Shown here: positions 1-53,748 of the stretch, piece after piece
Numbering within the stretch: the stretch's first letter is position 1
Layout of the letters: every line of letters begins with the position of its first letter
Assembly: GCA_017858055.1 (NCBI GenBank)
Contig: JAFMCA010000013.1
Location: 1 to 53,748 of the forward strand
From: Flavobacteriaceae bacterium
GTDB lineage: Bacteria; Bacteroidota; Bacteroidia; Flavobacteriales; Flavobacteriaceae
Direction of reading: 5' to 3'
Length of the DNA stretch: 53,748 nt
The notes under the pieces: generated by a model
Told to the model about the DNA's origin: nothing
The model's database searches: none
Seen by the model: the letters and a program-made list of their open reading frames with translations, nothing else
Made by a program: the position numbers and the translations under genes

Positions 1-2
1 AG

Positions 3-80
3 AAGGGGGATCGTGTTATTCGTATTGCCATGTTGGTCACCATTTTTATTATGGCGGTTAAACTTTGGTTTTTTGAATAA
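3..80 (+). CDS. C-terminal end of a membrane protein (partial)
   Basis: An open frame enters from the left edge and ends at TAA (78-80). The 25 visible residues begin with a charged stretch (KGDRVIR), continue with one hydrophobic segment rich in Ile, Val and Met, and end in WFFE. This looks like the last transmembrane helix of a polytopic membrane protein. A TauE/SafE (TSUP) permease often ends this way, but that identification is a guess. The gene converges on ribB with no gap. Confidence 0.4.
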   Translation, partial: KGDRVIRIAMLVTIFIMAVKLWFFE

Positions 81-1220
81 CTAATAATTTTGGTATCCCT
101 CTATGGTTATACCATAACCTGTAATTCCAATTCTTGGAGCTTGTTTTGAATTACTAATTACCTTGAGTTTTTGAATGTTTAGGTCGTGGAGAATTTGAGC
201 GCCAATGCCGTAATCCTTGAAATCCATTTTCATGGGAGGAGCGACATTGTCCTTACCCTCCGCTTGCATTTGTTTTAAGAGACGTATTCGGGCAAGTAAA
301 TTTTCAGGTGTTTGTTCCTGATTGATAAACAATAAGGCTCCCTTATCGGCTTCATTGATCAACTTAAAAATATCATCCAGCCCTTTTCGAATCGAACCGG
401 TAAGCATACCGAGAATATCATTCGTGATTTTTGAGGAATGGATACGGGTCAATACGACATCTTTTTTATTCCAGTTCCCTTTAGTAAGGGCTAGGTGAAC
501 ATTGCCGTTTGTGGTTTGTTCGTATGCTCTAAGTCGAAAGGTACCGTATTGAGTATTGATTTCATGATCCGCTTTTTTTACAATCAAACTATCGTGTTGC
601 ATTCGATAAGAAACGAGATCTTCTATAGAAACAATCTTAAGTTGAAATTTATTTGCTACTTCCATAAGTTCTGGGAGTCGAGCCATAGTACCATCTTCAT
701 TCATGATTTCTACAATTACTCCAGCGGGTTGCATGCCTGCAAGTCGTGCAAAGTCTATGGCTGCTTCGGTATGCCCCGTTCTTCTCAAAACACCACCGCT
801 TTTTGCGATCAAAGGAAAAATGTGCCCTGGACGAGAAAGATCGTATGCTGAAGTTTCTGGATTCACAAGGGCTTGAACTGTTTTGGCTCGATCGGAAGCA
901 GAAATTCCTGTAGTTACTCCTTTGCCTTTTAAATCGACAGAAACTGTAAATGCTGTTTCTAAAGGATCAGTATTGTTCGTAACCATTCGATTTAGTTGCA
1001 ATGACTGACAGCGCTCCTCTGTTAGTGGAGCACAAATTAAACCTCTTCCGTGGGTTGCCATAAAATTGATTAACTCTGGAGTAATCTTTTCTGCTGCCGC
1101 AATAAAGTCTCCTTCGTTTTCCCGATTGGCATCATCAACAACAATTATAACCTCCCCATTTTTTATGGCTTCAATGGCTTCAGGAATAGAGTGTAATTTT
1201 ATTTTTTCTGTGGTCATCAT
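81..1220 (-). CDS. ribB: 3,4-dihydroxy-2-butanone-4-phosphate synthase with degenerate GTP cyclohydrolase II domain
   Basis: The N-terminal half (about residues 5-205) is a RibB domain that makes 3,4-dihydroxy-2-butanone 4-phosphate from ribulose 5-phosphate for riboflavin synthesis. It carries the acidic loop DDANRENEGDF (29-39), HGRGLICAPL (57-66) and the RPGHIFPL...GHTEAA block (130-154). The C-terminal half (about 225-379) has the fold signature of GTP cyclohydrolase II, including DYGIGAQIL (336-344). The block that normally holds the three zinc cysteines (RVHSECLTGD...RCDCG) reads RIHSSKITND...GSIRKG here, so all zinc ligands are gone. The half is therefore probably not catalytic, and a separate ribA is expected elsewhere. 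The start ATG overlaps the stop of the upstream lptF-like gene, so the two are likely translationally coupled. Confidence 0.9.
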   Translation of the reverse strand: MMTTEKIKLHSIPEAIEAIKNGEVIIVVDDANRENEGDFIAAAEKITPELINFMATHGRGLICAPLTEERCQSLQLNRMVTNNTDPLETAFTVSVDLKGKGVTTGISASDRAKTVQALVNPETSAYDLSRPGHIFPLIAKSGGVLRRTGHTEAAIDFARLAGMQPAGVIVEIMNEDGTMARLPELMEVANKFQLKIVSIEDLVSYRMQHDSLIVKKADHEINTQYGTFRLRAYEQTTNGNVHLALTKGNWNKKDVVLTRIHSSKITNDILGMLTGSIRKGLDDIFKLINEADKGALLFINQEQTPENLLARIRLLKQMQAEGKDNVAPPMKMDFKDYGIGAQILHDLNIQKLKVISNSKQAPRIGITGYGITIEGYQNY

Positions 1221-2671
1221 GTTTTTAATCTTTTCTTGATAAAAGGAATCTCTTTCAATATTTCAATCAGCGGGTAGTAGAGGTTAGACAAACTCACAAA
1301 GCCTTTGTCTGATGAGGCTCTTCGTGTCAAGATAATTGCAAAAGGAGTAAGGATTAAAGTAGAGAGCCAAGAAGCAAAAAATGGAGAAATGCTGTTGTCC
1401 TCTGCTGCATTGGTGCTAAATAAACCAATGTAATGATAGGTTAGAAAAATCAAAATGGAAAGGACTAAGGGTAGTCCTAACCCTCCTTTACGAATGATCG
1501 CACCTAATGAAGCTCCAATTAAAAACAGGAGTAGGGAAACAAAGAGTAAGGTGTATTTTTTGTACAGCTCAATTTTATGGAGATTAATTAACTTTTGAAA
1601 AGCAAAGAATTGCGTCCGTTTAGAATTCAGATCGCGAATACCCAATCGGATAGAGGAGATTCCTTCTTCAATCAATTGTATTTTTTTCCAATTTTCATCT
1701 GTGATGATAAAGTCCAATACGCTTTCGGGGATTGTGTCTTTAGCTTGGGGGTCAATTTCAACTTCTTTTAGTTTTTTAAGGTCGCTTTTTTTGGAAAAAT
1801 TTTCACTAAAGACTTGCTGTTCTTTACTGTAGGACTGTTGAAGTGTGTCGATGCTAACTTCCAACTGATCAATTTTTTGCATTCTAAAGGTAGAGGTGTA
1901 ATTCTCTTCATTAAGATCGACTTGGTTAAATTGAGAAAGATCAATGTTCATTTCGTAGGTCTCAAAAGAAACTTTGGCATGGGGGATTCGCTCTCGATCT
2001 CTAACTTTTTTGGGTTCAATATCTTCGTACCTGTTCCCATTATAAAGCACCAATTTAAGGTTGGGATCTGTCGGTTCATTTTTCATCTCCCCTCGTTCGG
2101 CTTTTATAACGATGTTGTTTTTTTTATCGAGGCTGTATTCATGGATAATGACATCTTCTAGGAAACGATCATTTTCTCCGTATTTCCTGCTGACCTTTAT
2201 ATTGATTTCTCCAATTTCATTAAAAATCCCTTCTCTTATGGCTAAGGTAGGTTCCAGTTTAGCTAGGTTTCGCCTTAGGTTATAGGATTTGAGTTCGCCA
2301 TAAGGAATCACATGATTCGAAAAATAAAAGGTTCCGATACCTAATAGCACATGAAAGATCACCAAACCATAAAGAGCTCTTTGCAAAGAAATTCCTGTAG
2401 ATTTCATGGCGGCAAATTCGTAATTTTCAGAGAGCGTGCCATAGGTCATTAAAGAAGCTAATAAAACGGAAAGCGGAAGTACGAGTGGAATTAGTTTTGG
2501 AGAGTAAAACAATAGAAACTTAAAAATAATAATGACATCCAATCCTTTACCAGCCAATTCATCTATAAAAAGCCAAAAGGTTTGAATTACGAAAATAAAC
2601 ATACAGATCGTGAAGACACTAATCAGACGCAGTAGATAGCTTTTTAAAATGTAGCGATCAATTATTTTCAA
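1217..2671 (-). CDS. LptF/LptG family permease
   Basis: This 484-residue protein belongs to the LptF/LptG (YjgP/YjgQ) family, the inner-membrane part of the LptB2FG ABC transporter that extracts lipopolysaccharide for transport to the outer membrane. It begins with the typical KIIDRYILKSYLLR segment. Three hydrophobic helices follow in the first 130 residues, then a large soluble periplasmic region (about 140-370), then three C-terminal helices from about residue 373. The periplasmic part is longer than in Escherichia coli, with a charged insertion around residues 255-320. The gene lies 3 bp after the lolA-like gene and overlaps ribB, inside the ftsK-lolA-lptF-ribB operon. Whether it acts as LptF or LptG cannot be told from one copy. 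Confidence 0.88.
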   Translation of the reverse strand: MKIIDRYILKSYLLRLISVFTICMFIFVIQTFWLFIDELAGKGLDVIIIFKFLLFYSPKLIPLVLPLSVLLASLMTYGTLSENYEFAAMKSTGISLQRALYGLVIFHVLLGIGTFYFSNHVIPYGELKSYNLRRNLAKLEPTLAIREGIFNEIGEINIKVSRKYGENDRFLEDVIIHEYSLDKKNNIVIKAERGEMKNEPTDPNLKLVLYNGNRYEDIEPKKVRDRERIPHAKVSFETYEMNIDLSQFNQVDLNEENYTSTFRMQKIDQLEVSIDTLQQSYSKEQQVFSENFSKKSDLKKLKEVEIDPQAKDTIPESVLDFIITDENWKKIQLIEEGISSIRLGIRDLNSKRTQFFAFQKLINLHKIELYKKYTLLFVSLLLFLIGASLGAIIRKGGLGLPLVLSILIFLTYHYIGLFSTNAAEDNSISPFFASWLSTLILTPFAIILTRRASSDKGFVSLSNLYYPLIEILKEIPFIKKRLKT

Positions 2672-2674
2672 TGC

Positions 2675-3316
2675 TTATTGGTTTATATAAAAATCAGGAT
2701 ATTGAGTAGCGTCGAAGGTGAAATAGTTTGCGGCTAATTTGATGTTGGGGGTAAAATTGGAAATGGTTAAAGTAGTTCGAGTCTCATTTGCACCTATTTC
2801 GATGAGGCGGTAAATCGTTTTTAAACGGGTGTCAATTCCCAACAAGAGGTATTTTACCTCCTTGTTTTCTTCTATGGGGATGAGTTTAATAAATTGAATA
2901 TTTCGTCCCATTACATTTTGTTTTATATCCCATTGAAAAGCATAGCCTTCTTTATAAAAATAAAGGAGTTTAGAGGGATTGATTCCAAAATCATCCTCTT
3001 CCTCAACGGTACTGATTGTAATTTCTTCGTTTTCAGGAACGATAGTATAGGTTTTTTGACCGTCAAATAACTGTTCAGCTCCTAAAAAGTTAAGTTTGTA
3101 ACGATCTCCAGAAACCGTAACCGATCCTTCGGTTTCTTGTTTGATGTTTTCTTGTCTGTTTTCCAACACATATACAAAATCAAATTGCATGGTTTTAAAA
3201 GAAGCGATTTTGGCAGAAACTTGATCGAGCAATTTTTTTGCTGCCTCTGTAGTTTGTGCTTTAACTGCAGTTCCAGAAAGGAACATGAATAAAAGAAAAA
3301 CAATAGATTTTCTCAT
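2675..3316 (-). CDS. lolA: LolA-like outer-membrane lipoprotein carrier
   Basis: The product is a secreted protein of about 213 residues. A signal peptide (MRKSIVFLLFMFLSGTAVKAQ) is followed by a LolA-type single domain with alternating beta strands, including FDFVYVLENRQENIKQETEGSV and a G-D-R-Y-K-L-N-F strand. LolA proteins carry lipoproteins across the periplasm between LolCDE and the outer membrane. The frame is open further upstream, but the ATG at 3316 is chosen because it sits directly before the signal peptide and lies 22 bp downstream of ftsK. The gene is co-directional with ftsK and lptF, so it is probably co-transcribed with them. The family is divergent, and the assignment rests on the fold pattern and on the conserved ftsK-lolA neighbourhood. 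Confidence 0.8.
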   Translation of the reverse strand: MRKSIVFLLFMFLSGTAVKAQTTEAAKKLLDQVSAKIASFKTMQFDFVYVLENRQENIKQETEGSVTVSGDRYKLNFLGAEQLFDGQKTYTIVPENEEITISTVEEEDDFGINPSKLLYFYKEGYAFQWDIKQNVMGRNIQFIKLIPIEENKEVKYLLLGIDTRLKTIYRLIEIGANETRTTLTISNFTPNIKLAANYFTFDATQYPDFYINQ

Positions 3317-3338
3317 GGTTTTTGTGTTGGTAGGGTAT

Positions 3339-5651
3339 TTAAATTTCTTCTTCGTTGAGTAATCTTTCCAATGAAGCAAAATCGGATATTAAAACTTGTC
3401 GTGCTTTGCTTCCTTCAAATGGACCTACTACTCCCGCAGCTTCCATTTGATCGATAATTCTGCCCGCTCTGTTGTATCCCAGTTTCAATTTCCTTTGCAA
3501 TAAAGATGCCGAACCCTGTTGAGCGGTTACAATAACTTCTGCTGCTTCTCTAAATAATGCATCGCGTTCGCTGGCGTCAATATCAAGGCTGCTGATACTT
3601 TCTTCTCCAACATATTCCGGGAGCAAGTGGGCATCGGCATAGCCTTTTTGTCCACCGATGTAAGCGGCTATACGCTCAACTTCTGGGGTGTCCACAAAAG
3701 CGCACTGAATTCGAGTCAATTCATTTCCTTGAGTGTAGAGCATGTCTCCTCTACCAATAAGTTGATCTGCTCCGCCACTATCCAAAATAGTTCTGGAATC
3801 AATCTTGGAGGTAACACGAAATGCGATTCGAGCAGGAAAATTGGCTTTGATAATTCCGGTAATCACATTGACGGAAGGGCGTTGAGTTGCGATTATTAAA
3901 TGAATTCCGATAGCTCGAGCCAATTGGGCCAAGCGGGCTATGGGAGTTTCTACTTCTTTCCCTGCGGTCATGATTAAATCAGCAAACTCGTCCACAACAA
4001 GGACGATGTAGGGTAAATAACTGTGTCCATCGTTGGGGTTTAATTTACGCTCTCTAAACTTTTTATTGTATTCTTTTAAGTTTCGGCACATTGCATTTTT
4101 GAGCAATTCGTAACGGTTATCCATCTCAATACACAATGAATTTAAGGTATTAATCACTTTAGTATTATCCGTGATAATGGCTTCTTCTGTATCGGGGAGT
4201 TTCGCTAGGTAATGCCTTTCAATTTTGTTATAGATGTTGAGTTCTACTTTTTTTGGATCAACCAAAACAAACTTTACCTCTGCGGGATGTTTTTTGTAAA
4301 GGAGGGAGGTTAAAACGGCATTCAGTCCAACAGATTTTCCTTGACCTGTAGCACCAGCCATCAATAAATGGGGCATTTTGGCAAGGTCAACTACAAAAGT
4401 TTCATTGCTAATGGTTTTACCTAATGCAATTGGTAATTCCATTTCAGCGTTTTGAAATCTGGAAGCACTAATTACAGATCGCATAGAAACAATACTGGGT
4501 TTTTGGTTAGGAACTTCAATTCCTATCGTCCCTTTGCCCGGTATAGGAGCAATGATACGAATTCCTAAAGCAGAGAGTGAAAGTGCAATATCGTCTTCTA
4601 AATTTTTAATTTTCGAAATGCGAATCCCTGCATCTGGAACAATCTCATATAGTGTAACGGTAGGTCCAATGGTTGCTTTAATATTCGCAATTCCAATTTT
4701 ATAATTGCTTAGAGTTTCTACAATTTTATTTTTATTTGCCTCTAATTCTTCTTGATTAATGGTAATTCCACTATCGCCATAATCTTTAAGTAGATCGTAG
4801 CCAGGCATTCTAAATTTGCTGAGTTCGAGGGTAGGGTCGAAGAAGCCTTGTTTTTCAACTAAAGTTTGAGCGAGTTTTTCATCAGCTGTCTCCTCTATGG
4901 GTGCTTCAATTTCCATTTTTATTTCCGGAGCCTCAACTTCAGAGGTTATCTTATCGATGGGAGGAAATTCGTCGATTGAATTGATGTTGTTTTCTTCGGT
5001 GTCGTTTTCTTCCAAGGGAATCTCTTCGGAAGGATTGCTATTGAGTTCTACATCTACTTTTGAATCGGATTCTTCTTTGGCGACTTCTTCGGATTGATTA
5101 AAACCCTTAAACCAGCTGGACATTTTTTCTGGGGTCCAACCCAATTCTACTACTAAGAAGCAGAGCAATACAAAAATAAGGATGGCTAAAAGTCCAAGTC
5201 GTCCAATATAGGTTATGGCAAATGCATGGATTTCAAAACCAATTATTCCAGACAAGATTGGAAATTCGGTCCAGACGTATCCAAACATCAAGCATGCCCA
5301 AAGCATATGAGCCAAGCCCCAAGCCCAAGCGTGAACAAGTCGTGTAGTAGTTGCGCCAAAAAATAATTTAAATCCTGTTAATCCCATAAGATACGGAATC
5401 AAAAAGGCCCCTAAACCGACCCCTTGGTAGATAAAAAAATTGGAGACGATTGCCCCTAATTTTTTAAGTACATTTTGTGCTTCAACACTGCGGTCTGTCA
5501 AAGAATTTAAGGTACTATAATCCGCTCTCCAGTTAAACAAATAGGAGATAAAGGCAAGAACTAAAAGTAAAGCGATAAGTAATAAAGCTCCGCCAAAGAG
5601 TACTTGTCTCTGACGTTTTTTTATTGGATTAGTTTCCTTCTTCTTAGCCAT
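3339..5651 (-). CDS. ftsK: FtsK/SpoIIIE-type DNA translocase
   Basis: This 770-residue protein pumps chromosomal DNA through the closing division septum and helps resolve dimers at dif. Four membrane helices occupy about residues 17-170. An acidic linker rich in Glu and Asp (185-260) is followed by the RecA-like motor with Walker A GATGQGKS (433-440) and the Walker B strand ending VVDEFADL. The C-terminal gamma winged helix (about 700-750, LQRKLKLGYNRAGRIIDQME) reads polarity sequences. The linker is short compared with E. coli FtsK, as is usual in Bacteroidota. The gene leads the ftsK-lolA-lptF-ribB block. A TAnnTTTG box lies 18 bp upstream of the ATG. Confidence 0.95.
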   Translation of the reverse strand: MAKKKETNPIKKRQRQVLFGGALLLIALLLVLAFISYLFNWRADYSTLNSLTDRSVEAQNVLKKLGAIVSNFFIYQGVGLGAFLIPYLMGLTGFKLFFGATTTRLVHAWAWGLAHMLWACLMFGYVWTEFPILSGIIGFEIHAFAITYIGRLGLLAILIFVLLCFLVVELGWTPEKMSSWFKGFNQSEEVAKEESDSKVDVELNSNPSEEIPLEENDTEENNINSIDEFPPIDKITSEVEAPEIKMEIEAPIEETADEKLAQTLVEKQGFFDPTLELSKFRMPGYDLLKDYGDSGITINQEELEANKNKIVETLSNYKIGIANIKATIGPTVTLYEIVPDAGIRISKIKNLEDDIALSLSALGIRIIAPIPGKGTIGIEVPNQKPSIVSMRSVISASRFQNAEMELPIALGKTISNETFVVDLAKMPHLLMAGATGQGKSVGLNAVLTSLLYKKHPAEVKFVLVDPKKVELNIYNKIERHYLAKLPDTEEAIITDNTKVINTLNSLCIEMDNRYELLKNAMCRNLKEYNKKFRERKLNPNDGHSYLPYIVLVVDEFADLIMTAGKEVETPIARLAQLARAIGIHLIIATQRPSVNVITGIIKANFPARIAFRVTSKIDSRTILDSGGADQLIGRGDMLYTQGNELTRIQCAFVDTPEVERIAAYIGGQKGYADAHLLPEYVGEESISSLDIDASERDALFREAAEVIVTAQQGSASLLQRKLKLGYNRAGRIIDQMEAAGVVGPFEGSKARQVLISDFASLERLLNEEEI

Positions 5652-5668
5652 GAACGAATTATATCTAA

Positions 5669-5676
5669 CAAAAATA
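5669..5676 (-). promoter_or_regulatory. Putative -7 box of the ftsK promoter
   Basis: On the minus strand the sequence TATTTTTG matches the Bacteroidota -7 consensus TAnnTTTG and ends 18 bp before the ftsK ATG. No TTG at the usual 17-23 bp upstream was found, so this is only half a promoter. Confidence 0.4.
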
Positions 5677-5754
5677 CAAATTCAATTCCAAAGGGATTCT
5701 ATTGTTGGTCAGGTTTAAATGAATAAGCCAAGGTAAAAATTGTACTGGAGTTTA

Positions 5755-5786
5755 AAATAAAAAACCCGATGAGAACACCGGGTTTA
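5755..5786 (-). terminator. Rho-independent terminator of katG
   Basis: A perfect 7-bp stem AAACCCG/CGGGTTT (5762-5768 and 5779-5785) with a 10-nt loop is followed, on the minus strand, by TTTTTATTTTAAA. It starts about 25 bp after the katG stop and separates katG from ftsK. Confidence 0.75.
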
Positions 5787-5810
5787 AGAGGTTTAGAATA
5801 GAATTGCAAT

Positions 5811-8105
<2,295 letters not shown>

Positions 8106-9590
8106 TCAATGAGAGGCGGTCACTTTGTTTACCTTTTCTTTTATTTTGATTTTGAAAAAAGCAAAGCATAAAGTCATCAAAGGACTGAGCCAGTTAAAAA
8201 TAGCATAAATAAAATATTCCCCTACTCCTACACCTAAAACCCCGGATTGATATGCTCCACAGGTATTCCAAGGAATCAAAACAGAGGTTACAGTTCCCGA
8301 GTCCTCCAATGTTCTGCTCAGGTTTTCAGGTGCAAGTCCCCTTTTCTTGTAGGCTTCTGCAAACATTTTACCTGGGATCACTATAGATAAATACTGATCT
8401 GAGGCGGTAAGGTTGATTGCAAGACAGGAAGCGACAGTGCTGGCAAACAACTGGAAGGTGGTTTGAGCCCATTCAAGTAAAGCGTTACTGATTCGAGCAA
8501 GTGCACCTATGGCATCCATTACTCCTCCAAAAACCATTGCACAAATAATCAACCATATTGTACCCAACATTCCTTCCATTCCACCTGAGCTAAACAAATC
8601 GTTCAGTATGGGATTGGAAGTAGTAATTTGAGTTGAAATTGTGATGGAATCCATGATTCCTTTGTAGGCTGAAGAGAAGGAAAAGGTTTCCACTTGAGCC
8701 ACTTCCATTAAAATATTTTGCTGGAAGATAAGTGCAAACAAACCGCCAAGTAAAGTTCCGATTAAAAGAGCGATAAGGGGGGGTGTTTTCCGTATAATCA
8801 AGAGCACGACCACCAAAGGGACAAAAAATAATCCCAAATGAATGGTAAATTTATCCTTGATAGCCATCATCAGTGCTGCGATATCTGCTGTACCTGAAGT
8901 GGTCTGTGTTAGACTGATAATAAAAAAGACGACAAGGGTGATGAGGATACTAGGAATCGTGGTGATGGTCATGTAGCGGATGTGGTTGAACAATTCACCT
9001 CCTGCCATAGCGGGTGCTAAGTTTGTGGTGTCGGAAAGGGGTGATAATTTATCTCCAAAATAGGCTCCGGAGATGACAGCTCCTGCCACCATACCTACTG
9101 GGATTCCCAATACTTTTCCAATCCCTATCAGTGCGATTCCTACCGTTGCGGATGTTGTCCAACTGCTTCCTGTAGCTAAAGAAATTATGGCACAAATAAG
9201 GATGCATGCGGGAAGAAAAATACTTGGATGAAGAATTTGCAAGCCGTAATAAATCATAGCTGGAATGATTCCACTAATTAACCATGTACCAGCTAATGCA
9301 CCTACAAAAAGCAAAATCAGTAAAGCTCCAGTGACTGATTGTAGATTTTCTGCTACTTTGTCGATCATCGAGTGATAACTAATCTTCATTTGAAAACCAA
9401 CTACAGCTGCAACAGCAGCGCCAAGGAGCAAAATGAATTGATTGGAACCACTCAAGGCATTGTCTCCATAGACCATAACATTGTACGACAAAAGAATAAC
9501 TAAGATGAGAATTGGAAAAAGAGCGCGTCCTAAAGAAAGTTGTTTGTATTTCAAAAAATCTGATTTTTGTTCAATTACAAGTTTAATCAA
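8106..9590 (-). CDS. nhaC: NhaC-family Na+/H+ antiporter
   Basis: This integral membrane protein of about 494 residues has roughly eleven to twelve hydrophobic segments and the NhaC/ion-transporter core. Conserved blocks include SLATGSSWTTSATVGIAL, GAVISGAYFGDKLSPLSDTTNLAPA (the Gly-Asp-Lys-Ser-Pro motif of the family) and ALEDSGTVTSVLIPWNTCGAY-like sequence near the C-terminus. The family exchanges protons for sodium to control pH and salt stress; the exact substrate could differ, for example malate/lactate-linked. The first possible start is TTG at 9590 and no ATG occurs until after the first helix begins, so the start is uncertain. It lies 45 bp downstream of the frameshifted methyltransferase gene. 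Confidence 0.88.
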   Translation of the reverse strand: MIKLVIEQKSDFLKYKQLSLGRALFPILILVILLSYNVMVYGDNALSGSNQFILLLGAAVAAVVGFQMKISYHSMIDKVAENLQSVTGALLILLFVGALAGTWLISGIIPAMIYYGLQILHPSIFLPACILICAIISLATGSSWTTSATVGIALIGIGKVLGIPVGMVAGAVISGAYFGDKLSPLSDTTNLAPAMAGGELFNHIRYMTITTIPSILITLVVFFIISLTQTTSGTADIAALMMAIKDKFTIHLGLFFVPLVVVLLIIRKTPPLIALLIGTLLGGLFALIFQQNILMEVAQVETFSFSSAYKGIMDSITISTQITTSNPILNDLFSSGGMEGMLGTIWLIICAMVFGGVMDAIGALARISNALLEWAQTTFQLFASTVASCLAINLTASDQYLSIVIPGKMFAEAYKKRGLAPENLSRTLEDSGTVTSVLIPWNTCGAYQSGVLGVGVGEYFIYAIFNWLSPLMTLCFAFFKIKIKEKVNKVTASH

Positions 9591-9635
9591 ATAAAACGAG
9601 ATGATTGCATTTAAATCCTTGAATACCGTGGAGCA

Positions 9636-10203
9636 TTACTTTCTACAGAGCAATAGTAGCCCAGTACCTACATCGATTGGAAAAGTGAAAAAATCGGGAT
9701 GGCATTTTAATTTTTCAACTAAAAAAAGCACTTTTTCTTGATGTCGCTTTGGCCAGTGAGCTTGATAGTTTAAATCGTCAATTAAATAAAATCCGTTGGG
9801 CTTTACCATGTGAAGAACGAGCTCTAAATCGGAAAATTTTCCTGCCCAGGTATCTGCATATTAAATCAAATTGCAGGTCTTTATGAGCTTCTATCCAAGA
9901 AGAGGCCTCTTCATTAACTAACTGAATCCGAGGATCTTCTCCGAAAAATTGTCGTGCGATGTCGAGAAGCGTAGGGTCTTTCTCAACACTAATTAATTCC
10001 CCCTCTGTATCCAGCCCATCCGCTATCCAAGCTAAGCCCATTCCTGTACCTGTACCTAATTCAAGAACCTTGGCTTTGGGTTTGGAGGAAACTAAGAGTC
10101 GTAAAAGTACCCCAACTTCATCTTCAGAGATTTGTTGAAATTTTAAACTTCTTGATGCGGCTTGTATGGCTTGGTAGTGATTGGGTAAAGAGTTGGATGA
10201 CAT
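9636..10203 (-). pseudogene. O-methyltransferase-like gene with a frameshift
   Basis: The first frame encodes a class I SAM-dependent methyltransferase of the O-methyltransferase (catechol/caffeoyl-CoA-like) group. It has the motif I strand VLELGTGTGMGLAWIA, an acidic strand end LISVEKD and the FDLI strand. After FDLI, at about 9858-9861, the frame runs into unrelated sequence. A second frame continues the family pattern without a gap: ADTWAGKFSDLELVL, then a KPNGFYLIDDLN block, ending GTGLLLLCRK-stop at 9636. The two halves fit if two bases (most simply TT) have been lost, restoring FDLI-F-ADTW. The intact protein would have about 189 residues. Either the gene is recently broken or this is a sequencing error. 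The substrate is unknown. Confidence 0.8.
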
Positions 10204-10291
10204 GGGATCTGAGATTTTGAACGTATTATAAAATTAAATTATTTTTTTGAAATCCATTCTTTTTACATGCATGAAGGCAAAGAAACATTTG

Positions 10292-10299
10292 TATTTTTG
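10292..10299 (+). promoter_or_regulatory. Putative -7 box of the lpdA promoter
   Basis: TATTTTTG matches TAnnTTTG and ends 20 bp before the preferred lpdA ATG at 10320. No TTG was seen at the standard distance upstream. Confidence 0.4.
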
Positions 10300-10319
10300 T
10301 CATCAAATTAATGTTGATT

Positions 10320-11720
10320 ATGAAAAAATATGATGTTGCCGTAATAGGTTCTGGTCCTGGAGGCTATGTAGCTGCAATTCGTTGTGCTCAGTTGGGTATG
10401 AAAACAGCCCTAATCGAAAAATATGACACTTTAGGAGGAACTTGTTTGAATGTAGGATGTATTCCCTCAAAATCACTTCTTGATTCCTCCCATCATTTTG
10501 AATCAGCTCAAAAACATTTTACCGAACACGGAATTGAAATCCAAGGTGAAATTAAAATCAACTTTAAACAAATGATCGACCGTAAGGCTTCTGTAGTTGA
10601 GCAAACAACAAAGGGTATAGACTACCTAATGGATAAAAATAAAATTGAGGTTTTACACGGGCTAGGAAGTTTTGAAGACGCTACCCATATCAAAATAGAA
10701 GGTAAGGACGCGCAAACCATTGAAGCTAAAAATAGCATCATTGCAACAGGATCTAAACCCGCCTCACTTCCCTTTATCCAAGTTGATAAAGAGCGGGTGA
10801 TTACCTCTACAGAGGCGCTAAAACTTAAAGAAATTCCAAAACATCTTATCGTAATTGGAGGAGGTGTAATTGGTTTGGAGCTGGGGCAAGTCTACCGACG
10901 TTTAGGCGCTGAGGTTTCCGTTATTGAATATGCTGATCGAATTACGCCAGTCATGGATGCTGGTTTGTCTAGAGAGCTCATGAAAGTATTGAAAAAACAA
11001 GGAGTTCAATTTTTTCTCTCGCACGGGGTGAATAAAGTTGAACGCAAAGGGGATGTTGTCCATGTCACAGCTACAGATAAAAAAGGGGGTGAAATTAATT
11101 TTCAAGGGGACTACTGTTTGGTTTCTGTGGGTCGTCGCCCTTATACGGACGGATTAAACGCTCAGGCTGCTGGAGTTCAAATCAATGAAAAGGGACAAGT
11201 GGTGGTAAACGATCATCTTCAAACGACTGCAAAAAACATCTACGCTATTGGAGATGTGGTTCAAGGGGCCATGTTGGCTCATAAAGCCGAAGAAGAAGGT
11301 GTTGTTGTTGCTGAATTTATAGCAGGTCAAAAACCACATATTGATTACAACCTTATTCCAAATGTCATCTATACTTGGCCAGAAGTGGCTGCTGTAGGGA
11401 AGACAGAGGAAGAGCTCAAACAGGAGGGTGTTGCCTACAAGACAGGACAATTCCCCATGCGAGCCCTAGGCCGCTCTCGAGCGAGTATGGATTTGGATGG
11501 TTTTGTAAAAATTCTAGCTCATGCTGAGACAGATGAAGTTTTGGGGGTACACATGATCGGAGCTCGAGCTGCAGATTTAATTGCAGAGGCAGTAACCGCC
11601 ATGGAATTTAGAGCATCGGCTGAAGACATTGCTCGTATGAGCCATTCTCATCCCACCTATGCAGAAGCAGTTAAGGAAGCCGCTTTGGCTGCCACAGAAA
11701 ATCGTTCGATACACAGTTAA
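10320..11720 (+). CDS. lpdA: Dihydrolipoyl dehydrogenase (E3)
   Basis: The product is the FAD flavoenzyme that reoxidises dihydrolipoamide in pyruvate and 2-oxoglutarate dehydrogenase complexes and in glycine cleavage. The 466-residue protein has an N-terminal FAD-binding GSGPGGY motif, the redox-active disulphide GGTCLNVGCIPSK (Cys42 and Cys47), an NAD-binding GGGVIGLELG motif and the C-terminal dimer domain with the catalytic His-Glu pair in HSHPTYAEAVKEAA. The ATG at 10320 (MKKYDVAVIGSG) is preferred over the one 9 bp upstream because it gives the usual family start. It converges on the DUF4377 gene; the two stop codons share the palindrome TTAA. No E1 or E2 genes are nearby. Confidence 0.96.
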   Translation: MKKYDVAVIGSGPGGYVAAIRCAQLGMKTALIEKYDTLGGTCLNVGCIPSKSLLDSSHHFESAQKHFTEHGIEIQGEIKINFKQMIDRKASVVEQTTKGIDYLMDKNKIEVLHGLGSFEDATHIKIEGKDAQTIEAKNSIIATGSKPASLPFIQVDKERVITSTEALKLKEIPKHLIVIGGGVIGLELGQVYRRLGAEVSVIEYADRITPVMDAGLSRELMKVLKKQGVQFFLSHGVNKVERKGDVVHVTATDKKGGEINFQGDYCLVSVGRRPYTDGLNAQAAGVQINEKGQVVVNDHLQTTAKNIYAIGDVVQGAMLAHKAEEEGVVVAEFIAGQKPHIDYNLIPNVIYTWPEVAAVGKTEEELKQEGVAYKTGQFPMRALGRSRASMDLDGFVKILAHAETDEVLGVHMIGARAADLIAEAVTAMEFRASAEDIARMSHSHPTYAEAVKEAALAATENRSIHS

Positions 11721-12061
11721 TTTAAATTCACTTTAGTTTTACTAAGGATTTTATTTAGCGAATATTTCAAACTGGAAGTATCAGCAGGGGGAAAGGGTAC
11801 CTCAGTGAGGGTTACATCCAACTCATAGATATAGCCAGGAACAAAATTAAAACCTTCAATCGTATCGTAAAACAAATCCCAACGACTCGTTCCTAGGGCA
11901 TCCCCTTGTTGAATCAACATACAGTCCATTTCTACAATTCCTTGACACGTTTGGGTAAATGCGTTGACTCGGATTTTGATTCCGATAAGCTCTGTTTCTA
12001 TTGGAATTGAGGAACATCCCAGGAGCAATAGTAGGAAAAGTGTAGTATTCGATTTGTACAT
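11717..12061 (-). CDS. DUF4377 lipoprotein
   Basis: This 114-residue protein begins with a lipoprotein signal peptide (lipobox LLLLGCSS, Cys16), so it should be anchored in the envelope. The mature part has the features of the DUF4377 family: two cysteines spaced in TCQGIVEMDC, a Trp-Asp-x-Phe-Tyr stretch, Gly-Phe-x-Phe-x-Pro-Gly-Tyr and a Pro-Pro-Ala-Asp-x-Ser-Ser-Leu-Lys-Tyr segment. The family has no established function; some members are linked to heat-shock HslJ/META-type proteins. It overlaps the lpdA stop on the other strand. Confidence 0.75.
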   Translation of the reverse strand: MYKSNTTLFLLLLLGCSSIPIETELIGIKIRVNAFTQTCQGIVEMDCMLIQQGDALGTSRWDLFYDTIEGFNFVPGYIYELDVTLTEVPFPPADTSSLKYSLNKILSKTKVNLN

Positions 12062-12205
12062 ATATTCAGGGAATTTAAATCTTACAAGACCTATAAAGTA
12101 CCAAAAATTATTTCAAGAATACGATAAATTGTTTTTTTCTGGGACGCTTTGATTTTAATTTTTTAATTTAATGCGTTGTAAATATAATTAAAGGAAATCC
12201 ATACC

Positions 12206-13495
12206 ATGAAAAGAAGATCATTTATCAAAAAATCAGCAGTTGCCTCCTCAGTATTCTCAATAGTGCCAAGCCATGTCCTGGGGTTTTCAGGGACGGCTCC
12301 CAATGACAAAATTCAACTGGGATTTATCGGAGTAGGGAAACAGGGTAGGGGACTGATGACCAATTTTGTAAACTACGACAGTGCGGCAGTAGTCGCTGTA
12401 AGTGATGTTGATAGAACCAAAATGACTTTTTTTTCGGAGACTTTTCGGGAACAACTAGTAAAAAAGAAAAAAGCTTCACAGCAATTGGTAGAAATTGAAT
12501 CCTATAGAGAATTGCTTAGTCGAAAGGATATCGATGCAGTGGTAATTGCTTCTCCGGATCATTGGCATGCCCAAATGGCTGTTGATGCGGCTAAAGCAGG
12601 AAAAGATATTTATTGTGAAAAACCTCTTTCAAGTTCGGTTGCAGAAGGTCGAGCAATGGTCGATGCAGCTCGAAAATATCAAAGAATATTTCAGACAGGA
12701 AGTATGCAGCGTTCTTGGGATCGTTTTCGTCATGGAGTAGAACTAATCCGCAACGGATACATTGGTGATATTAAAGAAATAAAAGTATCCATAGGGGCAC
12801 CCTATAAATCTTGTGATTTACCGACTCAGGAAGCGCCAAACACCATAGATTGGAATGCTTGGATTGGTCCAGCTTCCTATCGGGGTTATCATACGGATCT
12901 GGCCTGCCCTTTAGACGATAAACGCTGGGGAATGTGGAGAGATTATTTTCCATTTGGTGGAGGGATGGTCACCGATTGGGGAGCACATATGTTTGATATC
13001 GTCCAGTGGGCGCTAGATCAAGATCATACTGGGCCAACACATTTTACGCCCCCTTCTGAGCATGCAGAGAGTGGATTGGTCTATACCTATGAAAACGGAA
13101 TTAAAGTTACCCACACCAAATGGGGAACAGGTGGAAATGAAATTCAGTTTATCGGAACGGAGGGACGATTAGAGATAAGTCGATCCTATTTACGAACATT
13201 CCCCAACGAAGCTTTAGCGGACACACCTATTAAGAATAGCGATACCAACCGAGTGTATCTAAGTAAAAATCACCACGAAGACTGGTTGGATGGAATTCGT
13301 AACCGAACGCGACCCATTTGTGATGTTGAGGTTGGACATCGTACAGCCTCGGTTTGTAATCTTGCAAACATTGCCTATGCTCTACAACGACCACTGGAAT
13401 GGAACCCTGTAAGCGAACAGTTTATCAACGACCCTGGGGCAAATTTAATGTTAGATCGCGCTTATAGAGGACCTTGGGATTATCGAGATTTTTGA
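12206..13495 (+). CDS. Gfo/Idh/MocA family oxidoreductase, Tat-exported
   Basis: The 429-residue protein starts with a twin-arginine signal (RRSFIKKSAVASSVFSIV), so it is exported folded and probably cofactor-loaded to the periplasm. The Rossmann domain follows (LGFIGVGKQGRG), with the family EKP motif (DIYCEKPLSSS) carrying the catalytic Lys, and a C-terminal alpha/beta substrate domain (GGGMVTDWGAHMFDIVQWAL). Relatives act on sugars, inositols or sugar acids with NAD(P). Bacteroidota secreted members often belong to polysaccharide or glycoside utilisation, but no such locus is adjacent. The exact substrate cannot be given. It is flanked by genes on the other strand and is probably monocistronic. 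Confidence 0.9.
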   Translation: MKRRSFIKKSAVASSVFSIVPSHVLGFSGTAPNDKIQLGFIGVGKQGRGLMTNFVNYDSAAVVAVSDVDRTKMTFFSETFREQLVKKKKASQQLVEIESYRELLSRKDIDAVVIASPDHWHAQMAVDAAKAGKDIYCEKPLSSSVAEGRAMVDAARKYQRIFQTGSMQRSWDRFRHGVELIRNGYIGDIKEIKVSIGAPYKSCDLPTQEAPNTIDWNAWIGPASYRGYHTDLACPLDDKRWGMWRDYFPFGGGMVTDWGAHMFDIVQWALDQDHTGPTHFTPPSEHAESGLVYTYENGIKVTHTKWGTGGNEIQFIGTEGRLEISRSYLRTFPNEALADTPIKNSDTNRVYLSKNHHEDWLDGIRNRTRPICDVEVGHRTASVCNLANIAYALQRPLEWNPVSEQFINDPGANLMLDRAYRGPWDYRDF

Positions 13496-13553
13496 TAGGG
13501 TTTTCTGGTTTAAAAAAAATAAACCGTAGAGAACGAAAGATTACAAGGGGAAC

Positions 13554-14222
13554 TTAACTTTTGTTTTCTGTCTTCCTCCATAATTTCAACCCGTATTTTT
13601 TTACATAAATCATAAATCCAATAGTTATCACCATACCCATAGCTGAGGGTAAATATTGACTATGTGGCTGGTATTCTTCGAATACGGTTCCAGAAAATGC
13701 CGATAAAAGAGCAGCAAAAGCACTTGTCATTTTATAGATATGTTCATATATCCAGATGTTGTATTTCACGTATTTTTCAGCGGGGATTAAGAACTTTATA
13801 AAATCGTAAAAAAGCACTAAAAATAAAGCCCCAACCGTACTGTAAATTATTATGGGTGACCAAATCATCCCAATAGATTTGAAATAGTACAAGAAATAGG
13901 CTAAAACGAGAATGCTACTGATTGCAACGAGTATATCCAATTTCTTAAGCGTATTTTTTTTTGATTTTAATACCCGATAGCCCGAAAAGGAAACGTATCC
14001 ACTAAGTACCGTGATTACTAATAAAAAGACGTTTCTGCCGAATGCAAAGACACCGATCAAACCAGTTAAAATTACTACAGAAACAAAACCGAGAAAAAGG
14101 CGCCCACTAGTGTTGTGAATTGTTCCCCCTTTTACTGTTAGTAAGGCAAAAACTCCAAGAATAAGAGCAATAGCTCCAGTAATAACATGAAGGATTATAT
14201 TTGATTTGTGTAATAGTTCCAT
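13554..14222 (-). CDS. Multi-pass membrane protein, DUF2306-like
   Basis: This 222-residue protein has about seven hydrophobic segments. It begins LLHKSNIILHVITGAIALILG and has a GTIHNTSGRLFLG turn between helices 1 and 2, a pattern that recalls DUF2306-type predicted membrane proteins (a conserved His in helix 1 and Lys-Gly-x-x-His after it). A further Tyr-Glu-His (YEHIYKM) lies in a later helix. Function is unknown. It stands alone, converging on the Gfo/Idh gene and separated from the arginine operon by a gap of about 340 bp. Confidence 0.6.
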   Translation of the reverse strand: MELLHKSNIILHVITGAIALILGVFALLTVKGGTIHNTSGRLFLGFVSVVILTGLIGVFAFGRNVFLLVITVLSGYVSFSGYRVLKSKKNTLKKLDILVAISSILVLAYFLYYFKSIGMIWSPIIIYSTVGALFLVLFYDFIKFLIPAEKYVKYNIWIYEHIYKMTSAFAALLSAFSGTVFEEYQPHSQYLPSAMGMVITIGFMIYVKKYGLKLWRKTENKS

Positions 14223-14257
14223 TTGTTACTATTTTTAGATATTCGATTTGTATTTCT

Positions 14258-14506
14258 TCAACCCATATATTCACTAAGGGTTATTCTAATAGTTGTTTTA
14301 AGAGAGGTCGTTTCTTTGCGTTTAAAAACTTGAAATTCCATGTTTCTATTCGTTTTGAAAAGTTCCATAACAGTATGGATTGGATAAAAAACGAACTCAG
14401 TACCCCTCAGGTCGGGAGTAAAACCTACTCTGAATACGTCTATTTGTTTGAATAATTTAAGGATGAGTTGTAGGTTTCTCATGGGGAACTTTAAGTTTTG
14501 GAGCAT
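14258..14506 (-). CDS. Possible small ORF of unknown function
   Basis: This 82-codon ORF has a Lys/Phe-rich, slightly basic sequence with no signal peptide, no membrane segment and no motif I recognise. An ORF of similar size lies on the other strand, so it may be fortuitous or a decayed remnant. The 14517-14537 inverted repeat sits 10 bp before its ATG and is the only hint of an expression signal. Confidence 0.2.
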   Translation of the reverse strand: MLQNLKFPMRNLQLILKLFKQIDVFRVGFTPDLRGTEFVFYPIHTVMELFKTNRNMEFQVFKRKETTSLKTTIRITLSEYMG

Positions 14507-14516
14507 TCGTTTGTAC

Positions 14517-14537
14517 CCTAAATTAGTAAAATTTAGG
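14517..14537 (-). repeat. Perfect 7-bp inverted repeat after argH
   Basis: The arms CCTAAAT and ATTTAGG surround a 7-nt spacer, 26 bp after the argH stop. No T-run follows on either strand, so it is a weak candidate for a terminator or 3' processing hairpin of the arginine operon, or an operator for the small ORF downstream. Confidence 0.3.
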
Positions 14538-14563
14538 AGATGTGACCGAGCTGTAAAGAAGAT

Positions 14564-15847
14564 TTAGTCTCTGAGGGGTTTTATTTTTTCTCGAATAGCG
14601 TCTAATCCGAGATTACCGATGCTTCCCAAATGAGTGTGTTGAACTGATCTGTTGGGGTTGAATTCATTTTTTTCTATGGCCTTTCCCAATTCTCTATAGG
14701 CATCTCGGAAGGGTTTTCCTGCCAAGACTTCAGCGTTTAGGGTATCTACACTAAATAGATAATCGTATTTTTTTTGGTCGGTGATGTTTGGTCGTACTTC
14801 AAGCTTGGGTAAGCTAAAGAGTAAAATGTCCAAACAAGCTTTCAGTTCTTGTACTGCTTCGATGATGGGACCTTTAGCCAGTTGTAATTCTCTGTGGTAT
14901 CCACTGGGTAAATTGGCTGTCAAAAGTGCCAATTGGTTAGGAAGAGCTTGTAGTGTATTGCATTTTCCTCTAACCAGTTCAAAAAGATCTGGATTTTTTT
15001 TATGCGGCATGATGCTGGAGCCAGTGGTGAGGTCGGCGGGGAAACTAATAAAGTCAAAATCTTGTCCCATATAAAGACAAATATCCATACTTAATCGAGC
15101 CAAACTACTCCCAATACTAGACAACGCCATAGCGGTACTTTTTTCTAATTTTCCGCGGCTCATTTGTGCTGCTACTGCATTTATTTTGATTTGTTGAAAG
15201 CCCAATAATTCAGTAGTTAATTCTCGATCAATTGGAAAAGAGCTCCCATAACCAGCAGCACTTCCCAAAGGATTTTGATCGGCTATTTTATATGCTGCAT
15301 CCCAGAAATAGAGGTCGTCTATCAAACTCTCGGCATAGGCAGAAAGCCACATGCCTATGGAGGAGGGCATGGCCACCTGGAGGTGGGTGTAGCCGGGGAG
15401 CAATTGATTTTGGTGTTGTTCTGCTAAATTGAGGAGAAGGTCAAAAAGGGAGACAACCTGGGTCTTGATTTCTTTCAATTCGTGTTTTAAGTAGAGATGC
15501 AGGGCAACCAACACCTGGTCATTTCGAGAGCGTGCGGTATGTATTTTCTTACCTAAATCCCCCAAAGTTTCGGTTAGGAGATGTTCAATTTTGGAGTGCA
15601 TGTCCTCAAAGGTTTCCTCAATGGTGAAATTCCCTTCTTCAGCATCTGCCTTGAGTTTATCCAAAACAGTACAAAGCTGTTCAGCTTCTAAAGGGGTGAT
15701 CAGTCCGATAGAACCCAACATTTTAGCATGCGCCATAGAAGCTTCACAATCGTATGCTGCTAGAACTAAATCGTATTCACGGTCTTTACCAACGGTGAAG
15801 TGATCTACTTTTTGATGAGCCGCAGCCCCTTTTTGCCAAAGTTTCAT
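14564..15847 (-). CDS. argH: Argininosuccinate lyase
   Basis: ArgH splits argininosuccinate into arginine and fumarate, the last step of arginine synthesis. The 427-residue protein shows the fumarase/aspartase-superfamily signature GSSIMPHKKNPD (about residues 276-287) with the catalytic Ser, the ARSRNDQVL block near residue 105 and the TPLEAEQL and HTHLQVAMP-like region with the substrate-binding residues. It is slightly shorter than E. coli ArgH because the N-terminus starts directly at LWQKG. It is the last gene of the operon, 4 bp after argE. Confidence 0.96.
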   Translation of the reverse strand: MKLWQKGAAAHQKVDHFTVGKDREYDLVLAAYDCEASMAHAKMLGSIGLITPLEAEQLCTVLDKLKADAEEGNFTIEETFEDMHSKIEHLLTETLGDLGKKIHTARSRNDQVLVALHLYLKHELKEIKTQVVSLFDLLLNLAEQHQNQLLPGYTHLQVAMPSSIGMWLSAYAESLIDDLYFWDAAYKIADQNPLGSAAGYGSSFPIDRELTTELLGFQQIKINAVAAQMSRGKLEKSTAMALSSIGSSLARLSMDICLYMGQDFDFISFPADLTTGSSIMPHKKNPDLFELVRGKCNTLQALPNQLALLTANLPSGYHRELQLAKGPIIEAVQELKACLDILLFSLPKLEVRPNITDQKKYDYLFSVDTLNAEVLAGKPFRDAYRELGKAIEKNEFNPNRSVQHTHLGSIGNLGLDAIREKIKPLRD

Positions 15848-15851
15848 AGGT

Positions 15852-16901
15852 CTATAAAATTTGTTTTAATAGATTGATATAAAAGGAAATGCCCTCTTCA
15901 ATTTCTTTAACATAGATAAATTCATCTGCAGAATGTGATCGGGTAGAATCGCCTGGCCCTAACTTAAGCGAAGGACAATCCAGACCCGCTTGATCTGAAA
16001 GGGTAGGTGAACCATAAGTTTTTTTACCTAAACGTATTCCAGCCAAAACTAAGGGATGCTCGGGGTTGATAGAAGAACTCTTTAATCTTAAGGATCGAGC
16101 ACTTACTTTACAATCCAAACGAGATTGAACAATTTCCTCGATTTCTTCATTCGTATAGCATTCGTTTACCCGTACGTCAAGTACGAGATTGACTTCAGAA
16201 GGGACCACATTATGTTGTTTTCCCGCATTTACTTGAGTTAATGTAGCTTTTACAGCGCCGAGTATTGGGGAGACCTTTTCAAACTGGAGTTGTTCTATTG
16301 CCTGAATCAATTGGGGTAATCTCATCAAAGGATTATCGTTATTTGGATGTGCTGCATGACTTGCAGTTCCTTTAAGACTTAAATCAAAAACGACCAATCC
16401 TTTTTCTGCTATGGCTAAATCCATTAAAGTAGGTTCACCTACAATAGCCACATCAATTTTTGGAAGGTCAGGAAGGAGATAACGCAAACTTTTTTCACCT
16501 GCACTTTCTTCTTCCGCAGAGGCAACCATCAGTAGATTGTATGCCAAATTTCGTTTTTCAAAATAATGGGTAAATGTAGCGATAAGAGATACCAAGGCTC
16601 CCCCAGCATCATTACTTCCCAATCCGAAGAGTTTTCCCTCTTCAATGTCAGGACTGAATGGATCTCGTTGGTATCCCTGATTGGGCTGCACGGTGTCGTG
16701 ATGGGAATTGAGAAGCAACGTTGGTTTGTTTGGGTCGAAATACTTATTCGTTGCCCAAAGATTATTATCCTTTCTCTGAAACGGAATAGCGTAGGTATGA
16801 AACCATTCTTCCAATCGGGCAGCTGTTTTATCCTCAGCCCCTGAAAAGGATTCCAGTCGGATTAAATCTTGTAATAATAAAATGGCATTTTGGGTGAGCA
16901 T
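15852..16901 (-). CDS. argE: M20-family N-acylcitrulline/N-acylornithine deacylase
   Basis: The 349-residue zinc metallohydrolase belongs to the M20 family. Metal-binding blocks are visible: LLNSHHDTVQPN (first His and the following Asp), GSNDAGGALVS (bridging Asp) and ASAEEESAGEKSL (catalytic Glu pair), with the dimerisation domain in between and SHSADEF near the C-terminus. Because the operon carries a transcarbamylase of the N-acylornithine type, the likely substrate is N-acetyl- (or N-succinyl-) citrulline rather than N-acetylornithine; that is inferred from context. The ATG overlaps the argB stop, so the two are probably coupled. Confidence 0.88.
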   Translation of the reverse strand: MLTQNAILLLQDLIRLESFSGAEDKTAARLEEWFHTYAIPFQRKDNNLWATNKYFDPNKPTLLLNSHHDTVQPNQGYQRDPFSPDIEEGKLFGLGSNDAGGALVSLIATFTHYFEKRNLAYNLLMVASAEEESAGEKSLRYLLPDLPKIDVAIVGEPTLMDLAIAEKGLVVFDLSLKGTASHAAHPNNDNPLMRLPQLIQAIEQLQFEKVSPILGAVKATLTQVNAGKQHNVVPSEVNLVLDVRVNECYTNEEIEEIVQSRLDCKVSARSLRLKSSSINPEHPLVLAGIRLGKKTYGSPTLSDQAGLDCPSLKLGPGDSTRSHSADEFIYVKEIEEGISFYINLLKQIL

Positions 16902-17674
16902 CAGTTTGTTATTTGGGTACAGTTAACAGTTTCAGTGATCATTTTTGGATTCCCAATTCTTACCTTGGTGACACCAGCTTTTAGGGCTAAAAAGCAGTTG
17001 TGAAGTTTAGGAAGCATTCCTGTATGAAGTATTCCTTTGGATTTTAAATCGTGGTAAAGCGCTTCATCTAGGATCTGTATCAGGCTGGATCCATCATTTA
17101 AATCTTTTAGGACTCCATTTTTTTCAAAGCAGTAGTTTAAATGCACTTCAAAATAAGGCGCTAAAGAAGATGCAACCGTCGCAGCAATGGTATCTGCATT
17201 GGTATTGAGCAATTGTCCATTTCCATCGTGGGAAAGTGCACAACATACGGGACTGATACCATTCTTGAGCAGCAGTTGAAATAACTTATGATTTACTTCG
17301 GTTAAATCGCCTACAAAACCAAAATCAATAGGATGGGGCGGTCTTTTTTTAGCGAGAATGCTATTGCCATCGGCACCTGTTAAGCCGAGACTGTTGCAAT
17401 TTAAACGTTGAAGTTGAGCGACGATGGTTTTATTCAATTTCCCAGCATACAGCATGGTAATGATTTCAAGATTCTGAGCGTCTGTTACCCGTCTTCCCTC
17501 GATTAGTTGGACCTTTATCCCTAGCTTTTCAGCCATTTGAGTAGCTTCTTTTCCACCCCCGTGAACTAAAATTTTAGGTCCTTTAAGAGCAGCAAAATCC
17601 GTTAAAAAATCCAAAAGAGCTTCTCGATTTTCGATGACATTTCCTCCGATTTTTACAACATGAAGCTTATCCAT
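16901..17674 (-). CDS. argB: Acetylglutamate kinase
   Basis: ArgB phosphorylates N-acylglutamate, the second step of arginine synthesis. The 257-residue protein has the amino-acid-kinase fold: KIGGNVIEN at the N-terminus, the glycine loop ILVHGGGKEATQMAEKLG, the EGRRVTDAQNLEIITM segment that binds the substrate, and LNTNADTIAATVASSL. It is short and lacks the N-terminal helix found in arginine-inhibited hexameric forms, so feedback inhibition by arginine through that helix is unlikely. It overlaps argF' by 8 bp. Confidence 0.95.
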   Translation of the reverse strand: MDKLHVVKIGGNVIENREALLDFLTDFAALKGPKILVHGGGKEATQMAEKLGIKVQLIEGRRVTDAQNLEIITMLYAGKLNKTIVAQLQRLNCNSLGLTGADGNSILAKKRPPHPIDFGFVGDLTEVNHKLFQLLLKNGISPVCCALSHDGNGQLLNTNADTIAATVASSLAPYFEVHLNYCFEKNGVLKDLNDGSSLIQILDEALYHDLKSKGILHTGMLPKLHNCFLALKAGVTKVRIGNPKMITETVNCTQITN

Positions 17675-18614
17675 TTTGCAGAATTTGTTTTAAAACCCAT
17701 TGGGCAGCATAGGTTCTGTTGTTGGCTTGTTGAATAACTAATGAATTCGAATTGTCCAATACATCATCTGCTACCACTACATTTCTTCTAACGGGTAAAC
17801 AGTGCATAAACTTTGCATTGTTGGTCAGTTTCATTTTTTCGGCGGTCAACATCCAAGTATCGTCGGTTCGCAAAATTTTCCCATACTCTTGATAGGAACA
17901 CCAGTTTTTTGCATAAACAAAATCGGCTCCTTCCAGGGCTTCCTCTTGATTGTAAATCAAAGGTGTATTTTTGGTGATTCTGGGGTCCAACTCGTATCCT
18001 TTCGGTTGCGCAATAACATAATCCGCATCCAAACGTTGAACCATATTGCTGAATGAATTTCCTACAGCATGGGGAAGTGCTTTTGGATGAGGAGCCCAAG
18101 TCAATACGATTTTAGGTCTTTTGTTGAGCGTATGTTCGTGAATGGTTACAGCATCGGCGAGTGCCTGAAGGGGATGTGCTGTTGCACTCTCCATATTAAT
18201 TACCGGGATGCTTGCATAACGTGCAAAGTTATTTAGAACCTGTTCTTCTTCGTCTTTTTGTTTGTCACTTAAAGAGGCAAAAGCTCGGATTGCAACCACA
18301 TCACAGTATTGAGAAACTACTGCAGCAGCTTCTTTAATATGTTCTGAACGCAATCCACTCATTTTTGTACCGTCTTCAAATTCCAGAGCCCATGCTTCAT
18401 TAGAAAAATTCATCACCATGGTTTTTAATCCCAAATGCTGAGCTGCTTTTTGAGTGCTTAGTCGTGTTCGTAAACTTGGATTAAAAAATAACATCCCTAA
18501 GGTTTTGTGTTTCCCCAGTTGTTCAAATGCAAAAGCATCTTTTTTTAGAGTTCGAATTTCCTGAACGGCGTTGTTTAAATCGGGTATGGCATCTAAAGTG
18601 ATAAAATGTTTCAT
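17667..18614 (-). CDS. argF': N-acetyl- or N-succinyl-ornithine carbamoyltransferase
   Basis: The 315-residue protein carbamoylates an N-acylated ornithine to N-acylcitrulline. It has the carbamoyl-phosphate loop FNPSLRTRLSTQKAA (usual STRTR replaced by SLRTR, as in this subfamily) and ESATAHPLQALADA. It also has the LTWAPHPKALPHAVGNSF segment typical of the acyl-ornithine enzymes instead of the HCLP/DxxxSMG pattern of ordinary OTCases; HCLPVRRN follows near the C-terminus. The residue thought to separate acetyl- (Glu) from succinyl-specific (Pro) enzymes appears from memory to align with Ser90 in GLRSEHIKEA, so I do not choose between them. It lies between argD and argB in the operon. Confidence 0.88.
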   Translation of the reverse strand: MKHFITLDAIPDLNNAVQEIRTLKKDAFAFEQLGKHKTLGMLFFNPSLRTRLSTQKAAQHLGLKTMVMNFSNEAWALEFEDGTKMSGLRSEHIKEAAAVVSQYCDVVAIRAFASLSDKQKDEEEQVLNNFARYASIPVINMESATAHPLQALADAVTIHEHTLNKRPKIVLTWAPHPKALPHAVGNSFSNMVQRLDADYVIAQPKGYELDPRITKNTPLIYNQEEALEGADFVYAKNWCSYQEYGKILRTDDTWMLTAEKMKLTNNAKFMHCLPVRRNVVVADDVLDNSNSLVIQQANNRTYAAQWVLKQILQNG

Positions 18615-18623
18615 TAGCTGGAA

Positions 18624-19757
18624 TTACAGATTTTCTATGACAATTTTTAATGCATTAAAAAAAGTGTCAAAGTGAGATTTTTGTACGGTTAATGGAGGCA
18701 AAATACGGATCAAATTTTTATTACTACTCCCACCCGTAAAAATATGATGTTCATAGATTAATTTTTTTCGGAGTGAAGCTACTTCGAAGTCAAACTCCAA
18801 GCCGAGCATTAAGCCACGTCCTTTTACTTTTTTGATTTGAGGAAGTTTTTGGGCTAGCACTCTGAAATAGGTTTCCAACTCTTTAGTGCGTTCTTGCAAA
18901 CGCTCTTTTTCGAGAACCTCTAATACGGCTAAAGAGGCTGCGCAGGCTAAATGACTCCCCCCAAAGGTAGTGCCTAACAGGCCAAATTTTGCTTGAATCT
19001 CAGGATGTACCAATATGCCTCCTATGGGAAACCCATTTCCCATACCTTTTGCCATCGTAATTACATGAGGTTTAATACGGTATTTTTGATAGGCAAAAAA
19101 GGTACCTGATCTACTGAAACCTGACTGTACCTCATCAGCAATTAGGCAACTGCCATATTTGTTGCAAAGGGATTCCATAGCATAGACAAAATCCTCATCC
19201 GGTTCATCCAAACCCCCTACACCTTGAATGCTTTCAAAAATTACGGCACAGTAACTTTCTGTTGCCAACTCTCTTTCTAAAGCCTCCGCATCGTTGAATG
19301 GAAGAAATACCACTTCATGTTGACTGTTTAGTGGAGCATTGATCGCGGGATTATCGGTTACCGCCACCGCTGCCGAGGTTCTTCCATGAAAAGCTCCTTT
19401 AAAAGCAATTACTTTTTTTCTTGCGGTATGAAATGAGGCCAGTTTGAGTGCATTTTCAATGGCTTCTGCCCCTGAACTGCACAAAAACAAACTGTAGTCG
19501 TGGAGACAGGATTGTTCTCCTATAGCGTTTGCCAATTCTTTTTGTAAAGGATTTTGAATGGCATTGGAGTAAAATGCAATCTGTTCTAATTGCTGACGGA
19601 TTCTTTTAACGTAGTGGGGATGGGTATGTCCAATGCTGATAACTGCATGACCGCCATATAAGTCGAGGTATTCAACCCCCTTATCATCATAGACATAAAC
19701 GTCCTTTGCGCGAACAGGTGTTACTTCATAGAGTGGATAAACTTCAAATAAATTCAT
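18624..19757 (-). CDS. argD: Acetylornithine aminotransferase
   Basis: ArgD is a class III PLP transaminase that converts N-acylglutamate semialdehyde to N-acylornithine. The 377-residue protein shows YLDLYGGHAVISIGHTHP, the phosphate-binding SSGAEAIENALKLA, the LIADEVQSGFSRSGTFFA strand with the PLP-nitrogen Asp, and the Schiff-base lysine in ITMAKGMGNGFPIGG. All catalytic parts are present. It starts 1 bp upstream of the preceding proC stop region and is 9 bp from argF', so it is clearly in the operon. Confidence 0.95.
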   Translation of the reverse strand: MNLFEVYPLYEVTPVRAKDVYVYDDKGVEYLDLYGGHAVISIGHTHPHYVKRIRQQLEQIAFYSNAIQNPLQKELANAIGEQSCLHDYSLFLCSSGAEAIENALKLASFHTARKKVIAFKGAFHGRTSAAVAVTDNPAINAPLNSQHEVVFLPFNDAEALERELATESYCAVIFESIQGVGGLDEPDEDFVYAMESLCNKYGSCLIADEVQSGFSRSGTFFAYQKYRIKPHVITMAKGMGNGFPIGGILVHPEIQAKFGLLGTTFGGSHLACAASLAVLEVLEKERLQERTKELETYFRVLAQKLPQIKKVKGRGLMLGLEFDFEVASLRKKLIYEHHIFTGGSSNKNLIRILPPLTVQKSHFDTFFNALKIVIENL

Positions 19758-20552
19758 TTACTGTTTTGCGATTTCGTTGATTTTATCAAAAGAAGCGTTC
19801 AGCCCTTTGATAAGGGAAGAGCTTAATCCTTGATGTTCCATTTCGTTTAAACCTGTAATGGTACAGCCTCTGGGAGTAGTTACTCGGTCAATTTCTTCCT
19901 CTGGATGTGTTCCTGCTTCGATGAGCAAACTTGCTGCTCCTCGAGCTGTATACATGGACATTTTTAAGGCTACATCCGCATCAAATCCCATCTGAACACC
20001 ACCTTGGGTAGTTGCTCGGATTAAACGCATCCAAAATGCGATTCCGCTCGCACAAAGTACTGTTGCAGCCTGCATAAGATTTTCTTCTATTGCGAGACTT
20101 GTTCCCAACCCATTGAATATGGCTTCTGCAATGGGTAGTTTTTTCTTACCTGCCGTATTGTTACACAAACAGGTCATAGATTTTCCAACGGAAATCGCCG
20201 TATTGGGCATGGCACGGACAATCGGAATTTCATCACCAATAACCGCCTCGATTCGTGAAATGGAAAATCCAGTTATGGTGGAAATAACGACGTGTTTATC
20301 GTTTAAGTGTGGTTTGATCTCTTGTAAAATGGTTTCCAATTGACTGGGCTGTACCGAAAAAATTAGAATGTCTGCATTTTTTACTGCTTCTTTATTGTCG
20401 TTGGTGATAAAGACACTTTTGTATTCTTCGTATTCCTTGATATCGTCTAGGTTTCTCTTGGTGAGGTATAAATCGGTATAGGTGTTGTTGACAATCAGTC
20501 CTTTGGCAATACTCAAACCTAAATTTCCAGTTCCAATGATGGCTATTTTCAT
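19758..20552 (-). CDS. proC: Pyrroline-5-carboxylate reductase
   Basis: ProC makes proline from 1-pyrroline-5-carboxylate with NAD(P)H. The 264-residue protein has the N-terminal Rossmann motif IIGTGNLGLSIAKGL, the VRAMPNTAISVGKSMTCL block and the C-terminal signature (about 225-245: TTPRGCTITGLNEME), with GGVQMGF-like dimer-interface sequence. It lies inside the arginine operon between argC and argD, an arrangement common in Bacteroidota that ties proline and arginine synthesis through glutamate semialdehyde chemistry. No proA or proB is in this window, so the source of its substrate is not shown. Confidence 0.93.
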   Translation of the reverse strand: MKIAIIGTGNLGLSIAKGLIVNNTYTDLYLTKRNLDDIKEYEEYKSVFITNDNKEAVKNADILIFSVQPSQLETILQEIKPHLNDKHVVISTITGFSISRIEAVIGDEIPIVRAMPNTAISVGKSMTCLCNNTAGKKKLPIAEAIFNGLGTSLAIEENLMQAATVLCASGIAFWMRLIRATTQGGVQMGFDADVALKMSMYTARGAASLLIEAGTHPEEEIDRVTTPRGCTITGLNEMEHQGLSSSLIKGLNASFDKINEIAKQ

Positions 20553-20564
20553 ATTATTTAATTT

Positions 20565-21536
20565 TTAAAAAGCGGTAGCTTTTAGTTGTAATCCGAGTGT
20601 TTCTTCCCATCCCATGATGAGGTTGGTATTTTGAATCGCTTGTCCAGAGGCCCCTTTAATCAAATTGTCGATACAACTCGTAATGAGTAGGGTATTCTCA
20701 TGAAGGTGCAGATGGATAAAGCAATGGTTTGTTCCTGTAACAGATTTCAAATCGAGTGGTACTGTTGAAATATGAGTAAACGGATGGTTGTTGTAAAAAT
20801 CCTCATATAATTTTTGAGCAGTTTCTAACGAATCGTTAAAAGTGGTATAGGCCGTAGCGAAAATTCCTCGTGTAAAATTACCTCTTTGTGGCAAAAAGAA
20901 AAGATCTGCAGCAGATTCCATTTGGTTTAACGTTCTGTGAATTTCTCCTAAATGTTGATGCGTAAAAGGTTTGTACCAAGAGAGGTTATTGTTTCTCCAG
21001 CTGAAATGACTTGTAGGGCTTAACCCAACGCCAGCTCCTGTACTGCCTGTAGTAGCGTTAATGTGAACAGCAGTTTTGAGAAGTTGATTTTGAGCCAAGG
21101 GAAGCAAGGCCAACTGTATGGCGGTAGCAAAACAACCCGGATTGGCGATGGCATTGGCATTTTCTATTGCAGTTTTCTGAAGTTCTGGAAGACCATATAC
21201 AAAAGTTTTATCAAGAAATTGATTTTCTCCCTCTAAACGGAAATCATTACCCAAGTCCACGATTAGAGTTTCTTTTGAAAATGAATTTGCATTTAAAAAT
21301 TCCCTTGATTTTCCATGCCCTAGACATAAAAACAAAACAGCTACATCTGGATTTACAGTACCAGTAAAATTTAGACTTGTTTGTCCCAACAAATCGAGGT
21401 GGGCAGAGTGCAATGGTTTTCCAGCGCGTGTTGTACTGTAAACAAAATCGAGTTCCATAGCAGGATGGTGCAGGATCAATCGAATGAGTTCTCCCCCCGT
21501 ATATCCTGAACCTCCTATGATACCAACACTTTTCAT
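20565..21536 (-). CDS. argC: N-acetyl-gamma-glutamyl-phosphate reductase
   Basis: ArgC reduces N-acylglutamyl phosphate to the semialdehyde with NADPH. The 323-residue protein has the nucleotide motif GIIGGSGYTGGELIRLI, the active-site Cys in ANPGCFATAIQLALLPL and FLPQRGNFTRGIFATAYT near the second half, where the catalytic His is normally found; here the stretch HLGEIHRTL precedes it. The start overlaps the argG stop by 4 bp (ATGA type). Confidence 0.95.
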   Translation of the reverse strand: MKSVGIIGGSGYTGGELIRLILHHPAMELDFVYSTTRAGKPLHSAHLDLLGQTSLNFTGTVNPDVAVLFLCLGHGKSREFLNANSFSKETLIVDLGNDFRLEGENQFLDKTFVYGLPELQKTAIENANAIANPGCFATAIQLALLPLAQNQLLKTAVHINATTGSTGAGVGLSPTSHFSWRNNNLSWYKPFTHQHLGEIHRTLNQMESAADLFFLPQRGNFTRGIFATAYTTFNDSLETAQKLYEDFYNNHPFTHISTVPLDLKSVTGTNHCFIHLHLHENTLLITSCIDNLIKGASGQAIQNTNLIMGWEETLGLQLKATAF

Positions 21537-22723
21537 TTTTTTGAATTTAAGTGTTGATATATCTTAGTTGCGTTAGCGGTAAGCTTGATAAAACCTTTTG
21601 CCTCGTCCGCCGTCCAGCCTTTGTTCATTTCACCGTAACTACCAAATTCTGCTTGCATCAAATCGAAAGGAGATTGAATGCCAAGTAATTCAAATCGATA
21701 AGGGTGAAGTTTTACAAAAACCGAACCCGTCACCCGACCTTGACTACTTTCCATAAAAGCTTCAATATCTCGCATCACTGGATCCAGATATTGTCCTTCG
21801 TGTAATTGCATGCCATAGAAGTTTGCCATTTGTTCTTTTTGAAACTGTTGCCATTTACTCAAGGTGTGTTTTTCAAGTAAATGATGCGCTTTAATCAGAA
21901 TTAACGGGGCTGCAGCTTCAAAACCTACCCGACCTTTAATTCCTATAATGGTATCGCCTACATGAATATCCCTACCTATAGCAAATTGTTTTGCCTGGTC
22001 TTGGAGTTTTTGAATAAGGCTTACGGAATCCGATTTAACTCCATCAATTCCTACCAACTCTCCTTTTTCAAATTCCAGTTCAACATTGGTCGGGTCGGTT
22101 TGAAGTAGCGGATTCGGATAGGCGGCATCGGGAAGGGGTAAGTGAGAGCTCAACGTTTCTGCACCTCCAACACTAGTGCCCCAAAGCCCTTGATTGATTG
22201 AGTATTGTGCTTTTTCCCAGGGAATGTCGATACCTTCTTTTTTGAGGTAAGCGATTTCATCTTCCCTTGAGAGCTGATGGTCTCGTATCAGTGTGATGAT
22301 TTTTATTTCGGGGGCCAGGACTTGGAAAATCAAGTCAAAACGAACTTGGTCATTGCCTGCCCCAGTGCTTCCATGAGCGATGTATTTGGCACCAATTTTT
22401 TTAGCGTATTGAACAATTTCTATGGCTTGGATAATGCGTTCTGCACTAACTGATAAGGGATAGGTGTTGTTTTTTAATACATTTCCAAAGAGTAAAAACT
22501 TGACAATTTTCTGATAAAAGGAAGCTAATGCATCAATGTTTTGATAGGTATAAGCTCCCATCTGAACGGCCTTGGCTTCGATAATTTTGATTTCTTCTTT
22601 GGAAAAACCTCCTGTATTTACACTCACGGCATGAACCTCATAGCCCTCTTGAGATAATTTTCTCAAGGAGTACGAAGTGTCTAAGCCACCACTGTAGGCC
22701 AATACTAAAGTTTCTTTATTCAT
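21533..22723 (-). CDS. argG: Argininosuccinate synthase
   Basis: ArgG joins citrulline and aspartate with ATP. The 396-residue protein has the ATP-pyrophosphatase loop LAYSGGLDTSYSL at the N-terminus and the family block GSTGAGNDQVRFD (about residues 117-129) with the substrate-binding Gly-Asn-Asp. Compared with other bacterial ArgG proteins the sequence is of the divergent Bacteroidota type. It overlaps the GNAT gene by 4 bp and is the second gene of the operon. Confidence 0.95.
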   Translation of the reverse strand: MNKETLVLAYSGGLDTSYSLRKLSQEGYEVHAVSVNTGGFSKEEIKIIEAKAVQMGAYTYQNIDALASFYQKIVKFLLFGNVLKNNTYPLSVSAERIIQAIEIVQYAKKIGAKYIAHGSTGAGNDQVRFDLIFQVLAPEIKIITLIRDHQLSREDEIAYLKKEGIDIPWEKAQYSINQGLWGTSVGGAETLSSHLPLPDAAYPNPLLQTDPTNVELEFEKGELVGIDGVKSDSVSLIQKLQDQAKQFAIGRDIHVGDTIIGIKGRVGFEAAAPLILIKAHHLLEKHTLSKWQQFQKEQMANFYGMQLHEGQYLDPVMRDIEAFMESSQGRVTGSVFVKLHPYRFELLGIQSPFDLMQAEFGSYGEMNKGWTADEAKGFIKLTANATKIYQHLNSKK

Positions 22724-23331
22724 GAGTTATTCTTTTTTAAGAAAAGAGTTTGTTTGATTTTTTTTAATCGTTCAAGTACTTTCTGATTAAAAGGCTTTGG
22801 TTTGCTGTTTTCTTTTGGATCGTAAAGCATCCCAGTACACAAACACATTTTTCGTTCAGTTCGGGTTAAGACATCGTAATTTTTACAGGTCTGACATCCT
22901 TTCCAAAATTCTGGATCATCGGTCAGTTCAGAAAAATGAACGGGTTTATACCCTAACTGATAGTTTATTTTCATCACAGCCATTCCCGTGGTGATCCCAA
23001 AAACTTTGGCATCAGGATATTTTTCCAAAGAAAGATCAAAAACTTTTTTTTTGATTTTCCTTGCGAGCCCTTGTCCTCTGTATTCTGGAGCAACGATGAG
23101 CCCCGAATGCGCGACATATTTGCCGTGGCCCCAGACTTCGATATAGCAAAACCCTGCAAATGCCTCCCCATCCAAAGCGATGACTGCATTTCCGTTTTTC
23201 ATTTTGGTGTGAATGTATTCTGGTGTTCTTCTCGCAATTCCAGTTCCTCTGGATTTGGCAGACTCGTCAATGCATTCACTAATTGTTTTTGCGTAAGTAA
23301 TATGTTCCGCTTTAGCGCGAATTATTTTCAT
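22720..23331 (-). CDS. GNAT acetyltransferase heading the arginine operon (probable N-acylglutamate synthase)
   Basis: The 203-residue protein has one GNAT domain with the acetyl-CoA loop in VAPEYRGQGLARKI (80-93, Arg-Gly-x-Gly-x-Ala) and the following GITTGMAVMKINYQLGYKP strand-helix. The C-terminal tail has four cysteines in CQTC (146-149) and CLC (163-165), suggesting a small metal site. As the first gene of an operon that otherwise lacks argA, argJ and the argA-type kinase fusion, it is the best candidate for making N-acetyl- or N-succinylglutamate. That role is inferred from position and matches the known lack of classical argA in Bacteroidota. Its leader carries an apparent attenuator. 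Confidence 0.82.
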   Translation of the reverse strand: MKIIRAKAEHITYAKTISECIDESAKSRGTGIARRTPEYIHTKMKNGNAVIALDGEAFAGFCYIEVWGHGKYVAHSGLIVAPEYRGQGLARKIKKKVFDLSLEKYPDAKVFGITTGMAVMKINYQLGYKPVHFSELTDDPEFWKGCQTCKNYDVLTRTERKMCLCTGMLYDPKENSKPKPFNQKVLERLKKIKQTLFLKKNNS

Positions 23332-23349
23332 TTTATTAATGTATTGAAA

Positions 23350-23454
23350 GAAAAAAATAATGTTTGTTCGTCAAGGGAGAAGGGCTCACCATACTCCATA
23401 ATAAATTACACCCCAAAGGGGCGAGGACGAACGATGCGCAACGGGTTCGTTGCG
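23350..23454 (-). promoter_or_regulatory. Candidate attenuator of the arginine operon
   Basis: Reading along the minus strand, a perfect 7-bp hairpin (CGCAACG, loop AACC, CGTTGCG; 23437-23454, last base pair at 23437/23454 included with its 7 bp) is followed by GTTCGTC (23426-23432). That segment can pair with GACGAAC (23366-23372), which is followed by AAACAT and TTATTTTTTT (23350-23360). CTCGCC next to the 5' arm can also pair with GGTGAG inside the loop, lengthening the stem with one G-U pair. GTTCGT can alternatively pair with ACGAAC (23445-23450) in the first hairpin. This gives pause hairpin, antiterminator and terminator in the classical order. The Arg codons of the leader ORF lie on the 5' arm of the terminator. 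Not folded by program. Confidence 0.6.
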
Positions 23455-23492
23455 ACATTAAGTAGTACAAGATGTTGATTCGTCTCAAACAT
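23406..23492 (-). CDS. Arginine-operon leader peptide (28 codons)
   Basis: An ATG at 23492 opens a 28-codon frame ending TAA at 23406, between the apparent promoter and the GNAT gene. It starts MFETNQHLVLL and ends LRIVRPRPFGV, with arginines at residues 19, 22 and 24 (codons CGC, CGT and CGC), all in the last third. The Arg codons lie just after the pause-type hairpin and on the 5' arm of the terminator-like stem, as expected for a ribosome-mediated attenuator sensing charged tRNA-Arg. It has no membrane or signal features and is too short to be an enzyme. The identification rests on position, codon content and the overlapping RNA structure. Confidence 0.6.
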   Translation of the reverse strand: MFETNQHLVLLNVATNPLRIVRPRPFGV

Positions 23493-23499
23493 GATTGCA

Positions 23500-23530
23500 C
23501 AAATGTCTTTTATTTTTTTTATTTGAACAA
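23500..23530 (-). promoter_or_regulatory. Putative promoter of the arginine operon
   Basis: On the minus strand a TTG (23528-23530) is followed after 20 bp by GACATTTG (23500-23507), one base from the consensus TAnnTTTG. Transcription would start near 23494, a few bases before the ATG of the leader peptide, so the leader may be nearly leaderless. Confidence 0.45.
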
Positions 23531-23586
23531 ACATAATACACTAAAATCGATACCCTGAGTTTAAAAATGGTTGGAATGGATATGCT

Positions 23587-23594
23587 TACCTTTG
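23587..23594 (+). promoter_or_regulatory. Putative -7 box of the tilS promoter
   Basis: TACCTTTG matches TAnnTTTG exactly and ends only 4 bp before the GTG at 23599. No TTG lies at the standard distance. If functional, the transcript would start at or just inside the predicted start codon. Confidence 0.45.
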
Positions 23595-23598
23595 CATT

Positions 23599-24906
23599 GT
23601 GGAAGATAAAACTTTAGATCCTATTCGAAAAACTTTGATGGGTTTAGCCCAAGAGAAGCTGCTTTTAGCTCATAGTGGCGGGATCGACAGTTCGGTATTG
23701 GCACATTTACTCCTCACTGAAAAGATTCCATTTAGTGTTGCGCATTGTAATTTTCAATTGAGAGAAAAGGAGAGTGACGAAGATGCTTTTTTTGTAAAAA
23801 ATTGGTGTGAAGTAAACCAAATTAGACATCATGCAAAGCGCTTTGATACCCTTCAATATAAAATTGAACACAAACTAGGTACCCAAGAAGCTGCAAGAAC
23901 ATTACGTTATCAGTGGTTTGAAAGTTTACGTGAAATCCATGATTATACGGCAGTACTTACGGCTCACCATCTAAACGATCAATTGGAGTCTTTTCTGATG
24001 TACTCTACACGAGGAACTGGGCTGAACGGCTTGCTGGGTATTCCGGAGTCGGATTGGGTTCGACGTCCGTTGCTTAGTGTGACCAAAGAGGAGATTCGGG
24101 CTTATGCTAAAGACCATCAAATTCTCTGGCGTGAAGATTCCTCCAATGATACGGAAGATTATTTGCGAAATCAATTCCGACACAGTGTGGTAGCGTCCAT
24201 AGTGTCCATTCAGCCGAAAGCTCTCCTCAATTTTAAGACCACTTTAAATCACCTTACTGCAGCAAATGATTTTATTCAAGCCCAGTTAAGGGAATTGAAA
24301 TCAAAAATATTTTTCAAAAATTCGGATTCAACGACAATTTTACTATCAACATTAGATGCCCTTCCTCAAAAAGAATTTTGTATCCATCATTGGTTTTCAC
24401 CACTGGGGTTTGCATCAAGCGAAGTACTAAAATTACTCCAAGCTCCTAAAGGGAAGGCATTGTATAGTGCCACTCATCGACTAATGCGAGAACGTGATTC
24501 TTTTGTTCTTTCCCTAGTAGCGGAGGATGAAATTTCAGAATTTCATTTTGAAATCGAAACTCCTAAAACACAACTCCCAATTTCACTGAAATGGGAGGTT
24601 CAAGTAAATGAAGGAAAAATTTATAAGAACACCTTTTTGGCAGCATTGGATAAAAAGAAGTTAAAAAAAACACTACTCCTAAGAAAATATCAAAAAGGAG
24701 ACTATTTTTACCCCACAGGGATGCAGGGAAAAAAACTACTTAGTAAATTTTTTAAAGACGAAAAATACAGTACTCTGCAAAAAGAAGCCCAATGGATCCT
24801 TTGCTCTGGAGATCAGATTGTTTGGGTCGTTGGAAAACGCTGCGACAATCGTTTTGCTGCTAATGAAACCACAGAAGAGATTCTATTAATGAAGTGTGAA
24901 TTATGA
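23599..24906 (+). CDS. tilS: tRNA(Ile)-lysidine synthase
   Basis: TilS adds lysine to C34 of the tRNA-Ile that reads AUA. The 435-residue protein has the ATP-pyrophosphatase loop LLLAHSGGIDSSVL (SGGIDS at 26-31), followed by TAHHLNDQLESFLMYSTRGTGLNGL and REDSSNDTEDYLRNQFRH, the conserved blocks of the catalytic domain. A TilS C-terminal domain follows (LRKYQKGDYFYPTGMQGKKLLSKFFKDEK). The first start is GTG at 23599; no upstream start exists in frame before a stop. An ATG 13 codons later (23638) would leave only seven residues before the ATP loop, so it is less likely, although the -7 box position leaves it possible. It overlaps the downstream gene by 4 bp. Confidence 0.94.
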   Translation: MEDKTLDPIRKTLMGLAQEKLLLAHSGGIDSSVLAHLLLTEKIPFSVAHCNFQLREKESDEDAFFVKNWCEVNQIRHHAKRFDTLQYKIEHKLGTQEAARTLRYQWFESLREIHDYTAVLTAHHLNDQLESFLMYSTRGTGLNGLLGIPESDWVRRPLLSVTKEEIRAYAKDHQILWREDSSNDTEDYLRNQFRHSVVASIVSIQPKALLNFKTTLNHLTAANDFIQAQLRELKSKIFFKNSDSTTILLSTLDALPQKEFCIHHWFSPLGFASSEVLKLLQAPKGKALYSATHRLMRERDSFVLSLVAEDEISEFHFEIETPKTQLPISLKWEVQVNEGKIYKNTFLAALDKKKLKKTLLLRKYQKGDYFYPTGMQGKKLLSKFFKDEKYSTLQKEAQWILCSGDQIVWVVGKRCDNRFAANETTEEILLMKCEL

Positions 24907-26873
24907 AAAGTTGGATGTTTTTTTTATTGGGTATTTTTTATTTGCAAGCGCAAATTGAGGAGCCCGTTGTTTGGGAAAGTAGGGTAGAACAGCTTTCAGA
25001 GGATCGCTATTTGTTTTCTTTTGAGGCAACCATAGCTCCCCAATGGCATTTGTATTCCCAATTTTCTAATCCTGAAGGCGCAATCCCTACAGAATTTATC
25101 TTTGATGCGAACAGCAGTTACAAACGTATAGGAGAAGTAACAGAAAGTGAATCCATTACCGATTTCGATCAAGTGTTTGAAATGGATTTAACCTATTTTA
25201 ATAACAGCGCTCTATTCCAGCAGCAAATTCAAATTCTTGATGCTCAACTGAAACAAATTAAGGTGGAGATTAATTATCAAGCGTGTGATGACAAACTCTG
25301 TATTTTCAGAAGTGAAGTACTGAGGGTTGCTTTGGATGGAACCTCAACTGCTGTCGAGCTGGATGTTGACAAAAAAAGTCAAGAATTATCCAAGAGTTTG
25401 GAACTTGAACTAACCGAGACGCAGTATCTAGAAAATGAAAGCGTAACCGAGGGAACGTATGCTCCGTTCAATATTTTTTTACTTGGTTTTTTTGGTGGGC
25501 TTTTGGCTCTGCTTACCCCTTGTGTTTTCCCCATGATTCCCTTGACCGTTTCCTATTTTCTTAAACAAAGCACCACTCGGTCGAAAGGGATTTTTAATGC
25601 ATTGCTGTACGCCTTTTTTATCATTTTAATATATGTTTTACTGAGCTTACCGTTTCATTTTATTGACTCATTAAATCCTGAAATACTGAACAATCTTGCC
25701 ACCAACGTTACCCTCAACTTGATCTTTTTTGTGGTGTTTGTGTTTTTTGCTTTTTCTTTTTTTGGGTTTTATGAGTTGACACTTCCAACAGGCTGGGGGA
25801 GTAAGACCGATCAGGCTTCTGCAGTTCGTGGAGGGATTGGAATCTTTTTTATGGCACTTACCTTAGCTATTGTCTCGTTTTCTTGCACGGGTCCTATTTT
25901 GGGTTCGCTTTTGGCGGGTTCACTTACTGCTGAGGGTGGGGCTTTTCAATTGAGTATCGGGATGTTAGGTTTTGGTGTAGCATTGGGACTTCCTTTTGGA
26001 CTGTTTGCTTTATTTCCAAATACTTTAAAAGCATTACCAAAATCAGGAGGATGGATGACAACAGTCAAAGTTGTTTTAGGGTTTTTAGAATTGGCACTGG
26101 CGTTAAAATTCTTATCCAATGCAGATCTCGTAGCGCATTGGGGAATATTAAAACGCGAAGTATTTGTCGGAATATGGACCTTATTAGCTTTTGGGCTTAC
26201 GCTTTATCTTTTTGGAATTTTTCGCTTTCCCAATGAAGTTAAAAAGCTTTTAAGTAGAGCGCGAAAATTCACAGGTCTTGGGATGCTTGTATTGACAAGC
26301 TATCTTTTTATTGGGTTTATTTCCTCAGAGAATAAACTGCGACTGTTTAGTGGGTTTCCACCTCCGGAATTTTATAGCCTGCGCGTACAAGAATCCGATT
26401 GTCCTTTGGGCTTAGATTGCTACAAGGATTTTGAAACAGGGAAAGCAGCAGCGATTCGGGATCAAAAACCAATTTTATTGGATTTTACGGGCTGGGCTTG
26501 TGTCAATTGCAGGAGAATGGAAGAAAACGTTTGGGCTACTCCCGATGTTTACGAATTGCTCAAGGAGCGATATATCCTCATTTCGCTTTATGTGGACGAT
26601 CGTGAGGCTCTTCAAGAGAAGGAGCAATTCAATTATCAATATGCTGATGGAAGGGTAAAAGCAATAAATACTGTAGGAAAAAAATGGGCGACTTTTCAAG
26701 CTATTAATTTTAATACAGCGTCTCAGCCTTTTTATGTTCAGATGACTGCAGAGGGACAAATCCTCAATACCCCCATACAATACACCGACAAAGCAACTTT
26801 TGAGAAGTGGTTAAATCAAGGGCTCGATCGTATTCCTGAGCAAACCAATAAGGCGACGTATTTTAATTACTAA
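24903..26873 (+). CDS. dsbD: DsbD-like thiol:disulphide interchange protein
   Basis: This 656-residue protein passes electrons from cytoplasmic thioredoxin to periplasmic thiol proteins such as cytochrome c maturation factors. An N-terminal signal is followed by a periplasmic DsbD-alpha domain with cysteines 128 and 133 (QACDDKLC). A membrane domain of about eight helices follows with LTPCVFPMIPL (Cys207) and SFSCTGPILG, and then a C-terminal thioredoxin-like domain with WACVNC (Cys533 and Cys536). All three redox pairs are present. The ATG overlaps the tilS stop, so the two are co-transcribed, and the end overlaps the convergent GH130-like gene by 11 bp. Confidence 0.93.
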   Translation: MKSWMFFLLGIFYLQAQIEEPVVWESRVEQLSEDRYLFSFEATIAPQWHLYSQFSNPEGAIPTEFIFDANSSYKRIGEVTESESITDFDQVFEMDLTYFNNSALFQQQIQILDAQLKQIKVEINYQACDDKLCIFRSEVLRVALDGTSTAVELDVDKKSQELSKSLELELTETQYLENESVTEGTYAPFNIFLLGFFGGLLALLTPCVFPMIPLTVSYFLKQSTTRSKGIFNALLYAFFIILIYVLLSLPFHFIDSLNPEILNNLATNVTLNLIFFVVFVFFAFSFFGFYELTLPTGWGSKTDQASAVRGGIGIFFMALTLAIVSFSCTGPILGSLLAGSLTAEGGAFQLSIGMLGFGVALGLPFGLFALFPNTLKALPKSGGWMTTVKVVLGFLELALALKFLSNADLVAHWGILKREVFVGIWTLLAFGLTLYLFGIFRFPNEVKKLLSRARKFTGLGMLVLTSYLFIGFISSENKLRLFSGFPPPEFYSLRVQESDCPLGLDCYKDFETGKAAAIRDQKPILLDFTGWACVNCRRMEENVWATPDVYELLKERYILISLYVDDREALQEKEQFNYQYADGRVKAINTVGKKWATFQAINFNTASQPFYVQMTAEGQILNTPIQYTDKATFEKWLNQGLDRIPEQTNKATYFNY

Positions 26874-28023
26874 GTGCTGGATCAAAAACGGCTACTGCAA
26901 TTTTTGAATCTGCGGTTCCGTAATAGAGAAACCATTGGTTGTTAAAATAAACCAGTCCCTCAACAAAACAGACTTCATTTACTTCTCCCACTTTCTCGTA
27001 CTCTTTATCTGGATAGATAAAATAAGATCGTGTGCGTTTTTCCAATTTATAGGGTGCTTCCGCATTAAATAAAGCCTGACCAGCAGCATAGGTAAACTTT
27101 GGAAGTTCAGGATCTTTAAAATTGGCGGCATTACTGGCGTTGTAAATCAAAAGTATCCCTTTGTTTTCGTCATAAAGCGCGTAGGGCCCGGGTTCTACTA
27201 ATCGACTATCAAAGTAGCCGCTTCTTGGATTTAGTACACTTACGGGAGTACCTTTTTCAGCATCTTCTAAAGGTGTCCAATGAATTAAATCCTCTGAGGT
27301 AGCCATAAACAGATTGGTATCCCCAAAGTACATCCAATAGGTGCCTTTAATTTTTACTGCAACTTGTTGGTTTCCCATTCGCTGAGTAACGATAGATCCA
27401 GATTTGGACCAATAGTCCTTGTATTTGTCGTCCTTTAAAATCAAACCGTGTTTTTCCCAGTGGATCAAATCCTTGGATGAGGCGATACTCATTCGAGCGG
27501 TTTTTCCATCATAAGCAGTATAGGTCATGATATAACTTCCCGTTTCTGATTGTACAATTCGAGGGTCTTCAACCCCGTCAAAATAACAGGATTTACAATC
27601 CAAACTGTAGGGAACTCCTTCCTCTTTTCTGTAATTCCATTCAAAAGTCTTTTGTGGGTCTTGATCTGGAAAAAACACAGGGGTAGCTCTTTTTTCAAAA
27701 TGCAGCCCATCAGTACTATATGCAAGTCCAATCCGAGAGGTACCCCATTGGTCCTGAGCTCGGTAAAGCATAAAAACGGTATCATTCTTAACAATTGCAG
27801 CGGGGTTTAAGACATTCCTTTCCTCCCAAAACACCTTGGAATTGGTTATTGGATCTGTAAAACTCAAACTTTGGGTTGGATTAAGGATCGGATTGATTGA
27901 ATCAACTTTTTGAAAAAAGGGAAAAGCCCACGATTCAGATTGGGGATCCTCCATTTTTTTGTGAGAAACCTCTGAACACGCAACAAGACTCAGGAAACTA
28001 AAGAGGACTAAAAAAGCTTTCAT
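26863..28023 (-). CDS. GH130-like five-bladed beta-propeller lipoprotein
   Basis: The 386-residue protein has a lipoprotein signal (LSLVACSE, Cys16), so it is anchored in the envelope. The mature part shows repeated strands of a glycosidase beta-propeller: MLYRAQDQWGTSRIGLAYSTDG (about 85-106), GVEDPRIV (150-157), MTYTAYDG, a YWMYFGDTNLFMATSEDLIHW blade and WFLYYGTADSKIAVAVF near the end. This order fits GH130 mannoside phosphorylases/hydrolases, where the Asp of the DPR or YRA blade region is catalytic. Whether it is a phosphorylase or a hydrolase, and its sugar, are not decided. It is a single gene with no SusC/SusD pair nearby. Confidence 0.75.
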   Translation of the reverse strand: MKAFLVLFSFLSLVACSEVSHKKMEDPQSESWAFPFFQKVDSINPILNPTQSLSFTDPITNSKVFWEERNVLNPAAIVKNDTVFMLYRAQDQWGTSRIGLAYSTDGLHFEKRATPVFFPDQDPQKTFEWNYRKEEGVPYSLDCKSCYFDGVEDPRIVQSETGSYIMTYTAYDGKTARMSIASSKDLIHWEKHGLILKDDKYKDYWSKSGSIVTQRMGNQQVAVKIKGTYWMYFGDTNLFMATSEDLIHWTPLEDAEKGTPVSVLNPRSGYFDSRLVEPGPYALYDENKGILLIYNASNAANFKDPELPKFTYAAGQALFNAEAPYKLEKRTRSYFIYPDKEYEKVGEVNEVCFVEGLVYFNNQWFLYYGTADSKIAVAVFDPALSN

Positions 28024-28135
28024 AGTGGATATTTAAGTTTAAAAGTACGGAATTAGAATTCGTCATTTTAAAAATAAAATGCACGATTTTAAAACTTCAA
28101 ATAAATCTGTATTTTAGAAATACCAAACTTACTTC

Positions 28136-29671
28136 ATGCTTGTTTCAGTATACGGATCTTCGGTTTTTGGTGTTGAGGCCAATTTAATTACCATTGAAGT
28201 TAATATTGGAAAAGGTATTGGATACCATTTAGTGGGCCTCCCTGACAATGCGATTAAGGAAAGTAATTACCGAATTGCTGCCGCTTTAAATAATATCGGT
28301 TATAAGCTCCCTGGAAAGAAAATCACTATTAACATGGCTCCTGCTGACGAACGCAAAGAGGGATCGGCGTATGATCTCCCCTTGGCTGTTGGGATATTGG
28401 CGGCCTCTAGTCAGATACAAGCCCCCCAGATAGAGCGCTATATCATTATGGGAGAGCTTGCCTTGGATGGAGGGATTCGTCCTATTAAAGGGGCATTACC
28501 AATAGCTATACAAGCCTTAAAAGATGGATTTAAGGGATTTATCCTCCCTCTAGAAAATGCGATGGAAGCCGCTACAGTCAAAGATTTAATCGTTTATGGC
28601 GTTACTAATTTGAAGGAAGTAATTTCTTTTTTTGAGGGGAAAACAAATTTAACCCCAACCGAAGTGGATACACGAGCTGAATTTCAAAAACAACTCAAAA
28701 CCAACGAGTTTGATTTTTCAGATGTGAAAGGACAAGAAACCATTAAGCGTTGTATGGAAATTGCAGCAGCGGGAGGTCACAACATTATACTGATCGGTCC
28801 CCCAGGGGCAGGGAAAACCATGTTGGCAAAACGTCTTCCGAGTATTTTGCCCCCCATGAGTCTTGAAGAAGCCTTGGAGAATACAAAAATACATTCCGTG
28901 GTGGGTAAGGTCAAAAATCAAGGACTGATAAGTGTGCGACCCTTTCGTTCGCCTCATCATACCATTTCTGACGTGGCTCTAGTAGGAGGAGGGACATATC
29001 CTCAACCAGGAGAAATTTCCTTAGCGCATAACGGCGTTTTGTTTCTTGACGAACTGCCCGAGTTTAAACGAGGAGCATTGGAGGTGATGAGGCAACCTTT
29101 GGAGGATCGAGAGGTGACGATTGCCAGAGCCAAATTTACGGTAACCTATCCAGCTTCATTTATGCTGGTAGCCAGCATGAACCCCAGTCCTTCAGGGTAT
29201 TTTAACGATCCTCATTCCAAAATTGGACCCTCAGCACTGGAGATGCAGCGTTATATGGGAAAAATTTCGGGTCCCTTACTGGACAGAATAGATTTGCATA
29301 TTGAGGTAGAGCCCGTACCTTTTGAACAATTGGCGGACCGAAAGCCTGCAGAATCCTCAGGAGCGATCCGTGAGCGGGTAACTGCGGCTCGTGCTCAGCA
29401 AGCAGAACGATTTAAAAATACTCCCAAAACACATTACAACGCTCAGATGACCACCCGTCAAATTCGAACGTATTGCCAGCTCGAATCGGATTCTTCAAAT
29501 TTACTAAAGCAAGCCATGGAACGCCTTTCACTTTCTGCTAGAGCCTATGACCGAATCTTGAAAGTAGCCCGTACCATCGCGGATTTGGAGGGTGAAAGCC
29601 AAATTGGGACTACTCAAATTGCAGAGGCTATTCAATACCGCAGTTTAGATCGAGAGGGTTGGATGGGCTAA
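28136..29671 (+). CDS. comM: YifB/ComM-family AAA+ ATPase (Mg-chelatase-like)
   Basis: The 511-residue protein has an N-terminal Lon-protease-like domain (about 1-170, with [13 protein letters not shown] and the [17 protein letters not shown] block). The AAA+ domain follows with Walker A GPPGAGKT (221-228) and Walker [12 protein letters not shown], and then a Mg-chelatase C-terminal domain (about 400-511). Family members such as ComM are helicases that promote branch migration during natural transformation; a role in DNA uptake or recombination here is inferred. It has no operon partner and is divergent from the GH130-like gene. Confidence 0.93.
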
Positions 29672-29683
29672 GTAGCCTTTATT

Positions 29684-30409
29684 TTAATTTAGCTCTTGAA
29701 GTAATTCACTAGTTGGAAATTCAATTAAACCTCTTTCGAGATAGTCTTGAGCGAGGCTGTCCTGATCTTGTTTTCTGAAGTGTTTTACCAACAATTCATA
29801 GACTTGATCTTTACCCCAACTAGGAAAACGATCAGTCGGATCGTTGTGTACCACCTCCAAGGCTTTCTTCAGATGAATAGGCGCAAGTGCTCCACCCCCA
29901 AAAACTTTTGGAGTATAAAAATCATTGATGGAGAGTGCTAGATGGGTTCGAAGACTATTTGGATTGAGTTCCACCGCACGGGTGGCATTTTGTAGGGCTT
30001 GTCTGCCAATCTGCATCATGGATAGATACCCCTTGAACTGAGTACTGTAACCTTGTTGTATGGAAAGTAGAGCCAGGCTTTCAGCGTCGTTTTCTAGAGG
30101 CATAAGTAAAGCTATGGAACGGTCAATTGAGACCTCTGCTATTTTTTTTTGATTTTGAACATCAGCTAACAAGGCTTGATGATACAGTGCATAAGACAGC
30201 CAATAACGGTTGAAGGGAGTGTCCTTTAACTCAAAAACAGTTTCTAAAGGAAGTAGAACCGCTTTTAATTGCGTAGAGGTTGCCTCTTTTTTATCTTGAA
30301 GAAACGCATTTTGAATGGAGTACTCTGGGTTTGAATTTTGACCCCAAAGCCCGCAAAAACTTATCATAAAAAAACTACAAGCGTATAAATGGATAAGCGT
30401 TTTCTTCAT
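29684..30409 (-). CDS. Exported TPR-like protein of unknown function
   Basis: The 241-residue protein starts with a signal peptide (KKTLIHLYACSFFMISFCGLWGQ). The rest is helical, with tetratricopeptide-like units around residues 35-200, including ATRAVELNPNSLRTHLALS and the phrase FGGGALAPIHLKKALEVV that recurs in Bacteroidota TPR proteins. Such proteins usually mediate protein contacts; no enzyme motif is seen. It lies 15 bp after the winged-helix regulator, so it is probably the third gene of that operon. Confidence 0.75.
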   Translation of the reverse strand: MKKTLIHLYACSFFMISFCGLWGQNSNPEYSIQNAFLQDKKEATSTQLKAVLLPLETVFELKDTPFNRYWLSYALYHQALLADVQNQKKIAEVSIDRSIALLMPLENDAESLALLSIQQGYSTQFKGYLSMMQIGRQALQNATRAVELNPNSLRTHLALSINDFYTPKVFGGGALAPIHLKKALEVVHNDPTDRFPSWGKDQVYELLVKHFRKQDQDSLAQDYLERGLIEFPTSELLQELN

Positions 30410-30424
30410 ATGTGGAGATGTATT

Positions 30425-30703
30425 TTAAAGGTATTTTTTAAGGTTTTGGACATAATTTTCAAATGCAGCAATGCCTTTTTGTGTTAAGGTAACTTGAGTC
30501 AGTGGATAATTTTCAAAAAAACTTTTTTCCATGCGAAGATAGTTTGCTTCCTCCAATTTTTTAAGTTGAACACTCAGATTTCCAGAGCTTGCCTCTGTGA
30601 TTTCTTTCAATACTTTAAAGCTCACTTTGGAATGGGTCATCAAATACGATACTATGGCTAATCGTAAGGGGGCGTGAAGTAAGGGATCTAGATTTTTATA
30701 CAT
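30425..30703 (-). CDS. Winged-helix transcriptional regulator
   Basis: This 92-residue protein is one winged-helix domain of the HTH_27 (PF13601) type, close to ArsR/MarR regulators. The recognition region is SFKVLKEITEASSGNLSVQLKKLEEANYL, and the wing is MEKSFFENYPLTQVTLTQKG. It has no ligand domain or metal-binding cysteines. The start overlaps the preceding membrane-protein gene by 8 bp. In Bacteroidota such small regulators are often paired with a membrane protein of unknown function. The palindrome in the operon promoter is the likely target. Confidence 0.85.
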   Translation of the reverse strand: MYKNLDPLLHAPLRLAIVSYLMTHSKVSFKVLKEITEASSGNLSVQLKKLEEANYLRMEKSFFENYPLTQVTLTQKGIAAFENYVQNLKKYL

Positions 30704-31277
30704 TTTGTTTTGTTGATTTGAGTTTCATCACGATACCCGGGATTAAAAAAGCAACAATAGCGAGAATCCCCATAAAAGTAGATTGGTCTTTCCAAGGGAT
30801 TAAAAAAGCCACAAAAGCACTGCAATTCAGAATCAATCCGCAAAAACTAAGAATGCGACTTTTAATAAAACTGCCCGAAAGGAGGGTAGCAATACCGAGC
30901 AAAAGTAAAATTAGAGGCACTAAGTTTTCTTTTAAATAGGGGCTAAATCCAAAAGCGATTATCATGATATTGATTCCGACGATAAGCCATAGAATTCCAT
31001 AAAAGGAGGCAATTGGATTGGACGTACTACTCCGTTTTTTTTTATTAGAATAGAAAAATACGAATGCAGCAACAAGGGGCATAATAAGATAAGGATACCA
31101 GCTAATTGAAGCCTTGTTCAAATGGATTAAATACGACTGGGTAAAACTGCAAATTGCTATTACCGCTCCCCACAGTATAAATGCAAAACCATTTTCTTCA
31201 AAACGATTTTTTGCTTTTTTAATAATGGAGTCAATAAGTTGGATGCTTTCTTCAGGGGTAAAAGGGGTTGTTTTCAT
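30696..31277 (-). CDS. Multi-pass membrane protein upstream of the regulator
   Basis: The product is a 193-residue protein with about six hydrophobic helices after a hydrophilic N-terminus (MKTTPFTPEESIQLIDSIIKKAKNRF). The first helix follows directly (GFAFILWGAVIAICSF). The ATG at 31277 is chosen because the longer frame upstream runs through the promoter. No known family motif was recognised, but this membrane-protein/winged-helix pair is seen repeatedly in Bacteroidota. It probably senses or responds to an envelope signal; that is inference only. Confidence 0.75.
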   Translation of the reverse strand: MKTTPFTPEESIQLIDSIIKKAKNRFEENGFAFILWGAVIAICSFTQSYLIHLNKASISWYPYLIMPLVAAFVFFYSNKKKRSSTSNPIASFYGILWLIVGINIMIIAFGFSPYLKENLVPLILLLLGIATLLSGSFIKSRILSFCGLILNCSAFVAFLIPWKDQSTFMGILAIVAFLIPGIVMKLKSTKQNV

Positions 31278-31300
31278 GTTTTGGGGTATTAAATTAATTT

Positions 31301-31331
31301 CAAATATAAAGTAGTTTATATTATAAACCAA
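31301..31331 (-). promoter_or_regulatory. Promoter of the membrane protein/regulator/TPR operon
   Basis: On the minus strand a TTG (31329-31331) is followed after exactly 20 bp by TATATTTG (31301-31308), a full match to TAnnTTTG. Transcription would start about 20 bp before the ATG at 31277. This is the clearest promoter in the window. Confidence 0.7.
31314..31328. promoter_or_regulatory. Palindromic operator candidate
   Basis: GTTTATATTATAAAC is a perfect inverted repeat of 7 bp on each side of one base and fills most of the space between the -33 and -7 boxes of the operon that contains the winged-helix regulator. A dimeric repressor bound here would block RNA polymerase. Confidence 0.55.
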
Positions 31332-31361
31332 AATTTTTTAAATTAATTTTAAAACAAAAAA

Positions 31362-33215
31362 TTACTCCATTTGAAGTGAAAGTTCTAACCAAGCATTGGT
31401 TTTGGCTTCCAAGGTTTCTTCCAAAGATTTTAATTCGATGGACAGCGTTTTGATTTCCTCTGGAGTGAGGCTATCATGGGCAAATTGATTTTGAACGTTT
31501 TCTTTTTTTGCTTCCAAAGCAGCAATTTCGCGTTCAATTTTTTTTAGGGCATTTTGTGTTTCAAAGGAGGGTTTATTTTCTACTTTGTTTTTCCAATCGA
31601 TTTTTGGTTTTCGTTCTGTACTTTCTTGACCCTCAGCCGATTCCTCATAAGCTCTAAAGTCTGAATAATTTCCTGGGAAATCCTCAATACGTCCTTCTCC
31701 TCGAAATACAAAAAGGTGATCCACTATCTTATCCATAAAATACCGGTCGTGGGAAACAACAAGTAAACAGCCTGGAAAATCCAATAAAAAACTTTCCAAG
31801 ACGTTTAGGGTTACGATGTCCAAATCGTTGGTGGGTTCATCCAGTATGAGAAAATTCGGATTTTGTATGAGCACCGTACAGAGGTAGAGTCTTTTACGTT
31901 CACCTCCACTCAATTTTTCAACAAAATCGTATTGCTTTTTCCGATCAAATAAAAAGCGCTCCAAGAGTTGTTGGGCTGAGATTTTTTTTCCTTTTTTTAA
32001 GGGGATAAATTCACCAAATTCTTGGATCACTTCAATCACTTTCTGTCCCGGTTTTACGGGGATTCCCTCTTGGGTATAATATCCAAATTTAAGGGTATCT
32101 CCACAAATAATTTTACCTGAGTCAGGATGGAGTTCATGGGTTAGCATTTTTAAAAAAGTGGACTTGCCCGTACCGTTATTTCCAATAATACCGATGCGGT
32201 CGTTTCGCTGAAAATTATAGTCAAAGGCTTTTAGGATTACTTTATCATCAAAAGCTTTAGAAACTTTATGCATTTCAATCATTTTGGATCCAAGGCGCTC
32301 CATATTGATTTCCAATTGCACTTCATGTTCATTGCGTCGTTGTTGTGCTTTTTCTTTTAGGGTATTAAAATCTTCTATACGGGATTTGGATTTTGTGGTA
32401 CGAGCTTTGGGTTGTCTTCGCATCCATTCCAATTCTTTGGTAAAGTGGCGTTTTGTCTTATGGGCTTCCGTTTCTTGTTGTTCAAGTCGAGCGCTGCGTT
32501 TTTCAAGATAGTAGGAATAGCTTCCTTTGTAGGTGTAAAGCGTACCTTCATCCAATTCAATAATTTCATTACATACCCGCTCCAGAAAATAGCGATCGTG
32601 GGTAACCATGAGTAGAGTAAGTTTTTCTTTTATAAAATAAGCCTCTAACCATTCGATCATCTCCAGATCCAAGTGGTTCGTCGGTTCGTCCAGAATGAGT
32701 AAATCGGGTTTTTCAAGAAGAGCACTACAAAGTGCCAAGCGTTTTTTTTGTCCCCCCGATAAGGATCCAGCCTTCAGGCTAAGATCGTCCAGTTTCAGTT
32801 TACTTAAAAGCTGTTTGTATTGGGTTTCAAAATCCCATGCTTGATGTTGGTCCATGGCTTCAAAAGCCTGTTGATACTTTTCCTCGTTTTCCGGGTTGAG
32901 CAATGCTTTTTCGTATGCAGCGATAACCTCCAAAGTTTGATTCCCGGAAGCCAAGATGATTTCTTCTACGGTTTTATTGGGATCTAACACGGGTTCTTGG
33001 GGGAGGTAGGACACTTGAGTGCCTTTACGGAAATTGACCAAACCAGCATCAGGGGATTCTTGTTGAGCAATGATTTTTAAAAGGGTTGTTTTTCCACTTC
33101 CGTTTTTTGCAATAAGCGCTATTTTCTGACCCTTACTGATTCCAAAAGACAAGGGCTCAAAAACAATATGCTCTCCGTAGGCTTTGGAAATTCCTTCTAC
33201 TGAAAGTAGATTCAT
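31362..33215 (-). CDS. uup: ABC-F family ATPase
   Basis: This ABC-F protein has two ABC domains on one chain without membrane helices. Walker A motifs are in IAKNGSGKTTLLK (about 36-48) and in GNNGTGKSTFLK, both with LSGGQ-like signatures (SLSGGQKKRLAL and KLSGGERKRLYL), and a helical linker lies between. A C-terminal coiled coil (about 540-617) places it with Uup. ABC-F proteins act on ribosomes; Uup has been linked to ribosome quality control and transposon precise excision. The frame opens at TTG 33233, but a -7 box overlaps it, so the ATG at 33215 (MNLLSVEG) is the preferred start. Confidence 0.9.
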   Translation of the reverse strand: MNLLSVEGISKAYGEHIVFEPLSFGISKGQKIALIAKNGSGKTTLLKIIAQQESPDAGLVNFRKGTQVSYLPQEPVLDPNKTVEEIILASGNQTLEVIAAYEKALLNPENEEKYQQAFEAMDQHQAWDFETQYKQLLSKLKLDDLSLKAGSLSGGQKKRLALCSALLEKPDLLILDEPTNHLDLEMIEWLEAYFIKEKLTLLMVTHDRYFLERVCNEIIELDEGTLYTYKGSYSYYLEKRSARLEQQETEAHKTKRHFTKELEWMRRQPKARTTKSKSRIEDFNTLKEKAQQRRNEHEVQLEINMERLGSKMIEMHKVSKAFDDKVILKAFDYNFQRNDRIGIIGNNGTGKSTFLKMLTHELHPDSGKIICGDTLKFGYYTQEGIPVKPGQKVIEVIQEFGEFIPLKKGKKISAQQLLERFLFDRKKQYDFVEKLSGGERKRLYLCTVLIQNPNFLILDEPTNDLDIVTLNVLESFLLDFPGCLLVVSHDRYFMDKIVDHLFVFRGEGRIEDFPGNYSDFRAYEESAEGQESTERKPKIDWKNKVENKPSFETQNALKKIEREIAALEAKKENVQNQFAHDSLTPEEIKTLSIELKSLEETLEAKTNAWLELSLQME

Positions 33216-33230
33216 CCGATTCATTTTTGC

Positions 33231-33238
33231 CAAAAGTA
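33231..33238 (-). promoter_or_regulatory. Putative -7 box of the ABC-F gene
   Basis: TACTTTTG on the minus strand matches TAnnTTTG. It overlaps the longest possible start of the ABC-F frame and lies 15 bp before the ATG at 33215, which supports the shorter start. No TTG at standard spacing. Confidence 0.4.
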
Positions 33239-33319
33239 CGGATTCAGATTCAACTGCATTAATCTTTAATCACTCTAAATTAGCAAGAAATAAAATCTAT
33301 TCGTTAAGTTACTCCACAC

Positions 33320-33763
33320 TTAAAAACTTAGGCAGATTCCAAGTCCTTGTTTACTTGGATTCCATTTAAAACTTGATTTTTTTGTTTTCTGTTGATTGTA
33401 ATCTCGAACTGCAGCATCAAATTTTTTATTGACTCCCTTGGAAACAACAAATCCTATAGCTATGATCCCGACTCCAATACTGGCTTTTTTCCATTCCAAT
33501 TCTTTCGTGGCAGATAGATGTCCAATTTGACCACCTGTATAAGCTCCACCCATTAGGAATAAACCTGAGGAAATTGCAAATTGTAATTCTGCTTTTTTAA
33601 GATTTTTGAGAATTTGAGGAGAATTAGCAAATAGTTTTTTTACTTCTTTGGATGTAATGGGCTCTTTATTTTGATAGTAATGCCACTTCTCTCTGATCAG
33701 ATTTTGACAAAAAAGTGTAGAACTACAAAGCAAAAAAAACAAGAATAAGTATTTTGTCTTCAT
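33320..33763 (-). CDS. Small exported protein of unknown function
   Basis: The 147-residue protein has a signal peptide (KTKYLFLFFLLCSSTLFCQ). After about 40 polar residues with a helical Lys-rich segment come two hydrophobic stretches, FAISSGLFLMGGAYTGGQIG and KASIGVGIIAIGFVVSKG, separated by a short loop; both are Gly-rich like a membrane hairpin. The C-terminus is basic and ends in Phe. I do not recognise a family. It lies next to the IS1 element. Confidence 0.6.
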   Translation of the reverse strand: MKTKYLFLFFLLCSSTLFCQNLIREKWHYYQNKEPITSKEVKKLFANSPQILKNLKKAELQFAISSGLFLMGGAYTGGQIGHLSATKELEWKKASIGVGIIAIGFVVSKGVNKKFDAAVRDYNQQKTKKSSFKWNPSKQGLGICLSF

Positions 33764-33885
33764 GGTTAAGAATATCTTGGGTTATCCCATAAATTTAATA
33801 AATCCAAAGGAATAGATATTCCTTTTTTATATTTTTAAGGAAGCTGCCTAAAGTTCAATTCCATAATTCTCATTTTGAATGGTTT

Positions 33886-34239
33886 TTAATTCCCACGAAT
33901 GGAGGTATTTTCTCCTCCCCACAAATAAATTTTCAGTAAAGCAACAAGCATTACAATGGATCTACTAAAACAAATACTTCTTCTGCTGAGGCGTTTGAGG
34001 TGGGTACGTAAATTTAAATGCATCCGTTCCACATGATTGGTACTTCTTGTGGTTGTGTGGTGTATCTTTTTTTCGATTAAAAAGCGATAATTTTTTAGTT
34101 TGTCCGTAAAAATAGTTTGCGCTTCTGATAGTTTCAAAGAAATCAACACTTGGTTTAAAGTCTTGTTGGTTCTTTTTCCTACTGAAAAGCGGACGACTTT
34201 TTGGTTTTCTCTGCAATAGGCACTAACCACCCAAATCAA
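33886..34239 (-). CDS. insB: IS1 transposase, catalytic part (InsB-like)
   Basis: The second frame of the IS1-type transposase holds most of the DDE catalytic region. IWVVSAYCRENQKVVRFSVGKRT follows the frameshift. The second catalytic Asp is at residue 46 (FTDKLKNYRF) and the Glu at 71 in NHVERMHLNLRTH. Upstream in this frame, bases just before the apparent start continue open (KENL), so it is normally made as a fusion with the first frame by -1 frameshifting. Confidence 0.8.
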   Translation of the reverse strand: MIWVVSAYCRENQKVVRFSVGKRTNKTLNQVLISLKLSEAQTIFTDKLKNYRFLIEKKIHHTTTRSTNHVERMHLNLRTHLKRLSRRSICFSRSIVMLVALLKIYLWGGENTSIRGN

Positions 34240-34652
34240 GTTTTCTTTTTTTTAATAAAAGTTCTCAATTCATCTACTTCATACGTTTTGCCCTTTGATA
34301 AAACGGGTTCTTTAATTTCAGAAGCTATTTTCTTGATTCTGTTGATTAGGGTAGTGGGGGAAATACCAAGTAAACGAGCTGTTCCTCGAATCCCAACCCC
34401 TTCTTTGGTAAGGGCGATAATGTTGTTGTTTAGTGCTGTCGAATAGGCGTTGAATTGGTATACTGCTTGTTGACTTTTTTTACAGTTTTTGCATAGATAC
34501 CGTTGTTGACCGTTTTTTTCTTTTCCATTTTTGATGCATTTTCCATCACAATACCTACATTTTATCACAGAGGTTGAAACATCTAGTCTGGATTTTTCCA
34601 GTTTAAGCAATGCAAAGGGATTCTTTTTAGGTGGGAGGGTATGTAGGTTCAT
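34236..34652 (-). CDS. insA: IS1 transposase, DNA-binding part (InsA-like)
   Basis: The 138-residue first frame has an N-terminal zinc ribbon (Cys32-x2-Cys35 and Cys54-x2-Cys57), a helix-turn-helix segment (GVGIRGTARLLGISPTTLINRI) and at the end the first catalytic Asp (127, in YEVDELRTF). On the minus strand a run of eight A (34246-34253) precedes the stop. A -1 slip there joins it as DELRTFIKK...ENLIWVVSAY to the second frame, which gives the family-typical transposase. Confidence 0.82.
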   Translation of the reverse strand: MNLHTLPPKKNPFALLKLEKSRLDVSTSVIKCRYCDGKCIKNGKEKNGQQRYLCKNCKKSQQAVYQFNAYSTALNNNIIALTKEGVGIRGTARLLGISPTTLINRIKKIASEIKEPVLSKGKTYEVDELRTFIKKKKT

Positions 34653-34838
34653 CTTTTTAAGATTAGGAAAGTTTTGGGAAGCCCTTATTTTAGGTGCTTA
34701 AAATTAAAAATAATTCAAAAAACAAAGATTTTGAAACATTACCTGCATTTTTTTAAGAAAAAAGTAAAAAATTATTTCCTAAACTAATTTCAGAAAAAAT
34801 CAAAATCTAATCATCATATAAATTGTCTTGAAAAGGAG

Positions 34839-35561
34839 TTACCTTTTCCGATATACCTCCTCAAAAGGAATACGAAAGCGGTCGCCATAAATTCCTTCGG
34901 GTTTCCGGATACCACAGCCAATAACCATACTGATTTGGGCACCAGCAGGAAGTTGTAAGAGTTGTTTGAGCCGTTTGGAATCGAAGCCCTCCATGGGGCA
35001 GGTATCGTATCCTTGAGCAGCCATACTGATCATAAAATTTTGAGCTGCTAGAGCAGTACTTTTATGACCTACCACTCGAAGATCTCCGGCAGTAACCTCT
35101 CGATAACTAACTTTACGCATCCCGTCGAAGTTCACTTTGAGTTTATGAAGTAAACCAAAGAAATACGATGTGCCTTTGTAGAGTTGAGGAATGATTTTTT
35201 GATAGTAATGCAAAGCTCCTTTCACCTTTTTTTCGTCTTCGGGACCTTTTACAGTTGAACGTATAAATTCGACATTAGACTGAATCCGTTCTCGCCATAG
35301 ATCGAGCCGTACCACCGGGATCACCAATTCTTGAGCGGTCTTGGCAGCCGGTTGGTTGTAACAGCTTTCGGCAATTTGTTTTTTTAGTTCAGGAGTACAG
35401 ATGTGATAAAACTCCCAGAGTTGCAAATTACTGCTGGTGGCCGCTAAAGTGGCTTGTTCTATACAGTATTTCACCTTAGCAGTATCTAGGGGTTGTTCGG
35501 GATCATAGACCCGAACAGAACGACGATAGGCAATGGCTTCACTTACAGTTTTTTCTTTCAT
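34839..35561 (-). CDS. Nitroreductase-family protein
   Basis: This 240-residue protein belongs to the FMN-dependent nitroreductase family. Typical parts are the N-terminal AIAYRRSVRVYDP segment that binds the FMN phosphate, ATLAATSSNLQLWEFYHI and the C-terminal block AAQNFMISMAAQGYDTCPMEGFD with VIGCGIRKPEGIYGDRFRIP. It probably reduces quinones, nitroaromatics or similar acceptors with NAD(P)H; the substrate is not predictable. It ends an operon with the aldehyde dehydrogenase gene (7 bp gap). Confidence 0.88.
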   Translation of the reverse strand: MKEKTVSEAIAYRRSVRVYDPEQPLDTAKVKYCIEQATLAATSSNLQLWEFYHICTPELKKQIAESCYNQPAAKTAQELVIPVVRLDLWRERIQSNVEFIRSTVKGPEDEKKVKGALHYYQKIIPQLYKGTSYFFGLLHKLKVNFDGMRKVSYREVTAGDLRVVGHKSTALAAQNFMISMAAQGYDTCPMEGFDSKRLKQLLQLPAGAQISMVIGCGIRKPEGIYGDRFRIPFEEVYRKR

Positions 35562-35568
35562 AGTAAAA

Positions 35569-36948
35569 TTATAGTTTGTTTAGTATCCACTTCAATGTAG
35601 ATAGTGATTTTGGATAAGGTGCATATCGCTGTGGTAGATCGAACCAAAAAGAACGTTTTACCACCGCTTTGGAATGGGTAAACAAATCGTAGCTAAACTT
35701 GCCATGGTAAGCACCCATACCACTCTGTCCTATTCCTCCAAAGGGTAGATTGGGATTGGTAAAATGGATAATGGAATCGTTTACCACTGCCCCCCCAAAA
35801 GGATAGCGTAGCAAAAGTTGATGAATGAACTTTTTGCGATGGCTAAAAACATAAAACGCCAATGGATTTTTAATTTCAGAAAGGATACGGTCGAGTTCCT
35901 CTTCAGTTTCGTAAGAAAGTATTGGAAGGATCGGACCAAAAATTTCTTCTTGAAACAAGGCGCTGTCTTGAGGAGGATCCAAAACTAAGGTTGGTCCAAA
36001 AAACAAAGTTGCCTTATCCTGTTGTCCCCCGTAAACCGGTTGACAATTTTTCAGATCGTAGAGCAGTTTTTCAAAATGTTTTTCATGAATGATTCGCCCG
36101 TAGTCTTTCGATTGAGCCACATCCGTTCCAAAGGCTCGTTCAATTTCATGAATCAAAGCTTCGGTTAAGGGTTTTTGAAATTCTTTCTGTACAAGAACAT
36201 AGTCTGGGGCAATGCAAGTTTGTCCGCAATTTAAAAATTTTCCAAAAACGATACGACGTGCTGTTTTTTGTAAAGAAGTGGATCCATCAACGACACATGG
36301 GCTTTTCCCTCCCAACTCTAAGGTGACAGGAGTCAGATGTTCTGCTGCTGCTTTGGCAATAATTTTACCTACCGCTGTACTTCCCGTAAAGAAGATATAA
36401 TTCCAAGGAATTTCCAATAGCGATTGGGCTACTTGGGCATCCCCTTCAATTACTTTAACCCAATCTTCAGAAAATACACGACCTAAAAGAGACGTGAGAA
36501 CTTGTGCGGTATGCTGTGCAGATTCAGAGGGTTTTAATACAACGGTATTTCCAGCAGCTACAGCACCAATCAACGGGATCATCGCCAGTTGAAATGGATA
36601 ATTCCATGGGGAAATCATCAAAACTGTACCATAGGGTTCAGATAAAATAAAATCTTGTGAAGGGAAGTTCAGAACACTACCCGAAACGCTCTTCGGTGCC
36701 GCCCAGCTTTTGAGGTTTTTGATAAAAAGAGCAATCTCTTTTTGTACCATTAAAATTTCGCTAGTATAGGACTCAAAAGCGGGTTTGCCAAGGTCAGCTT
36801 GGAGGGCTTTAATAATCTGATCTTCCTCTTTTTGAATCAGTTTTTTAAGTTTTTTAAGCTGCTCAATTCGAAAGGAAACACTTTTTGTTTTTAAAACCTC
36901 AAAAAAAGCACGATGATCCTCTTGAATTTTGCTGTAATCGGATGGCAT
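35569..36948 (-). CDS. Aldehyde dehydrogenase
   Basis: The product is a class 3-type NAD(P)-dependent aldehyde dehydrogenase of about 459 residues. It shows the nucleotide-binding region ISPWNYPFQLAMIPLIGAVAAGNTVVLKPSE, the general base in TLELGGKSPCVV, the nucleophile in FGKFLNCGQTCIAPDYV and FQEEIFGPILPI. The frame is open for 32 further codons, but a -7 box (TATCTTTG) lies inside that extension, so the ATG at 36948 is preferred. A C-terminal hydrophobic anchor is not evident. Its divergent neighbour is the ilv leader, whose ATG overlaps this start on the other strand. The substrate is probably a medium- or long-chain aldehyde. Confidence 0.9.
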   Translation of the reverse strand: MPSDYSKIQEDHRAFFEVLKTKSVSFRIEQLKKLKKLIQKEEDQIIKALQADLGKPAFESYTSEILMVQKEIALFIKNLKSWAAPKSVSGSVLNFPSQDFILSEPYGTVLMISPWNYPFQLAMIPLIGAVAAGNTVVLKPSESAQHTAQVLTSLLGRVFSEDWVKVIEGDAQVAQSLLEIPWNYIFFTGSTAVGKIIAKAAAEHLTPVTLELGGKSPCVVDGSTSLQKTARRIVFGKFLNCGQTCIAPDYVLVQKEFQKPLTEALIHEIERAFGTDVAQSKDYGRIIHEKHFEKLLYDLKNCQPVYGGQQDKATLFFGPTLVLDPPQDSALFQEEIFGPILPILSYETEEELDRILSEIKNPLAFYVFSHRKKFIHQLLLRYPFGGAVVNDSIIHFTNPNLPFGGIGQSGMGAYHGKFSYDLFTHSKAVVKRSFWFDLPQRYAPYPKSLSTLKWILNKL

Positions 36949-37016
36949 TTCTAATTTCAATTCGTTTTTTTTACAAAGATAAAGGAAAAACGTCTGGGGT
37001 AATTTACTTCCTCTGA
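36942..37016 (+). CDS. Candidate ilv-operon leader peptide (24 codons)
   Basis: An ATG at 36942 opens a 24-codon frame ending TGA at 37014. It starts MAFLISIRFFYKDK and ends SGVIYFL, so Val, Ile and Leu codons (GTA, ATT, CTC) sit in the last five positions. Codons 16-18 lie on the 5' arm of a terminator-like inverted repeat that follows it. The arrangement mirrors the arginine leader. Against it: its ATG lies in the divergent dehydrogenase start region, no complete promoter was found for it, and branched-chain codons are few. Confidence 0.35.
   Translation: MAFLISIRFFYKDKGKTSGVIYFL
36974..36981 (-). promoter_or_regulatory. Putative -7 box of the aldehyde dehydrogenase operon
   Basis: TATCTTTG on the minus strand is a full match to TAnnTTTG, 25 bp before the ATG at 36948. 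No TTG was seen at 17-23 bp upstream. Confidence 0.45.
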
Positions 37017-37072
37017 ATGTATTAAAATAAACCTCAAAATACATTGATTATCAGACGTTTATGTTTTTTAAT
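36988..37072 (+). promoter_or_regulatory. Candidate attenuator of the ilv operon
   Basis: A perfect 9-bp inverted repeat, AAACGTCTG (36988-36996) and CAGACGTTT (37052-37060), is followed by ATGTTTTTT, as in a terminator. Nested within its loop is an 8-bp repeat, AATGTATT (37016-37023) and AATACATT (37038-37045), which begins at the leader stop codon. The outer 5' arm is covered by codons 16-18 of the leader ORF, just before its Val-Ile...Leu codons. A stalled ribosome there would block the stem and let transcription reach ilvD. Confidence 0.5.
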
Positions 37073-37155
37073 TCTCGTTTGAATATAGGAGACCAAATAG
37101 GGTACGAAGAGCAGACTAGAAACAATACTTTACATTCGTTAAACAATTATGTACC

Positions 37156-38832
37156 ATGTCACTAAACAAATACAGTAAAGCAGTTACTCAAGATCCAACA
37201 CAACCCGCAGCACAAGCGATGCTGCACGCGATTGGGATGAGTGATGAAGACTTTAAAAAACCTTTAATCGGAATCGCTTCAACGGGCTATGAGGGGAATC
37301 CCTGCAACATGCACCTGAACGATTTGGCGCAAGATATTAAAGTTGGCGTTAATGCTCAATCTTTAGTGGGTCTAGTTTTTAACACCATTGGAGTAAGTGA
37401 TGGAATTTCTATGGGAACTCCAGGAATGCGCTTTTCATTGCCCTCACGAGATATTATCGCGGATTCAATTGAAACGGTTGTACAAGCCATGTCGTATGAC
37501 GGAGTGGTAACGGTTGTGGGTTGTGACAAAAACATGCCAGGCGCCTTAATGGCAATGCTGCGTTTAAACCGACCTGGAATACTAATGTATGGAGGTACGA
37601 TTGCTGCAGGGTGTCATAACGATAAAGAACTGGACGTTGTCTCAGCCTTTGAAGCCTGGGGAGAAAAAGTAGCAGGAACAATCAACGAAGAGGAATACAA
37701 AAATGTGATTCGAAAAGCTTGCCCCGGAGCCGGTGCTTGCGGAGGAATGTACACAGCAAATACGATGGCCTCTGCCATTGAAGCGTGTGGAATGGCGTTG
37801 CCTTACAATGCATCGAATCCAGCGGTTAGTAAAGATAAAAAAGAGGAATGTGGAGCTTTAGGTGCTTACCTTAAAAACCTTTTGGAAAAAGATTTAAAAC
37901 CAAGGGACATTGTCACTCGGAAATCACTTGAAAATGCGATGCGTTTAATTGCTGTATTGGGGGGATCTACCAATGCGGTATTGCACTTTCTGGCTATTGC
38001 AAAAGCTGCCAACATCGAATTGAGCATTGATGATTTTCAAAAAATTAGCGATACGACTCCTTTTCTTGCGGATTTAAAACCGAGTGGAAAGTATCTGATG
38101 AAAGATTTACATTTAGTTGGTGGAGTGCCTGCAGTTTTAAAATACATGTTGGCTAAAGGAATGTTACATGGGGATTGTATTACAGTTACCGGAAAAACCT
38201 TAGCCGAGAATCTTGCTGCTGTACCGGACTTATCGGAAGGGCAGACCGTTATTCGCCCTTTAGAAAACCCAATTAAACCAACGGGACATATTCGGATTCT
38301 CAAAGGAAATCTAGCGGAAGGTGGATCGGTTGCTAAAATTACTGGAAAAGAAGGCTTGTTATTTACCGGTCCTGCTCGTGTATTTGATGGAGAATATGCT
38401 GCAAATCAAGGAATAAAGGAAGGCAAAGTTAAAGCAGGAGAAGTGGTTGTAATCCGCTATGAAGGACCCAAAGGGGGACCTGGAATGCCAGAAATGCTAA
38501 AACCCACCGCGGCCATTATGGGAGCAGGTTTGGGAAAAAGTGTAGCATTGATCACCGATGGTCGTTTCTCTGGAGGAACGCATGGCTTCGTCGTGGGACA
38601 TATTGTTCCTGAAGCGCAAGAGGGTGGTGCTTTAGGTTTGCTCCAGGACGGAGATGTAATAACAATAGATGCAGAAAAAAATACACTCAGTGTAGCTTTA
38701 AGTGATGCAGAACTGGCACAACGAAAAGCAGCATGGAAAAAACCACCTTATAAATTCGATCAAGGAGTGCTTTACAAATACATAAAAAGTGTGGCAACAG
38801 CCTCTGAAGGTTGTGTTACTGATTCCAATTAG
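37156..38832 (+). CDS. ilvD: Dihydroxy-acid dehydratase
   Basis: IlvD dehydrates dihydroxy-isovalerate and dihydroxy-methylvalerate, the third common step of Val/Ile synthesis. The 558-residue protein has the iron-sulphur cysteines in [20 protein letters not shown] and [16 protein letters not shown], and the C-terminal [12 protein letters not shown] and [15 protein letters not shown] blocks. All expected ligands are present. It is the first gene of ilvDBNCA and lies 2 bp before ilvB. Confidence 0.97.
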
Positions 38833-38834
38833 AT

Positions 38835-40568
38835 ATGGAAACAACTACAGACAAAAAAGTCAAAAACGCGAATCCCAAAACACTTCACATCTCTGGTGCG
38901 GAAGCTGTGATTCGCTGTTTACTCGCAGAAGATGCCAATTTAGTTTACGGCTATCCAGGAGGAGCCATCATGCCTATTTATGATGAACTTTATAAATTTC
39001 AAGACCAATTGCATCATGTGCTCACAAGACATGAACAAGGAGCAACCCATGCCGCTCAAGGTTTTGCTCGTACTTCTGGAAAAGTTGGTGTAGCTCTTGC
39101 CACCTCAGGACCAGGAGCAACAAACCTAGTTACGGGTATAGCCGACGCACAGATTGATTCTACCCCTATGGTCTGTATTACGGGTCAAGTAGCTTCACAT
39201 TTGTTGGGTTCGGATGCGTTTCAGGAAACGGACATCATCGGAATCTCAACTCCCGTAACCAAATGGAATTATCAGATTACTAAAGCAAGTGAGATACCTG
39301 AAATTATGGCGAAGGCATTTTATATTGCACGCTCAGGAAGACCAGGACCAGTATTGATAGACATAACCAAAGATGCTCAATTTGAGCAGTTTGATTTTTC
39401 ATATGAAAAATGTACAGGTATCCGAAGTTACCAGCCGTATCCTACACTTTCTCCCGAGTCGCTCGAAGAAGCCTTGGTCCTGATCGGTCAAGCTAAAAAG
39501 CCATTAGTTGTTTGGGGACAAGGTGTTATCCTAGGTAGAGCTGAAGAGGAATTCAAAGCTTTTGTGGAAAAATCAGGAATACCAGCCGTTTGGACGATTC
39601 TTGGACTTTCTGCCTTGCCCACAGAGCATCCTTCAAACCGAGGAATGGTAGGAATGCATGGAAATTACGCACCGAATTTACTAACCAACGAATGCGATTT
39701 ATTGATTGCCGTTGGAATGCGATTTGACGATCGTGTAACAGGGGATTTAAGCACTTATGCCAAACAGGCAAAAGTCATCCATTTGGAACTCGATCCTGCT
39801 GAGGTAAACAAAAATGTCATGGCAGATGTGGTGTTGCTTTCCGACTGTAAAGTGAGTTTACAAGCATTGACAGATCGTATCCAGTCCAAAACCTATCCTA
39901 AATGGATTCAACGTTTTGATGAATTGGATGCCATTGAAAGAAAAAAAGTCATTCATTCCGATTTAAATCCTACCAAACCCGGTCTGACTATGGGTGAAGC
40001 TGTAGGAATGATTAATAAATATTCCAAAGGTGATGCGGTTATAGTCACCGATGTAGGTCAGCACCAAATGGTGGCCTGTCGTTACGCCAAGTTTAATCAA
40101 TCCAAAAGTAACGTTACCTCAGGAGGTTTGGGCACCATGGGATTTGCACTTCCCGCAGCCATTGGGGCTAAAATGGGAGCCTTAGATCGTGAGGTCGTGG
40201 CTATTATTGGTGACGGAGGCTATCAAATGACGATACAGGAATTAGGGACTATTTTCCAACAACAAATTGCAGTTAAAATCGTTGTATTAAACAATGATTT
40301 TCTCGGTATGGTTCGCCAATGGCAACAGTTATTTTTTGACAAACGTTATGCTTCTACAGAAATGGTCAACCCTGATTTTGTTATGATTGCTCAAGGGTAT
40401 CAAATCCAAGCCAAACGGGTGAGTGAACGAAAAGATTTAGATCAAGCAGTACAAGAAATGATGGCTTCAGACAAACCCTATTTTTTGGAAATTTGTGTTG
40501 AAAAGGAAGGGAATGTTTTTCCTATGATTCCAACAGGAGCGAGTGTTTCCGATATAAGACTAGAATAA
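38835..40568 (+). CDS. ilvB: Acetolactate synthase large subunit
   Basis: This ThDP enzyme makes acetolactate or acetohydroxybutyrate from pyruvate. The 577-residue protein has an N-terminal Pyr domain with the catalytic Glu in TRHEQGATHAAQGFARTSG, a central FAD/Rossmann-like domain and the C-terminal PP domain. ThDP/metal binding is in GDGGYQMTIQELGTI...VLNNDFLGMVRQWQ. The Met-Val-Arg-Gln-Trp segment belongs to the herbicide-binding part of AHAS enzymes. It is followed after 1 bp by its regulatory subunit ilvN. Confidence 0.97.
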   Translation: METTTDKKVKNANPKTLHISGAEAVIRCLLAEDANLVYGYPGGAIMPIYDELYKFQDQLHHVLTRHEQGATHAAQGFARTSGKVGVALATSGPGATNLVTGIADAQIDSTPMVCITGQVASHLLGSDAFQETDIIGISTPVTKWNYQITKASEIPEIMAKAFYIARSGRPGPVLIDITKDAQFEQFDFSYEKCTGIRSYQPYPTLSPESLEEALVLIGQAKKPLVVWGQGVILGRAEEEFKAFVEKSGIPAVWTILGLSALPTEHPSNRGMVGMHGNYAPNLLTNECDLLIAVGMRFDDRVTGDLSTYAKQAKVIHLELDPAEVNKNVMADVVLLSDCKVSLQALTDRIQSKTYPKWIQRFDELDAIERKKVIHSDLNPTKPGLTMGEAVGMINKYSKGDAVIVTDVGQHQMVACRYAKFNQSKSNVTSGGLGTMGFALPAAIGAKMGALDREVVAIIGDGGYQMTIQELGTIFQQQIAVKIVVLNNDFLGMVRQWQQLFFDKRYASTEMVNPDFVMIAQGYQIQAKRVSERKDLDQAVQEMMASDKPYFLEICVEKEGNVFPMIPTGASVSDIRLE

Positions 40569-40569
40569 A

Positions 40570-41103
40570 ATGGAAAATAAAACCTATACCATTTCCGTTT
40601 ATACAGAAAACAATGTGGGACTCCTCAACAGGATCTCTGCAATTTTCTTAAAACGACATATCAATATTGAGAGTTTTTCAACTTCAGAATCAGAAATTCC
40701 AAATGTTTTTCGGTTTGTGATTGTTGTCAACATGACCACAGAGAAAGTGATCAAAATTGTAAAACAAATTGAAAAGCAAATCGATGTAATCAAAGCGTTT
40801 TATCATACCGATGAAGAAACAATTTTTCAAGAAAACGCCTTGTATAAAGTAAAATCGAGCGCGTTGTTTGAAGAACGTCAAATACAAAACATTATTAAAC
40901 AAAGCCACGCCAATATCGTGACCGTATCGCCAGAGTTTTTTGTTATTGAGAAAACAGGTTTTAGAAATGAAACTGAGCAATTGAGAAAAGAACTGGCTCC
41001 TTTTGGTTTACTTCAGTTTGTCCGATCGGGACGAATTTCTGTAACTAAAGCTAAAATGGGAATTTCAGAAATATTAAATACTTTTAAAAACACCAATACA
41101 TAA
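40570..41103 (+). CDS. ilvN: Acetolactate synthase small (regulatory) subunit
   Basis: This 177-residue protein has an N-terminal ACT domain (about 4-75: [31 protein letters not shown]) followed by the C-terminal ALS_ss domain. The small subunit activates the large subunit and confers valine feedback. The N-terminal motif NNVGLLNRI holds the residues that contact valine in related proteins, so feedback control is plausible. It lies between ilvB and ilvC with only a few base pairs of spacing. Confidence 0.95.
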
Positions 41104-41107
41104 AATC

Positions 41108-42580
41108 ATGTCAAATTATTTTAATCAATTATCATTACGTCAACAACTCGCTCAGTTAGGTCAATGCCGCTTTATGGATGCCTCTGAATTTGAAGATGGA
41201 ATTCGTGCACTTGAAGGAAAGAAAATTGTAATTGTCGGATGTGGAGCTCAAGGTCTTAACCAAGGACTCAATATGCGCGATTCAGGTTTGGACATTTCCT
41301 ATACCTTGCGAAAAGAAGCCATCGATCAAAAGAGGGCCTCTTATCAAAACGCAACGAGCAACAACTTTAAGGTAGGGACCTATGAAGAATTGATTCCCTC
41401 TGCGGATGTGGTGATTAACTTGACACCGGATAAAAACCACACCCCTGTGGTAACGGCGATAATGCCCTTGATGAAAAAAGGGGCTACACTTTCCTATTCA
41501 CATGGTTTTAACATTGTAGAGGAAGGCATGAGAATACGTGAAGATTTAACGGTAATCATGGTAGCGCCAAAATGTCCTGGTTCTGAGGTTCGTGAAGAAT
41601 ACAAACGTGGATTCGGAGTACCTACCCTAATCGCAGTGCATCCTGAAAATGATCCACAAGGTCATGGATTGGCACAAGCAAAAGCTTACGCATTTGCCAC
41701 AGGGGGTCATCGTGCTGGAGTTTTAGAATCCTCTTTTGTTGCGGAAGTAAAATCCGATCTAATGGGGGAACAAACCATCTTGTGCGGGATGCTACAAACG
41801 GGTTCAATTTTGAGTTTTGACAAAATGGTGGAGGAAGGAATTGATCCTGGATATGCGGCTAAATTGATTCAATACGGATGGGAAACTATCACGGAAGCAT
41901 TAAAGCATGGGGGGATTACAAACATGATGGATCGTCTTTCAAATCCTGCGAAAATCAAGGCCTTTGAACTTTCAGAACAATTAAAGGAGATTTTAGAGCC
42001 TCTTTTCGAGAAACATATGGATGATATCATGTCAGGACATTTTTCCAAAACCATGATGGAAGATTGGGCCAACGATGATAAAAATCTTCATACTTGGAGA
42101 GCAGCTACAGGAGAAACAGCTTTTGAAAAAACAGCCATCACCGATAAGGAAATTACAGAACAAGAATATTTTGATCACGGAATTTTGATGGTTGCCTTTG
42201 TAAGAGCAGGGGTGGAGTTGGCTTTTGACACGATGGTAGCTGCAGGAATTAAAGAAGAATCTGCATATTACGAGTCACTTCATGAAACTCCTTTAATCGC
42301 CAATACCATTGCACGTAAAAAATTATTTGAAATGAACCGTATCATTTCTGATACTGCAGAATATGGTTGTTATTTGTTTGATCACGCTGCGAAACCTATG
42401 CTCGTTGATTTTATGAAAACAATTAAAACCAATGTCATCGGATCGGGTTTAAACGTAAAAAATAACGGTGTGGACAATAAGCAATTGATTGACATTAACG
42501 AAATTATACGATACCATCCTGTTGAAATGATCGGTTATGAGCTTCGTGCATCGATGACTGCCATGATCAAAATCGTGTAA
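41108..42580 (+). CDS. ilvC: Ketol-acid reductoisomerase, class II
   Basis: IlvC isomerises and reduces acetolactate with NADPH. At 490 residues this is the long class II (E. coli/plant-like) form, with the duplicated C-terminal domain. The nucleotide motif is [20 protein letters not shown] with a following YTLRKEAI loop that has the Arg/Lys residues typical of NADPH use. [21 protein letters not shown] is the family signature, and acidic metal ligands lie in [12 protein letters not shown] and further on. The gene is joined directly to ilvA. Confidence 0.96.
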
Positions 42581-43834
42581 TTGATGAAGTTATTTCCTTC
42601 CTTAGAAGGAGTTCAAAAAGCCGCCTTATGTCTGGCTCAAGTATCCAAAAGGACTCCTTTAGAATTGAACAAGCGTTTGTCTGAAATGACAAACGCTTCT
42701 GTTTTTTTAAAAAGGGAAGATTTACAACAAATTCGATCCTTTAAAATTCGTGGAGCATACAATAAAATTAGCTCCTTAAATCTCCATGAGCGTTCTGAAG
42801 GCATTGTTTGTGCTAGTGCAGGAAATCATGCCCAAGGATTCGCTTTTTCTTGTAAAGAGCTGCAAATTCGGGGGAGTGTTTATATGCCAGCCACAACTCC
42901 CCAGCAAAAAGTGACTCAGGTTCGTATGTTTGGGGGCGATTTTATCGAGGTGATATTAATCGGGGATACCTACGACGAATGCCAAGCTATCGCCTTACAA
43001 GCCGCGAAGGAGAGCGGTAAAATATTTATTCACCCTTTTGATGACATTAAAGTAATTGAAGGGCAAGCTACTATCGCATTAGAAATCCTAGAACAAACTT
43101 CCAAAAAATTGGATTATGTTTTGGTTCCAGTGGGCGGTGGAGGATTAGTATCAGGGATATTGACCGTCTTCAAGTTGCTTTCACCTCACACAAAAATTAT
43201 AGGGGTAGAACCTGAAGGAGCACCCTCCATGCGAGAAGCTCTTAATTTGGGTGAACGGATATCCTTGAAGTCCATAGATCGGTTTGTGGATGGTGCTGCC
43301 TTACGTCAAGTAGGTGCAATACCGTTTGAAATTTGCAAGGACAGCTTAGATGAAATGATTACTGTAGCCGAGGGCAAAATATGTCAGACCATTTTGGATC
43401 TGTACAATAAAGAAGGAATCGTAGCCGAGCCAGCAGGTGCCCTCGCCATTGCGGGTCTGGAAGCGCTCTCCATAGACCTTCAAGACAAACAAATCGCTTT
43501 GTTGCTTTGTGGAGGAAATAACGATATCCTTCGTATGCCAGAGATAAGTGAAAGGGCATTGCTCTATGCTAAACTCAAACATTACTTTTTAATTGATTTT
43601 CCTCAACGTGCAGGTGCTCTAAAAGAATTTGTCACTCAAGTGTTAGGACCTAGTGACGACATCACGCATTTTGAATTTTCAAAAAAAAGTTACCGTAATA
43701 ATGCGCCAGCAGTGGTAGGGATTCAATTAGTCCAGGCCGCGGACTTTTCCGTTTTGGTAGAACGCATGAAAATCCATAACTTCAAATTCGAATATTTGAA
43801 TGAAAAAGAAAGTTTGTTCCAATATTTAATATAA
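42581..43834 (+). CDS. ilvA: Threonine dehydratase (biosynthetic)
   Basis: IlvA deaminates threonine to 2-oxobutyrate, the entry to isoleucine. The 417-residue protein has the PLP lysine in [11 protein letters not shown], the Asn/Ser block [11 protein letters not shown] and the glycine-rich phosphate loop [11 protein letters not shown] single ACT-like regulatory region (about 325-415, starting [17 protein letters not shown]) follows instead of the two in E. coli, so it is shorter. It starts directly after ilvC, at the end of the ilv block, in an operon without leu genes. Confidence 0.94.
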
Positions 43835-43856
43835 AAAGCTAGATAAGAAAAATATT

Positions 43857-45452
43857 ATGACCAATAAAGTAACCGAAATCCCTAAGGAATTTCAAGTCAG
43901 TCCTATTGTATGCGATCGCTATCTTGTAGATGGGGAATTAAAAACATGGAAGGGGAACACTACTGAAGTATATTCCACAATACAAACACCAAACCAAGAA
44001 GGCAAACTTGCACCTACTTTATTGGGAACTATTCCCGATATGGAAACACCAGCAGCCCTAGAGGCACTCAAAGCTGCAGAAAAAGCCTATCAAAGAGGTC
44101 AAGGAATATGGCCAACGATGCGCGTTGGGGAGCGCTTAAAATGCATGGAGACTTTTGTGGAAAAAATGAAAGCCCATAGAGAGGAAATTGTCAAACTGTT
44201 GATGTGGGAAATCTGTAAAAACAAATCGGATTCCTATAAAGAATTCGATCGGACCATTGACTATATCGTAGATACGATAGAAGGGTATAAAAATTTAGAT
44301 CGCAAAGGGGCTAAATTTGACAAACAAGGAGGAGTGTATGCTCACATTCGTCGAGGTCCATTAGGGGTCGTCCTTTGTTTGGGGCCTTATAACTACCCTT
44401 TAAACGAAACTTTTTGTTTGTTAATCCCTGCAATTATCATGGGGAATACAGCTATTTTTAAACCTGCCAAACACGGAGTGTTGCTGATTGCCCCTTTATT
44501 AAAAGCTTTTCAAGAGAGTTTTCCTCCAGGAGTTGTAAATATCTTATTTGGACGTGGTCGAAAAATTGCTTCCCCGATTATGGCTACAGGGGTTGTAGAT
44601 GTACTCGCGTTGATAGGACACAGTTCTTCTGCGGTTTCACTTCAAGACTTACACCCCAACAAAAACAGACTTCGGTTGGTCTTGGGATTAGAAGCTAAAA
44701 ACCCTGGAATCATCCTTCCTGACGCAGATCTGGATTTGACGATCAAAGAATGTATTTCTGGGACACTTTCCTTTAACGGTCAACGGTGTACTGCTTTAAA
44801 AGTGCTGTATGTGCATGAATCCATTGTTGATGAATTTAACCGTCGTTTTTCAAAAGCGGTAGATGAACTCCAGTTTGGGATGCCTTGGGAGGATACGTTT
44901 TTGACTCCACTTCCAGAACCGAGCAAACCAGAATACATCACCGAGCTTATCGAAGATGCAAAGTCCAAAGGCGCAAAAATATTAAATAAAAGAGGTGGAG
45001 AAAAGTCTGTAAACTATACTTTTCCAGCGGTCTTGTATCCGGTTACTTCAGAAATGAAGGTTTATGAAGAAGAACAATTTGGACCTGTAATCCCAGTTAT
45101 TTCCTATAAAGAAATCGAGGAGCCCTTAGACGACATGGCCGCTTCTCAATACGGACAGCAAGTGAGTTTGTTTGGTCGTGATGTTCGAAAAATAGGACCA
45201 CTCATCGACACTTTAGCCAATTTAGTATGTAGAGTAAACTTGAATTCGGCCTGCCAAAGAGGACCAGACGTATATCCTTTTACAGGGAGAAAGAACTCTG
45301 CAGTAAGTACGCTTAGTGTATATGATGCTATGCGGTCTTTTTCCATTCGGACATTTGTTGCATGTAAAGACAATTCGTACAACAAAGAGATTCTTGAAAA
45401 TCTTTTAAACTCAGAGTCTTCGAACTTTATCTCGACGGAATATTTATTGTAG
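43857..45452 (+). CDS. gapN: Non-phosphorylating glyceraldehyde-3-phosphate dehydrogenase-type aldehyde dehydrogenase
   Basis: The 531-residue protein belongs to the aldehyde dehydrogenase superfamily and resembles the GapN branch, which oxidises glyceraldehyde 3-phosphate directly to 3-phosphoglycerate with NADP. The nucleotide-binding part is [36 protein letters not shown], the nucleophile is in [13 protein letters not shown], and [10 protein letters not shown] follows. The general-base block reads GLEAKNPGI rather than ELGGK, a variant seen in this subgroup. It is 22 bp after ilvA and is probably read from the same transcript, which would connect branched-chain synthesis with NADPH supply; that link is inference. 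Confidence 0.85.
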
Positions 45453-45455
45453 CCT

Positions 45456-46721
45456 TTAAAAAAACTGTCCTATTCCAAAAACGAGTCCTTTGGAAGTGTC
45501 GTTTAAAAGAGAATATCCATAATCGATTCTCAATATGGCTGTATGAATGTATTTGTGTATCAAACGAACACCGATACCGCTGTAGAGATGCAGATTTTCG
45601 GAATGTAATATACTCCTGAAAGGATCCCCTACTTTGCGAATTGCAGCGGTATCTAGAAATCCATTGAGTTGGATTGCAAGCCATTTCCCTTCAATCAGCG
45701 TCTGTCTGTATTCTGTATTGAAACTAGCAAGCATACTTCCACGGTAGGTTTTGTTGCCTACACCTCGTAAATTCATGTTGTTATCTAAAACAAATGCGGG
45801 AAAAGGGGTCTGGATATTTCTCGATAATCCAAAATGTAAACGACTTGCCCAATTTCCATTGGATTTAGTTTTTACAAAAAAGTGGGTTTCATTACTTATG
45901 GAAAAGAAAAACTGCTCTCCACTAAAGTTTTCACCCATAACCCAGCTCGTGGTCAATTGATTTCGAATTCCACTTTGGAAGTAATAATACTGTTCGAGTT
46001 GATTATGATCATAAGAAATTTTAGAAAGGAATTTCTCTGTAGCAAAGAAATTGGGAAGCTTTTCCGAAAAATATCCATTTTCAAGCTCGTAGTTTTCTTT
46101 GAGATAGCCTACATCAAAACGGAAGGTTTTGATGAGGCTGGGTCTGTAGGAAAAGCCCAATTCTCCATTGTAATACTTGTAGTTATAAAACACCTTCTCC
46201 GTTCCTTCAACTACGGGTTCGGAGGTATTTCTTTTTTGGATTATCCCTTGCCAACCAAAAGAATAATTTATGAAATTGGGATTCCCAAAGACCAAACCCA
46301 ATCCATCGAAATTATTTTTCCTGTAAAAGAGTCCTAGCTTATATCCTCTCCCTAAAAAATTATGATCAGTAACACCCAAATGATAGGCAAGTTCACCATC
46401 AATTGTTGACCAAAGGTCCAGTGCAGGAATTAAGGTTTTGTTTTCTAAAATGTGATAGGTCACCTTGAGATGGTTGTTTTTAAGGGTATCTAAAGTATAA
46501 AAGGCATGACTAACTGCGGGTTCTCGTATTAAACGGATGATGTCGTTTTGAACTGAAATACTATCGAAAACCACATCCTTTTTGTTAAAAATTAACTTTT
46601 GGATATAGGATGGTTTCGATTTTTTTAGCCCATTGATAACAAGGGTATCTATTTGATAGCCTTGGGCATTTACCAACTCCAAAAAAAGTAGAGATAGGAA
46701 GAATAGCTTTCTCATATTCAA
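45456..46721 (-). CDS. Omp85-like outer-membrane beta-barrel with one POTRA-like domain
   Basis: The 421-residue protein has a signal peptide (RKLFFLSLLFLELVNAQ), a POTRA-like domain (about 22-95: IDTLVINGLKKSKPSYIQKLIF...) and a 16-strand-sized beta-barrel ending in Phe (GIGQFF). The NMNLRGVGNKTYRGSMLASFNTEYR segment fits the conserved loop of Omp85 proteins, where a Val-Arg-Gly-Phe-type motif is usual; here it reads Leu-Arg-Gly-Val-Gly. BamA has five POTRA domains and TamA three, so this short member is more like secretion- or lipid-related Omp85 proteins such as TpsB or patatin-type relatives. The cargo is unknown. It is coupled to the upstream barrel gene by a 4-bp overlap. Confidence 0.75.
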   Translation of the reverse strand: MNMRKLFFLSLLFLELVNAQGYQIDTLVINGLKKSKPSYIQKLIFNKKDVVFDSISVQNDIIRLIREPAVSHAFYTLDTLKNNHLKVTYHILENKTLIPALDLWSTIDGELAYHLGVTDHNFLGRGYKLGLFYRKNNFDGLGLVFGNPNFINYSFGWQGIIQKRNTSEPVVEGTEKVFYNYKYYNGELGFSYRPSLIKTFRFDVGYLKENYELENGYFSEKLPNFFATEKFLSKISYDHNQLEQYYYFQSGIRNQLTTSWVMGENFSGEQFFFSISNETHFFVKTKSNGNWASRLHFGLSRNIQTPFPAFVLDNNMNLRGVGNKTYRGSMLASFNTEYRQTLIEGKWLAIQLNGFLDTAAIRKVGDPFRSILHSENLHLYSGIGVRLIHKYIHTAILRIDYGYSLLNDTSKGLVFGIGQFF

Positions 46722-47581
46722 TTTATTACAGCTCGAAGCCCAAGATTAAAAGTTTGACCCAAACCGGTGCTGTTTCCTCTAATAAAATTAGTGTAGAGTA
46801 ATTCTAGGTTGAGTAAACGACTTATTTGATATTTTGTTCCTCCCCCTAGTGCTGTATAATTTTGAGAAAAATCATTTGTAATTGGAATAAGTGCGGCATG
46901 TTGAACTAAAGCTAGTAGGGTGAGGTTTTGATTAGGGAAATAACTGAAGAATACCCCAGGACTTATCCTTAGCGAATCATTGGCATAACTCGCCGTATTT
47001 TTTCCGAAATTAAAATCAAGTCCTAATTCAGAAAAAATTTGAAAGATTCCATTGGAACTGGAATAGTCATAATAAAGCTTATTTTGAATAATATAGCCCT
47101 TTTGGTCAAGATAAACATCATCAAGTGTTTCTTCATTAAATAGAGGAATACTAAGTCCAGTTTGAATAGAAAAATTGGAAATCCTTTGGAGAGGAGCGAG
47201 CTTTAATGAAGGTGCGAAACGAGTGAGTCCAAATCGTTGTTCAGGTCGATTTGTAAACGTAAAGGGTTCCAATAGATCGAGTCCCCCTGTAGTGTTTGAT
47301 CGGTATTCTAGATGTACTCCAATATTCCAACGAGAAGCAGTTCCAATTCCAGTGAAAACATCTATTGAAGAAGTAAAAAAGTTGCTTCTAGGATACTTCA
47401 AAATTTCTTTTTTTTCATCTATTTTTTTTAACTCTGTATAGAGGTTATTAAACCATTTGACGTCCCATTGACCGATACCCATCAGTTTTGAGGGGGTGTA
47501 AATTTGAATGTTGGTATCTTGAGATTGAACAACATACATTACAAAAAACACGAGTAAATAAAAATAAAAATGGGATTTCAT
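46718..47581 (-). CDS. Exported outer-membrane protein, partner of the Omp85-like barrel
   Basis: The 287-residue protein has a signal peptide (SHFYFYLLVFFVMYVVQS) and a series of amphipathic strands, for example SIDVFTGIGTASRWNIGVHLEYRS and NLTLLALVQHAALIPI, typical of an outer-membrane barrel. It ends with strand NLGLRAVIN. No specific domain was recognised. Its stop overlaps the start of the Omp85-like gene, so the pair is co-translated and may function together in surface assembly; this is inference. Confidence 0.6.
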   Translation of the reverse strand: MKSHFYFYLLVFFVMYVVQSQDTNIQIYTPSKLMGIGQWDVKWFNNLYTELKKIDEKKEILKYPRSNFFTSSIDVFTGIGTASRWNIGVHLEYRSNTTGGLDLLEPFTFTNRPEQRFGLTRFAPSLKLAPLQRISNFSIQTGLSIPLFNEETLDDVYLDQKGYIIQNKLYYDYSSSNGIFQIFSELGLDFNFGKNTASYANDSLRISPGVFFSYFPNQNLTLLALVQHAALIPITNDFSQNYTALGGGTKYQISRLLNLELLYTNFIRGNSTGLGQTFNLGLRAVIN

Positions 47582-47609
47582 AAGCAGGTCTTGTGTTGAA
47601 ATGGTTAAA

Positions 47610-47639
47610 TTGGGTAAGTAAACATATAAATTATTTTAG
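47610..47639 (+). promoter_or_regulatory. Putative promoter of the SGNH hydrolase gene
   Basis: A TTG (47610-47612) is followed after 19 bp by TATTTTAG (47632-47639), one base from TAnnTTTG, placed 5 bp before the ATG at 47645. Confidence 0.35.
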
Positions 47640-47644
47640 TCTTG

Positions 47645-48355
47645 ATGTCGAAATCACAACATTCATTTTCCTTTTTACTGGCATTTATATTTCTACTTAT
47701 ACTTGCATCTTGTTCCCCTTTAAAGAAATACGATCCTCAGGATCGAGCTTGGGCTATACCTGAAATTGAGGCTTTCGAAAAATTAGATGCAACTATTCAA
47801 TATCCGGATGAGGCAATTCTCTTTATAGGCAGTTCCAGCATTCGGTTATGGAAAACCCTTGAAGAGGATATGGCGCCCTATCCCGTGATCCAACGCGGAT
47901 ACGGAGGGGCACACTTTAGAGACATGGTTTTTTTTACAGATCGAATACTGGCAACTCATCCCTTGAGTATGGTGGTTTGTTTTGTTGCTAACGACATTAG
48001 TGGTTCTCCCAAGGATGGAACACCAGAAGAGGTATTGGGATTATTTAAACTTTTCGTGAAACAGGTACGTGCAAAACATCCCACGATTCCAATCTTGCAA
48101 ATCGCCGTTACGCCTACACCGAGTCGATGGAAGCATTGGGATAAAATCAATCGGGTGAATGAGTTGATCAAAGGGTATTGTGCAAAAACAGAGAACCTTT
48201 ATTTTATTGATACGGTACCTGAGTATTTAGATGCAGCGGGTCAACCCAAACCCCAGTGGTTTGTTCAAGATCAATTGCACTTAAATACAGAAGGATATAC
48301 GGTCTGGAATCGTATTATTAAAGCTGCCATCGAGGAAGTAAAAAAGCTCAATTAA
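47645..48355 (+). CDS. SGNH/GDSL-type lipoprotein hydrolase
   Basis: The 236-residue lipoprotein (lipobox LASCSP) belongs to the SGNH hydrolase fold. Block I is LFIGSSSIRLW with the nucleophile Ser, block II is QRGYGGAH, block III has the Asn in VANDISG, and block V is DQLHLNTEGY with the catalytic Asp and His. Related proteins are esterases or acetyl-hydrolases acting on carbohydrates and lipids. ATG 47645 is chosen over a TTG immediately upstream. It converges on the methyltransferase gene with an 8-bp overlap. Confidence 0.86.
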   Translation: MSKSQHSFSFLLAFIFLLILASCSPLKKYDPQDRAWAIPEIEAFEKLDATIQYPDEAILFIGSSSIRLWKTLEEDMAPYPVIQRGYGGAHFRDMVFFTDRILATHPLSMVVCFVANDISGSPKDGTPEEVLGLFKLFVKQVRAKHPTIPILQIAVTPTPSRWKHWDKINRVNELIKGYCAKTENLYFIDTVPEYLDAAGQPKPQWFVQDQLHLNTEGYTVWNRIIKAAIEEVKKLN

Positions 48356-48965
48356 TTCTTTTTTTGAATCGAGTAAAAATAAACTCTTGGTTGGTTTCAA
48401 ATGGAGTTCTGTGTTGAATTTCCTCACAAAACATAGGTTCGAATTTTTCAGAAAAGCAGTTTGCAAGTGACTTACAATCGTATTGTTTAACTGGAAGCCC
48501 ACTGCATTTTTCTGGACCCTGGGTTGAAAAAGTTCCTAAAACTAACGATTCAACTCCTGCCTTTTCGACAATTTCTTTGTAGGTTTCGATCTCTTCTGAA
48601 GCCGTAAGAAAGTGAAAAGACGCACGATCATGCCAAAGAAGGTACTTCTTAGTTGGTATAAAATCTAAAATATCATTTTCTATCCAATGGATAGCTTCGG
48701 CGCGTTCACCCAAACGCTGACGAGCGCGATCTAGTGCTTTAGCCGAAATATCCAAAACACTGAGATTGGTATATCCCAAGTCAAGGAGCGCATCGACCAA
48801 TAGGCTATCCCCTCCGCCAATATCCACTATTGGGGCATTTTTATCCAATTGAAATGCTTGAATAAAATCGACGGATGTTTGTGGATAGGTTTCAGTCCAA
48901 CTGACTTGATCGGGGGATTTGGTTTGAAATACGTTTTCCCAATGGTCTTTTTTTTTGTTATTCAT
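48348..48965 (-). CDS. Class I SAM-dependent methyltransferase
   Basis: The 205-residue protein has the SAM-binding glycine motif IVDIGGGDSLLVDAL (about 45-59), an acidic end of strand 2 in LSVLDISAKALDRARQRL and a motif III strand IHWIENDIL. It starts KKKDHWENVFQTKSPDQVSWTE, the common beginning of a group of small methyltransferases found next to thiol or metalloid genes. The substrate cannot be inferred. It follows the DUF5916 gene after 1 bp and overlaps the SGNH gene. Confidence 0.85.
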   Translation of the reverse strand: MNNKKKDHWENVFQTKSPDQVSWTETYPQTSVDFIQAFQLDKNAPIVDIGGGDSLLVDALLDLGYTNLSVLDISAKALDRARQRLGERAEAIHWIENDILDFIPTKKYLLWHDRASFHFLTASEEIETYKEIVEKAGVESLVLGTFSTQGPEKCSGLPVKQYDCKSLANCFSEKFEPMFCEEIQHRTPFETNQEFIFTRFKKRIN

Positions 48966-48966
48966 C

Positions 48967-51135
48967 TTATAAGTTTAGCCAGTAATTGACTTTTAAAGTT
49001 AGGTTCCACCCTGAAGAAATTTCAGGGATTGTCATTTCATTACTGTTGAATACAAGAAAAATATCGGAAGCTGGCTTGTAGCGCCATTGAAACCTTGAAT
49101 TGAAGTTCCAAAGGTCGAGTTGTTCGTTGTATTGAAACAGATTAGAGAAGAATATTTTATTAGTTAAAGTTAAGTTTGCCTTGATTCCCAGCAGCCAAAA
49201 AGAATTGGTATTCCATGGGGCAGGGAGTTCAATACGATTGTAGTTAGCTACGGTATTCAACTCCAATATGGGTTGAAAACGATAGCCCATTTCACTTGTA
49301 AATGCGGTTCTTTTTCCGTCTCCATAATACCCACCACTGAGCACTCCCAAAGAATACGTAAAGCGGTTTTGAGGTTTAGAATCGTATTCTGCACTAAAAC
49401 TTGTCCATTGGTGTTGCGTCCCTGATTTTAAGGTTGCAATTCGAGTTCTAATGGGGTCAAAATCGGAGAGTAATTCAACAAAATTCTCTGTGAGTCCGAT
49501 ACTAAATTGGCTACGGTTTTTAAAGTTAAACAGGTACTTGAATTGGTCGGTTTGATCTTTTTTCCCAAAATCGGTATCAAAAAAATAGGTTCTACCCAGT
49601 TGTGGTCCATGACTCAACAGTTCGGTTTCTTTGGTTGTATAAAAAAGATGCCCTGCAGTAGCCTGAAGTTTGTTGTAGTTTTTACGGGGGACAAAGCCTA
49701 CTTCAGCATCGTAATTTCCAGCAACATATTCTTGTTGAATTCGCCAATTCCACCGTGTCGATTGATATCCGATATGCGATGCAAAAACACTACCCTGACT
49801 GTTGGCTTGGTCACCAAAGGATTGTAAAAAAAGGAGTTTGCTATTCCAAAGATTATCGGTAGAAAAATAATTGTATTCCAGACCTAGATTTCTATTGAAT
49901 TCGGAAGTGGCATTTTCAACTTTCCCTATGGCTTGTTTGTTTACGAAAATCATACTGACATTGGATCGATCAAAAACTTTACGTTGGAGAGTAACGACAC
50001 CAAAATTTTCGGCAGCGAGTCCTTGTTCTTCGTCTTTTTGGGTCTGAACATCCATGATCCCAACTCTCCAGTTTTCATCCACATTTCCGCTGAGGCGGAT
50101 TCCTCCAATGATAGGCACTCCAAGTCCAATTCGTCTGGAGAAAAAGGGGCGAATGGTAGTGTAGCCAAAATTGGAAAATAAATCTGCATTTTCTAAGAAA
50201 AACTGTCTTCTCTCAGGGAAGAATAATTCAAATCGATCCAGGTTGGTGACTTGTTGGTCCACTTCAGCTTGGGAAAAATCGGGATTAATAGTAACGTCTA
50301 AATTTAAAGCTGAAGTGAGGTTGTATTTTAAATCTCCCCCAACTTTTAGGGTATTGTTTGGGTCGTTAGTTTGCTCTTTTACGAGGTTGTTAGAGAGGTA
50401 AGGAATTAAAGAAATATTACTTCCTTGTGGAGGTGGGGGAGTGTTCCAAATTAAAGCCCCAGCATAGGCTAAAGAAACCGAGGGAAACTGACGTGGAACA
50501 GGAGCCCAACTTGATTTTTCGCTGGCTTTAAGGTCTAATCTACTAAAATTAATTCCCCAACGACTGCTGCTTTCGTCGTATCGAATGGATTTAAAAGGGA
50601 TCGCAATTTCACATACCCATTTTTCTTCGTCAAATTTAACTTCAGAATACCATTTTGTATCCCAATTTAAATCAACACTTCTACCGTCGTACATGGTCCC
50701 GTCCCACTGTGCACCGTAAGCATTTAGTCCAAAAGCAAAACCAGTACTTTGGTTGTCAAAAGGATCTAATGCTACGAGAAAGTTATCGTTTTTTCCAAAT
50801 GAAAAATCCCTTTTCAAGGACTCTACAACATAGTCTCCTTTTACGGCATTATTATAAAAAATCATGGCGATATAAAGGTATTCTTCGTCAAAGGCAACGC
50901 GTGCCTCTGAAAATTGAGTAGCCTTTCCTGTATCTACAGGGGTGATCATAAAAAAATCATCACCCACGTTAGCTTCTTCCCATGTAGTCTCGTTTAGGAC
51001 ACCATCGATGAGGATCTTCTCTGTTGTTTTTTTAATGGGAAGTTGAAAATTTTCAAAGTTAATTTGGGAATACGCTTTTTGAAAAGTACTGAATATCAAT
51101 AGAAACAGTAAGGCGAAGTAAAGTTTGTAATTCAA
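48967..51135 (-). CDS. DUF5916 outer-membrane protein with CBM9-like domain
   Basis: The 722-residue protein has a signal peptide (YKLYFALLFLLIFSTFQKAYSQ). An N-terminal carbohydrate-binding-family-9-like domain follows (about 35-240, with KILIDGVLNETTWEEA and VAFDEEYLYIAMIFY). The long C-terminal part is rich in alternating strands and aromatic residues and belongs to DUF5916, ending in a Leu after Tyr-Trp-Leu-Asn, as outer-membrane barrels often do. The family is wide in Bacteroidota and is thought to be a surface protein; no biochemical role is known. It heads a short operon with the methyltransferase gene. Confidence 0.88.
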   Translation of the reverse strand: MNYKLYFALLFLLIFSTFQKAYSQINFENFQLPIKKTTEKILIDGVLNETTWEEANVGDDFFMITPVDTGKATQFSEARVAFDEEYLYIAMIFYNNAVKGDYVVESLKRDFSFGKNDNFLVALDPFDNQSTGFAFGLNAYGAQWDGTMYDGRSVDLNWDTKWYSEVKFDEEKWVCEIAIPFKSIRYDESSSRWGINFSRLDLKASEKSSWAPVPRQFPSVSLAYAGALIWNTPPPPQGSNISLIPYLSNNLVKEQTNDPNNTLKVGGDLKYNLTSALNLDVTINPDFSQAEVDQQVTNLDRFELFFPERRQFFLENADLFSNFGYTTIRPFFSRRIGLGVPIIGGIRLSGNVDENWRVGIMDVQTQKDEEQGLAAENFGVVTLQRKVFDRSNVSMIFVNKQAIGKVENATSEFNRNLGLEYNYFSTDNLWNSKLLFLQSFGDQANSQGSVFASHIGYQSTRWNWRIQQEYVAGNYDAEVGFVPRKNYNKLQATAGHLFYTTKETELLSHGPQLGRTYFFDTDFGKKDQTDQFKYLFNFKNRSQFSIGLTENFVELLSDFDPIRTRIATLKSGTQHQWTSFSAEYDSKPQNRFTYSLGVLSGGYYGDGKRTAFTSEMGYRFQPILELNTVANYNRIELPAPWNTNSFWLLGIKANLTLTNKIFFSNLFQYNEQLDLWNFNSRFQWRYKPASDIFLVFNSNEMTIPEISSGWNLTLKVNYWLNL

Positions 51136-51192
51136 AATGATGTAGCTAAAAGTTTCACTTTAAAAATACAGTATTTCCTCGAACCCGCTACT

Positions 51193-52329
51193 TTATATTT
51201 TTTGAATAAAGTGATCCCATTCTTTTACCCATTTCGACCACCCATAGTTTTCTTTAGCCTTAGCTAAGTTTTCTATAGTTTTTGTCATGGTTTTAGAGTC
51301 AAACAATTGGATAATACCCTCGGCTATAGCTTGTGGATTTTTTTGAACGCAAAGTCCTGTTTGATCTTTTTTGATAGGTGAATTTAAGCCTTCGATGTCG
51401 GATACAAGAAGTGGTTTTTTGTAAAAATAGGCCATCGGCGTGACTCCACTTTGTGTAGCGGTATGATAGGTTTGAGCCACGAGATCACATGCGGAAAAAA
51501 GATGTTGAATTTCTTTTTCAGATTTGAATTCAAAATCAAAGTGAACACTATTTTGAAGTTCTAAACGTTCAACTAAATCAGTGTATTTTGAAGGATTTTC
51601 ATAACATTCCCCCACTATTTTTAAAACGAAATTACGATCTTTAAGTTCAGGCTGATGAAATGCTTGAATCAGTAATTCCACCCCTTTGTATTCACGAATC
51701 AATCCAAAAAACAAAACAATGTTTTGGGAAGGATCCCAGCCTAATTGTTCGCGAGCTTTTACTTTAGAAATTGGAGGGAGTAAATGGGTGTTGATAGGAT
51801 GAAATCCTTCCCAAACCGGGGCTTCCAGAGTTGATTTGATTTGACTAGCTACCCCACTGGATAGGGTAGTGAATGCGTGCATCTGCTTTCCGAAAAGTAG
51901 GTTAAGCCCATGATCCCAAAACCTTTTCTCATGAGGTATCCAATTGTCCACAAGCGCAATTCTTTTAATTTCAGGATCCAGACTTTTGGCAATTCTACTG
52001 TACACTGGTGCTAAAAAAGGGGTATAATATCGAAAAATCACGCATCGAGGTTTTTGTTTGTTGATCAATCGGCTGACCTTTTTCCATTGCAACGGATTAT
52101 ATGCATGGATTAAAGGACGGGCTTCTAGAGCGTCAGACAAGTGAGTTGCTCTTTTTTGGGTTTTCCCGGGAAAGAGAAGATTCGGATAGAGTTTAGAAAA
52201 GGTTAGGAGTTCTACCCGTTTCCCTAATTGTACCAGGTGGGAAGCCAGTTCATGTTGAGTGTCAGAAATTCCTCCTCTAAAAGGTGCTGCGGGTCCAAGG
52301 ATGAGATAATCAATATTCGTGTTGGACAT
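51193..52329 (-). CDS. Glycosyltransferase family 4
   Basis: The 378-residue protein has the two Rossmann-like halves of a GT-B enzyme. The N-terminal part starts YLILGPAAPFRGGISDTQHELASHL, a donor/acceptor loop region. The C-terminal half has NIVLFFGLIREYKGVELLIQAF and the family EX7E-like region in GVTPMAYFYKKPLLVSDIEGLNSPI. It probably transfers a sugar in cell-surface polysaccharide or lipid glycosylation. It starts 1 bp after the stop of the sterol-desaturase-like gene, so they share a transcript. Confidence 0.85.
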   Translation of the reverse strand: MSNTNIDYLILGPAAPFRGGISDTQHELASHLVQLGKRVELLTFSKLYPNLLFPGKTQKRATHLSDALEARPLIHAYNPLQWKKVSRLINKQKPRCVIFRYYTPFLAPVYSRIAKSLDPEIKRIALVDNWIPHEKRFWDHGLNLLFGKQMHAFTTLSSGVASQIKSTLEAPVWEGFHPINTHLLPPISKVKAREQLGWDPSQNIVLFFGLIREYKGVELLIQAFHQPELKDRNFVLKIVGECYENPSKYTDLVERLELQNSVHFDFEFKSEKEIQHLFSACDLVAQTYHTATQSGVTPMAYFYKKPLLVSDIEGLNSPIKKDQTGLCVQKNPQAIAEGIIQLFDSKTMTKTIENLAKAKENYGWSKWVKEWDHFIQKI

Positions 52330-52330
52330 T

Positions 52331-53587
52331 TTAATTTAAAACTAAACTTCGTTTAGGCGACTGATTTTTTGCCCAAAAGCCGATTCCTACGGTTACGATA
52401 CCATATACACCCATAAGCCCAAATGCGATGGGGTTGGATTCGGCAACAAACTGATTTTGTGGATAAGCTAAAAACATCAGTCCCACGAGTCCTCGTGAAA
52501 TTTCAAAAAGGGGGGCCCAACTATGAAAATCCATTAGGGCGGTAAATCCAAAAATAGACAGCATTAGAAGTAAGCCATAACTAATTTGAAACCCTGTGCT
52601 GAGGTTTTCAAATTCAGCTAATAAAAAAAGCAATAAATACACTAAACTGATAAAATGGAAAAGTGCAATTTTTTTCCAATTTGAAGAGTATTCTGGATTG
52701 TATTTTTGTATTGTAGCTGCAGTTCTAAGTTTTAGGGGGAAACGTTCTGCGACATCCTTCGGTCTCCATCCTGTGGGCATCAGCCATATTCTTACTTTAT
52801 CTAACGCTTTTTTGGTATACCAAGCATCGCGTAAAAGGATCCAAAAGTGTTGAAAATTAATCCAAACAGGATTCCAACTTTGGACAGGTTTAAGGGTTCC
52901 ATAAACTGGAGGTTCAGAATCAAGCTCCTCTTGAAAAGTGCCAAAAAGACGGTCCCAAACACAAAAAATTGCGGCTAAATTTTTATCGATATAGATGGGG
53001 TTGATGGCATGATGAACCCGATGTTGTGATGGAGTTACCAAGATGTATTCTAATATACCTAGTTTGCCAATATGACGGGTGTGATACCAAAACTGAGCAA
53101 ATAAATGCAAAGGACTTAGAATCATAATCACTTCAGTAGGAACGCCTAAAAGTGCTGCTGGAATAAGAAAAAGTGCTCCAAAGCCTACTAGATTTGAAAT
53201 ACTTTGACGTAAGGCGCAGGCGAGGTTAAATTCCTCACTACTGTGATGAATGATATGTTGATTCCAAAAAATGTTCACTTTATGATTGAGGCGATGAATC
53301 CAGTAAGAAGCAAAATCGATACAAATAAAAGCTACTGTGTAAGTGACAACAGAAGCCTCCAATTCAAGTAAGTGAAGGTGTTTGAGAACAAAAGGATAAG
53401 AAATCAAAACCAGTGCAAGACCCAGGACATCTTTTATGACATTCGTCATTCCAGAGCTCAAGCTCGCAAGGGTATCCATTAAGGTGTAGGTTTGTTTTTT
53501 GGTGAAATGACCGTATGCAATTTCAAAGACAACCAACACAAAAAAACCTGGAATTGCCCACAATAATACTGCTGCATATGCCTCCAT
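52331..53587 (-). CDS. Sterol desaturase/fatty acid hydroxylase family protein
   Basis: The 418-residue membrane protein has the di-iron histidine motifs of the fatty acid hydroxylase superfamily: HRLNH (98-102), HIIHH (111-115) and HRVHH (189-193), with another HTRH (169-172). Several hydrophobic helices surround them, and three or more further helices form an extra C-terminal region (about 310-410) not present in the shortest members. The iron site is complete. Bacterial members hydroxylate lipids or carotenoids; the substrate here is unknown. It sits between a glycosyltransferase and the end of a minus-strand gene. Confidence 0.85.
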   Translation of the reverse strand: MEAYAAVLLWAIPGFFVLVVFEIAYGHFTKKQTYTLMDTLASLSSGMTNVIKDVLGLALVLISYPFVLKHLHLLELEASVVTYTVAFICIDFASYWIHRLNHKVNIFWNQHIIHHSSEEFNLACALRQSISNLVGFGALFLIPAALLGVPTEVIMILSPLHLFAQFWYHTRHIGKLGILEYILVTPSQHRVHHAINPIYIDKNLAAIFCVWDRLFGTFQEELDSEPPVYGTLKPVQSWNPVWINFQHFWILLRDAWYTKKALDKVRIWLMPTGWRPKDVAERFPLKLRTAATIQKYNPEYSSNWKKIALFHFISLVYLLLFLLAEFENLSTGFQISYGLLLMLSIFGFTALMDFHSWAPLFEISRGLVGLMFLAYPQNQFVAESNPIAFGLMGVYGIVTVGIGFWAKNQSPKRSLVLN

Positions 53588-53616
53588 AGCTCAATCTTTG
53601 AACTAAAGTTAAGGAA

Positions 53617-53748
53617 TTAGGAACTAATGACCCAACTTCCTTGTTTGATTAGCAATTCAGCCTGTTTGTACTTCACGGTTTTCGTCTCACCTGTACTCAC
53701 ATTTTTGATGGTAATCTTTTCATTTCGACCAATCTTTGCTTGTTCCCG
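53617..53748 (-). CDS. C-terminal end of a protein, perhaps SecA (partial)
   Basis: A minus-strand frame enters from the right edge and ends at TAA (53617-53619). The 43 visible residues include GRNEKITIKNVSTGETK and KYKQAELLIKQGSWVIS. The pattern Gly-Arg-Asn, then strand, Gly-Glu-x-Lys and Lys-Tyr-Lys-Gln-Ala resembles, from memory, the tail of flavobacterial SecA, where the usual zinc-binding tail is replaced. Only this end is visible, so the assignment is tentative. Confidence 0.4.
   Translation of the reverse strand, partial: REQAKIGRNEKITIKNVSTGETKTVKYKQAELLIKQGSWVISS

Follow-up and report, generated by a model that had tools for sequence, protein, structure and literature searches.

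A short open reading frame immediately upstream of the arginine biosynthesis operon of a Flavobacteriaceae bacterium probably serves, together with the hairpins in and behind it, as a cis-acting arginine sensor read by the translating ribosome, i.e. as an attenuator. The window, that is, the whole stretch of 53,748 nucleotides analysed here (contig JAFMCA010000013.1 of assembly GCA_017858055.1), contains one copy of this arrangement. Comparison with related genomes shows the leader ORF, its arginine codons, two hairpins (H2 and H3), the spacing of these hairpins and the linkage to the arg operon.

The operon consists of nine genes, including the GNAT N-acetyltransferase gene at its head, and its argF' gene codes for an N-acetylornithine carbamoyltransferase (Table 1). 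Since the scores of GNAT, argG (by 1 bit), argD and the deacylase lie below the NCBIfam cut-offs, these names are based on Pfam, the best match and the gene neighbourhood. On the other side of the leader ORF, a divergent plus-strand gene (23599-24906) looks like tilS. Farther along the window, an ilvD-type gene is located on the plus strand, from 37156 onwards (PF00920 match at 37258-38211). In its upstream region no leader ORF of the arg or his kind stands out, but a GAATATGG-like motif is common to relatives at this place.

Table 1 Features of the arginine leader and its operon in the window
Feature	Position	Strand	Basis
Putative promoter: TTTG (23531-23528), 20-nt spacer, GACATTTG (23507-23500)	23500..23531	minus	Sequence reading
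Leader ORF, 28 codons	23406..23492	minus	Direct sequence reading and comparison with relatives
H1, CGCAACG/CGTTGCG, just before the Arg codons	23437..23454	minus	Folding versus shuffles, swap scan
H2, CGCCCC-TTT-GGGGTG, last Arg codon up to the stop codon	23409..23423	minus	Comparison
H3, GGAG-TAT-GG-TGAGC-CC-TT-CTCC	23376..23397	minus	Covariation, swap scan
GACGAAC, originally proposed partner of the Arg codons	23366..23372	minus	Matched mainly in near relatives
GNAT N-acetyltransferase, first gene of the operon	22720..23331	minus	
argG-argC-proC-argD-argF'-argB-ArgE/DapE-type deacylase-argH	14564..22723	minus	

Direct reading of the window bears out the 28-codon frame of the original prediction, MFETNQHLVLLNVATNPLRIVRPRPFGV, which extends from an ATG at 23492-23490 to a TAA at 23408-23406 and contains just three, non-consecutive Arg codons at positions 19 (CGC), 22 (CGT) and 24 (CGC). 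Likewise, the predicted 7-bp hairpin is found as CGCAACG-AACC-CGTTGCG (H1), the complementarity of GTTCGTC (23426-23432) to GACGAAC is present as letters, and the alternative partner ACGAAC (23445-23450) is complementary to GTTCGT as stated. Because the promoter-like pair of boxes ends 7 nt before the leader ATG, the transcript may be leaderless or nearly so; the upstream TTTG is presumably the upstream element of this promoter. A promoter box of the form TAnnTTTG is described in excerpts of PMC9723704. Across the leaders with an ATG after the box, the gap between the two has its mode at 7 nt (35 of 92) and measures 6-10 nt in 51 of 92, in a scan which chose a different, upstream box for the window itself. 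Starting from a loosely scored box and ignoring the frame, the next ATG is open and in frame with the Arg codons in 79 of 98 leaders.

The predicted arginine leader peptide in front of the arg operon, with a hairpin ahead of its Arg codons, is supported by the relatives. In a search that required Arg-Pro near the ORF end, such a short ORF was recovered before the GNAT gene in the window and in 78 of 80 loci encoding GNAT relatives (the best 80 of 411 qualifying stretches), while in the remaining two (L001, L037) the upstream region is cut by the contig end. The leaders usually end in RRRRP-stop (Maribacter, Zobellia, Muricauda and kin) or, in the window's clade, in RRRPFGV-stop. Among 100 leaders, comprising the window and 99 loci (97 distinct, as L043, L044 and L084 are identical and so are L062 and L083), arginine accounts for 268 of the 1000 codons in the ten-codon stretch ahead of the last Arg codon; at least two Arg occur there in 92 leaders, and L009 has none besides the last one. 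These Arg codons are CGT (160) or CGC (97) in 257 of 268 cases (96%). A recount over 93 distinct, correctly framed leaders, which omits the duplicates as well as L096 and L100 (wrong frame in the 100-leader count), gives 252 Arg in 930 codons, at least two Arg in 87 leaders and 242 CGT/CGC among the 252. In comparison, the GNAT and argG genes of the 80 loci contain 1556 Arg in 47863 codons (3.3%), of which 431 (27.7%) are CGT/CGC, so that an Arg share of 27% in the leader stretch stands against 3% in the genes behind it. As in a classical attenuator, the leader ORF holds codons for the operon's own amino acid. In three close groups, pN/pS amounts to 0.41, 0.52 and 0.35 in the true frame and to 0.71-1.51 in shifted frames, which shows, as far as substitution patterns tell, purifying selection on the leader frame. 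The codon signal is weak in the window's clade (0.83 in the true frame, 0.93 and 1.16 in shifted ones) and in the Maribacter group (0.78 versus 0.87 and 0.79), since true-frame values there lie near the shifted ones. On the comparative evidence, the 28-codon frame is judged to be a conserved leader ORF and more than a product of chance.

The two best-conserved structures of the region, H2 and H3, had been missed in the original prediction. H1 occurs at an equal place in many relatives, with other sequence between groups, and is absent in some (e.g. the L021 group); against shuffles, its segment has a mean z of -1.37 over 98 leaders, with 58 of them below -1. H2 has the nearly invariant general form CGCCC-loop-GGGTG, and a two-sided change to CGCAC/GTGCG is seen in L161, whose leader ends in Arg-Thr. 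The stop codon is located in the H2 loop in 63 of 97 leaders (+6) and just after H2 in 33, including the window (+15). Although the stop position moves from +6 to +15, the spacing of H2 and H3 is fixed: the H3 apex, GGTGNG(T/C)CC in most relatives, is found 33 or 34 nt from the H2 start in 88 of 98 leaders. L057 and L094, for which no H3 was found by pattern, are left out of the 98-leader counts, and L102 is additionally left out of the 97-leader count. In L057 (2880-2955), H2 is present and an unrelated 10-bp hairpin with T-rich sequence replaces H3 (model E 0.064).

Covariation in H3 is strong, as judged from aligned sequences. Two-sided changes affect 5 pairs in a MAFFT alignment of 32 sequences and all 6 outer pairs among 74 distinct sequences; in the latter alignment, which was made by the covariance model and leans towards the structure, 95.1% of cells are paired compared with 87.1% after shuffling and 41-64% in slid versions. 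In a scan of 66 leaders that needs no alignment and compares own with swapped partners, H3 stands far above the rest, with 80% versus 27% (z 9.4); near-identical leaders had been removed from this set as well as from the 69-leader set used below. For H2 (29% own versus 18% swapped, z 3.0), for H1 (11% versus 2%, z 3.2) and for the pairing of the Arg region with the sequence behind H3 (11% versus 1%, z 3.9, third by difference), the scan provides no proof, since pairs without known role reach z 4.0.

Such conservation would also suit an H2-H3 unit that is bound by a protein or ligand, with the ORF only placing ribosomes and the Arg codons arising as a by-product of a CG-rich strand. Across H2 and H3, twelve columns are invariant in 56 aligned sequences, and five of these columns belong to the H3 apex (sequences added later vary, L097 and L101 having GATG), the H2-H3 spacing stays constant while the stop shifts, and 96% of the Arg codons are CGT/CGC. 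This explanation is nevertheless considered improbable: in 96 of 97 leaders the first Arg codon within the eight codons examined precedes the last one by 3-24 nt, at varied places, the third bases of the Arg codons vary between CGT and CGC, and the frame appears to be under purifying selection in the three close groups.

The element is widespread in the family. Covariance model R1 yields one match in the own genome and matches 26 of 296 genomes of the order, 22 times upstream of GNAT-argG and four times falsely (L103-L106, weak matches with no arg gene behind them). Of 299 genomes of the family, model R2 (E 0.01) matches 186, which belong to 152 of 236 genera, and gives no match in the other 113. 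All 20 further strong places picked for checking are upstream of GNAT-argG (18 of them new, L145 and L158 repeating L079 and L055), and 42 of the 46 family matches checked lie before GNAT-argG, the exceptions being four weak ones (L175-L178, E 0.0016-0.0091). Some genomes of the family have two or three R2 matches, of which the extras were inspected for G079 and G201 only. Of 395 genomes searched across the phylum, 29 have a match at E 0.01, and all 16 with E below 1e-5 are from this family. By tblastn, 13 of 14 weak places (ten outside the family, four inside) lack an arg gene; 13 of the 14 (all but L178) were also read as sequence. Upstream alignment for conserved Arg codons, the check suggested with the original prediction, thus finds ORF, Arg codons and hairpins conserved far beyond the own genome. 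A chance ORF next to an unrelated structure, for which the weak codon signal in the window's own clade would be the single argument, is given almost no credence against matches in so many genera and the conservation of both ORF and H3.

Bacteroid-trp RNA is a regulatory RNA of the leader-peptide type. It is listed as a Bacteroidetes cis-regulatory RNA (RF01692) in excerpts of PMC2864571, and the present element differs from it in that neither the window nor the two tested element-bearing loci (L046, L093) match any Rfam family at gathering score. At a relaxed E-value, the window segment produced four Rfam matches only, all with E above 3. A known Rfam RNA as identity of the element was therefore rejected. 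In L137 (51-140, minus strand), Flavo-1 RNA (RF01705) was detected, which Rfam lists without a known function.

Genus g2 contributes zero genomes to the 26 order matches, and in those of its arg operons that were read the element is missing. Six g2 loci (L123, L124, L126, L128, L132, L133; 520 nt) have a different conserved, near-leaderless ORF before GNAT, for example MNKISLHITSLSRTN...SPEVRMLSL, with a pair of conserved CGG codons plus two hairpins; about 235-242 nt lie between the end of this ORF and the GNAT gene. The last 150 nt before GNAT in L135-L139, from genomes without the leader (three g2, two g51), carry repeated AGATA...TATCT-like palindromes, which look like candidate operators of a DNA-binding regulator. 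The original prediction had named ArgR as the regulator to be expected in this phylum. This expectation does not hold for the genomes searched: the ArgR profile PF01316 has no match in the own genome and one borderline match (G039) in 196 genomes of the order, with a positive Bacteroides control. The leader hence occurs in a lineage without ArgR, and the arginine repressor is apparently not the regulator here.

In a classical transcription attenuator, H2 would correspond to the 1:2 hairpin, an antiterminator 2:3 would form upon stalling, and H3 would be the intrinsic terminator 3:4. The order of parts and the place of the stop codon fit this scheme, and a loose search assigns a terminator-like site to 52 of the 100 arg leaders, window included. 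However, 51 of these sites are H2 or overlap H2 and have a merely U-rich tail, and the one in L057 is another hairpin. Directly behind H3, a T-rich stretch is absent in 92 of 98 leaders and present in six (L021, L024, L025, L029, L032, L061), even by a loose rule, for which reason H3 was rejected as a canonical terminator. An intrinsic terminator before the first gene was accordingly not found.

The original prediction had assigned this function to a different helix, GTTCGTC/GACGAAC, which would enclose a 53-nt loop. The T-rich run announced behind GACGAAC exists in the window but begins 5 nt further on (23360 downwards), whereas in a textbook terminator it would adjoin the helix directly. Beyond the window, the helix did not stand up as a terminator: Arg-region helices of at least 6 bp with the sequence behind H3 occur in 7 of 98 leaders (7.1% versus 6.3% shuffled), and among 69 leaders a helix score of at least 13 is reached in 10% of own and 7% of swapped combinations. 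The best scores are confined to the window, its near relatives (L002, L004, L005, L006, L011, L012, L019) and L030, and therefore this may be a clade-limited helix around H2 and H3 and not the conserved switch. One two-sided change in it distinguishes L011 from L006. As a conserved switch it was rejected, not being conserved beyond near relatives.

For the antiterminator, the freed 3' arm of H2 pairs better with its own downstream RNA in 26 of 98 leaders (mean -8.0 own, -9.1 swapped), and the best candidate of the swap scan (a+10 with b+3) reaches 11% versus 4% (z 2.3). Since swapped downstream RNA thus suits the H2 arm at least as well as its own does, a mutually exclusive antiterminator pairing was not found. 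A contact between GGTG in the H3 apex and CGCC in H2 (12% own versus 6% swapped) was rejected as well: both are nearly invariant, and the contact is disrupted in several leaders, where the apex reads GATG (L097/L101) or GGTA or GGTT (L021 group). In modelled ribosome states, the mean H3 probability hardly differs (0.46-0.53). For the window, the model gives 0.67 without ribosome, 0.65-0.66 with a ribosome stalled on Arg and 0.00 with one at the stop. Masking of the H3 base by a ribosome at the stop is possible only with the stop at +15 (33 of 97), not at +6 (63 of 97), and such blocking is, by this modelling, not the family rule. On these results, the classical antiterminator-terminator scheme is unsupported, and as an account of the arg leader it is regarded as rather unlikely.

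The same scheme appears, by sequence, to be realized elsewhere in the family and in the phylum, which speaks in its favour. The hisG leaders of seven of seven genomes of the family, own genome included, possess canonical terminators, combining two or three consecutive His codons with an 11-14 bp terminator and U-tract (his operon leaders L107-L113, that of the own genome being L113, G000:C20). The arg leader differs from them in having no U-tract after H3 in 92 of 98 cases and no detected antiterminator. Furthermore, a weak phylum match (E 0.0046) in G588 is located before an ornithine carbamoyltransferase gene. Within the class of G588, relatives of this gene were found in 20 of 145 genomes at E 1e-30, 19 of them with upstream sequence (L179-L197). 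All 19 have, within about 100-280 nt upstream of the gene, a short ORF in which three to five Arg codons follow one another (e.g. ...NLRRRRPLGV-stop) and a strong canonical terminator. The stretch after the Arg codons pairs better with the 5' side of its own terminator than with swapped ones in 15 of 19 (-17.2 versus -15.7 kcal/mol); compared with shuffled versions of the same stretch, the gain is modest (z -0.4 to -4.1). Going by its sequence, this leader has the anatomy of a textbook arginine attenuator, and its likeness to the flavobacterial leader in the leader end and H2 may reflect descent or convergence.

For the reading preferred here, an arginine sensor read by the ribosome, we infer the stalling of the ribosome, the direction of control and the output step as follows. 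Transcription would start at or just before the leader ATG, and the ribosome would read about 20-30 codons, meet H1 in many members and then enter the CGT/CGC Arg run, which leads into the 5' side of H2. With charged tRNA-Arg scarce, it would stall on the Arg codons and cover the 5' arm of H2, leaving the downstream RNA in one state. With plentiful arginine, it would reach the stop in or just after H2 and leave, so that H2 and H3 could form and expression of GNAT-argG-argC-proC-argD-argF'-argB-argE-argH would fall. Nascent-peptide arrest by the Arg-Pro end is not favoured, because L161 ends in Arg-Thr with a compensated H2 and because type-B leaders (L012, L026) go on after Pro with Gly/Trp while the hairpin is kept.

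As to the output, we lean slightly towards premature loss of the transcript near H3, be it through Rho-aided or other non-canonical termination or through decay; control of GNAT gene translation appears doubtful, and anything else fairly improbable. The broader alternative of translational or mRNA-stability control, in which the ribosome position sets the folding near the downstream start or exposes the RNA to decay, is thought unlikely. Precedents without intrinsic terminator exist (excerpts of PMC6386406, PMC9031893 and PMC1262725) and the promoter-like box is close to the leader ATG, but some 45 nt separate the end of H3 from the GNAT start, and the modelled access to this start has nearly equal means in all ribosome states (0.49-0.52). 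Tentatively, and with more doubt than confidence, a family-wide arginine attenuator without intrinsic terminator can be envisaged, in which the ribosome position on CGT/CGC codons is read by the new H2-H3 element via a protein, Rho or decay, substituting for the missing ArgR. The second class in the phylum would have kept the textbook version, so that these systems may preserve the trace of a sensor common to both whose output changed in evolution.

The leader resembles the his and trp attenuators in its short ORF, which would lie at the start of the transcript, in its run of cognate codons with hairpins behind, and in the matching biosynthesis operon downstream. According to excerpts of PMC6386406, two consecutive Arg codons sense arginine in Salmonella orf34, the speF leader, and the outcome depends on hairpins located at the stop codon and immediately behind it, as would be the case here; orf34 differs in controlling ornithine decarboxylase, in being induced by ornithine too and in having its Arg codons at positions 12 and 13 of 34. 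The mycobacterial poly-Cys ORFs are leaderless short ORFs, as the arg leader may be, and share with it control codons near the stop and the lack of an obvious terminator (excerpts of PMC9031893 and PMC1262725), but respond to cysteine, and no conserved hairpins were seen in PMC1262725. Arginine is likewise sensed by leader-peptide Arg codons in S. aureus rbfL, which in contrast uses AGG/AGA codons, blocks a ribosome-binding site by pausing and targets a biofilm regulator (excerpts of PMC13009471). A carA leader peptide of Pseudomonas aeruginosa is mentioned in excerpts of PMC4997734.

Within the phylum, excerpts of PMC9723704 report clues for leader-peptide attenuation before amino-acid operons in one Flavobacterium and name hisG and pheA elements; hence, leader-peptide attenuation as a kind is known. 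Excerpts of PMC2965389 and PMC11668279 contain nothing on the arg operons of this phylum, and among the literature matches listed none describes an arginine attenuator in front of an arg biosynthesis operon of the phylum. The arginine case, the RNA element and the missing terminator thus appear to be undescribed in the literature searched. The leader suggests a way in which flavobacteria could regulate their arginine synthesis in the absence of ArgR, and arginine biosynthesis would join the operons with likely leader-peptide control in the phylum. Additionally, it supplies an unnamed and widespread RNA element with strong covariation, most members of which have no obvious terminator, and this element would permit a direct test of whether the phylum uses non-canonical attenuation.
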